Below are positions 1 through 38,823 of a stretch of 38,823 bases of DNA, in pieces. The notes under the pieces were generated by a model, which saw only the letters and a program-made list of their open reading frames with translations, ran no database searches and was not told where the DNA came from. Numbering within the stretch: position 1 is the first letter of the stretch; every line of letters starts with the position of its first letter. The DNA is from Cytophagales bacterium (lineage in GTDB: Bacteria; Bacteroidota; Bacteroidia; Cytophagales; Spirosomataceae), in assembly GCA_004292855.1 (NCBI GenBank), contig RDXN01000084.1:1-38823 (forward strand), given 5' to 3'. The translations under genes and the position numbers were made by a program.

Positions 1-51
1 GCCAAAGCTACTGAGCAAGTAGTCGGTGTAGAGGTCTAGAGTGGTCTGCAT
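1..51 (-). CDS. N-terminus of a probable transposase (partial, cut by window edge)
   Basis: Seventeen codons read leftwards from an ATG at 51 and run off the window. The peptide starts MQTTLDLYTDYLLSSFG, which resembles from memory the N-terminus of IS transposases common in Bacteroidetes. That recognition rests on 17 residues only, so it is tentative. No terminal inverted repeat can be defined because most of the element lies outside. If correct, the sequence between 52 and about 90 would be the outer non-coding end of the insertion sequence. Confidence 0.4.
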   Translation of the reverse strand, partial: MQTTLDLYTDYLLSSFG

Positions 52-90
52 ACTCAAAATTAAACTAGCCGCCGGAATGGTGGCGTAACA

Positions 91-270
91 TCAGTTATAA
101 TTGTCTGCTTCGCCCCGTTTCTCATAAACCAGACCTATACTGTACTGCCACTCTGGCGAATTTTCGTCTGGCAAATCTATTTCCGTGTCAGATAGAGGGA
201 CCTCGACGCTGGACGCATTGTCTTTGTTTTGCTTTATATAGTTACGAAGCCAATTCCGAAAAATGCTCAT
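91..270 (-). CDS. Small hypothetical protein, 59 aa
   Basis: An ATG at 270 opens a 59-residue frame ending in TGA at 91-93. The protein begins MSIFRNWLRNYIKQNK and continues with an acidic segment (EVPLSDTEIDLPDENSPEW), ending EKRGEADNYN. I do not recognise a family. There is no signal peptide or membrane segment. It lies 16 bp downstream of the M50-like protease gene on the same strand, so the two could be co-transcribed. The region is more AT-rich than most of the window and is bordered by a possible transposase, so this may also be a fragment of an accessory gene. Confidence 0.4.
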   Translation of the reverse strand: MSIFRNWLRNYIKQNKDNASSVEVPLSDTEIDLPDENSPEWQYSIGLVYEKRGEADNYN

Positions 271-286
271 GGGTGGGGCAGATAGG

Positions 287-811
287 TTAAATGTTAGCCT
301 GTGCTTCTTTGATACTCCGGTATTGCCTCAGTTGGTAGGCATCACTATACAGCCGCGCCCCATTGTCATATTCGATGATCACCTCCCGACCCAAATTATA
401 AAACAGATCATGGATAGCAGAAATCAGAAAAACGCCCATCAGCAAACTCCCCGTAGAGGAGTAGTCGGAAACGAACAGGGTTATACATACAACGGCAACA
501 ACAAACGACGCTACCGGACCACAGGTAACAACCGTAATCTTCTGATCGAGTGTAAGTTCCGCTTCGGGTCGACACAATCCACCACGAGCAAACAGGTTCC
601 AGCAGAACCAAATCTTCAAGCGACCAATCTTAAACCAGAAGCTATCATCCTCATCGCCGTAGCTTCCCACGAATATCTCAACCGAAGCGTTGCGGTCGTA
701 GTACAAAGCAGGTAAGGCGTGGCCTAACTCGTGGAAAAAGATTGTTATTGGGCGGACTAAAAAACCGAGAAACGGATAAGCCAGCAACGAGACAAAGAAT
801 AACCCAAGCAT
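287..811 (-). CDS. M50-like membrane zinc metalloprotease, 174 aa
   Basis: The frame could open with TTG at 832, but the first ATG is at 811 and gives a hydrophobic N-terminus, so I use it. Residues 1-26 form a membrane segment leading directly into FFHELGHALPAL, an HExxH zinc motif at about residues 27-31. A second hydrophobic block follows CGPVASFVVAV, and a third lies at SSTGSLLMGVFLISAIHDLFYNLG. This arrangement, with HExxH inside a membrane helix and a later helix starting with a GP turn, is that of M50/site-2-protease-like proteins. The later NPDG/DG motif of classic members is not obvious, so activity is uncertain. The substrate is unknown. A TAnnTTTG box lies 18 bp upstream. Confidence 0.6.
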   Translation of the reverse strand: MLGLFFVSLLAYPFLGFLVRPITIFFHELGHALPALYYDRNASVEIFVGSYGDEDDSFWFKIGRLKIWFCWNLFARGGLCRPEAELTLDQKITVVTCGPVASFVVAVVCITLFVSDYSSTGSLLMGVFLISAIHDLFYNLGREVIIEYDNGARLYSDAYQLRQYRSIKEAQANI

Positions 812-829
812 AATAAAGTTGGAGTTAAG

Positions 830-837
830 CAAAAATA
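830..837 (-). promoter_or_regulatory. Candidate -7 box (TATTTTTG) for the M50-like gene
   Basis: On the minus strand TATTTTTG matches the Bacteroidetes -7 consensus TAnnTTTG and lies 18 bp upstream of the ATG at 811. No TTG is seen at the expected -33 distance, so the call rests on the -7 box alone. Confidence 0.4.
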
Positions 838-979
838 AAGTAACGAAAGATAGGAAAAAATACCTGTTTCGCCTTGTTGCTACTATCGTCTTTTTCGGAA
901 AGAGAATACGGTTTCATAATCGTTGCTTGTTTGGTCGACTGTCGACCCCTGATGGTGAATGGTTATCAAAATCGTCGTT

Positions 980-1888
980 TTAGTGATCGCCAAATCGTTT
1001 TTCGCCTGCTTTGATGGCTACCGCCAACCGGTTTTGTTTGGGTGGCAGCGGGCAGGTGGCAAACGGCGTGAAGGCACAGGGCGGGTTGATACTCTGATTG
1101 AAATCGAGCGTCACGAGGCCGTCACGACCGGGTGGTCTGTTGGCGTACAAAAACCGCCCAGAGCCGTAGGTGTCGTGGGCGTTGGTTTCGTCGGCAAACA
1201 AGATGAACAGTTTTTCGCCCTCGGCAACGGCGTCGAGTCGGTGCGTTTTTCCGGCTAGTTCAAATACGAGCGTGCCCACAAGCGGCTGTTGCGACGTTTG
1301 GCCCGTCACGTCCAGAATCGGGATGGTCGGGGCGGTCCGACGGGTCGGAGCGGTCGGTGCTTCGAGCCGGGCTTGGACGCGGTAAGTTTCGTCGGTGGGG
1401 AACCGGTCGATGCCTTTGAATGCTTGTAGGAACGGGCTTTCGAGGTCGCGTAGGCGGATGGCGTAGCGGTTGCCACGTTTGATGACAAACCACCGCAACG
1501 AGCCGTATGATAGCGTCACCGGCTTTGTTTGATCTGGCCGAAAGAGCGTCTGTGCGGGCGAAACGGGTTGTCCGTCGGCGCGTATATCGGCTCCCGCGAC
1601 GCCTTCAAACGCAACGGTACCATCGGTGAGTCGGATAGTGCCGAGCCGGGCCGGAGCCTTGCCGGGCGGAAACACGAGGTCGTTATCGGTGTCGCTGCCC
1701 ACCGTGTTGTTGCCCTCATTGAGCCAGAATAAGCCCGCCAGATTCAACCAGCCAGATTCGCTTTTGAGCGAGGCAATCCGGGCCTTGTGCCATTGTTCAA
1801 TCTCGGCTTTGTACCCCGGTTCGTCGGCTCGGAAACCCACGACCAAAACCAGGAGCAGGCCCCACAAAAGTATTGTGTTGTGTCTCAT
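980..1888 (-). CDS. DUF1684 domain protein, secreted, 302 aa
   Basis: The protein has an N-terminal hydrophobic export segment (about residues 6-20). The rest is a DUF1684 domain: ESGWLNLAGLFWLNEGNNTVGSD near the start, WFVIKRGNRYAIRLRDLESP in the middle, then FKGIDRFPTDE, and the characteristic end YGSGRFLYANRP...NPPCAFTPFATCPLPP. Length and motif order match the family, so the gene looks intact. The biochemical role of DUF1684 is not established, and I assign none. It is transcribed divergently from the aminotransferase gene with only 53 bp between start codons. The upstream promoter is very close to the ATG, so the mRNA may have almost no leader. Confidence 0.85.
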   Translation of the reverse strand: MRHNTILLWGLLLVLVVGFRADEPGYKAEIEQWHKARIASLKSESGWLNLAGLFWLNEGNNTVGSDTDNDLVFPPGKAPARLGTIRLTDGTVAFEGVAGADIRADGQPVSPAQTLFRPDQTKPVTLSYGSLRWFVIKRGNRYAIRLRDLESPFLQAFKGIDRFPTDETYRVQARLEAPTAPTRRTAPTIPILDVTGQTSQQPLVGTLVFELAGKTHRLDAVAEGEKLFILFADETNAHDTYGSGRFLYANRPPGRDGLVTLDFNQSINPPCAFTPFATCPLPPKQNRLAVAIKAGEKRFGDH

Positions 1889-1892
1889 CGTT

Positions 1893-1920
1893 CAAATATA
1901 GTCTGCAGAGCGATTGCCAA
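1893..1920 (-). promoter_or_regulatory. Bacteroidetes-type promoter of the DUF1684 gene
   Basis: On the minus strand a TTG (1918-1920) is followed after 17 bp by TATATTTG (1893-1900), matching the TTG / TAnnTTTG promoter consensus. Only 4 bp separate the -7 box from the ATG at 1888. Transcription would therefore begin at or next to the start codon. The element overlaps the upstream region of the divergent aminotransferase gene. Confidence 0.6.
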
Positions 1921-1941
1921 AAAATAGTATCTTGCCGCTCT

Positions 1942-3120
1942 ATGTCCGTTGCTCGTACGATTCCTCCTCTGCCCGACAAACTACCCGCCGTAGGTACAAC
2001 TATTTTCACCGTCATGTCGAAGTTGGCCCTCGACGTAGGTGCGTTGAACCTGTCGCAGGGGTTTCCGAATTTCCCCGCCGACCCCGCCCTACTCGACCTT
2101 GTTGCCGAGGCCATGCGCCAACACCACAACCAATATGCACCCATGCCAGGGGTACCTCTGTTGCGCGAGGCCATTGCCCAAAAAACCCTGCGCGACTACG
2201 CTGTTCTGTACGACCCCACCGACGAAATCACCGTAACCTCCGGGGCTACCGAGGCCCTGTTTGCCGCCATTACGACGGTGGTGCAACCGGGCGACGAAGT
2301 GATTGTATTTGAACCGGCCTACGATAGTTATGTCCCCGACATTGAACTCAACGGCGGCAAGCCGGTGTACGTTTCGCTCGCCCCGCCCACCTACGCCATC
2401 GACTGGGACGAGGTGCGGGCCAAAATCACCTCCCGCACCCGGCTCATTATTGTAAACACGCCCCACAACCCCACCGGGCGGGTCTGGACGCAGGACGACG
2501 TGAACCAATTAGCCGCCATCGCCGAGGAACATAACCTGTTCGTTATCAGCGACGAAGTATACGAGCATATTTTGTTCGATGGGCGCCAACATCACTCCCT
2601 CATGACCAACCCCAGCCTGCGCGAACGAACGTTTGTGTGCGGGTCGTTTGGTAAGACGTTCCACACAACAGGCTGGAAAATTGGCTACTGCCAAGCTCCA
2701 AAAGTACTCACGGCGGCATTCCGAAAAATTCATCAGTTTGTCACGTTCAGCGTACCAACGCCCATGCAATACGCCTTTGCCCACTACCTGGAACAACCCG
2801 AACGCTACCAAACTCTGCCCGCTTTCTACGAAGCCAAACGCGACCTGTTTCTGGCGGCCATTGCCAACTCGCGGTTTACCTTGGTTCCAACTGAAGGAAC
2901 ATTTTTCCAGACCGTCTCCTACGCCGATATCACGACTGAACACGACGCCGATTTGGCCGTTCGTCTGACGCACGAAATTGGGGTGGCTTCTATACCCCTC
3001 TCAGTCTTTTATCACGACAAGCGCGACTACCATATGCTCCGGTTTTGCTTCGCTAAAGACGACGCAACCCTACAGGAAGCCGGACAGCGATTAACCCAAT
3101 GGGGAAGTCATATGACGTAG
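1942..3120 (+). CDS. Class I/II PLP-dependent aminotransferase, methionine/kynurenine type, 392 aa
   Basis: This is a fold-type I aminotransferase resembling methionine aminotransferase (YbdL) and kynurenine aminotransferases. Visible motifs are NLSQGFPNFPAD (about 36-47), QYAPMPGVPLLREAIA, TSGATEALF, NTPHNPTG (about 172-179), ISDEVYEHI with the Asp that contacts the pyridine nitrogen (about 204), and GSFGKTFHTTGWKIGY with the PLP lysine at about 238. The frame is open upstream to 1873, but the ATG at 1942 places the protein at the normal family length and is preceded by a TATCTTGC box. It probably transfers the amino group of methionine or an aromatic amino acid to a 2-oxo acid in the cytoplasm. 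The exact substrate cannot be read from sequence. Confidence 0.88.
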   Translation: MSVARTIPPLPDKLPAVGTTIFTVMSKLALDVGALNLSQGFPNFPADPALLDLVAEAMRQHHNQYAPMPGVPLLREAIAQKTLRDYAVLYDPTDEITVTSGATEALFAAITTVVQPGDEVIVFEPAYDSYVPDIELNGGKPVYVSLAPPTYAIDWDEVRAKITSRTRLIIVNTPHNPTGRVWTQDDVNQLAAIAEEHNLFVISDEVYEHILFDGRQHHSLMTNPSLRERTFVCGSFGKTFHTTGWKIGYCQAPKVLTAAFRKIHQFVTFSVPTPMQYAFAHYLEQPERYQTLPAFYEAKRDLFLAAIANSRFTLVPTEGTFFQTVSYADITTEHDADLAVRLTHEIGVASIPLSVFYHDKRDYHMLRFCFAKDDATLQEAGQRLTQWGSHMT

Positions 3121-3223
3121 TTTCCGAAAAAAAATTTGTAAAGCTTCCCAATTTTCTGTCCGTATGCACTTAATTTTTGAACATTTTTGTACCGTAAAAT
3201 CACATTTATAACCAAGCCCACTA

Positions 3224-6121
3224 ATGCGCAACTGTTTACTTGCCCTATTACTGACGAGCCTAACGTTTATTTCGGCAGTCGCCCAAACCCAAATCGAGGG
3301 GGTTGTTATCAACCCTCTGAATGCAGCCCCCATCGCAGGGGCATCTGTGCAAATCAATGGCTCTTCCGAAGGAACAGTCACCAATAGTGAAGGTCGTTTT
3401 AAGCTTTCGACAAAACGGGATCTACCGTTGTCGATATTGGTCTCATCGGTTGGTTTCTACCGGCGCGATGTCGAGGTTACTCGCAACAACAACGATGCCG
3501 TTCGAGTCGAACTAACGGAGCAGATTTTTCTGGCCGACGAAGTGGTTGTTGCCGCGAGTCGTGTTGAGGAAAGCATCGTGAAAGCGGCCGTGACCGCCGA
3601 ACGACTCAATGCCCGACAGTTTCAGAACTCGCCAGCCGCCAACCCCTTCGATGCCCTCCAGAACCTGAAGGGCGTGGACCTGCTCACGCAGAGTTTGTCG
3701 TTCAAGTCGGTGAACCTCAGGGGCTTTGGGGCCAACAACAACAACCGCTTTGTGCAACTCACCGACGGTATGGACAACCGGTCGCCCGGTTTGGGCTTCG
3801 GTTTCGGTAGCGTGGCCGGTATTTCGGACCTCGACATCGAGAGCATCGAGATCATTCCGGGGGCATCGTCGGCCCTGTACGGCCCCGACGCCTTGCAGGG
3901 TATCATGCTCACCACGAGCAAGAACCCGTTCACCTATCAGGGTCTGAGCGCACAGGTAAAATTGGGAGCTAACAATGTGGGTAAAGACAACTTCGGACCG
4001 AAGGGTTTCTACGACGTGGGCTTCCGCTACGCTAAACAACTGGGCGATAAGTTTGCCATCAAGGTGAACTTCCAACGCCTACAGGGTACCGACTTCATCG
4101 CCGACGATTACGCCGACCGGTATCACCGGGGGCGCGACAATTTCTTCACCCGCGATGCCAGCCGGGGCAACGTAGCGACCGGCATCGGCTATGTGGGCAA
4201 CAACAACCCCAACTCGAACCTTCAGTATGACGGCGTGAATATCTACGGCGACGACTTCAACAACAACGGAGGCGTTCGTTTCCCCGTAGGTCACCCCCTT
4301 GCCGCCCTGCGGAATCAGTTGGTTACGCGCACCGGCTACACCGAGTTAGACCTGCTGGGCAACAATGGCCGGGTGTTTAACAACCGCGCCAATGTATCGC
4401 TGCACTACAAGATTGCCCGCAATGTGGAGGCTTCGCTGGGTTGGTATTACGGCAACGGAAACTTTATCCGTACGGCTGGCTTCCGCGAGTACTTCCCCGA
4501 TTATCGGCGCAATCAGTTCCGGGCCGAGATCAAAGGCGATAACTTCTTTGTGCGGGCCTACACGACCCAACAGAAGGCCGAAGGCTGGAACATCGGCCAA
4601 ACCGCCGTCAGTATCAATAACGCCTGGAAGCCACTGGCCACCTGGGGCAACTCGTTCTCAACAGCCTACGGGGCCAACAACGGCGATATTGCTGCCTCCC
4701 GCGCTGTGGCCGATCAGGGTCGTTTTATGCCCGGGTCGAGCCAGTTCAACACGGTTCGCGACCTGATTTCCGGCACGTGGGTCAACGAAACGGTCAGCGT
4801 ACCGGGGTTGGGCAACACGGCGGGTCGGCGGTTTCGCGACAATAGTCAGATGTTCCACTATGAGGGCATGTATAACTTCAAAAACCAGATTCGGTTTGCC
4901 GACGTAATCGTGGGTGGCAGCATCCGGCGGTTCCTGCTCGAATCGGGTGGAACAGCGTTCCCGCGCAAACCCGATGGCTCTGAGTTTACGATCAACGAAT
5001 ATGGTGCTTACATGCAGATTGCCAAAGAGTTGCAACTCGGATCGGTGGGCAATGGTCAGGCCGTGACGTTCAAGCCTACGGTAGCCATTCGGTACGATAA
5101 GAACCAATATTTCAACGGTGGATTTACGCCCCGTGCATCGGGTGTGTTCAGTATCGGGCAGCACAACTTCCGGGGGTCGTGGCAGTCGGCCTTCCGTAAC
5201 CCCGCGCCGGGTCAGTTGCTGGCGTTCCCGGCCCGGGCTACTGACGCGGGCGAAGTGGGTGGTAGTCAGGCGGCAGTTGACGGGGCCAACCTGATCTCGA
5301 ACCGACCTTATTTCGAGAACGACGTTCAGAACTTCATTGCAGGCCGCATTACGGAGCAGCAACTCCGCGACCTGGCGTATCAGCCCCAGCCCGGCAACTT
5401 CACAACCGAGAAAATCCGTACGTGGGAGGTTGGCTACAAAGCGTTGATCAAGAACCGCCTGTTTGTCGATGCCTTCCTGTTCCGTAGTCGCTATACCGAT
5501 TTCATTGCCGCCCAGAACATGCGTCAGCCACTGAGCGGGCAGATAACCGACGTTCGGACACCAGGATCGTTTAGAACCTTACAGGTGAACTACAACAACT
5601 TCAACGAGATTTTTGTGAACGGCATGGGCTTTGGCCTGGAGTATGGCCTGGGTAAAGGCTACAGCGTTAGCGGCAACTACGCCCGTCAGGTGGGCCTCAT
5701 TACGCTGCGCGATGCACGGGGCAATGTCATTAACAATGCAGCCGGTGAAGGTATCGTAGAGCGTAAAATGAGCGATCCCGACGTGGCGCAGGCTGGTCGT
5801 AACTTCTTTATCTCGCCCGAAAACCGCTACAACATCAGCCTGAGCAACCCCCGCGTGAATGGTGGCAACATGGGTTTCAATATCACTTACCGCTGGACCG
5901 ACAAGATGTGGGTAGAGCAGGGCACTACAGCGGGCGACATCTGGCTGCCCTCGTGGAGCACGCTCGACGCGCAGGTTAGCTACCGGCTCAAAGCCGCCAA
6001 GTCGGTTGTTAAATTGGGAGCCAACAACATTCTGAACAAATATTACTCGCAGGGCTACGGCCTGGCGCAGATCGGCGGGCTGTACTACATCAGCCTGACG
6101 TTCGACGATTTGCTGCGGTAG
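3224..6121 (+). CDS. TonB-dependent outer-membrane receptor, 965 aa
   Basis: A signal peptide (residues 1-20, ending SAVAQ) is followed by a carboxypeptidase-D regulatory-like domain (about 22-105, IEGVVINPLNAAPIAGASVQ). Next comes a plug domain (about 115-230, with LRGFGANNNNRFVQLTDGMD and SIEIIPGASSALYGPDALQG), then a long beta-barrel ending in an aromatic, amphipathic strand (YYISLTFDDLLR), as expected for BAM-inserted barrels. It should import a substrate too large for porins, using TonB energy. The ligand is unknown: there is no SusD partner next to it, which argues against a typical glycan locus. The next gene starts after a strong terminator, so it is probably monocistronic. Confidence 0.9.
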   Translation: MRNCLLALLLTSLTFISAVAQTQIEGVVINPLNAAPIAGASVQINGSSEGTVTNSEGRFKLSTKRDLPLSILVSSVGFYRRDVEVTRNNNDAVRVELTEQIFLADEVVVAASRVEESIVKAAVTAERLNARQFQNSPAANPFDALQNLKGVDLLTQSLSFKSVNLRGFGANNNNRFVQLTDGMDNRSPGLGFGFGSVAGISDLDIESIEIIPGASSALYGPDALQGIMLTTSKNPFTYQGLSAQVKLGANNVGKDNFGPKGFYDVGFRYAKQLGDKFAIKVNFQRLQGTDFIADDYADRYHRGRDNFFTRDASRGNVATGIGYVGNNNPNSNLQYDGVNIYGDDFNNNGGVRFPVGHPLAALRNQLVTRTGYTELDLLGNNGRVFNNRANVSLHYKIARNVEASLGWYYGNGNFIRTAGFREYFPDYRRNQFRAEIKGDNFFVRAYTTQQKAEGWNIGQTAVSINNAWKPLATWGNSFSTAYGANNGDIAASRAVADQGRFMPGSSQFNTVRDLISGTWVNETVSVPGLGNTAGRRFRDNSQMFHYEGMYNFKNQIRFADVIVGGSIRRFLLESGGTAFPRKPDGSEFTINEYGAYMQIAKELQLGSVGNGQAVTFKPTVAIRYDKNQYFNGGFTPRASGVFSIGQHNFRGSWQSAFRNPAPGQLLAFPARATDAGEVGGSQAAVDGANLISNRPYFENDVQNFIAGRITEQQLRDLAYQPQPGNFTTEKIRTWEVGYKALIKNRLFVDAFLFRSRYTDFIAAQNMRQPLSGQITDVRTPGSFRTLQVNYNNFNEIFVNGMGFGLEYGLGKGYSVSGNYARQVGLITLRDARGNVINNAAGEGIVERKMSDPDVAQAGRNFFISPENRYNISLSNPRVNGGNMGFNITYRWTDKMWVEQGTTAGDIWLPSWSTLDAQVSYRLKAAKSVVKLGANNILNKYYSQGYGLAQIGGLYYISLTFDDLLR

Positions 6122-6140
6122 TTAATCGGGCTTATCAGAC

Positions 6141-6172
6141 AAAAAAGGGCGGGCAACAACCCGTCCTTTTTT
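6141..6172 (+). terminator. Rho-independent terminator after the TonB receptor
   Basis: AAAAAAGGGCGGG, a 6-base loop and CCCGTCCTTTTTT form a GC-rich stem with one G-U pair, preceded by A6 and followed by T6. The A and T runs allow it to act in both directions. It lies 19 bp after the receptor stop codon. Confidence 0.85.
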
Positions 6173-6174
6173 GT

Positions 6175-6182
6175 TATCTTTG
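6175..6182 (+). promoter_or_regulatory. -7 box (TATCTTTG) of the toxin-antitoxin operon
   Basis: An exact TAnnTTTG match lies 16 bp before the antitoxin ATG and immediately after the terminator. No clear -33 TTG is seen at the usual spacing, because that region is occupied by the terminator stem. Confidence 0.5.
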
Positions 6183-6198
6183 AGCAAACGACCAAGCC

Positions 6199-6417
6199 AT
6201 GCTAACCACAATTGAAGCTACCTACGAAAACGGGCAGATTGTTTGGGATGAGCAACCGCCCGTTCAAGACAAAACCAAGATTTTAGTCACATTTATGACT
6301 ATTGATAAACCGTCAGTATCTACCAATGTTGTTCGGTTCGGTTCGCTCAAAGGCAAAATCAGTATTCCAGATGATTTTAATGAGCCGTTAGATGACCTTA
6401 AAGACTATATGTACTGA
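6199..6417 (+). CDS. Antitoxin of a VapBC-type toxin-antitoxin pair, 72 aa
   Basis: The N-terminus MLTTIEATYENGQIVWDEQPPV is the beta-strand start seen in small AF2212/UPF0165-like antitoxins, which bind DNA. The C-terminus GSLKGKISIPDDFNEPLDDLKDYM is the tail that typically wraps a PIN toxin. The stop codon is 2 bp before the toxin ATG, the usual coupled arrangement. The protein should neutralise the PIN toxin and repress its own operon. The operon is visibly more AT-rich than its neighbours, consistent with acquisition by transfer. Confidence 0.8.
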   Translation: MLTTIEATYENGQIVWDEQPPVQDKTKILVTFMTIDKPSVSTNVVRFGSLKGKISIPDDFNEPLDDLKDYMY

Positions 6418-6419
6418 TT

Positions 6420-6818
6420 ATGAATCTGCTTCTTGATACGGAAGTTTTGATATGGATTCAGACAAATAGTCCACGCATTTCAACGACTGCCCGCGAATAC
6501 TTACTTGACCCAAACGTTGTCAAATGGATCAGTGAAGTGAGTTTGTTTGAAATTGCTATCAAACAGAAAATCGGAAAACTTAACGAGTTTAATACCACAC
6601 TACCTGACTATATCAGGCAAGTTCAGAAAGATCACTTCCGCTTGCTGCCAATACGGAATCAACATATCACGGCCTATGCTCAGATACCTCTTTTTGAGGA
6701 ACACCGTGACCCGTTTGATCGTCTGATTCTAGCAACAGCCTTACACGAGCAATGGCCTGTGATGGCCTCAGATCGTAAATTCTCCTGGTACAACAACCTC
6801 ATTGAGGTTATCTGGTAA
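6420..6818 (+). CDS. vapC: VapC-type PIN-domain ribonuclease toxin, 132 aa
   Basis: A PIN domain spans the whole protein. Candidate metal-binding acidic residues are D6 (LLDTEVLIW), E44 (SLFEIAIKQKIGKL), D100 (DPFDRLILATAL) and D118 (SDRKF). These are in the order and spacing of VapC toxins, which cleave RNA and stop growth when the antitoxin is lost. The residue after DT is Glu instead of the common His, a minor variant. The stop lies 3 bp before the alpha-glucosidase ATG, so this toxin gene may be transcribed together with a metabolic gene. Confidence 0.85.
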   Translation: MNLLLDTEVLIWIQTNSPRISTTAREYLLDPNVVKWISEVSLFEIAIKQKIGKLNEFNTTLPDYIRQVQKDHFRLLPIRNQHITAYAQIPLFEEHRDPFDRLILATALHEQWPVMASDRKFSWYNNLIEVIW

Positions 6819-6821
6819 ACT

Positions 6822-8471
6822 ATGCCCGACATACGCTCTTCCGTTATTTACCAGATTTACCCCCGCTCCTTTGCTGACTCAAACGGTGATGGCATTGGCG
6901 ATTTGCGGGGAATTATTAGCAAGCTCGATTACCTGGCCGATCTCGGCGTGGACGTGCTCTGGCTGAGTCCTATTTTTCAGTCGCCCAACGCCGACAATGG
7001 CTACGACATTAGTGATTACGAAGCCATTATGCCCGAATTTGGCACGATGACCGATTTCGACGAACTACTGGCCCAAGCCCATCAGCGCGGCCTGCGCCTG
7101 ATTCTCGACCTCGTCGTGAACCACTCCTCCGACGAACACCGCTGGTTTCAGGAGAGCCGCAAAAGTAAAGACAACCCGTACCGGGATTATTATATTTGGC
7201 AGCCCCCCGGTGGGGGGCTACCAACCAACTGGCAATCGTTTTTCTCCGGCCCGGCCTGGGATCTGGACGAGACTACGGGCGAGTATTACCTGCACCTGTT
7301 TGCCAAAAAACAACCCGACCTGAACTGGGAAAACCCCGCGCTTCGGCAGGAGATTTACCGGATGATGCGGTTCTGGCTCGATAAGGGCGTGGACGGATTT
7401 CGGATGGACGTGATTCCATTTCTATCTAAGGATCAAGATTTCCCCGACTATCCCGAAGGCCGTTTTGGCGATCTGACCATCCATGCCAACGGCCCGCGCA
7501 TTCACGAGTTTCTGCACGAGATGCACCAGGAGGTTTTGGGCCATTACCCCTCGGTTATTACAGTAGGTGAAGGCTTCGGGGTTTCGGCAGAGCAGGCGAA
7601 CTTGTACGTGGGCGACCGGCGCGAGGAGTTGCAGATGATTTACCACTTCGATCATGCCGTGCCCCGCGAGGAACACCGTTTTCTGAACCCCGCCCCGGAG
7701 TTTACCCTGCCAGAGTTGAAGGCAATTTTTGCTAAATGGAACACGGCTTTGGACACGGGCGAGGACGCTCCGGGCTGGCAGAACATCTACTTTGGTAACC
7801 ACGACAACCCGCGCATACTCTCGCGCTTCGGCGACCCGGAGCGGTTCCACTACGAGTCGGCGACGGTGTTAGCGACGGTGTTGCTCACCCAACGTGGCAC
7901 ACCGAGCCTGTATCAGGGCGACGAACTGGGTATGAGCAACTGCCTGTTTGAAGATATCTCTGAGTTCGATGATATTCAGGTCAAAAACGCCTGGGCCGCC
8001 TTGGTGGCTCCCGATATGGACCCTGCCAAGCAAATGCAATTCCTGAAGACCGCCAACCGCATTGCCCGCGACCACGCCCGAACACCCATGCAATGGTCCG
8101 ACGCGCCCCACGCGGGCTTCACCACCGGCTCAACGACGTGGCTCAAGGTGAATCCAAACTACCCAACTGTGAATGCCGCCGGGCAGGATAGCCCCCCCCG
8201 GTCGGTGCTGAATTATTACCGCCAACTGCTGCGCTGGCGCAAACAAACGCCCACCCTCCACACCGGCACGTACCGCGACCTCCTGCCTGAACACCCCACG
8301 CTTTGGGCGTTTGAGCGGGCGCATGAGTCGGGCACGTTTGTGACGGTAGCTAACTTCTCAGAGGAGCGCGTCGTGCTCCCAGCAGAAGTTGAAGGGAAGG
8401 CTGTTTTAGGGAATTATGCCGAGCCAGACGGAGACCTTCGGGCGTGGGAAGTGCGGGTTTATGTTCATTGA
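6822..8471 (+). CDS. GH13 alpha-glucosidase / oligo-1,6-glucosidase-like, 549 aa
   Basis: The start VIYQIYPRSFADSNGDGIGDL is the hallmark of the GH13 oligo-1,6-glucosidase / alpha-glucosidase group. Conserved regions follow: DLVVNH (about 99-104), GFRMDVI with the nucleophile D196, VGEG with acid/base E250, and GNHDNPR with transition-state stabiliser D328. The C-terminal beta domain ends at ANFSEERVVL...VYVH. Full family length indicates an intact enzyme. It hydrolyses alpha-glucosidic bonds of short oligosaccharides, and no signal peptide means cytoplasmic action. No sugar transporter is adjacent. It starts 3 bp after the toxin stop codon and has no promoter of its own that I can see, which is unusual for this enzyme. 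Confidence 0.9.
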   Translation: MPDIRSSVIYQIYPRSFADSNGDGIGDLRGIISKLDYLADLGVDVLWLSPIFQSPNADNGYDISDYEAIMPEFGTMTDFDELLAQAHQRGLRLILDLVVNHSSDEHRWFQESRKSKDNPYRDYYIWQPPGGGLPTNWQSFFSGPAWDLDETTGEYYLHLFAKKQPDLNWENPALRQEIYRMMRFWLDKGVDGFRMDVIPFLSKDQDFPDYPEGRFGDLTIHANGPRIHEFLHEMHQEVLGHYPSVITVGEGFGVSAEQANLYVGDRREELQMIYHFDHAVPREEHRFLNPAPEFTLPELKAIFAKWNTALDTGEDAPGWQNIYFGNHDNPRILSRFGDPERFHYESATVLATVLLTQRGTPSLYQGDELGMSNCLFEDISEFDDIQVKNAWAALVAPDMDPAKQMQFLKTANRIARDHARTPMQWSDAPHAGFTTGSTTWLKVNPNYPTVNAAGQDSPPRSVLNYYRQLLRWRKQTPTLHTGTYRDLLPEHPTLWAFERAHESGTFVTVANFSEERVVLPAEVEGKAVLGNYAEPDGDLRAWEVRVYVH

Positions 8472-8480
8472 GCGTTTTTC

Positions 8481-9260
8481 TCAGCCACCCCCACTTGGCG
8501 AAAGAACAAGAGTGCCTCGCACGGTTCGTTTGCAACCGTTCAATCCCGTCACGGTCAGCACGTACGGGCCAACATGCCCAACCTGAAAAATGCCAGTCCC
8601 GTTGGTTTCTCCCTGCCTGATTTCGTAGCCGTTAATCCGGTCGATCACCACATGCCACTCGTATAAAACCCCTTGCGTAGCCCGAATGGTGTTGGGCAGG
8701 GTGATCTGTGTGACGGTTGGTTGCTCGCCCGAAATGGGAACCACGGTCAGGCTATTGGGGAAAAAGATGGTAATGAGAGGGGCAGGATCAACCTCAATTT
8801 CTACGGTCTCAGTGGCTGTGCAACCAGGGTTATTGAGATCAGTAGCCGTAACGGTAAAGGCTTTCGTGCCGCTGGTTGTGAAGCTGGCAACAACCTGATT
8901 GCCCGTATAGGTGTTGAGCGAGGCTCCTGCGGGAGCTAGCCAGACATAGCTATACGTAGCCATCGCTTTACGGGCCTGCCCTGCACCGGGCGTGTTAGAT
9001 GGGATCATACCATCGAAGGCTTCGGCAACAATAGACACGAGTTGGTTTGAGCAGGCATCATAATCTTCGTTTTCGGGCGTGACAGAAACCTCCAATGCAC
9101 AGGCATCAACGGATGTAGGTCTGCTTTCGGTGGGTGTTGTGGTGAGGAAACCAGCCCTGGCGGTGGTGCCCATAAACAGGGCAATAAACAATACTAAAAA
9201 AGCACCCTGGCGGGTGGCTGAACCTGGTGTGCCAGATCTGGAAGGTAAAGCGAGGAGCAT
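8481..9260 (-). CDS. Secreted Ig/PKD-like protein with C-terminal module shared with its neighbour, 259 aa
   Basis: A basic N-terminus and hydrophobic stretch (about 19-36, ending ARAGF) look like a signal peptide. Residues 50-157 form an Ig/PKD-like beta domain (YSYVWLAPAG..., SGTKAFTVTATDLNNPGCTATETVEI). Residues 160-253 match the C-terminus of the next large secreted protein. From YEWHVV to RTVRGTLV it aligns without gaps to the neighbour, with 24 of 53 residues identical by hand count, including INGY, GPY and NGC. The protein ends SPSGGG. I see no canonical type IX sorting domain. Its gene is convergent with the alpha-glucosidase gene (9 bp between stops). Function is unknown; a cell-surface or matrix role is inferred. 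Confidence 0.7.
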   Translation of the reverse strand: MLLALPSRSGTPGSATRQGAFLVLFIALFMGTTARAGFLTTTPTESRPTSVDACALEVSVTPENEDYDACSNQLVSIVAEAFDGMIPSNTPGAGQARKAMATYSYVWLAPAGASLNTYTGNQVVASFTTSGTKAFTVTATDLNNPGCTATETVEIEVDPAPLITIFFPNSLTVVPISGEQPTVTQITLPNTIRATQGVLYEWHVVIDRINGYEIRQGETNGTGIFQVGHVGPYVLTVTGLNGCKRTVRGTLVLSPSGGG

Positions 9261-9285
9261 AACGAGTTTTTATTTAAAAGACGTT

Positions 9286-9293
9286 CAAATCTA
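9286..9293 (-). promoter_or_regulatory. Candidate -7 box (TAGATTTG) for the 259-aa secreted protein
   Basis: On the minus strand TAGATTTG matches TAnnTTTG and lies 25 bp upstream of the ATG at 9260. No TTG is found at the normal -33 spacing, so the support is partial. Confidence 0.45.
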
Positions 9294-9353
9294 TTGATTT
9301 ACACGAAAAATCCCTCCGTTTTATGGCAAGTGGTATGCCATTTTACTAAACGC

Positions 9354-9387
9354 AAAAAAGCCGGGTCCATGCAAGAACCCGGCTTTT
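9354..9387 (-). terminator. Rho-independent terminator of the large surface-protein operon
   Basis: On the minus strand AAAAGCCGGGT, a 10-base loop and ACCCGGCTTTTTT form an 11-bp stem with a T6 tail. It lies 18 bp past the stop codon of the 1123-aa protein, and separates that operon from the downstream 259-aa gene, which has its own -7 box. Confidence 0.85.
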
Positions 9388-9405
9388 GCTTGTTATTTTA
9401 CTGGT

Positions 9406-12400
9406 TTAACGCCCTACAATCTCGCCCGTCACCGTCCGGCTACAGCCGTTGGCATCCGTCACCGTGATGCTGTAGGGGCCAGCCCGGTCAATCAGGAACA
9501 CACCGTCCCGGTTCTCAATCACCGTACGGAGGATGTACCCGTTGATCATGGCCTCGATGATCTTGCGCTCGTAACGGCCATTGGTGCCGCCCCCAAACAC
9601 CTGATAGCTTAAACCCTGACCCACTGGAACCGTAATCACCGGACCGGCCGGATTCACGCTTGCAACGGTTGGAAACGCAATGGTCACTGTTGGTAATGGG
9701 TTCACCGTCAGCGTGAAGGCTGTGCTGGTAGCCGAACTGCAACCGCTGGCCTGAATCACCACCGAGTAACTTCCCGCCTGCGAAGCCTGCACGCCATTTA
9801 GCGACAAGACCGCGCCTTGTTGGGCTGCACCCAACGACACCGGAACCCCGGACGGACCATCTTTATACCACTGATAGGTTCCAGTTCCTGTGGCTGTAAC
9901 CGACACCGCACCGCCCACGCACACCATGCTGCTGCTGGCCGACAGCGTTGGCTGGGCCAACGGAGCTGAACTGGTGACGTCTACTGTGACCATAGCCGTA
10001 CTCGAACAACCGCCCGCCGAGGTAGCCGTGACGGTGTAGGGGCCGCTGGTGCCCACGCTGATGGCCGGTGTTTGTTCGGCGTTGCTCCAGCGATAGGAGC
10101 CTCCTGAGCCCGCGCCTGAAGCCGTGAGCATGACCACACTGCCGGGGCAAATGGTCAGGCTGGGACTGGCAGCAATGCTGGCCGTGATGGATGGATTCAC
10201 CGTGACGGTGGCCGTGGCCGTGGCCGAACAACCCAAACTCGTGGCCGTGACCGAGTAAAGTCCAGCTACTGAAACCGGCAACGTGGCTCCATTCACACCA
10301 CCCGTCCAGTTATAGGTTGTACCCCCTGATGCGGTGAGCGTGGTGCTGGTGCCCACGCAAATAGTCAGGTTGCCCGCGATGCTCGCCGTGACGGCCGGGT
10401 TTACCGTGACCATCACGCTAGTGGTTGACGAACAGCCCGTTGTGATATTGGTTACCGTGACCGAGAACGCCGTGGTGCTGGTGGGACTAACCGGATTAGC
10501 GGCTGTGTTGACTCCATTACTCCACGCATAACCTGTCCCGCCCGAAGCGGTCAGCGTAGTACTTGTCCCCGCGCAGATGGTCAGGTTGCCCGAAATGCTC
10601 GCCGTGACGGCCGAGTTCACCGTGACGGTGGCCGTAGCCGTGGCCGAACAACCTCCGTTACTAACGGTGACTGAGTAGGCCGTGGTGCTGGTGGGACTCA
10701 CGGGGTTAGCGGCCGTGTTGACTCCGTTGCTCCACGCATAACTCGTGCCACCTGTTGCTGTCAACGTCGTGCTGGTACCCGCGCAAATGGTGAGGCTGGG
10801 GTTGGGGGTAATGTTGGCCGTGAGGGCAGCATTGACCGTGACCGTTACGCTGGTGGTTGAGGAACAACCCGTTGTGATATTGGTCACCGTGACCGAGTAG
10901 ACAGTCGTGCTGGTGGGACTCACCGTAATGGCCGAGGTGCTGGACGCATCCGACCACAGATAACTCGTACCACCCGAAGCCGTCAGCGTCGTGCTACCTG
11001 CCGTACAGATGGTCAGGTTGCCCGAAATGCTGGCCGTGACGGCAGGGTTCACCGTGACCATTACGCTGGTGGTGGAGGAACAGCCTGTTGTGGTCTCAGT
11101 TACCGTCACCGAGAACGCCGTGGTGCTGGTAGGACTCACCGTAATGGCCGAGGTGCTAGCCGCATTTGACCACAGGAAGCCCGTCCCGCCCGAAGCCGTG
11201 AGCGTCGTGCTATTACCCGCGCAAATGGTTAGGCCGGGGTTGGCAGCAATGCTCGCCGTAACGGCCGGGTTCACCGTGACGGTGGCCGTAGCCGTGGCCG
11301 AACAACCTCCGTTACTAACGGTGACTGAGTAGGCCGTGGTGCTGGTGGGGCTAACCGTAATGGCCGAGGTACTGGCCGCATTCGACCACAGAAAACTGCT
11401 CCCGCCCGATGCGGTCAAGGTGGTGCTAGTACCCGCGCAAATGGTCAGGTTCCCCGCGATGCTCGCCGTGACGGAAGGGTTTACCGTAAGGTCGACCGTG
11501 GTGAAGCTACGAATAGGCGTGCCACTGCCATCGGCCACCGTGACGGTGAAGGTTTTCATGCCCGATGTACTGCCCGATACCGACACCACGCTGGTGTTGC
11601 TGGCCCCCGAAATGGCCGCCCCGGATGGTGCCGCCCACGTGTAGGTATATGGCCCGGTGCCGCCCGATGCTGCTACCGACAGAGAGGCCAAACTACCCAC
11701 ACAAACCGTGCTGGGGCTGGCCGAACTGACTAAGGTGAGGCTTACTACCTCCACCGTGGCCGTAGTGGTGGCCACACAACCACTGGTCAGGCCCGTGACC
11801 GAAAACGCCGTGGTACTGGTTACACCATTCACCACCAATGAGTTGGACTGAACGCCGTTGCTCCACGTGTAGCTCGTGCCTGCCGTGGCCACCCCCGACG
11901 AGGCCGTGAGCGTGATATTTGTCCCCGAAGCTACGGTAAGCGAAGGTGTAACGCTGATGCTGATGGGTGGGCAAACAATGGTTAGACCCGTGATGTCCTT
12001 AAAGTGCGCGTAATCCAAATTGGTTCCTTCCAGAATCCGGTTAGTGCCGACACCTCCCGAATTGAACCGCAAAAAGAAACCAGCCGAGGTAGTGTTGGAT
12101 TGCCAGTTAACCGTGTTAGCCCCGCCCTGCGTGGTACCGCTTACATCCAGCCCCGCTGTAATGTCATTCGCGTCGTCAACGATACCGTCAAACAATTTGA
12201 GCAGATAGGTTTCGCCCTGAATGCCGCCCGTGAGAGTGGCCGTCACGCTCTGCCCCACGGTGTAGGTGGTCGAGTTGGGCGACAGCGACAGGCCCAGGGC
12301 AGGTGCCGCGATGATTTCCAGCGGAGCACTGTCGAGATAAGTAGTTCCGCTATTAACGTCTAAGTCCACCACTCGGCCCGAACCAATAGCACCGGCGGTG

Positions 12401-12777
12401 AACTTAATGACATAGTAGCCACTGGTTTCGGCAGCCCCCAGTTGAATCATATAATTGTTTAAAGGCGAATTGTCGCTTTTGTACAATAGCGTAAAATCAA
12501 GTAGGCCACTGGCACTTGGATTAGCCACCGGATCGCTGTCATAGAGCGTGAAATTATACGTATCGTTGGCGGTGCCACCCGTTACCAGCACCGTCACGCT
12601 TTGCCCAACGGTGTAAGTGGTGGCCGCCGGGATCAGGGTTAGCATAGGAGCGGCAGATGCTGTCCTTATGGCAGGAGACAGAGCGGGAGACGAACCTGCT
12701 TTGGGTCTGTCAATGGCGTGGCCAAGTTGGAGGCCCAGTACACACAGCAAGGAGGCAATCAAAAGAAACTGTTTCAT
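9406..12777 (-). CDS. Giant secreted Ig-like repeat protein, 1123 aa
   Basis: The frame extends to a TTG at 12792, but the ATG at 12777 gives a clean signal peptide (MKQFLLIASLLCVLGLQLGHA). Residues 48-156 and 163-268 are two copies of one domain, each opening with TTYTVGQSVT. Then come about ten Ig-like domains. The first two and the last are divergent. Seven (about 433-935) are close copies with the pattern NPxVTASI, C-GTSTTLTASGG, WSN, SPTSTTAYSVTV, C-S-T. The last 98 residues are a distinct C-terminal module shared with the 259-aa neighbour. No enzyme motif is visible. It starts 21 bp after the upstream NHL protein gene, so the two form an operon. Adhesin or matrix function is inferred from composition only. 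Confidence 0.8.
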   Translation of the reverse strand: MKQFLLIASLLCVLGLQLGHAIDRPKAGSSPALSPAIRTASAAPMLTLIPAATTYTVGQSVTVLVTGGTANDTYNFTLYDSDPVANPSASGLLDFTLLYKSDNSPLNNYMIQLGAAETSGYYVIKFTAGAIGSGRVVDLDVNSGTTYLDSAPLEIIAAPALGLSLSPNSTTYTVGQSVTATLTGGIQGETYLLKLFDGIVDDANDITAGLDVSGTTQGGANTVNWQSNTTSAGFFLRFNSGGVGTNRILEGTNLDYAHFKDITGLTIVCPPISISVTPSLTVASGTNITLTASSGVATAGTSYTWSNGVQSNSLVVNGVTSTTAFSVTGLTSGCVATTTATVEVVSLTLVSSASPSTVCVGSLASLSVAASGGTGPYTYTWAAPSGAAISGASNTSVVSVSGSTSGMKTFTVTVADGSGTPIRSFTTVDLTVNPSVTASIAGNLTICAGTSTTLTASGGSSFLWSNAASTSAITVSPTSTTAYSVTVSNGGCSATATATVTVNPAVTASIAANPGLTICAGNSTTLTASGGTGFLWSNAASTSAITVSPTSTTAFSVTVTETTTGCSSTTSVMVTVNPAVTASISGNLTICTAGSTTLTASGGTSYLWSDASSTSAITVSPTSTTVYSVTVTNITTGCSSTTSVTVTVNAALTANITPNPSLTICAGTSTTLTATGGTSYAWSNGVNTAANPVSPTSTTAYSVTVSNGGCSATATATVTVNSAVTASISGNLTICAGTSTTLTASGGTGYAWSNGVNTAANPVSPTSTTAFSVTVTNITTGCSSTTSVMVTVNPAVTASIAGNLTICVGTSTTLTASGGTTYNWTGGVNGATLPVSVAGLYSVTATSLGCSATATATVTVNPSITASIAASPSLTICPGSVVMLTASGAGSGGSYRWSNAEQTPAISVGTSGPYTVTATSAGGCSSTAMVTVDVTSSAPLAQPTLSASSSMVCVGGAVSVTATGTGTYQWYKDGPSGVPVSLGAAQQGAVLSLNGVQASQAGSYSVVIQASGCSSATSTAFTLTVNPLPTVTIAFPTVASVNPAGPVITVPVGQGLSYQVFGGGTNGRYERKIIEAMINGYILRTVIENRDGVFLIDRAGPYSITVTDANGCSRTVTGEIVGR
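10193..11480 (-). repeat. Tandem coding repeats of about 204-222 bp (Ig-like modules)
   Basis: The same DNA phrase ([GA]GTTCACCGTGAC and close variants) recurs at 10193, 10397, 10613, 10829, 11045, 11267 and 11477. Spacings are 204, 216, 216, 216, 222 and 210 bp, all multiples of three. Long stretches between copies are nearly identical at the DNA level, for example the blocks around 10615-10695 and 11269-11350. Copy number could change by recombination without breaking the frame. Confidence 0.85.
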
Positions 12778-12798
12778 GGTTTTGATAGGCAATAGTGG

Positions 12799-15700
12799 TT
12801 AAGGACAGCTTGTTCCGGTTACTTGAAAGGTGAATTGCCGGACTAGGTTGCGGGTGCTGTCCATGGCCCGGATGGTATAGATGCCAGTGGTTTTAATCAG
12901 GTTGGCCTTCAAGCCCGTGTAGTTGGCCAGGCTCCGGCGTGATATCATCTGGTCGTAGTTGCTGCCTGCGGGGCCAATCACCTGAAAGAGCTGACCCCGA
13001 CCATCAAACGTGACTGAGGCCGGGCAGTTGCCCGCACTCAACACCACCGCGCTGATGTTGGTTACACTCAGGCTGGCGGCACCGCTCGCCTGAGTCACGC
13101 TCACGCTGCTCGTGGCCGTTCCCGAACACCCGCCCGTTGTTCCCGTCACTGACAGCGTAGTGGTACTCGTCACGTTGCTTAGGATCAATGGGTTGGCCGT
13201 ACTGCCGTTGCTCCAGGTGTAGCTCGTGGCTCCCGAAGCAGTGAGCGTGACCCCACTCCCCGACGTGATGGTTTGCGAAGCCGGGCTGATGCTGACCGAC
13301 GGTGGCCCTGTCACCGTGAACGCATTAGTGACAGCCGTGCAGGTGTTTGTTGAGGTGACCCGAACGGTATAGCTGCCCACGGCCGTTGGGCTATACACGG
13401 TGCTGCTCACCGGCACCCATTTCTGGATGCGGACGTTATCCTGATCGGCCACATACAAGGTTCCACTCGCATCGACATAGACATCCAAAGGATCGTTAAG
13501 TTGATTGGCCGCAGGACCATCGCCATTCCCTCCAGCTACGGTGATGCCGGAAGTGCCGCCCGGAGCCCATTTCTGGATTCGGTGGTTCAGTTCATCGGCC
13601 ACATAGACAGCCCCACTTGCATCGACATCCACATTCGTAGGATTGCTTAGTTGATCAGCCGCATCACCTGCTCCATTTCCCCCGGCTACAGTGATGCCAC
13701 TGACAGCTCCCGCAGCCCATTTCTGGATTCGGTTGTTGTATTGATCGGCCACATACACAGCCCCGCTCGCATCTACAAACAGACCATAAGGTGTCTCCAA
13801 TTGATTGGCATCAGGGCCTGCTCCATTGCCTCCGGCCACGGTGGTGCCACTGGTGGCCCCTGCCGCCCACTTCTGAACCCGGTTGTTGTAGCCATCCGAT
13901 ACATAGATTGCTCCGCCCACATCTACGTGTACCCCCGTAGGATTTTCGAATTGGTCAGGTCCAGAGCCGGGACCATTGCCTCCGGCCACGGTGATGCCAG
14001 CCGTTTCAGACGTACTGTTGGGCAAGAACTTCTGAATGCGATGATTGCCCTGATCGGCTACATAAATTGCCCCGTTCGCATCCACAAACAGACCCGTAGG
14101 CGAACTCAGTTGATTAGCATCAGGGCCGTCGCCATTCCCACCGGCCACGGTGGTGCCATTGATACCCGCCGTTCCGTTGGGTGGGAATTTCTGAATGCGG
14201 TTGTTACCCTGATCCACGACATAGACCGCCCCACCCGCATCTACCTGCACACCCACCGGATAGAAAAGCTGATTGGCCGCAGGGCCATCAGTTCCCCCTG
14301 CCACGGTGGTACCTGCGTTGTCTTGTGGGCTGGTGGAGAATACCAGCGTGCTGCCATTGTACCAGCTTAACTGGCTGATGCTCTGATTACTACTGAGCGA
14401 CAAACTCGCTAGACCCACACAACTGCCTAAGCCCGTGTTTAGCAGGTTAACAGTTGGGGGAGCACAGGTCGTGATCGTGATGGTGGCTGTGCCGGAGCAT
14501 CCGTCTGTTACGCCCGTTACCGAGAAGGCCGTATTACTATTTACATTGCTCACAACGAGCGGATTAGCCGTGCTTCCGGGTTGGCCGTTGTTCCAGGTAT
14601 AAGACGCTGCGCCCGATGCCGTCAGCGTGACACCACTACCAACGGGGATCGTTTGCGAGGGCGTTGCCGAAATGCTCACCGAGGGAAGCCCCGTTACCGT
14701 AACGGCATTGGTGATGGCCGTGCAGCCGTTGACCGACGTAACCAGCACTGTGTAGCTCCCCCCCGCCGTAGGCGCATAGACGGGGTTAACGGCCCCCGGT
14801 GCCCATTTATTGATGCGGTGATTGCCGTAATCGGCCACATAGACCACCCCGCTGCCATCCACAAACACACCGTAAGGACGATCCAGTTGATTGGCTCCAT
14901 TGGCTTGCCCATTGCCTCCGGCCACAGTGATGCCAGTTGTAGCCCCCGCAGTCCATTTCTGAACGCGATGATTGCCATAGTCGGCTACATAAATGGTTCC
15001 GTTCCCATCTACAAATAAACCTTGAGGAGTATACAGTTGATGGGCTCCAGTGCCCAGACCATTGCCACCGGCCACGGTAGTACCACTGGCACCGCCCGCA
15101 GCCCACTTCTGAATGCGGTGGTTGCCCTGATCGACCACATAGAGTGCCCCACTGCCATCCACAAACACCGCACTTGGCGCGTTCAATTGATTGGCCGCAT
15201 TGCCAGCCACTCCATTACCCGCCACAGTGGTGCCACTGGTGGCTCCCGCAGTCCACTTCTGAACCCGATTATTGCCAGCATCGGCTATATACACGGCCCC
15301 GTTTCCATCCACAAACACACCATACGGGTTTTCCAATTGGTTGGCAGCCGCGCCACGACTACCCCCGGCCACGGTGGTGCCGCTGGTAGCCGGAAGGCCG
15401 GCCCCGCCCGCAGCCCACTTCTGGATACGCCTGTTGTTTACGTCGGCTATATAAATCGCTCCGTTGCCATCCACAAACACACTAACAGGAGGCCCCAATT
15501 GGTTGGCGGCATTACCTTCTCCATTGCCCCCGGCTACGGTGGTGCCAGCTGTTCCTGCCGTACTGTTGAGTGGAAACTTCTGAACGCGGAAGTTGATACC
15601 ATCGCCCACATAAACCGCTCCGGTAGCATCCAGTTGCACACTGTAAGGAAAATTCAGTTGATTGGCCGCCGAGCCACTGGTGCCGGTGCCTACCACGATA

Positions 15701-15984
15701 GTGCCGGTACTGGCCTGTGGGTTGCTGGTATAGACCAATGTGTTACCACTATACCAGCTTAACTGGCTAATGGGTTGGTTGCTGCTGACCGATAAACTGG
15801 CCACACCTACACAATTGCCCGGCCCCGTGTTTACGAGGCTAACAGTGGGCGTGGTACACGTTTGGGCCTGGGCCAGTTGGTTCAGGGTCAGTAGTAGGAG
15901 GAAAAACAACCAGAGCCTGAGTCGGTGGGTTGGGGGGATGCAAGAAGGCTGCGGTGAGTCTGAGCCACGTAAAAAATGAATCAT
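12799..15984 (-). CDS. Secreted NHL-repeat protein with two duplicated beta-propeller units, 1061 aa
   Basis: A long N-terminus ends in a signal segment (RLRLWLFFLLLLTLNQLAQA, about 21-40). Residues 42-506 and 507-963 are two copies of one architecture. Each has an Ig-like cap (PTVSLVNTGPGNCVGVASLS), six NHL blades of about 50 residues (NQLxxPxGVFVDGNGAIYVADxGNHRIQKW pattern), and two Ig-like domains (SYTVLVTS..., then SVSISATPSQTI). The last about 90 residues form a separate C-terminal module with weak similarity to that of the neighbours. NHL propellers usually bind proteins or glycans or act as scaffolds; no catalytic residue can be argued. The gene is first in an operon with the 1123-aa protein. 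No lipobox or classic type IX signal was recognised. Confidence 0.82.
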   Translation of the reverse strand: MIHFLRGSDSPQPSCIPPTHRLRLWLFFLLLLTLNQLAQAQTCTTPTVSLVNTGPGNCVGVASLSVSSNQPISQLSWYSGNTLVYTSNPQASTGTIVVGTGTSGSAANQLNFPYSVQLDATGAVYVGDGINFRVQKFPLNSTAGTAGTTVAGGNGEGNAANQLGPPVSVFVDGNGAIYIADVNNRRIQKWAAGGAGLPATSGTTVAGGSRGAAANQLENPYGVFVDGNGAVYIADAGNNRVQKWTAGATSGTTVAGNGVAGNAANQLNAPSAVFVDGSGALYVVDQGNHRIQKWAAGGASGTTVAGGNGLGTGAHQLYTPQGLFVDGNGTIYVADYGNHRVQKWTAGATTGITVAGGNGQANGANQLDRPYGVFVDGSGVVYVADYGNHRINKWAPGAVNPVYAPTAGGSYTVLVTSVNGCTAITNAVTVTGLPSVSISATPSQTIPVGSGVTLTASGAASYTWNNGQPGSTANPLVVSNVNSNTAFSVTGVTDGCSGTATITITTCAPPTVNLLNTGLGSCVGLASLSLSSNQSISQLSWYNGSTLVFSTSPQDNAGTTVAGGTDGPAANQLFYPVGVQVDAGGAVYVVDQGNNRIQKFPPNGTAGINGTTVAGGNGDGPDANQLSSPTGLFVDANGAIYVADQGNHRIQKFLPNSTSETAGITVAGGNGPGSGPDQFENPTGVHVDVGGAIYVSDGYNNRVQKWAAGATSGTTVAGGNGAGPDANQLETPYGLFVDASGAVYVADQYNNRIQKWAAGAVSGITVAGGNGAGDAADQLSNPTNVDVDASGAVYVADELNHRIQKWAPGGTSGITVAGGNGDGPAANQLNDPLDVYVDASGTLYVADQDNVRIQKWVPVSSTVYSPTAVGSYTVRVTSTNTCTAVTNAFTVTGPPSVSISPASQTITSGSGVTLTASGATSYTWSNGSTANPLILSNVTSTTTLSVTGTTGGCSGTATSSVSVTQASGAASLSVTNISAVVLSAGNCPASVTFDGRGQLFQVIGPAGSNYDQMISRRSLANYTGLKANLIKTTGIYTIRAMDSTRNLVRQFTFQVTGTSCP
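13096..15861 (-). repeat. Internal tandem duplication of about 1.4 kb within the NHL gene
   Basis: Codons 42-506 (14467-15861) and 507-963 (13096-14466) encode the same domain order. Within each, six blade repeats of about 150 bp can be followed by the recurring phrases for VDGNGAIYVAD and TTVAGGNG. Similarity is high at protein level across the whole unit, which indicates duplication of a complete cap-propeller-Ig cassette. Confidence 0.8.
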
Positions 15985-16157
15985 GAAGGTTTGTTAAGGT
16001 ATCAAAAGGTAACGATTAAAAAAACATTATAAATTGCTACGAACATAGTTGTAAATACCTATACAAGCAAGTAAGAATTAAAAAGAACGTGAAATGGTCA
16101 AATTAGCCCGTGGAAAACCATTTTTAGTACGTAAAACAAGTGTTTATCAATAAACTA
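15985..16157. other. AT-rich intergenic region upstream of the surface-protein operon
   Basis: This 173-bp spacer is strongly AT-rich and must hold the promoter of the NHL/Ig operon. The nearest candidate on the minus strand is TACCTTTTG around 16003, one base longer than TAnnTTTG. I see no terminator hairpin for the response-regulator operon that ends at 16158. Confidence 0.4.
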
Positions 16158-16943
16158 TCAAAACTCCATCAGTCCCCGCACGGCCTCGCCGTAGGTGCTA
16201 CCGCTCATCAGGCGCGAGCCTTTTTTGTCGGTCAACACAATCAGGAATTTGCCGTCGTAATGCTTCACGATCTCACTAATCCGGTGGCTATTGACCAGAG
16301 CCGAGCGACTAATCCGCACAAAGGTTTCGGGCAGTTTTTCGGCCAGAGTAGTGATGGTGTAGGAGGTCAGGAACTTTTGCCCGTCGGTGGTGGACAGAAA
16401 TACGTATTTGTCCTCGGCCTCGAAAAAGGCGATTTCGGGCAGGGGGATGAGCTTGATCTTTTCGCCTGTTTTCACCGAAACCGCGTGAATTTCTTTCTTG
16501 GGCTGCATCCGCTCCAGAAGCTTCAGCAGGTTGTCGGTGTTGGGAAAATTGTTGATACTCTCGGAGCGAGTGCCCAACTCGACAATCGAGCGAATTTTCC
16601 CGATGGTGCGCTCCAGCCGATCCGACTCGATGGGCTTCAGCAGGTAGTCGATAGAGTGCTCCTCAAACGCCCGGATGGCATATTGATCGTAGGCTGTGGC
16701 AAACACCACGAGCGGCATGTAGGTGAGCCGCGACAACATCTCGAAGCCGTTGAGCAGCGGCATTTCAATGTCCAGAAAGATCACGTCGGGCCGCCCGCTC
16801 TCGACCATTGCGAGTCCCTCTGCTCCGTTATTGGCCTCGCCAATTACCACAAACGTGTCGGCATACTTGCCCAACAACCGTTTCAGGCGTGAAATAGCCA
16901 ACGATTCGTCGTCAATCAGGATGGTCTTTAGTGGAAAATTCAT
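16158..16943 (-). CDS. LytTR-type response regulator, 261 aa
   Basis: The ATG at 16943 overlaps the kinase stop codon (ATGA), so it is preferred over the longer open frame. Residues 5-120 are a receiver domain with acidic pair D11/D12, phospho-acceptor D58 (VIFLDIEMP), and the switch region ATAYDQYAIRAFEEHSIDYLLKP. Residues about 160-261 are a LytTR DNA-binding domain (IAFFEAEDKYVFLSTTDG, FVRISRSALVNSHRI). It should be phosphorylated by the kinase encoded just upstream and bind direct repeats in target promoters. Targets are not evident; the TonB receptor operon upstream and the surface-protein operon immediately downstream are reasonable candidates by location only. Confidence 0.92.
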   Translation of the reverse strand: MNFPLKTILIDDESLAISRLKRLLGKYADTFVVIGEANNGAEGLAMVESGRPDVIFLDIEMPLLNGFEMLSRLTYMPLVVFATAYDQYAIRAFEEHSIDYLLKPIESDRLERTIGKIRSIVELGTRSESINNFPNTDNLLKLLERMQPKKEIHAVSVKTGEKIKLIPLPEIAFFEAEDKYVFLSTTDGQKFLTSYTITTLAEKLPETFVRISRSALVNSHRISEIVKHYDGKFLIVLTDKKGSRLMSGSTYGEAVRGLMEF

Positions 16944-18412
16944 TGTTGAAGACGGCTTAGTTTGATGGATAGCAACACTTGCTTGTAGGGTTCGTTCTGG
17001 AGTTCCACGCGGGCATCGTTGCCGTAGAGGAGCCGGAGTTTGTCCTGGATACTGCGGAGGCCGTAGCCACTGCCCATATCGTCGGGGAAGGGCGGGCCGT
17101 TGTCGTGGACACTCAGGCACAGGCACTCGTTCTGACTGTAAATTTTTACGTCGATTCGGCCTGCCCCGGCCCGCTTGCTGATTCCGTGCTTCACAGCGTT
17201 TTCCACGATGGGCTGCAACAGAAACTGGGGAATTTGCAGCTTGTTCAGTTGCTCGTCGGAGGTGTCAACGCTGAACAGAAGCCGGTCGCCGAAGCGGACG
17301 TGCTCAACCTGCAAATAGGTACGAACCATGTCGAGTTCTTCGGCCAAACTACCCATGTGCGACCCATCGCGCCCGGTCGAGTAGCGAAACAGTTTGGACA
17401 GCAGCAGGGTCATCTCCTCGGCCTTGTCGGGGTTATCATGAACGAGGCTGGCAATGCTATTGAGCGCGTTGTAGAGAAAATGTGGGTTGATTTTGGCTTG
17501 CAGGGCATCCAGTTCGGCGCGAGTTTTTAGCTTCTCCATATTGAGCAGTTGGAACTCCTGCTCGGTCATTTTACGGGTTAATTGCTTGCCCTGCCGCAGC
17601 ACGTACAAGAACGCGTTTCCGATGAGCAACGCCACTATGATGTAGTAATACCACGGAGCCGGATCGTCGACGAGCGGAGTTGAGGAGGGCTGATGTTCCA
17701 GCCGCTCGAACACCTCTTTGCCAAGCATAAAATAACAAATCGTGTTGATGACCCAATAGGCAACAAATAATATTGCACTGGCAAACAGATGCCGCTGCCA
17801 GATGCGCCGGAACCGTTGATCCAACCAGTCGGACAGGAAATAGATGGTCAGGAAAACCGTTACGCCTTCGGTCAGGTTCTGCCAGACAATAAATCGGTTT
17901 ACATCGGCAATGTCTTGATTATTAGTCGTGAAAATCTGGTTCGTGAAATAGATGATGCCGCTTGTGCCATAGACCAGCAAGGCCCCCAGCAAACACCCGA
18001 TCAACACGCCCCAAACGGGCCGTTGCAACAGGTTAGTGAGCGTGATGGGTTCGGGTGGCAATATGGGTGGCTGCACATTGCGCGCCCCACCCGAAAACAT
18101 CATCGAAACCCCGCTCAGGTTAGCTCCGGTGAGGTCGGCCCCCGAAAGACCGCTGAAATTCAGGTTGGCCCCGGTCAGATCAGCATCGACAAACGAAACG
18201 TCGGTGAGTCCAGCAAAACTCAGATTGGCATCGCGCAGGATACTCCCCTGAAAGTTGGCTCCCGACAGGTTTGAGAAGCGAAAATCGGCCCCGGTTAGAT
18301 CCTGATGGCTGAAATCGAAGTCGGACAGGTCGGAGCCGCGCATTCGGATCGGTCGCCGGGGAGCGTCGGCGGGTTGCTCGTGCAGGGTCCGGTGAAGTTG
18401 TTCGCGGGTCAT
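16940..18412 (-). CDS. LytS-type sensor histidine kinase with N-terminal pentapeptide repeats, 490 aa
   Basis: Residues about 26-106 are pentapeptide repeats (A[DN]L/F xx pattern: GADFRFSNLSGANFQGS, GANLNFSGLSGADLTGANL), forming a quadrilateral beta-helix. A proline-rich linker leads to four membrane segments (about 133-156, 178-195, 208-230, 254-272) and a coiled linker. A His_kinase domain follows with phospho-acceptor H311 in INPHFLYNALNSI. The ATPase shows the N box (LLQPIVENAVKHG) and the G box (GSGYGLRSIQDKL). The catalytic part is complete. The pentapeptide domain has no signal peptide ahead of it and would be cytoplasmic if the four helices place both ends inside. This fusion is uncommon to my knowledge. 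The gene is coupled to the regulator by a 4-bp overlap. Confidence 0.9.
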   Translation of the reverse strand: MTREQLHRTLHEQPADAPRRPIRMRGSDLSDFDFSHQDLTGADFRFSNLSGANFQGSILRDANLSFAGLTDVSFVDADLTGANLNFSGLSGADLTGANLSGVSMMFSGGARNVQPPILPPEPITLTNLLQRPVWGVLIGCLLGALLVYGTSGIIYFTNQIFTTNNQDIADVNRFIVWQNLTEGVTVFLTIYFLSDWLDQRFRRIWQRHLFASAILFVAYWVINTICYFMLGKEVFERLEHQPSSTPLVDDPAPWYYYIIVALLIGNAFLYVLRQGKQLTRKMTEQEFQLLNMEKLKTRAELDALQAKINPHFLYNALNSIASLVHDNPDKAEEMTLLLSKLFRYSTGRDGSHMGSLAEELDMVRTYLQVEHVRFGDRLLFSVDTSDEQLNKLQIPQFLLQPIVENAVKHGISKRAGAGRIDVKIYSQNECLCLSVHDNGPPFPDDMGSGYGLRSIQDKLRLLYGNDARVELQNEPYKQVLLSIKLSRLQQ

Positions 18413-18415
18413 AGT

Positions 18416-18519
18416 CTGGACATTGGACGTTGGATATTGGATCGGTCCGCCGACGCGGCTGGATCTTGGATCTGGATGTTAGTAGTGGTTGCATCCAGCG
18501 TCTAAAGTCCAGTGTCCAA
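18416..18519. repeat. Imperfect inverted repeat built of degenerate 7-bp units
   Basis: The left arm (18416-18443) reads as heptads of the form TGGAYRT/TTGGAYN. The right arm (18492-18519) reads as the complement (NNNTCCA). Aligned as a stem, roughly three quarters of 28 positions pair. The middle carries further TGGATCT units. It fills the spacer between the 218-aa protein gene and the kinase gene. Confidence 0.65.
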
Positions 18520-18522
18520 CAT

Positions 18523-19179
18523 CTATTTACACTTCTCCAGCATTGGCTTCACTTGGCTTTTGCCCCAGTTAGGATGCAGATCACCCACGGGTTTAAAAGT
18601 AGCAAATTTCTCGTCGGCTTTTTGCAACACCGGGCAGGCTTTCTTTGGCCCACCACCAAACTCTTCGGGTGTGTACATGAGGCTCGTTCCCTGCAACACG
18701 TAGGGACGGGGGTTTTCGGGGTTCAGGCGCATCGCTTTTTCGAGGTTCGTCTGGAACGGCGGCCCGTATTGCTGCCAGCGCGACATGGGATCAACGGCCA
18801 TACGAGCCTGAGCAATATAGGCCTTCAGCACAGCCAGTTCGTCGTTGTTGTCGTTGATGGCTTCGGCGGCTTTCAGGTTGGCGTCGGCCTTGTCGAGATA
18901 AGCGTCTTTTTCGGCGGGTGTTTTACCCGTAAAGCCTAGAAAAACGTACTGCAAACCGGCGTAATAACGGGGTAGCCACTCCTTAGTTTCAACGCCCGCA
19001 ATGCGCTCAAACTGATTCGCCGAGGCCAGCATATCGGCGGGGGGCGTGGTCATATTTTGCGTTTTCAGCGTACCGAGCGCATCGGTCATGGCTTGCTTAT
19101 ACTGGTCCGACGATTGTGCCAGAACCGGTGTTGTTGCGCCCAGCAGGGCCGCGAGGAGGGTGATAATGAGGGTTTTCAT
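18523..19179 (-). CDS. Periplasmic TPR-like hypothetical protein, 218 aa
   Basis: A signal peptide (MKTLIITLLAALLGATTPVLAQ) is followed by an alpha-helical protein with TPR-like helical pairs. Examples are ADMLASANQFERIAGVETKEWLPRYYAGL, AYLDKADANLKAAEAINDNNDELAVLKAYIAQAR and LEKAMRLNPENPRPYVLQG. The N-x-E-N-P-R-P-Y phrase is typical of TPR helix turns. I recognise no enzyme motif. Its start lies 14 bp after the TonB-receptor stop, so the two are translated from one message. Similar small secreted helical proteins occur beside TonB receptors and LytS/LytTR pairs in Bacteroidetes, but the role is not known to me. Confidence 0.75.
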   Translation of the reverse strand: MKTLIITLLAALLGATTPVLAQSSDQYKQAMTDALGTLKTQNMTTPPADMLASANQFERIAGVETKEWLPRYYAGLQYVFLGFTGKTPAEKDAYLDKADANLKAAEAINDNNDELAVLKAYIAQARMAVDPMSRWQQYGPPFQTNLEKAMRLNPENPRPYVLQGTSLMYTPEEFGGGPKKACPVLQKADEKFATFKPVGDLHPNWGKSQVKPMLEKCK

Positions 19180-19193
19180 TTGTGTTAGTTGTG

Positions 19194-21407
19194 TTAAATC
19201 TTATCCAAATCAACTTTTGCTTTTTTGCCGAGCATGATGATGCCGCCGACAAAAAAGCTCCGGTAGGTCGTGGGGCCAACAGCGTATCGAGTACGATTGT
19301 CAGCCGTGTAGCGGTAGGTGAACACGTTGCGGGTATTCAGCAGGTTGTCGACGGTGGCATACAACACCATGAAGTTGCCCTTCACGGCAGTGATGTAGTT
19401 AATGCCCAAATTCACGTTGTGTACGGCGGGCGTCAGGTCGGTCAGGAACTCGCTCTCTGGTCTGCCAAGCGTGGCCCGATTCGGGTTGTAATACGGTCGC
19501 CCGCTCGTGTAGGCATAGGTCATGTTGACGCTCGTGCGGATGCTCTGAAAATACCGGCGAGTAATGAGGCTCAGGTTATGGTTCGAGACAAACGTAGGCG
19601 TGGCCGATGCAGTGAAATTCCGAAACAGGCGTTTGGTATCCACATAGCTGTAAGTCACCCAGTAATCCAGGCCTTTCACGCTCTTCTGGTCGCGCCAGAA
19701 CACGTCGAATCCCTGCGCATGGCCATTGCCGGTGTTGTTCGTTTGGCCAATCGGAAACCGGAATGGGTTGGCATCGAAGGCGGTCGGCTGACCAGGCCAG
19801 GGAAGCTCGCGCACCAGTTGGGCGTAGTTCTTGTAAAACGACTCTACCCGGAACGTGCGCTTGTTTTTAATAATCTGGTAATTCAAAATCAGGTGGTCGG
19901 CACGTTCGTAGGCGAGTTGGCGGTTGCGGAACAGGTAGTTGTAGTCGGGGGTTTGGTAGAACTGACCAGCCGCAAACGAAATCTGGCTGAACTGCCCCGT
20001 TTTGTAGGCCATCGACAGACGCGGGGCCATGTTGAACCGCTCAATCACCGACGTGTACTCGCCCCGAACCCCCACCTGCACGGCCAATTTACGGCTGGCA
20101 TACACCTGCCATTCGGCAAAAGCGGCTGCGTAGCGATCATTCAAACTAAACTTCTGACCAAACACCGCGTTGCCGAGCCGAAGCGCGTGCAACTCCGCCC
20201 CGAACAGCAGTTGGCCGTTGTTGGGCAGGGCGCGTGTTATCACGGCCCGCACTTGCGCCCGCCGATTCAGGCGCGAGAAATCAAACGCGCCAACGGTCAT
20301 GTCATCGGTATCGTGGCTGTACGAGAAACCAACATTCAGGTTCCAGCGCGCATCGTCCCACGAGTCCGTGTAAGTACTGTTTATGAATAGGTTGCGGTTC
20401 GTTTGGTCGAGAACCGATTGCCCCGTTTCGTTGGTCGCCGTAGCCTGCGCCGGGTCGCGGTAGCTCATCGCAAGCCGCGAGTCGGAGTACATGCCATACG
20501 CTTTCAGAATGCCGTTTTTGGTGGGCTGGTAGCGATACGTCAGCGAACCACCCAGGCCCCGTGGTTCCCGTTGCCACGAAATCTGCTGCGGCACCAGCGC
20601 AAACAGCGGACGCAAATCCGTATAATTAAACGTACCCGAAACCGACGATTTTTCGGTGGCGTTTTCATAGCCCACGCTTGCCCCGGCCAAATTCAGGCCC
20701 AGGGTAAGACCGTCTTGCGAACCTTTGTCGGTCGTGCTCAGCAGCAACACACTCGACAGGGCCTGCCCATACTGAGCCGAGTAGCCGCCCGTGCTGAACG
20801 AGGTTCCCTTGAACTGAAACGGATCAAACCGGCCCCGCTGTTGCACATCGGGCAGGGATGAGAAAAACGGGTTTTGTACAATCAACCCGTCGATCACAAC
20901 CTTGGCCTCCTGCCCCGACCCACCCCGCACAAACAAGCCCGACTGCTCGCCCACGCGCTGCGCCCCCGGCATGAAGTTTATGGCCCCCGTGATGTCGGCC
21001 CCGGCCCCGGCGATGTTCACAATGTCGAGCGATTTGAGCATGGTCATGCGCTTGCTGTCCGATGCTTCAAATGCCCCCGCCGTAATCACTACAGTATTGA
21101 GTTCGTTGGGCAGTTCGGTCATTTTCACGGTGATCGTGAGGGGTTCACCGGTGAGGGTTAGCTTCTGGGCGTAATTTTCAAAACCCACGTAGCTTACGGC
21201 GAGCGTGACCGTGTCGCGCCGAGATGTGCGGAACCGAAACGCCCCCGTGCTATCGGTGTTGGCCCCGTCGTAGGTGCCTTTCACGAACACGTTGGCTCCG
21301 GGTAAGGCACGGCCTCGCTCGTCCAACACACGACCACTGAGGGTAGTCTGGGCGGTTACGCCGAGGGCCGTTACGAGAAAGATGATTAAAAAGGGAAACG
21401 TTTTCAT
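19194..21407 (-). CDS. TonB-dependent outer-membrane receptor, 737 aa
   Basis: The domains in order are a signal peptide (1-19, ending GVTAQ), a carboxypeptidase-D regulatory-like domain (about 20-100, LSGRVLDERGRALPGANVFVKGT), a plug (about 105-235, with ITGAINFMPGAQRV, LFVRGGSGQEAKVVIDGLIV and FSTGGYSAQYGQALSSVL) and a 22-strand-type barrel. The C-terminus GGIIMLGKKAKVDLDKI is slightly longer than a barrel-ending strand. The substrate is unknown. It is first in a likely operon with the 218-aa protein, and possibly the kinase and regulator beyond the heptad-repeat spacer. This suggests a surface uptake or sensing unit. Confidence 0.88.
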   Translation of the reverse strand: MKTFPFLIIFLVTALGVTAQTTLSGRVLDERGRALPGANVFVKGTYDGANTDSTGAFRFRTSRRDTVTLAVSYVGFENYAQKLTLTGEPLTITVKMTELPNELNTVVITAGAFEASDSKRMTMLKSLDIVNIAGAGADITGAINFMPGAQRVGEQSGLFVRGGSGQEAKVVIDGLIVQNPFFSSLPDVQQRGRFDPFQFKGTSFSTGGYSAQYGQALSSVLLLSTTDKGSQDGLTLGLNLAGASVGYENATEKSSVSGTFNYTDLRPLFALVPQQISWQREPRGLGGSLTYRYQPTKNGILKAYGMYSDSRLAMSYRDPAQATATNETGQSVLDQTNRNLFINSTYTDSWDDARWNLNVGFSYSHDTDDMTVGAFDFSRLNRRAQVRAVITRALPNNGQLLFGAELHALRLGNAVFGQKFSLNDRYAAAFAEWQVYASRKLAVQVGVRGEYTSVIERFNMAPRLSMAYKTGQFSQISFAAGQFYQTPDYNYLFRNRQLAYERADHLILNYQIIKNKRTFRVESFYKNYAQLVRELPWPGQPTAFDANPFRFPIGQTNNTGNGHAQGFDVFWRDQKSVKGLDYWVTYSYVDTKRLFRNFTASATPTFVSNHNLSLITRRYFQSIRTSVNMTYAYTSGRPYYNPNRATLGRPESEFLTDLTPAVHNVNLGINYITAVKGNFMVLYATVDNLLNTRNVFTYRYTADNRTRYAVGPTTYRSFFVGGIIMLGKKAKVDLDKI

Positions 21408-21450
21408 AGTCGGGGCTTTTCAGCGATGACATCTCGTTTGCTTGACGATT

Positions 21451-21458
21451 CAAACGTA
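21451..21458 (-). promoter_or_regulatory. Candidate -7 box (TACGTTTG) of the TonB receptor operon
   Basis: On the minus strand TACGTTTG matches TAnnTTTG exactly and lies 43 bp upstream of the ATG at 21407. No good -33 TTG is seen, so confidence is moderate. Confidence 0.42.
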
Positions 21459-21611
21459 CGGCCCCGTTTTGCCGTTATTCTTTTATTTCAGACGAACCCC
21501 CCGATTAAGGGCGCGAACTCTTCCCTCGCTCCGACGAATTATGCTCGATTTTCCCCGCCCAAGCCGGTATCCTGATGATCTTCCGCCCCAACACATTTGA
21601 TTTGAAAAAGC

Positions 21612-21680
21612 GAATGGCGAGTGGCGAATAACGGTGGTTATCATTCGCTACTCGCCATTCACCTTCATCATTCGCCATTC
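21612..21680. repeat. Inverted repeat of heptad units with extra flanking copy
   Basis: The left arm GAATGGCGAGTGGCGAAT (21612-21629) pairs with ATTCGCTACTCGCCATTC (21643-21660) over 18 bp with one G-T mismatch and a 13-bp loop. A further ATTCGCCATTC follows at 21670-21680. Read as 7-mers the units are GAATGGC, GAGTGGC/GAGTAGC and GAATGAT. It lies 3 bp past the flavin-oxidase stop codon, in the spacer before the TonB receptor promoter. Confidence 0.75.
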
Positions 21681-21683
21681 ATT

Positions 21684-23027
21684 CTACGGCCTGCTATGCC
21701 AGGCGTTGAACAACCCGTCGGGGTCATAGTGTCCACGAGCAACATCGAGTCGTTGCAGGTGCGGGGCCGAGACAAACGGTGCCGTTCGTTTGTGTAGCCC
21801 CTCGTCGGCCAGTTGGATACCCGTGCTGAGGTGCGCCATTGTCTGCATATGGTCGTGTGCCCAGTTGCCGTAGCGGGGTGTTTCGGTCCCGGATTTCCAG
21901 GTGCCGTAGAGGGCCAGATAAAGGTGATCTTCCATCGAAAAAGCCATGTCAGGCCGGTTTTTGGGCGGATACCAGTTGAGCCACAGAAAGTGCGAAGGGG
22001 CCGGGGGCAGCGTGTCGGCAATGCGGTGCAGGTGCGGCATGAGGTCGTCGATACCGGCCTTCGTCCACATGTTGTCGACACCCCAGCAATGGTTATCGGG
22101 GTAGTGGGTCATGGCGTAGTTGTAGAAGGTCGCCATCGGCAATTCGCGGTAAGGTAACCGGATAAAGGCTTTTTTGCGAACCGGGCTGTTGTTCATAAAC
22201 GACAGTGAGGCTTCTAATTCATCGCGCGAGTCGGCGAAAACCGGGGCAATTACCTCCATCCCCGCCCACAAATACTGGAGCACCCGGCGGCTGGTCAGGA
22301 TCTGGAACTCCACCGTGTTGGGAACGGACGGCCCCACCTCATGTGCCCACCGAAACACCGACTCCATATGCCGGAGGCTGAATACGTGCGTGGCCATGCC
22401 CATGTGTTTGGGCTTGGGGAATAGCTGTAGGTGAAAGCAAACCACCACCCCAAAAAAACCGCCCCCTGATCCCCGAGCCGACCAATATAGATCGGGGTTT
22501 TGTGTGGGGCTGGCGTGGACCAGTTCGCCCTCGGCGGTCACAATATCCAGCCCAATCACGTTCTCGCAGGCCATACCGAGTTTGCGCCCATGCCAGCCGA
22601 AGCCACCCTGCAACAAGTAACCGCCCACGCAAACGCCCTTGCAGTGACCCGCTGGAAAAAACAATCCCTGCTCTGTGAGGGCCGTGAGCAGCGTGCTCCC
22701 GCCTACCCCCGGCCCCACGCGGGCGGTCATTGCTTCGCGGTCGACGGTATACTGATTGAACCCCCGCATGTTGATCAGGATGCTCCCTGCCCGCACGTGA
22801 TTGGCCGACCAACTATGTCCCCCGGAGCAAATACTGACCGTTTGCCCAGCCGAGCGGGCGTAACGAACGGCGTTGATCACGTCGTCGATGGTTTGCGGGC
22901 AAACCATCACGGCGGGGCGTTGGCCGGGGTTAACTTTATTGAAAAGCGTGTCCAGTACGGCCTGATCGAAACCCCGTTCGCCCTGTTTCAGGACCGTACC
23001 TGTTAATTGGAGTGAGTTGGTTATCAT
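21684..23027 (-). CDS. Berberine-bridge-type FAD-linked oxidase, 447 aa
   Basis: This is an FAD-binding oxidoreductase of the PCMH fold (FAD_binding_4, residues about 35-175) with a BBE-type C-terminus (about 400-445, LDVARGHYDPDGLFN). The flavin anchors are visible: H71 in SGGHSW and C129 in AGHCKGVCVGGYLLQGG. Their spacing suggests bicovalent FAD attachment as in berberine bridge enzyme. Such enzymes oxidise alcohols, sugars or phenolic compounds using O2. No signal peptide is visible. It is the last gene of the TetR / PhlG-like operon, separated from the hydrolase by a long inverted repeat, so it probably acts in the same (aromatic) pathway. The actual substrate is unknown. Confidence 0.85.
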   Translation of the reverse strand: MITNSLQLTGTVLKQGERGFDQAVLDTLFNKVNPGQRPAVMVCPQTIDDVINAVRYARSAGQTVSICSGGHSWSANHVRAGSILINMRGFNQYTVDREAMTARVGPGVGGSTLLTALTEQGLFFPAGHCKGVCVGGYLLQGGFGWHGRKLGMACENVIGLDIVTAEGELVHASPTQNPDLYWSARGSGGGFFGVVVCFHLQLFPKPKHMGMATHVFSLRHMESVFRWAHEVGPSVPNTVEFQILTSRRVLQYLWAGMEVIAPVFADSRDELEASLSFMNNSPVRKKAFIRLPYRELPMATFYNYAMTHYPDNHCWGVDNMWTKAGIDDLMPHLHRIADTLPPAPSHFLWLNWYPPKNRPDMAFSMEDHLYLALYGTWKSGTETPRYGNWAHDHMQTMAHLSTGIQLADEGLHKRTAPFVSAPHLQRLDVARGHYDPDGLFNAWHSRP

Positions 23028-23041
23028 GGATTTAGGTTTTT

Positions 23042-23180
23042 ACCTCACCCCCTGCCCCCTCTCCTTGTGAAGGAGAGGGGAAACTTACCAGTCTACCTTC
23101 ATAAACTCGTTCATTTTATTTAGTAGGCAGACGTTGGTGTCCCCCTCTCCTTGCGAAGGAGAGGGGGCAGGGGGTGAGGT
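23042..23180. repeat. Composite inverted repeat with two internal hairpins
   Basis: The outer arms 23042-23064 and 23158-23180 are perfect 23-bp complements (ACCTCACCCCCTGCCCCCTC...). Each arm also closes its own hairpin (CCCCTCTCCTT...AAGGAGAGGGG) at 23056-23080 and 23141-23167. The sequence resembles C-rich REP-type palindromes that occur in many bacterial genomes. It lies between hydrolase and oxidase genes that read in the same direction. Confidence 0.85.
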
Positions 23181-23182
23181 AG

Positions 23183-23989
23183 TTACTGATATTGATTATA
23201 CAATGTCGGCAGAAAACCGGCCAGATGGTTCATTTCTTCAAAGCAGTGATTGAGAAGAGCGAGTGCCTGTTGTTCGGTAGGTTTTACCAGGGCCTGCGCC
23301 ACCTGCGAGGCCATTCGCCCCAGTTGGCCCTCCGTCCGAAATTGAATATACGACCCACCCATCCAGAACCTCGACCGCATTTCGGCACCCGTTTCGGTGG
23401 CCCGCACCTGATGCACGAGCCAGCCGAAATCAACGGGCAGGTGCGAGAAACCCGTTCGGGCGCAGATATAGACCACTCGGTTTTTGTCGGCAAGTTGATC
23501 TGGCGCAAAACCAAGTTCCGTGGGGTTCACAAATCGGATCGATGCTTTTTCCAGGCTCTTGCCAATGTATTCCTGAATCAACGACGTGCGGCCAATGTAG
23601 CCGGGAAGATCGTCGCGACCGTCGGCCCACACCGCCGAGATGTGCGCTTTGGGGTGCCAGAGCTTGTACCGGTTGTCCTGACTGCCGTGCCAGCCAAACC
23701 ACCAGTCCCACATCGGGGGCGTCACACCGGGCATGTCTGTCCGAACAGCCACAGTGCAGGAATCATCGGGTAAAAACCGATAGCCGTTTTCCAACGGTAA
23801 ATAGCCCGCTTGTTGCAATAACGGCGCATCGGCCAGTGCGAAAGGCGGCTCAATTGCCGAACGAGCCTCGTTAACTAATGCCTGAATTAGCGGAGGCAAG
23901 GGCAAAATTTGGTCATTAAAAAACCGGGCGTAAGGCGTTCGTTGGTCGGCCTCCCGATAGCCCACATAGCTGGGTTTAGTTGTTCGCAT
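23183..23989 (-). CDS. DAPG hydrolase (PhlG) family protein, 268 aa
   Basis: The ATG at 23989 is used; the frame also opens at a TTG at 24001, but that adds only four residues. The core PPMWDWWFGWHGSQDNRYKLWHPKAHI (about 91-117) is the signature of the DAPG hydrolase family. In Pseudomonas, PhlG cleaves the C-C bond of 2,4-diacetylphloroglucinol with a zinc ion held by two His and two Glu. Candidate equivalents here are H112 or H101, E140 (IQEYIG), and H248/E252 (NHCFEEMNHL), a His-x3-Glu pair with the family spacing. No signal peptide is seen. Operon partners are a TetR repressor and an FAD oxidase, so an inducible aromatic-ketone breakdown or detoxification role is inferred. The natural substrate may differ from DAPG. 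Confidence 0.8.
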   Translation of the reverse strand: MRTTKPSYVGYREADQRTPYARFFNDQILPLPPLIQALVNEARSAIEPPFALADAPLLQQAGYLPLENGYRFLPDDSCTVAVRTDMPGVTPPMWDWWFGWHGSQDNRYKLWHPKAHISAVWADGRDDLPGYIGRTSLIQEYIGKSLEKASIRFVNPTELGFAPDQLADKNRVVYICARTGFSHLPVDFGWLVHQVRATETGAEMRSRFWMGGSYIQFRTEGQLGRMASQVAQALVKPTEQQALALLNHCFEEMNHLAGFLPTLYNQYQ

Positions 23990-24006
23990 AGTTGTAGACA
24001 ATTTTA

Positions 24007-24021
24007 TTCAACAAAAATGTT
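24007..24021. promoter_or_regulatory. Candidate TetR operator 1 (upstream of the hydrolase)
   Basis: TTCAACAAAAATGTT contains the dyad AACA-AAAA-TGTT and is repeated identically before the repressor gene. It lies 17 bp upstream of the hydrolase ATG, in the 52-bp gap after the TetR stop codon. Confidence 0.6.
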
Positions 24022-24041
24022 CATTACAAAGCAAAAAAATA

Positions 24042-24653
24042 TCAAACTTGAATCGTCTTCAAAATCATTGCCTTAACGTGTTCCCGGCGTTGTGCAACAA
24101 ATGCTTTTAGTTGCTCGTCGGTGCGGTTCTCTTTGGCTTTTATATAGGCCGCCCCCAAGTAAGGAATGCTGCATAACGAATAGATGTCCATCATCAGGTT
24201 TTCGCCCGAAATATGCGGAGCCACAGTCCCTTTGACTTTCTCCTGCGCCAGCAGAGCTTCCAATTGTGCCGGTAAGTTGTCCTGCGTTGAGGAAGTCATT
24301 AGCGTAACCACGTCGGGGGTTTCATTCAGAATGTTCACCACAAAACTGGGCAAGCCGGGCTTGGCTTCAAACAAATCAGAAACGGTGTCAATCAGATGCG
24401 TCAGCAGATTAGCCAGGGTCGTGTTCTCGGTCATCAGTTGGCTCATGTGCATAAACACCGCGCTGAGGGTCTGCCGCATCACCTCCTGAAACAACTCTTC
24501 TTTGGTACTATAGTAGTAATGAAGCATGGTCCGGCTAATACCGGCCTGATCAGCAATCAAGGTTGTCCGCGTTCCCTTAAATCCATTGGCATGGAAAACT
24601 TTTTCAGCCGCTGCCAATATCCGCTCTTTGGTATCGTGGTCAATTTTGGGCAT
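24042..24653 (-). CDS. TetR-family transcriptional repressor, 203 aa
   Basis: Residues about 8-55 form the TetR DNA-binding domain (KERILAAAEKVFHANGFKGTRTTLIADQAGISRTMLHYYYSTKEELF), with the HTH recognition helix at ISRTMLHYYYSTK. The remaining helices form the ligand-binding and dimer domain. It is the first gene of the operon with the PhlG-like hydrolase and flavin oxidase. Copies of the same 15-bp dyad lie 8 bp before its ATG and just before the hydrolase gene, implying autoregulation and substrate-induced release. The inducer is probably the compound degraded by the operon. Confidence 0.92.
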   Translation of the reverse strand: MPKIDHDTKERILAAAEKVFHANGFKGTRTTLIADQAGISRTMLHYYYSTKEELFQEVMRQTLSAVFMHMSQLMTENTTLANLLTHLIDTVSDLFEAKPGLPSFVVNILNETPDVVTLMTSSTQDNLPAQLEALLAQEKVKGTVAPHISGENLMMDIYSLCSIPYLGAAYIKAKENRTDEQLKAFVAQRREHVKAMILKTIQV

Positions 24654-24661
24654 CCTCTTTT

Positions 24662-24676
24662 TTCAACAAAAATGTT
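24662..24676. promoter_or_regulatory. Candidate TetR operator 2 (upstream of the repressor)
   Basis: This TTCAACAAAAATGTT is identical to the site at 24007-24021. It lies 8 bp upstream of the TetR ATG, where a bound repressor would block transcription of the whole operon. Confidence 0.62.
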
Positions 24677-24709
24677 TATAATAATCGTATACGCCAAACG
24701 GATAAGGAT

Positions 24710-25579
24710 TTATTTTCCAACTACCTTCCGAAAGCCCTGCGGACTCATGCTCTTGATTTCTCTGAACTGCCGGTTGAAATTCGAGATGTTGTTGAAACCG
24801 CTTTCGTAGGCTACCTGCGCAATGCCCCGGCTGGAGTCGAGCAGCAAGCGACAGGCATGACTTACGCGTACCTCGTTCGTAAACTGCACGATAGACTTGC
24901 GGGTGCGTTTCTTGAAAAACCGGCACACCGACGGAATCGACATGCTCAGCAGATCAGCGAGTTCGGTAAGCGTGATGGGTTGCTGGTAGTGTTGAGCAAT
25001 GTAGGTAAGCACCCGGTTTAGTTTTTCGTCTTCGCCGGGGTTGCTGCCCTCAATCGGCTCGGTCGAAAGCGGCACAAGCTCCGATTCGGGGGCCTCGGCC
25101 AACTGCATGAGCAAGTCGAGCAGGGCCAACAACCGGCGCATCCCCTTCACCGACGACAAGGCCACCAACACCGCAACCACCCGCTCGCGCACGGCCCCCG
25201 TGATCTGCAACCCTACCGCCGACCGGTGCAAAATCGTCCGCACGGGGGCCATCTCGATGCTGTTCCAGAAGTTTACGCCCAGAAAATCGGGCAGAAAATG
25301 CACCACAATCGACTCGGCTAGCAATGTTGAATTAGGTTCGAGGTATTCGGGCGCGTTCCGGTACACGTGGGGCAGGTTGGGGCCAATGAGCACCAAATCG
25401 CCCTCGGTGAAATCGCCCACGTGATTTCCGACGATGCGTTGTCCGTAGCTTTTCGTAATCAAAACTAGCTCGTACTCCGGGTGAAAGTGCCAGGGCGTCG
25501 GATAGTACGGGTATCTAAACTCATACAGTTTGAACGAGCTATCGGCGGTTGGGGCTAGTTTCTCAAGTAGAGCTTTCAT
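24710..25579 (-). CDS. AraC-family transcriptional regulator, 289 aa
   Basis: The ATG at 25579 (MKALLEKLAP) is chosen: upstream codons to 25660 run through the regulatory dyad and give no conserved sequence. Residues about 25-100 form a cupin sensor domain (WHFHPEYELVLI, GDLVLIGPNLPHVY). The C-terminal about 105 residues contain two HTH motifs (ITLTELADLLSMSIPSVCRFFKKRTRKS and IAQVAYESGFNNISNFNRQFREIKSMSPQGFR). The start codon is 109 bp from the divergent dioxygenase gene, so it probably controls that gene and itself. The ligand is unknown; AraC proteins with this cupin type usually sense sugars or small metabolites. Confidence 0.9.
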   Translation of the reverse strand: MKALLEKLAPTADSSFKLYEFRYPYYPTPWHFHPEYELVLITKSYGQRIVGNHVGDFTEGDLVLIGPNLPHVYRNAPEYLEPNSTLLAESIVVHFLPDFLGVNFWNSIEMAPVRTILHRSAVGLQITGAVRERVVAVLVALSSVKGMRRLLALLDLLMQLAEAPESELVPLSTEPIEGSNPGEDEKLNRVLTYIAQHYQQPITLTELADLLSMSIPSVCRFFKKRTRKSIVQFTNEVRVSHACRLLLDSSRGIAQVAYESGFNNISNFNRQFREIKSMSPQGFRKVVGK

Positions 25580-25594
25580 ACAAATCCAATCGGT

Positions 25595-25635
25595 TAAAAT
25601 CATACCACACTTCACCCGAAGTGTAGTAGATTTTA
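25595..25635. promoter_or_regulatory. Nested dyad in the divergent AraC / dioxygenase control region
   Basis: The inner arms ACACTTC (25607-25613) and GAAGTGT (25618-25624) are perfect complements around a 4-bp loop. The outer arms TAAAATC (25595-25601) and GATTTTA (25629-25635) are also perfect and almost symmetric (5 and 4 bp from the inner arms). The position between two divergent start codons suggests a binding site for the AraC regulator. Confidence 0.6.
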
Positions 25636-25688
25636 GGCTAAATCGGCTGTCAATTTGCAAAAGAATCTAAATCGACAACGCGACTACT

Positions 25689-26522
25689 ATGAAATTAACA
25701 TCGGCACAAATCGCTCAATATCACACCAACGGGTATCTGATTGTGAAAGAATTGTTTTCGTCCGGCGAAATTAGCCTGCTTTATGGCTCGGCAACGGAAG
25801 ACGAAGCCGTTAGTCAAAACGCCTATAATGTGGTCGACAGCACGGGCCGCAACTCGAAAATGACGCTCTGGTTTACCCCCGGCGATGATCCCTTTGGGCA
25901 GTTAGTTCGCTCAGAGCGGATGGTATCGGCAGTCGAAGATTTATTGGGTGCCGCGCAGCCCCCGCAGGGCGCGAAGGTTTGCCATTTTCACTCGAAGCTT
26001 ATGCAGAAAGAGTCGCGCGTGGGGGGTGCCTGGGAGTGGCATCAGGATTACGGCTACTGGTACAAAAACGGATTCCTGTTCCCCGAACAGATGTTGAGCG
26101 CGATGGTGGCCCTCACGCCCGCCAACGCCGAAAACGGTTGCTTGCAAGTTATCAGCGGCTCACACCGCATGGGGCGCGTGGAGCACGGGTTCGCGGGCGA
26201 GCAGGTCGGTGCTAATTTGCGGTTTGTGGAGGAATCGAAGAAATACGGCAAACACCTGTTTATGGAGCTGGAAGCAGGCGACGTGCTGTTCTTCCACAGC
26301 AACATCCTGCACCGTTCCGAGGCCAACCTCTCCGACCGGCCCCGTTGGTCGTTTATCTCGGCCTACAACCTCAGTACCAACGTACCTTTCAACGAGAAAT
26401 CAACCGCCTGTATCACCCCCCTCGAAACCGTCCCCGACGAGGCTGTTCTGCAAAGCGCGTTGTCTAGCTCCGGCATCGGCAAGGAATTTCTGAGCAAGGA
26501 AGCCGATGTGACGTTGAAGTAA
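25689..26522 (+). CDS. Phytanoyl-CoA dioxygenase (PhyH) family enzyme, 277 aa
   Basis: This is a non-haem Fe(II)/2-oxoglutarate oxygenase. The facial triad is readable: H118 and D120 in WEWHQDYGYWYKNG and H208 in SNILHRSEANLSDRPRWSF, with the following Arg residues positioned to bind 2-oxoglutarate. GCLQVISGSHRMG is the family core strand. It probably hydroxylates a small organic substrate in the cytoplasm; homologues with this WHQDYGYW sequence are often found with catabolic genes. It is regulated together with, and probably by, the divergent AraC protein. It is convergent with the MbnH gene, with a long inverted repeat between them. Confidence 0.87.
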   Translation: MKLTSAQIAQYHTNGYLIVKELFSSGEISLLYGSATEDEAVSQNAYNVVDSTGRNSKMTLWFTPGDDPFGQLVRSERMVSAVEDLLGAAQPPQGAKVCHFHSKLMQKESRVGGAWEWHQDYGYWYKNGFLFPEQMLSAMVALTPANAENGCLQVISGSHRMGRVEHGFAGEQVGANLRFVEESKKYGKHLFMELEAGDVLFFHSNILHRSEANLSDRPRWSFISAYNLSTNVPFNEKSTACITPLETVPDEAVLQSALSSSGIGKEFLSKEADVTLK

Positions 26523-26565
26523 AGATTGGCACGCGGATTAAGCGGATGGGGCGGATCTATACAGA

Positions 26566-26678
26566 TTTTTTGTCATGGCACCGGCCACCCGGCCCGAGGG
26601 ATCTAGTTTGCGAACGCACAAGTTGAACATGGCAGGAGTAGATCCCTCGGGCCGGGTGGCCGGTGCCATGACAAAAAA
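26566..26678. repeat. Perfect 40-bp inverted repeat, family A (copy 1)
   Basis: The arms 26566-26605 and 26639-26678 are perfect complements over 40 bp with a 33-bp loop. The outer end reads TTTTTTGTCAT and the inner end GAGGGATCTA. Ends and inner motif match the element at 31928-32052, while the middle differs. It lies between convergent genes. The T-run is on the 5' side and the A-run on the 3' side, so it is not a standard intrinsic terminator. Confidence 0.92.
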
Positions 26679-26695
26679 TCCGCGATCCCATTATT

Positions 26696-27772
26696 TCACT
26701 GCCGAAACCGTCGATCACTCAAGAACTCGTTATCTGTTAGCGTCCGCAGAAACGTGATCAGGTCGGTTCGCTCGGCGTTGCTTAGTGTCAGGCCGCGAAG
26801 GGCGGGGTCGGTGGTGGGTGAGCTGGCGGGGTTGGTGGCGTAGTGGTTCAGGACCTGTTCGAGGGTCCAGAAACGGCCATCGTGCATGTAAGGCGGGGTG
26901 CGCTCTACGTTCCGCAGGCTCGGCACTTTGAACTTGTAGTTGTCTTCGGGTTTGAGCGTGATGGCTCCCCGGCCCACGTCGTCGATTTTGGCGTTCGGAA
27001 TGCGGGGCAGGCCGTTGCTGCGGAAACTGTTATCCGTAAACAGGTCGGTAGCGTGGCAGGTGGCGCATTTGGCCTTGAAGGTCGTGAGGCCACGTGTTTC
27101 GGCGTTGGTGAGGGCCGGACCTTCGCCCCGCACGGCTTTGTCGTAGCGCGAGTTACTCGACACGAGCGTGAGCATAAACTGCGACAGGGCCTTCATGGTC
27201 CGCTCGGTGGTGATCTCTTTGGTCCCAAACGCAGCCTCGAACAGGGTTGGGTAGCGCGGGTCGTTGCGGAGTTTGCGCAACACATTCGCCAACGTGTCGC
27301 CCATCTCGACGGGATTTTGAATGGGAGCAATCGGCAGCAGGTCAAGGTCTTGCACACCCCCATCCCAGAAGAACTCCCGTTGCCAGGCCTTATTCTGAAT
27401 GGCGGGCACGTTACGAATACCAATCTGATCGCGGATGCCGTGACTCAGTGCATGGTCGGTGTGAGCAAATGCGGCAGTGGGTTGATGACAGAACCCACAC
27501 GACACCGTGCCGTCGTGTGAGAGCAGGCCATCGTAAAACAGGGCCTTGCCGAGCGTGAAGCCTTGTGTTGTAAGTGGATTGGCGTTAAAATTATAAACGG
27601 GGTCTGGAAAATTGGCAGGCTTCTTCCAGTCGAGCGGGGTTGTCTTGAACGTCGGGTTGATCGGGGTTGGGTCGGGATTGATGTTATCAGTGCCCGGCTT
27701 GGGCTGACACGCCCAAATGCCGCACCACAGGGCTACAACAGCCGCCAGCGTTACCCATTGTCTGTAGCTCAT
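26696..27772 (-). CDS. MbnH-like diheme cytochrome c peroxidase family lipoprotein, 358 aa
   Basis: A signal peptide ends in a lipobox (LWCGIWAC, with C22 the likely lipidated residue). Two c-type haem sites are present: CGFCH (92-96) and CATCH (236-240), spaced as in bacterial diheme peroxidases and MauG. PSLRNVERTPPYMHDGRFWTLEQVLNHY is the conserved C-terminal region. The gene overlaps the MbnP gene by 4 bp (ATGA). In MbnH/MbnP pairs the diheme enzyme oxidises a tryptophan of MbnP to kynurenine, creating a Cu(I) site; this job is inferred from family and context. A plain cytochrome c peroxidase is the alternative, but the MbnP partner makes it less likely. Confidence 0.85.
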   Translation of the reverse strand: MSYRQWVTLAAVVALWCGIWACQPKPGTDNINPDPTPINPTFKTTPLDWKKPANFPDPVYNFNANPLTTQGFTLGKALFYDGLLSHDGTVSCGFCHQPTAAFAHTDHALSHGIRDQIGIRNVPAIQNKAWQREFFWDGGVQDLDLLPIAPIQNPVEMGDTLANVLRKLRNDPRYPTLFEAAFGTKEITTERTMKALSQFMLTLVSSNSRYDKAVRGEGPALTNAETRGLTTFKAKCATCHATDLFTDNSFRSNGLPRIPNAKIDDVGRGAITLKPEDNYKFKVPSLRNVERTPPYMHDGRFWTLEQVLNHYATNPASSPTTDPALRGLTLSNAERTDLITFLRTLTDNEFLSDRRFRQ

Positions 27773-28566
27773 TGAGGTCCGGTCGTTAGGTTGCCAAACG
27801 AAAACATACCCGCGTAGTTATCAGCCACTTCCGACGATTTAGGCGCAATCATAATGTTGGGTGATTGCGCCAGACTCAGGCGTGTTCTCCCCGCAAAGAT
27901 CGTCTGCACATTAGCCCGAATCGTCACCAGCGACCGGGCCGGATTGTCAGGCGTAACGCTGGCTCCGTCGAACGCAATAGACACCCGACGTAGGTTGTTG
28001 GGCGTGCCGTTCCGGCCAAACAGCCCGATGTGAAACCGATAGTTGCGGTTGCCCGTTGCATCGGGGTTGACAACGGGTGAAGTGCCTTCGAGTTTCATAA
28101 AAATGTAGCCCGTGTTCCAGTCCCAAGCCATGCCCGATGTGTGGCTGCCCGTGCCGGGGTCCAGCACACCCGTACGCTTGTCTACACCCGACACGCTTCG
28201 CAAACTATCCACACCCACCAGAAACGACAAGCCTGTGTATTGAGCTAGCGGTACGTTGTTGAGCCGGATCGTCTGCGAGGTCGCATCGGACTCGCGCACC
28301 AGGAAATAGCTGCTATCCTGTGGGACAACGTACTCCGAACCATCGACCTTGCGGAGCCGGATATTGCTCACGAAATAGTTGAGCGCACTAATGGTGTAGG
28401 GTTCGCCCGACGAATTTGTGTAGGTAGTACCGTTCAGGTTCAGATCGGCCCCGCCCACCACATTGTCGAAGCGTACCGCAAGCGAGCCGGTTTGTGGGTC
28501 CATTACCTCCCGCGAACAAGAAATCGAGACGGTGCAGAACAAGACGAAGTAGAATAAATAGCGCAT
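27769..28566 (-). CDS. MbnP-family copper-binding lipoprotein, 265 aa
   Basis: A lipobox (SISC, C17) follows a short hydrophobic leader, so it is probably anchored in the periplasm-facing or outer membrane. The body is the MbnP beta-sandwich: SLAVRFDNVVGGADLNLNGTTY, ISALNYFVSNIRL, LSFLVGVDSLRSVSGV and the family-typical GMAWDWNTGYIFMKLEG (about 145-161). W148 and W150 are the candidates for conversion to kynurenine, and H179 (YRFHIG) could be a metal ligand. In characterised members, copper binding depends on that modification. It is translated with the diheme enzyme (4-bp overlap). No methanobactin genes or TonB receptor adjoin, as in most MbnPH loci outside methanotrophs. Confidence 0.85.
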   Translation of the reverse strand: MRYLFYFVLFCTVSISCSREVMDPQTGSLAVRFDNVVGGADLNLNGTTYTNSSGEPYTISALNYFVSNIRLRKVDGSEYVVPQDSSYFLVRESDATSQTIRLNNVPLAQYTGLSFLVGVDSLRSVSGVDKRTGVLDPGTGSHTSGMAWDWNTGYIFMKLEGTSPVVNPDATGNRNYRFHIGLFGRNGTPNNLRRVSIAFDGASVTPDNPARSLVTIRANVQTIFAGRTRLSLAQSPNIMIAPKSSEVADNYAGMFSFGNLTTGPQ

Positions 28567-28788
28567 AACGCAGGAGGTTGTAAGCGTGGAATGTTGAGGA
28601 GCAGACGTAGAGGTTTTGAGGCCTCTTTGTCTGCACTTCTACAACGCTTTGCGCGCCCGTTTGGATATGACAAAGCGGCACAAAATCGGTATCTTTACAG
28701 AAACGTAGCGAAGATGCAGTTGATTTAAGAATCATTAACAGGCTTGTCGACGGGGTTTGCTTTAGGTTTGTAGCAAGACTGTTCGGCT
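28567..28788. other. Divergent control region between MbnP and hydrolase genes
   Basis: This 222-bp spacer contains an imperfect stem (GCAGAC-AGAGG at 28601-28613 with CCTCT-GTCTGC at 28622-28634) and a TATCTTTA sequence at 28690-28697. The plus-strand promoter candidate is listed separately. No clear TAnnTTTG box was found for the MbnP gene. Confidence 0.45.
28744..28770 (+). promoter_or_regulatory. Candidate promoter of the secreted hydrolase gene
   Basis: A TTG (28744-28746) and TAGGTTTG (28763-28770) are separated by 16 bp, slightly short for the Bacteroidetes consensus. The -7 box lies 18 bp before the ATG at 28789. Confidence 0.5.
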
Positions 28789-29826
28789 ATGCGCAACCTG
28801 CTCATTTTATTGCTACTAAGCGGCTCCCTCGCGACCGCCCAAACCGCTACCAAACGCTACGTAGGCGGTTTCACTACCTTTACCATCCCCTTTGACGACG
28901 ACTCCCTAACCTTCGCCGTTGTGGCCCGCGAGGGTGAACTGACTAAACGCAAGCCTATTTTTCTGTTTCGGCAGGGGTCGTTGCCCATCCCGCTGTTCAC
29001 GATCAACCCCAAAAACAACCGCCCGTCGCTGACGGAATTGCCCCTTGTTTGCTACGATCACGAGGCCGATTATAATTTCATCATGATTGCCAAACCGGGG
29101 GTGCCGCTCGTGCAAAACGACGCTTACCTGGACACCCTGTTCACTACCCGCCACCGACCAAAACCTGAACAGTACACGCGCCAGTATTTCGAGCACAACT
29201 ACCTCGATCACTACGTTCGGCAGGTTAACGCTGTACTCGACTTTGTGAGCAAACAACCCTGGGCCGACCCGCGCCGGATCGTCATGGCGGGTGGTTCCGA
29301 GGGGTATCAGGTGGCGATCAAAGCTGCCCACTCCAACCCGCGCGTTACCCACCTGATTGCTTTTTCGGGCGGGCTACAAGGGCGGCATCAGTCGATCATG
29401 CACATCGAACGCAGTAAGCAATATACCGGCGAATACACCCCCGAAGAGGCCCAGCAGAGCATCGAGGGCCTCCAGCAACAATGGGCCGAAGTTTGTCGCG
29501 ACTCGCTCAATACCAGTGCCGTAGCCGGTGATCCTAACCGTACTCAGTACTCGTTTTCGCACGGAAACAACCTGAGCTATTTGCTTTCGCTCAACATACC
29601 CATCTGGATTGGCTACGGCACCGCCGACGTGGGGGCGGTCTCCAACGACATACTGCCCATCGAGTTTGCCCGGCGGGGCAAAGCCAATCTGACGCTCCGC
29701 GCCTACCCCGCCCACGACCACACCTTTTACAAACTAACCTATGGCCCCAATGGCAAAGTGACCAACAAAACCTACAACGGCGACGCCGTCACGCGCGACT
29801 ATTTTGAGTGGTTGAAAAGGCATTGA
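28789..29826 (+). CDS. Secreted alpha/beta hydrolase, 345 aa
   Basis: A signal peptide (MRNLLILLLLSGSLATAQ) is followed by an alpha/beta-hydrolase fold. The nucleophile elbow is GGSEG with S170 (IVMAGGSEGYQVAIKAA). D280 (IWIGYGTAD) and H309 or H311 (YPAHDHTFYK) complete a plausible triad in the right order. An insert of about 60 residues between strands (ERSKQYTGEYTPEEAQQSIEGL...) would form a lid. The substrate is unknown; an esterase or peptidase role in the periplasm is likely. The next gene, another secreted hydrolase, follows on the same strand after a 93-bp spacer. Confidence 0.78.
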   Translation: MRNLLILLLLSGSLATAQTATKRYVGGFTTFTIPFDDDSLTFAVVAREGELTKRKPIFLFRQGSLPIPLFTINPKNNRPSLTELPLVCYDHEADYNFIMIAKPGVPLVQNDAYLDTLFTTRHRPKPEQYTRQYFEHNYLDHYVRQVNAVLDFVSKQPWADPRRIVMAGGSEGYQVAIKAAHSNPRVTHLIAFSGGLQGRHQSIMHIERSKQYTGEYTPEEAQQSIEGLQQQWAEVCRDSLNTSAVAGDPNRTQYSFSHGNNLSYLLSLNIPIWIGYGTADVGAVSNDILPIEFARRGKANLTLRAYPAHDHTFYKLTYGPNGKVTNKTYNGDAVTRDYFEWLKRH

Positions 29827-29841
29827 ACTCTACTGCCGAGT

Positions 29842-29860
29842 CCCTCCTGTTTTAGGAGGG
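29842..29860. repeat. Short C/G-rich hairpin with REP-like tail
   Basis: CCCTCCT and AGGAGGG form a 7-bp stem around GTTTT, followed by GGCCGGGGGGTGG. It resembles one half of the composite element at 23042-23180. There is no T-run after it, so termination is not supported. Confidence 0.6.
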
Positions 29861-29919
29861 GGCCGGGGGGTGGTCTCACTTCCAGCCCGTATCTTGCAGC
29901 GATCAACTCTATTCCAACA

Positions 29920-31923
29920 ATGCGCTTCACGCTACTAACCTTTTTCGCCCTCCTGCCTGCCCTGTTGCGGGCACAGGCCCCCGCCGACACCTACGTGCGC
30001 GACACCTACCAGAAGTACGAGTACAAAATTCCCATGCGCGACGGCACCAAGCTCCACACGGCGGTCTACGTCCCGAAAGATGCGTCGTCTGCAAAGCCGT
30101 ATCCGTTTATGATGCAGCGGACCTGCTATAGCGTCGATCCCTACGGCCCCGACAAATACGAGTCGCAACTTGGCCCCTCCAAAACGCTCGAAAAAGACAA
30201 GTACATCTTTGTGTATCAGGACGTTCGGGGCCGGTGGATGTCGGAGGGAACCTGGACCAACATGACGCCCAACGTACCCGATGCTGCCGCTCCGGTAGCC
30301 GCGAAAGGTAAAAAAGCCAAAGCCCCCGCTACACCAACCGCTTACGGACCCGATGAGTCGTCGGATACGTTTGATACCATCGAGTGGTTGCTGAAAAACA
30401 TCCCGAACCACAACGGGCGCGTGGGGCAGTGGGGCATCTCATACCCCGGTTTCTACGCGGCAGCCGCCCTGCCCGACGCCCACCCGGCCCTCAAAGCCGT
30501 TTCGCCACAGGCCCCGGTATCGGACTTTTTCTTTGACGATTTCCACCACAACGGCGCGTTCATTCAGGCGTATTTGTTCACGTACCCCGTGTTTGGTGTG
30601 CAAACAACTGCCCCTACCCCAACCTCATGGTACGACAATGGATATATACCGGAATTTGCTGGTGCCTACACGAAAGGCGTCGTGCCCGATGGGTATGCGT
30701 TCCAGTTGGGCATTGGCCCGCTCAAAAACGTGGCCAGCAAATACTACCCGAATAACTTCTACTGGAAAGAGACCGTTGAGCACCCCAACTACGACGAGTT
30801 TTGGCAGAAGCGGAGCATTTTGCCGCATCTTAAAAATGTAAAACCGGCTGTGATGACCGTGGGCGGCTGGTTCGATGCCGAAGACCTCTACGGCCCGTTA
30901 AACGTGTACAAAACCATCGAGAAAAGCGGCTCAGGCAATTACAACACCCTCGTGATGGGACCGTTTGGACACGGACGCTGGAGCCGCGAAACCGGCCGCA
31001 CGATGCACTCCAACGTGTATTTTGGCGACAGTGTGGCAACATTCTACCAGCGCAACATCGAGGCCAGGTTCTTTAACCACTTCTTGAAAGGCGCGGGCGA
31101 TGGCAAAACCAATCTCCCCGAAGCGTACTTGTTCGACACGGGCCGCAAGGAGTGGAAACAGTTCGACAAATGGCCCAGCCCGACCGCAGATACCCTACGT
31201 TTTCATCTGGATAAAAGCGGTCGGCTCCTGTCCACAAAGCAAGATGAGGTTATCTTTCGCGTTGACGGAACTACGCCCGATGGACTTCTTATGCCTTCCG
31301 ATCCCAGGAAAGGGTACTCCGAGTTCGTCTCGGACCCTAACAAGCCCGTGCCTTACAGCGAGGATAACACGAGCATGATGGCTTTCACGCCGTTCAACTA
31401 TATGTCGGAGGATCAGCGGTTTGCGGGTCGTCGGCCCGACGTACTCACCTTCCTGACCGACATCCTGACCGACGATCTCACCCTAGGGGGCGAGATTATG
31501 GCCAAACTCAACGTTTCGACCACCGGCACCGACGCCGACTGGGTCGTGAAGCTGATCGACGTGTACCCACCCGACGAGAAGAACCACCCCTACATGCCCA
31601 ATAAGAACATCACGTTGGCGGGGTATCAGCAGATGGTACGTTCGGAGGTGATGCGCGGGCGATTCCGCAATTCGTTCGAGAAGCCCGAAGCCTTCACGCC
31701 CAACCAGCAAACGCCCGTCAATTTCAGGTTGCAGGACGTGCTACACACGTTCAAAAAGGGCCACCGCGTCATGGTTCAGGTGCAGAGCACGTGGTTTCCC
31801 CTCATCGACCGCAACCCCCAAACGTTTGTCGAGAACATTTTCAAGGCCGACGAGAAAGATTTTCAAAAACAAACCCACCGCGTTTACGACACCTCGGTGA
31901 TTGAGGTTCAGGTAATTAGATGA
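29920..31923 (+). CDS. CocE/NonD (S15) family hydrolase, 667 aa
   Basis: A signal peptide (1-18) is followed by the N-terminal YKIPMRDGTKLHTAVYVPKDA of X-Pro dipeptidyl-peptidase / cocaine-esterase-like enzymes. The nucleophile is S174 in GQWGISYPGFYAAAAL. D and H of the triad are expected in the VMTVGGWFDAEDLYGPL and NTLVMGPFGHGRWSRE segments. The C-terminal jelly-roll domain runs from about 430 to 667 (FRLQDVLHTFKKGHRVMVQVQSTWFPLIDRNPQ). An Ala/Lys/Pro-rich insert (about 121-141, AAKGKKAKAP) interrupts the catalytic domain. It acts on amides or esters in the periplasm; the exact substrate is undetermined. A TATCTTGC box lies 22 bp upstream of the ATG. Confidence 0.87.
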   Translation: MRFTLLTFFALLPALLRAQAPADTYVRDTYQKYEYKIPMRDGTKLHTAVYVPKDASSAKPYPFMMQRTCYSVDPYGPDKYESQLGPSKTLEKDKYIFVYQDVRGRWMSEGTWTNMTPNVPDAAAPVAAKGKKAKAPATPTAYGPDESSDTFDTIEWLLKNIPNHNGRVGQWGISYPGFYAAAALPDAHPALKAVSPQAPVSDFFFDDFHHNGAFIQAYLFTYPVFGVQTTAPTPTSWYDNGYIPEFAGAYTKGVVPDGYAFQLGIGPLKNVASKYYPNNFYWKETVEHPNYDEFWQKRSILPHLKNVKPAVMTVGGWFDAEDLYGPLNVYKTIEKSGSGNYNTLVMGPFGHGRWSRETGRTMHSNVYFGDSVATFYQRNIEARFFNHFLKGAGDGKTNLPEAYLFDTGRKEWKQFDKWPSPTADTLRFHLDKSGRLLSTKQDEVIFRVDGTTPDGLLMPSDPRKGYSEFVSDPNKPVPYSEDNTSMMAFTPFNYMSEDQRFAGRRPDVLTFLTDILTDDLTLGGEIMAKLNVSTTGTDADWVVKLIDVYPPDEKNHPYMPNKNITLAGYQQMVRSEVMRGRFRNSFEKPEAFTPNQQTPVNFRLQDVLHTFKKGHRVMVQVQSTWFPLIDRNPQTFVENIFKADEKDFQKQTHRVYDTSVIEVQVIR

Positions 31924-31927
31924 ATGG

Positions 31928-32052
31928 TTTTTGTCATTCCGACCGGGCCGCCGGAGCGGGCACGAGGAATCTAGCTCATTTTTAATCAAGTTGAGCGTGG
32001 GGGAATTAGATTCCTCGTACCCGCTCCGGCGGCCCGGTCGGAATGACAAAAA
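31928..32052. repeat. 46-bp inverted repeat, family A (copy 2)
   Basis: The arms 31928-31973 and 32007-32052 pair over 46 bp with one mismatch (C at 31961 opposite A at 32019) and a 33-bp loop. The outer TTTTTGTCAT and inner GAGGAATCTA are shared with copy 1 at 26566-26678. The loop length is the same in both. It again lies between convergent genes. Confidence 0.92.
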
Positions 32053-32056
32053 GCCC

Positions 32057-33175
32057 TCACTCCATCTTGAGGCACACCGGCGAGGGCACTTTAGCGCGCT
32101 CGCCGGTGTCGGTGAGCATACCCGTTTGCGGGTCGCGCCGAAACACCACGATGTTGTCGGTATCCTGATTCGCCACCAGCACAAACTGCCCGCTTGGGTG
32201 TACCATGAAGTTGCGCGGCTTGGCTCCCTGCACCAGTTGGTGCCCGACCAGTTTGATGGAGCCGTCGGCGGCAATCGCAAAGATACTGAGCGAGTTATGA
32301 CCCCGATTCGAGACGTACAAATGCCGCCCTGACGGGTCGGTATGGATGTCGGCGTGGGTGTTGTCGCCGGTAAAATCGGCGGGCAGGCTCGAAACGGCAT
32401 CTTGCAGCAGCGTAAGCGAACCGGTTTTGGGGTCACGGCTCATCACAGCAACCGACGAGATCAGTTCTTCGGCCAGATAGGCGAACCGGCCGTTGGGGTG
32501 AATCGCAAAATGGCGCGGACCGGCACCGGCCTTTACCCGGATCACCGGCACGGCGTTGGGTGTGAGCTTACCCGTTTGGGCGTCGAAGTTATAGCAGTGG
32601 AGTTGATCGGTGCCGAGGTCGGCGATGTACACAAACCGGTTGTCGTCTGAGATGGTAGCCGAGTGAACGTGCGGGGCCTCCTGCCGACCCGCGTTTGGCC
32701 CTTTCCCCGAAAACGTCAGGCTGTCGGTTAGTTCACCCAGTGAGCCATCGGGTTGAATGCTATAAACCAGCCAATTACCGCTTCCGTAGTTGGAAACGAT
32801 GGCCCAGCGGCCCGTTTTGTCGATGCTGATGTGGCAAGGAGCGCGCCCCGCCGACGATTTTTCGTTGAGGTAAACCAATGCCCCGGTTTTAGGGTCGCGC
32901 TGATACGCGCTGATGGCCCCGGCGCGGGTGGTTCCGGCTCCGTCGGCCTCGTTCACCGAATATAAGGCCCGTCCTTTGTTGCCAAGAGCTACAAACGATG
33001 GGCTTTTTTCGTTGCGCATGCTGGCAATGGGCGTGAGCTTACCCGTTTTGGGATCAAAGCGGAGTGTGTAAATACCCTCGCTTTCCCGGACGGAGTACGT
33101 ACCGACGTGGATTAGTTGGGCGTGGAGCATGGTTAGCGGAAAGAAGAAAATCAGAAAAGTCAGAACGTGTCTCAT
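32057..33175 (-). CDS. Secreted lactonase-family seven-bladed beta-propeller, 372 aa
   Basis: A signal peptide (MRHVLTFLIFFFPLTMLHAQ) precedes a 6-phosphogluconolactonase-like propeller (YbhE/Pgl family). Repeated phrases mark the blades: FDPKTGKLTPIA, RDPKTGALVYL, DAQTGKLTPNAV, RDPKTGSLTLLQ and RDPQTGMLTDTG, with HFAIHPNGRFAYLAEE, HTDPSGRHLYVSNRGHNSLSIF and NFMVHPSGQFVLVANQDTDNIVVF. Length fits the family. The cytoplasmic homologue hydrolyses 6-phosphogluconolactone. This exported one must act on another lactone or merely bind ligands, as phosphorylated sugars are not expected in the periplasm. It is divergent from the Mla operon. Confidence 0.85.
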   Translation of the reverse strand: MRHVLTFLIFFFPLTMLHAQLIHVGTYSVRESEGIYTLRFDPKTGKLTPIASMRNEKSPSFVALGNKGRALYSVNEADGAGTTRAGAISAYQRDPKTGALVYLNEKSSAGRAPCHISIDKTGRWAIVSNYGSGNWLVYSIQPDGSLGELTDSLTFSGKGPNAGRQEAPHVHSATISDDNRFVYIADLGTDQLHCYNFDAQTGKLTPNAVPVIRVKAGAGPRHFAIHPNGRFAYLAEELISSVAVMSRDPKTGSLTLLQDAVSSLPADFTGDNTHADIHTDPSGRHLYVSNRGHNSLSIFAIAADGSIKLVGHQLVQGAKPRNFMVHPSGQFVLVANQDTDNIVVFRRDPQTGMLTDTGERAKVPSPVCLKME

Positions 33176-33307
33176 CGTTGTGTGTTTTGGGGAATATCAG
33201 ATCAATGCAGCCTGGAGCGGCCATTTACTCATAAAATGAAACCGCTTTTTGGCAGTTTAGTTGTACGACCGGAGCCACCACTCCTGCATTTACTCAACGA
33301 AACATAT

Positions 33308-34114
33308 ATGAATACAAATACTACTGCCACAACTGTTGCACCGGTCACTAAACCGGGTCGGTTTGGTCGCATGTTGCTCACGTTGGGTGATGTAGCGGGT
33401 TTTGTGGGTCAGTTTTTCAAGGAAGTCGTTCGCCCCCCCTACGAGTTTCGCGAAATTATTCGACAATGTTACGAAGTTGGTGTTCGTTCGCTGCCCCTGA
33501 TTTCGCTCACAGGTTTCATTACGGGTATCGTGTTTACCAATCAATCGCGGCCTTCGTTGGCCGAGTTTGGCGCAACGTCGTGGTTGCCTTCGCTCATTGC
33601 TATCGCGCTCATCCGGGCATTGGCCCCGCTCGTAACGGCCCTGATTGCGGCCGGGCGCGTAGGGTCGAACATCGGGGCCGAATTGGGGTCCATGCGCGTC
33701 ACCGAGCAGATCGACGCGATGGAAGTCTCGGCCACGAACCCGTTTAAATTCCTGGTTGTCACCCGCGTGTTGGCTACTACCTTTATGTTGCCCACGCTCA
33801 TGGTGTACACCGTTTTTGTGGGGCTATTGGGTGCCTTCGTCAACGTGTCGCAGGGCGAAGGAACCAGTTTCCTGACCTTCATCAACCAGGTGTTCGAGGC
33901 TATTTCGTTTCTGGATATTTTCTCGTCGCTCATTAAAACGTTCGTGTTTGGGTTCACCATCGGCATGGTCGGTTGTTACAAGGGCTACAACTCCTCGAAA
34001 GGTACGGAGGGCGTTGGTAAAGCGGCCAATTCGGCCGTGGTGACGACCATGTTCCTGGTGTTTATTGAAGAACTCCTGTCCTTACAAATCGTAAATGCCA
34101 TTCGGGCGGTGTAG
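33308..34114 (+). CDS. mlaE: MlaE-type ABC permease, 268 aa
   Basis: The frame is open from 33167, but that start would overlap the divergent lactonase gene and add unconserved residues; the ATG at 33308 gives MNTNTTATTVAPVTKPGRFG and the normal family length. The MlaE signature is present: EIIRQCYEVGVRSLPLISLTGFITGIVFTNQSRPSL, VTALIAAGRVGSNIGAELGSMRVTEQIDAMEVSATNP and GFTIGMVGCYKGYN. About five membrane segments are visible. It forms the inner-membrane core of an Mla lipid transporter with the ATPase and MCE protein that follow. Confidence 0.92.
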   Translation: MNTNTTATTVAPVTKPGRFGRMLLTLGDVAGFVGQFFKEVVRPPYEFREIIRQCYEVGVRSLPLISLTGFITGIVFTNQSRPSLAEFGATSWLPSLIAIALIRALAPLVTALIAAGRVGSNIGAELGSMRVTEQIDAMEVSATNPFKFLVVTRVLATTFMLPTLMVYTVFVGLLGAFVNVSQGEGTSFLTFINQVFEAISFLDIFSSLIKTFVFGFTIGMVGCYKGYNSSKGTEGVGKAANSAVVTTMFLVFIEELLSLQIVNAIRAV

Positions 34115-34117
34115 GTA

Positions 34118-34888
34118 ATGGATAATCAAAAACGCACAATGAATACTGATGCCGTGATTTCCATCCGCGATTTGCGCATTTCATTTGGCGAGTACCACGT
34201 ATTGCGCGGGGTCGATCTGGATTTGTATCAGGGTGAGAATCTGGTCGTTTTGGGGCGATCAGGCACGGGCAAGTCGGTGCTTATCAAGATTTTGGTAGGC
34301 CTGCTCAAAGCCGATGCAGGCACGATTTCGGCTTTCGGGCAGCGCGTCGACACGATGTCCAAAAAAGAACTGGACGATCTACGGCTCAAAATTGGCTTCT
34401 CCTTTCAGAACAGCGCGCTCTACGACAGCATGACTGTACGCGAAAACTTGGAGTTTCCGCTTGTGCGGAACGCACGCAACCTAAGCCGGGGCGACATTGA
34501 CAGGGCCGTTGAGGAAGCTCTGGAAAACGTGGGCCTCAGCCAGACCATCAACCAGATGCCTTCCGAGCTGTCGGGCGGGCAGCGTAAGCGCATCGGTATT
34601 GCCCGTACGCTTATTCTGAAGCCCGACGTAATGCTCTACGACGAACCTACGGCGGGTTTGGACCCGATCACCTGCATCGACATCAATAACCTGATTAACG
34701 AAGTAAAAGAACGCTACAACACCTCGTCCATTGTTATTACGCACGACCTCACCTGCGCTAAAGCAGTGGGCGACCGGGTGGCGATGCTCTTCGACGGGCA
34801 GTTTCAACGCGTGGGCACGTTCGACGAGGTATTCGATACCGACGACGAGCGCGTCCAGCAATTCTATCACTACAATTTTGTTGAATAA
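34118..34888 (+). CDS. mlaF: MlaF-type ABC ATPase, 256 aa
   Basis: The ATPase motifs are Walker A GRSGTGKS (46-53), Q loop FSFQNSALYDSMTV, signature LSGGQRKRIGIA (151-162), Walker B VMLYDEP (171-177) and the switch His in VITHDL. EPTAGLDPI is typical of MlaF. It starts 3 bp after the permease stop. An alternative in-frame ATG lies at 34139. It powers lipid movement between inner and outer membranes. The C-terminal tail DDERVQQFYHYNFVE resembles the MlaF extension used for dimer contact or regulation. Confidence 0.93.
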   Translation: MDNQKRTMNTDAVISIRDLRISFGEYHVLRGVDLDLYQGENLVVLGRSGTGKSVLIKILVGLLKADAGTISAFGQRVDTMSKKELDDLRLKIGFSFQNSALYDSMTVRENLEFPLVRNARNLSRGDIDRAVEEALENVGLSQTINQMPSELSGGQRKRIGIARTLILKPDVMLYDEPTAGLDPITCIDINNLINEVKERYNTSSIVITHDLTCAKAVGDRVAMLFDGQFQRVGTFDEVFDTDDERVQQFYHYNFVE

Positions 34889-34894
34889 CACGTT

Positions 34895-35914
34895 ATGAAC
34901 GCAACTGATAATAAACGCTCTCTCACCGTCGGCCTGTTTGTGCTGATCGGTATCATCGTTTTTGTGCTGGGGGTACTGCTCCTCGGCGGTCAGCAAAAAC
35001 GCTTTGTCAAGACCGTCATGGTCAAGGCCATTTTCAACGACGTTGGGGGCCTGAAGGTGGGCAACAACGTCTGGTTTTCGGGCGTGAAGGTCGGCACCGT
35101 TCGCCGGATCAGCTTCTACGGCAGTTCGCAGGTTGAGGTCGACATGAACATCGAGGAAAAATCGCAGCAGTATATCCGCAAAGACGCAGCCGCAACCATC
35201 AGTTCGGACGGACTGATTGGCAACAAAATCGTGATGATTGTGGGCGGCAGCACCCGCGTCGAACCCGTCGACGATGGCGACCGGCTCGCTATTCGGTCGG
35301 CCCTCAGCTCCGACCAACTGCTCGAAACCTTGCAGGAAAACAACAACAACCTGCTCCGCATCACTACCGACGTGAAGAACATTGTTGGGCAGATAAAGCA
35401 GGGCAAAGGCGTTGCCGGAGCCGTATTGACCAACGACCAACTGGCGGGGCAGTTTCAGAGTATGGTAACGAGCCTGCAAACGGCCTCGGGTAACGCAGCC
35501 CGTGCGTCGAGTTCGCTCAATACGTTTGCGGCCCGGATGAACGACAAGAATAGTTTGCCCAGCAAAATCCTGAGCGACACGACCGTGTACCGCGACATTC
35601 GGCTGTCGTCGGCCCGGCTCCGGCAGGCCGCCAACGACGTAACGGAGGTTACCGCCGACGCCAAAAAAGCGAGCGACCGGCTCAACAGCCGCGACAACCT
35701 CGTGGGCCTGCTCCTCAACGACCCGACCGTGAACAACGATGTACGCAGCACCCTGAGCAACCTGAATCAGGGCACCCGCAAGCTCGACGAAAATATGGAA
35801 GCCCTGCAAAGCAACTTCCTGTTTCGGGGGTATTTCCGGCGTAAGGAAAAAGCCAAAGCCGCCCAAACCGCTCCCGTCGACAGCGTGCAGCGACAAAGCG
35901 CACCGGGGCAGTAA
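34895..35914 (+). CDS. MCE-domain (MlaD-like) lipid-transfer protein, 339 aa
   Basis: One N-terminal membrane anchor (about 10-30, LTVGLFVLIGIIVFVLGVLLLGG) precedes an MCE domain (about 35-118). The domain shows VKAIFNDVGGLKVGNNVWFSGVKVGTVRRI and ATISSDGLIGNKIVMIVGGS. A long helical C-terminal part follows (about 140-310) with many Ser/Asn/Gln residues, ending in a basic stretch. MCE proteins form hexameric rings or tubes that carry phospholipids across the periplasm. It begins 6 bp after mlaF. No periplasmic MlaC or outer-membrane MlaA gene is present next to it, which is common in Bacteroidetes. Confidence 0.92.
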   Translation: MNATDNKRSLTVGLFVLIGIIVFVLGVLLLGGQQKRFVKTVMVKAIFNDVGGLKVGNNVWFSGVKVGTVRRISFYGSSQVEVDMNIEEKSQQYIRKDAAATISSDGLIGNKIVMIVGGSTRVEPVDDGDRLAIRSALSSDQLLETLQENNNNLLRITTDVKNIVGQIKQGKGVAGAVLTNDQLAGQFQSMVTSLQTASGNAARASSSLNTFAARMNDKNSLPSKILSDTTVYRDIRLSSARLRQAANDVTEVTADAKKASDRLNSRDNLVGLLLNDPTVNNDVRSTLSNLNQGTRKLDENMEALQSNFLFRGYFRRKEKAKAAQTAPVDSVQRQSAPGQ

Positions 35915-35916
35915 CC

Positions 35917-36000
35917 GTAGGGCGGGGTTTCCTACCCGCCCCTTTGACGTAAAGTATTGTGATGGCTGTCGCATAGGGACGGGTAGGAAACCCGCCCTAC
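35917..36000. repeat. Inverted repeat of 26-27 bp arms between MCE and ABC genes
   Basis: The left arm 35917-35943 (GTAGGGCGGGGTTTCCTACC...) pairs with 35975-36000 apart from one extra G and one mismatch, leaving a 31-bp loop. It begins 3 bp after the MCE stop codon and ends 17 bp before the ATG of the next gene. The sequence is unrelated to the other palindromes here. Confidence 0.88.
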
Positions 36001-36017
36001 ATGACTACCTTGCGGGT

Positions 36018-36644
36018 ATGTTGCTGACTATCGACAACCTTCGCAAGGCTTACCACGATACCCCGATCATCACGATTCCGTCGCTCGCGCTCAACCCCGG
36101 CACCTACTGGTTTCGGGGTATCAACGGGTCGGGCAAAAGCACGCTGTTGCGCACGCTGGCGGGCATGTTGCCCTTCGAGGGAAGCATTACGTTAGACGGG
36201 CAATATGAGGTAAACCGGCATCCCGTGCCGTATCGCTTGCGGGTAAATTACGCGGAGGCCGAGCCGCTTTACCCCGATTTTCTGAGTGCCCACGACATCA
36301 TTCGGTTTGTGGGGAAGGCCAAACAAGCTACGTCGGAACAGATTGCGTCGCTTGCCGAGCGGTTGGGCGTCGACACGTACTGGCACAAACCCACAGGCAC
36401 GTATTCGAGCGGTATGATGAAAAAAGTGGCCCTGCTTATGGCCTTTCTGGGCCAACCCGCTCTTATTTTGCTTGATGAACCCCTCACTACCATCGACGAC
36501 CGGGCTGCACAAACGCTGCTCGCGCTCATTCAGGAGCATCAGGCGCGGGGCGTTTCGTTCGGGTTAGCGTCTCATCAGGACGTTGGGCAAACCGAACTGG
36601 TTATTGATCGGGTGTTTTTGGTCGAAAACGGGGAAGTTTATTAG
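36018..36644 (+). CDS. Small ABC transporter ATPase, 208 aa
   Basis: Walker A is GINGSGKST (34-42), the signature is the variant YSSGMMKK (129-136), and Walker B is LILLDEP (149-155). TTIDDRAAQTLLALIQE follows in place of the usual GLD loop, and the H-loop His is in GLASHQDV. The YSSGM signature is found in exporters that resemble CcmA and bacteriocin/antibiotic-type exporters. Its partner is probably the membrane protein gene that follows after the 36661-36791 palindrome. Substrate unknown. A TACCTTGC box lies 4 bp before the ATG, suggesting a short leader. Confidence 0.88.
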   Translation: MLLTIDNLRKAYHDTPIITIPSLALNPGTYWFRGINGSGKSTLLRTLAGMLPFEGSITLDGQYEVNRHPVPYRLRVNYAEAEPLYPDFLSAHDIIRFVGKAKQATSEQIASLAERLGVDTYWHKPTGTYSSGMMKKVALLMAFLGQPALILLDEPLTTIDDRAAQTLLALIQEHQARGVSFGLASHQDVGQTELVIDRVFLVENGEVY

Positions 36645-36660
36645 TTTCATTGCCTACGGC

Positions 36661-36791
36661 GTTTCAGAGGCCTTTGGCCGTTTCTATAGTTTCATTGCCG
36701 GGCCGCGTTCGGCTGCGTGTTTCTGTAGTTGCGTTGAAACCTGAACTAGCGAAGGTATGAAACTATAGAAACGGCCAAAGGCCTCTGAAAC
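36661..36791. repeat. Perfect 35-bp inverted repeat next to a TTG start
   Basis: The arms 36661-36695 and 36757-36791 are perfect complements (GTTTCAGAGGCCTTTGGCCG...) with a 61-bp loop. Outside them, degenerate copies of AGTTTCAATGC-type sequence continue the symmetry (about 36642-36660 and 36792-36815). The right outer part contains the TTG start codon of the membrane-protein gene. Confidence 0.92.
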
Positions 36792-36807
36792 TTGAAACAG
36801 CGAAGCA

Positions 36808-37863
36808 TTGAAACTCTTAATTAACACCCTCGTCCGGCCCTATTACATTCGCAATGCGGGTTTTCTGGGTGTGATTTTTTACCTGGCCTTCGGGTTCATG
36901 CGCCCGACAGACCACTACGCGCTGATGGCGGCTATTCTGACTTCGCCGTTTTTGTTTGTGCTGACAACCCTTTTGTGGGCACTCTACACCCTCCGAGCCA
37001 CGGTATTTGTGCGGCAACTGATTAGCGAGCCACCCCACCGGTTTTTGTTGTCGGCGCGGCTTTTGCCGCCAACAATACGCTGGAGCGGTTGGGTGCTTGT
37101 GGCGGTGCTGCTGTTGTTGCCGGTAGAAGGATACGCAAGTTGGATGATCTCGCACGGGGTAATCCATCAGTTGTGGGTAGCCAACGGCGCAATTGTTGGC
37201 ACGGTGCTGGCGTTGGTGGGGCTGAGTGCCGGGGCTATCGACCATCGCATTCGGCACCCGTATCCAACCCGAACCATTCGGGTGCCCCGTCCACAGCGGC
37301 CGGTACCCTATGTGCTGTTTTTTCCGGGCTTTCTGCTCCGTCACCGACCAGTGGCTCTGCTACTCACCAAAACGGCTTCGTTAGGGTTGCTGGTGGGCGT
37401 TTGCCGCCTGTACCCCACCGACGATTACGACCAGCGGCTTTTACTCATTTGCCTCATGATGAGCTTGTTGACGCATGCACCAACCTGCCGAGCCTGCTAC
37501 GAGTTCGAGACCACCTGGCTGCGGCTGTTGCCCAACCTGCCGTTCTCCAGAACCACCCGATTAACCCGCTACGCGCTCACCTATGCCCTCCTCTGGCTCC
37601 CCGAACTGCCGCTATTGCTCTACAACCGGCCCACGGAAATTACTCTGACTTACGTAGTCTTGCTGTGGTTTACGGGCTTGGCGTGGCTGCTGTTATTTCA
37701 TGCCCGCTCGTACCGCGCCGACTTCAACCCCGACCGCTGGATGCAGGTTTTGCTGCTCGGTTTTCTGACCTGCCTGATGCTCATCATGTTTGGCGTGCCT
37801 GTCTGGATCTGGCTGGCGATAGGTGTATCTGGCTGCTTACTACATTGGCGCATGCGCCCCTAA
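36808..37863 (+). CDS. Polytopic membrane protein, probable ABC permease partner, 351 aa
   Basis: About eight to nine hydrophobic segments are visible, for example FLGVIFYLAFGF, LMAAILTSPFLFVLTTLLWALYTL, WVLVAVLLLLPVEGY, VLALVGLSAG, LLLICLMMSLLTHAP, LLWLPELPLLLY, YVVLLWFTGLAWLLLF and VLLLGFLTCLMLIMFGVPVWIWLAIGVSGCLLHW. I do not recognise a named family. Position directly after a lone ABC ATPase suggests it is the permease subunit. The start is assigned to TTG at 36808 because the open, plausible N-terminus MKLLINTLVRPYYIRNAG precedes the first in-frame ATG (36898) by 30 residues. The upstream sequence is part of an inverted repeat, so the original start region may have been altered. Confidence 0.65.
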   Translation: MKLLINTLVRPYYIRNAGFLGVIFYLAFGFMRPTDHYALMAAILTSPFLFVLTTLLWALYTLRATVFVRQLISEPPHRFLLSARLLPPTIRWSGWVLVAVLLLLPVEGYASWMISHGVIHQLWVANGAIVGTVLALVGLSAGAIDHRIRHPYPTRTIRVPRPQRPVPYVLFFPGFLLRHRPVALLLTKTASLGLLVGVCRLYPTDDYDQRLLLICLMMSLLTHAPTCRACYEFETTWLRLLPNLPFSRTTRLTRYALTYALLWLPELPLLLYNRPTEITLTYVVLLWFTGLAWLLLFHARSYRADFNPDRWMQVLLLGFLTCLMLIMFGVPVWIWLAIGVSGCLLHWRMRP

Positions 37864-37877
37864 TACAAAACCACCTG

Positions 37878-38648
37878 ATGACCATCCTACCCAAGATAAC
37901 CGTCATTACACCTTCGTACAATCAGGGGCAATTTATTGAGCAAACCATTCAATCGGTCTTAACCCAACAATACCCTCAACTGGAGTATATTATCGTAGAC
38001 GGAGCATCAACCGACGAAACCCTTGCAACAATTGGGCCTTATGTCGGTCAACTCACCTTACTATCCGAACCCGACACGGGCCAATCCGACGCGATCAATA
38101 AAGGGCTAAAAATAGCCACGGGCGACATTGTTTGTTGGCTAAATTCCGACGACTGCTTTATGCCCGATACCCTCAATTTTGTGGGTGCGTATTTTGCTGC
38201 CCAACCCGATTGTTTGTGGATCACCGGAGACTGTTCCATTATAAATAGTGAAGGCATCAGCGTTCGTAAACCAATCCGAAGGTATAAGCGTCTTCTGCGG
38301 AGCCTGTTCCCATCCGCTTATTTGGGGTTTACCAATGCGATCTGCCAGCCCTCAACGTTTTGGCGTCGATCCGTTCATGAAAAGCTGGGTTTTCTGGATG
38401 AACGTCTACAGTTCACAATGGACTACGATTTGTGGCTACGACTAGCCTCTCGCCAAAAACCGTACATTACTTCCAACGTGTTGAGCGCATTTCGGATTCA
38501 TGCTCAATCTAAAGGCGTATCGAGCTTCACCCAGCAGTCTGAGGAGAATCTGGCAACCGTTTCAAGGTATTACTCGTCACGAACCATCCGCAAACTGCAC
38601 CAATGGCACAACGAAGTGATTGTTAAAATTTACAGATTGATCAACTGA
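37878..38648 (+). CDS. GT2-family glycosyltransferase, 256 aa
   Basis: The GT-A fold opens with KITVITPSYNQGQFIEQTIQSVLTQQYPQLEYIIVDGASTDET (6-48), with nucleotide-binding D41. The metal-binding NSDD lies at 89-92, followed by GDCSIINSEG and the acceptor-side DERLQFTMDYDLWLRL. The last motif, MDYDLW, is typical of cell-surface glycan GT2 enzymes using UDP- or dTDP-sugars. The frame extends upstream into the membrane-protein gene, but the ATG at 37878, 14 bp after that gene's stop, gives the proper family start. No membrane anchor is seen. The acceptor is unknown. Its base composition is more AT-rich than the preceding genes. Confidence 0.9.
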   Translation: MTILPKITVITPSYNQGQFIEQTIQSVLTQQYPQLEYIIVDGASTDETLATIGPYVGQLTLLSEPDTGQSDAINKGLKIATGDIVCWLNSDDCFMPDTLNFVGAYFAAQPDCLWITGDCSIINSEGISVRKPIRRYKRLLRSLFPSAYLGFTNAICQPSTFWRRSVHEKLGFLDERLQFTMDYDLWLRLASRQKPYITSNVLSAFRIHAQSKGVSSFTQQSEENLATVSRYYSSRTIRKLHQWHNEVIVKIYRLIN

Positions 38649-38745
38649 TTACGCACCACTCATTGCTTCACGATCTTAATTGAACCCAAGTTTCCGATAG
38701 ACCGTAACGCGTGTGTAGGGAGTGTTATAGTCAAACGGAATTGAA

Positions 38746-38774
38746 TTGCGAAAAAGTTGAAAATCGTAGCTTTG
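38746..38774 (+). promoter_or_regulatory. Bacteroidetes-type promoter at the right edge
   Basis: A TTG (38746-38748), an 18-bp spacer and TAGCTTTG (38767-38774) fit the consensus TTG / TAnnTTTG. The box ends 4 bp before the ATG at 38779. Confidence 0.55.
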
Positions 38775-38778
38775 ACTT

Positions 38779-38823
38779 ATGAACTTGGACTTAACCCAGC
38801 CACAACTGACTGAACTTCGTCAA
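38779..38823 (+). CDS. 5' end of an unknown gene (15 codons, cut by window edge)
   Basis: The peptide MNLDLTQPQLTELRQ continues beyond the window. It could be the N-terminal helix of an IS630-type transposase or a helix-turn-helix protein, but 15 residues are too few to decide. The preceding promoter and AT-rich flank support a real gene start. Confidence 0.4.
   Translation, partial: MNLDLTQPQLTELRQ

Follow-up and report, generated by a model that had tools for sequence, protein, structure and literature searches.

A putative TetR-controlled unit of a PhlG-fold hydrolase and a flavin oxidase, with two candidate operator copies, in a Cytophagales bacterium

A TetR-family protein of a Cytophagales bacterium is likely to repress its own promoter and, through a second copy of its operator, a hydrolase–oxidase unit, with a ligand that lifts the repression and two enzymes that act sequentially on one compound. 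The three genes lie on the minus strand of the 38,823-nt stretch of DNA that was analyzed as a whole (hereafter the window) and encode the TetR-family regulator (24042..24653, 203 aa), a zinc hydrolase of the DAPG hydrolase family (23183..23989, 268 aa) and a berberine-bridge-enzyme-like (BBE-like) FAD oxidase (21684..23027, 447 aa). The inducing ligand would probably be the substrate or a relative of it, the flavin oxidase would probably turn an alcohol, enol or phenol into a beta-dicarbonyl-like form, after which the C–C bond next to a carbonyl would be cleaved by the zinc hydrolase. Whether the oxidase acts before the hydrolase, as this scheme has it, we regard as evenly balanced. The new element is the oxidase–hydrolase module with its natural fusion, whereas the regulation is of a known kind, that of PhlH and phlG.

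Two copies of a 15-mer as candidate TetR operators

The 15-mer TTCAACAAAAATGTT (plus-strand letters; the genes are on the minus strand) is found at 24007-24021 and 24662-24676, at distances of 17 bp from the hydrolase ATG (23989) and 8 bp from the TetR ATG (24653), upstream in both cases, exactly where an earlier note on this DNA had placed it. The window holds three matches to it with at most two mismatches, against 0.10 expected in shuffles, the third lying at 34871-34885 with two mismatches. In the whole genome (6,252,438 bases), we found exactly two matches with at most one mismatch and none for the reversed control pattern, so the frequent occurrence elsewhere in the genome that the note had named as a refuting point is not seen. 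The broader pattern AACAWTTTTGTYGAA, with one mismatch allowed, matched six times genome-wide and its reversed control also six times. Beyond the two exact copies, therefore, nothing rises above chance, and a wider regulon, or further operators in the genome, was rejected since there was no excess over the reversed pattern.

In 11 distinct relatives (L004-L012, L068 and L092), a homologue of the TetR protein (45-66% identity) is encoded immediately upstream of the hydrolase. Their upstream regions were probed with the window's 15-mer only, taking the best match within 150 bp, and 21 of the 22 regions (before tetR and before the hydrolase) matched with at most three mismatches, counts that are not independent because the 11 relatives share descent. 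The sole exception was the hydrolase side of L068 with four mismatches, which the best control regions also reached; the tetR match of this locus begins at residue 5, from which its tetR upstream region was measured. The best hydrolase-side match lies on the opposite strand in L006 and L011. None of the 99 control regions matched with at most three mismatches, that is, 0/50 at loci with a cNMP-domain regulator and 0/49 at other hydrolase loci, the latter being mostly from G+C-rich mycobacteria and thus an easy control, and 383 of 4400 dinucleotide shuffles did so. A chance repeat as the source of the pair was rejected by the counts in the window, the genome and the relatives. Taken together, these results uphold the proposal of two candidate operators, and sequence comparison makes it highly probable that both sites serve as operators and that TetR binds both.

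The sites for the alignment and for the promoter counts were chosen with patterns fitted by eye to the relatives' sequences. Across 24 aligned sites (12 loci, window included), the majority letters were TATAAACAATTTTGTCGAACAAAAATGTTTA, and the best symmetry axis fell at mid-site, with a complementary fraction of 0.56 over 16 pairs. The AACA-N4-TGTT dyad that had been noticed in both copies is indeed present, but it is only part of the site: its own axis comes close in symmetry, with a fraction of 0.52, but spans only 10 pairs. Most likely, the operator is an imperfectly palindromic stretch of about 25 bp, and the 15-mer accounts for a little over half of it. The second half is better preserved at the candidate operator before the hydrolase (23997..24021, minus strand) than before tetR, where it is poorly kept; in the window, the candidate operator at tetR (24652..24676, minus strand) has a decayed second half that reaches into the start codon.

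The tetR promoter and the transcription units

A TTG lies 19-21 bp before a -7-like box at all 12 tetR sites, against 0.6 of 12 expected from shuffles that preserve single-base content only, and the spacing is 20 bp at nine of the 12. The box reads CAnnTTTG at 11 sites and TAnnTTTG in L011. In the window, the candidate tetR promoter (24667..24698, minus strand) consists of TTTG at 24695-24698, a spacing of 20 bp and the box CATTTTTG at 24667-24674, within the operator. We take a -33 TTG at such a spacing to be part of the promoter. TAnnTTTG is given as the sigma-A -7 box of Flavobacterium psychrophilum in the available part of a published study (PMC9723704). The TTG at all 12 tetR sites suggests that the operator probably sits on a Bacteroidota-type tetR promoter, covering its -7 box; viewed as an inverted repeat at the gene's own promoter, the conserved site lies on the -7-like box in 12/12 loci, with imperfect symmetry and a second half decayed at tetR. 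Given that the operator covers this box, repression at tetR would probably work by blocking RNA polymerase. A sigma-70 scan of the window gave no clear excess (4 versus 2.7 in shuffles).

The tetR–hydrolase gap contains a hairpin with a T run behind it in 10 of the 11 relatives (0.13 of 12 expected, again from shuffles of single-base content only), and no such terminator-like hairpin was found there in the window or in L011. A terminator scan of the window likewise gave no clear excess (5 versus 5.6 in shuffles). The hairpin suggests that, in most relatives, tetR and the hydrolase are probably two tandem units, each with its own site, and since the window lacks it, read-through from tetR into the hydrolase may occur there. 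A TetR repressor with one site at its own promoter and one at its target is ordinary. The view of the second site as an unusual operator inside an operon thus mostly falls away, as the two genes are separated by a hairpin in those 10 relatives, the window being without one.

The hydrolase and oxidase genes are separated by a 155-bp spacer (23028..23182, minus strand) that holds a repeat element and a potential long hairpin, whereas the gap between the two matches is 21-66 bp in the 11 relatives. A stretch of 147 nt, comprising spacer and edges, folds at -100.5 kcal/mol (z -13.2), and the repeat has 67 aligned pieces in the genome, many of which represent the arms, or the two strands, of a single palindrome. 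This hairpin element may weaken oxidase expression or uncouple the two genes in the window. Pieces of the repeat also occur in three congeners.

A hydrolase of the PhlG fold with a divergent substrate site

The hydrolase matched PF18089 with 205 bits (gathering score 22.7; residues 52-264 of the 267 scanned) and the regulator matched PF00440, the TetR_N helix-turn-helix, with 49.1 bits (cut-off 24), so both family assignments made earlier stand. Against the PhlG equivalog NF047887, the hydrolase reached 97.4 bits, far below the cut-off of 600. The zinc ligands of PhlG (H129, E160, H270 and E274) align with H116, E140, H248 and E252 (printed chain numbering shifted by 8), putative ligands that are identical in 15/15 aligned sequences, window included. 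Of the three residues that position the substrate in PhlG, Y121 is kept as Y108 and the other two are lost, with A119 in place of N132 and F208 in place of Y229; in the 15 aligned hydrolases, the N132 position holds A or V and the Y229 position F, never N or Y. H193 is kept as well. The fold model (pLDDT 74.8, pTM 0.78, moderate) matches 5xe5/5xey and 3hwp, so that phloretin hydrolase and PhlG come closest among solved folds; both are matched by sequence as well. The earlier suggestion of a phloroglucinol antibiotic as the substrate is not supported, given the equivalog score and the changes to A119 and F208, and DAPG itself is an unlikely substrate on these alignments.

A flavin oxidase with candidate bicovalent FAD positions

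The oxidase matched PF01565 (FAD_binding_4) with 112 bits, and no Pfam match to PF08031, which we take to be the C-terminal BBE domain, was found in it at E 0.001. Its nearest solved structure by sequence is EncM (4e-38). H71 (in SGGHS) and C129 (in GHC) are present in 11/11 aligned oxidases, window included, and are candidate positions for a bicovalent FAD in what would be a BBE-like enzyme (VAO/PCMH); His plus Cys is said to point to bicovalent flavin, as in BBE, in the accessible text of one report (PMC11375781). In three of 15 aligned fusion proteins (L014, L022 and L044; see below), the flavin-linking His of SGGHS is replaced by Arg and the Cys is kept. V135, V136 and T139, named as oxygen-site residues of EncM in a source available in part (PMC7662398), align with H128, C129 and V132 in the window oxidase. 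Because these residues differ, an ordinary oxidase is more likely than flavin-N5-oxide chemistry.

The hydrolase and the oxidase are constant neighbors and often fused

Loci with relatives of the hydrolase were the best 80 of 311 confirmed stretches, together with further loci from 222 genomes of the same family, and loci met twice (16 pairs) were counted once. An oxidase gene adjoins the hydrolase in 74/80 loci (best 80 of 311), which bears out the flavin oxidase as its partner; an adjacent oxidase match was missing in the other six, namely L018 (contig end), L036, L039, L050, L079 and L083. Moreover, 27 of 85 distinct rows (24 among the best 80 of 311, plus L098, L101 and L102) carry both matches in a single frame, uninterrupted by a stop codon between the two, and in some of these fused rows a frame change, a stop or a contig end interrupts or truncates the oxidase part (L016, L019, L025, the second copy in L026, and L038). 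Fused ORFs of 700-740 aa were found at 17 loci, and 15 of them were aligned and modeled, with L024 and L031 omitted; mycobacterial L075, a would-be eighteenth, was dropped as a chance frame. In L021, Pfam detects both domains in one protein. The fusions include Spirosoma, Larkinella, Runella, Emticicia, Sphingobacterium, Saprospiraceae and one Acidobacteria bin (L033).

A search for the gene order TetR–hydrolase–oxidase, which the note had recommended, found it in 11 other Bacteroidota loci, and in 12/12 loci with this TetR, window included, the hydrolase and the oxidase are separate. A cNMP-domain regulator occurs in 25 rows, 23 of them fused and the other two (L018 and L036) without an adjacent oxidase match. 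Four fused rows (L019, the first copy in L026, L029 and L033) have neither a TetR nor a cNMP regulator adjacent, and L013 and L017 have separate genes with a different regulator (cNMP-domain in L013; of the same cluster in L017). Mycobacterial loci carry the oxidase and then the hydrolase, with a 1-base overlap in L124; L043 has a TetR gene beside the pair, and L051 and L124 have a divergent gene of the IclR type. Two individual loci may be recorded here. L026 (3589-8520) carries two tandem hydrolase–oxidase fusion genes that flank a regulator of the cNMP type; the oxidase part of the second fusion gene contains a frame change. On a Sulfitobacter pontiacus plasmid (L123, 3030-4609), a 42%-identical hydrolase is divergent from a TetR gene, and no flavin oxidase is annotated within 4 kb of it.

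In the tree, for which a subset of 14 mycobacterial rows with an adjacent oxidase was retained, 26 of the rows with a fused or cNMP-regulated hydrolase, and one more alike, form a single branch of 27 with full support. The fused L033 groups with the remaining sequences, where local support is weak, which leaves room for a second fusion or a loss. Scattered over this other branch alongside mycobacteria are the TetR rows, and the place of the window itself is unsure. The alignments A2 and A3 contain two and four chosen mycobacterial sequences, respectively. The model of the fused protein (pLDDT 67.5, pTM 0.50) was too weak for the relative placement of the active sites and was set aside for that purpose; with its oxidase part only, EncM was the nearest solved fold.

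The natural fusion and the persistence of the neighbor in both gene orders are good evidence for one pathway, not for the order of the steps, and we hold it very likely that the hydrolase and the oxidase belong to one pathway. A broader proposal, which we advance tentatively and with slightly more doubt than belief, is a widespread two-step module of a covalent-flavin oxidase and a PhlG-fold zinc hydrolase, fused into about 715 aa in many Bacteroidota, that would oxidize its substrate to a beta-dicarbonyl and then cleave a C–C bond, and whose regulators swap between TetR (12/12 separate) and cNMP (23/25 fused), L013 and L017 excepted. Among titles and abstract beginnings of the open-licence literature, we found no paper on this hydrolase–oxidase pair or fusion.

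Patchy distribution of the cassette

No PF18089 match was found in three other genomes of the genus, one of which is 71% complete. Two of these congeners retain the flanking genes (76-79% protein identity) around a different set of genes, and searches there for the hydrolase, the oxidase, TetR, AraC and PhyH gave no match. In a phylum-wide sample, a close hydrolase (E 1e-20) was present in 2/395 genomes, including that of the window; within the family, any PF18089 match was found in 31/222 genomes and a strong one (E under 1e-50) in 21, again with the window's own included. Given this absence in congeners and scattered presence elsewhere, the TetR–hydrolase–oxidase set is apparently a patchy, exchangeable cassette.

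The window also carries an AraC gene (24710-25579) and a PhyH gene (25689-26522). Both were rejected as parts of the module, with no match at E 1e-3 in the best 80 of 311 loci, many of which are short or cut. The entire block from the oxidase to PhyH (window 21502-26704) is missing between the conserved flanks in the two congeners. An inverted repeat at 25603-25628, in the gap between the divergent AraC and PhyH genes, appeared terminator-like in the scan and could be an AraC operator.

Comparison with known systems

In M. tuberculosis, we take the order Rv1774-Rv1775-Rv1776c to be FAD oxidase, PhlG-like hydrolase and TetR, with Rv1774 as the neighbor of Rv1775 and the latter presumably in the same subfamily as the window hydrolase. 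This region resembles the window in its parts, with the order reversed, and related mycobacterial loci have the oxidase and then the hydrolase. No paper in the open-licence literature was found to name both Rv1774 and Rv1775, the available portions of the literature naming Rv1774 give no tested function, and the role of Rv1775 is described as unknown in the accessible part of one paper (PMC8562490). By sequence (1.6e-32) and by fold, the best solved match to the hydrolase is the phloretin hydrolase of Mycobacterium abscessus (5xe5, 5xey), with about 30% identity and with Y at the PhlG-Y229 position, where the window has F. EncM and berberine-bridge-like oxidases are the best solved match to the window oxidase, which differs from EncM in having a Cys for the second flavin link and Val in place of T139.

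The closest regulatory parallel is in DAPG-producing Pseudomonas, where phlG is kept under repression by the TetR protein PhlH and DAPG relieves it, as the consulted part of a review describes (PMC8003664). As far as that description goes, the two systems share a TetR-family repressor, an upstream operator and a Zn C–C hydrolase of PF18089; the window departs from PhlH–phlG in that a copy of the site also lies at the repressor gene itself, a flavin oxidase belongs to the target unit, and two of the three substrate-positioning residues of PhlG are missing from the hydrolase.

Alternative explanations for the sites, the substrate and the chemistry

The 15-mer could be mainly a promoter element of the -7 region rather than an operator, given that all 12 tetR sites have the [CT]AnnTTTG box with a TTG at a spacing of 19-21 bp. 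We consider this very improbable, since the conserved letters reach past the box (GTCGAAC), none of the 12 hydrolase sites has a TTG at 19-21 bp although nine retain the box, comparable matches are absent from the 50 regions at cNMP-regulator loci and the pair is unique in the genome. It appears rather unlikely that the cassette serves to detoxify antibiotics of the acylphloroglucinol type or plant acylphenols and that TetR detects these compounds in the way PhlH detects DAPG: membership in PF18089, the nearest solved folds (phloretin hydrolase and PhlG) and the kept zinc ligands, Y108 and H193 would suit such a role, but the equivalog score of 97 of 600 bits and the A119 and F208 that replace N132 and Y229 in PhlG, positions that are never N or Y in the 15 aligned sequences, would not. 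The precedents are also divided. Plant apigenin and phloretin act through PhlH as well in the PhlH–phlG system, but PhlG is called highly specific for DAPG in the same partly available review (PMC8003664); Rv1775 is argued to keep phloroglucinol-recognition residues, which speaks for this substrate class, but to be without those for phloretin and not to be a phloretin hydrolase, as far as the accessible text goes (PMC8562490); and no oxidase partner is named for the phl cluster in the portions of the literature at hand.

If the hydrolase came first, the oxidase would act on the released phenol or dione, a possible but unlikely order; in the fusions the hydrolase forms the N-terminal part, and in the Bacteroidota operons its gene comes first, but the mycobacterial gene order is the opposite, so gene order says little on the sequence of steps. 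An EncM-like route, in which the oxidase would form a flavin-N5-oxide and oxygenate a beta-diketone before C–C hydrolysis, is quite improbable in our judgment: EncM is the closest solved structure both in sequence and, with the oxidase part of a fused relative, in fold, but V135, V136 and T139 have become H128, C129 and V132, EncM T139V is reported to show oxidase activity in the accessible text (PMC7662398), and His plus Cys fits a bicovalent flavin, as the available part of the BBE source has it (PMC11375781). It is extremely improbable that the oxidase is cytokinin-oxidase-like and that its tie to the hydrolase concerns plant-hormone-like adenines. Rv1774 is listed among proteins similar to maize cytokinin oxidase in the part of a paper that was available (PMC11925245), and cytokinin oxidases are among the matches of the window oxidase (6c80, 1e-13), but these matches are far weaker than those to EncM and BBE-like oxidases, and a C–C hydrolase has no evident role in cytokinin oxidation.

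Implications

To our knowledge, few substrates are known for C–C hydrolases of the PhlG fold (DAPG and phloretin). The constant oxidase partner, fused in many genomes and present in mycobacteria, is a testable lead on these hydrolases, and the conserved operator offers a ready ligand screen, in which a ligand that releases TetR should reveal the class of the substrate. Should the two-step module prove real, the PhlG fold would gain a new class of substrate.
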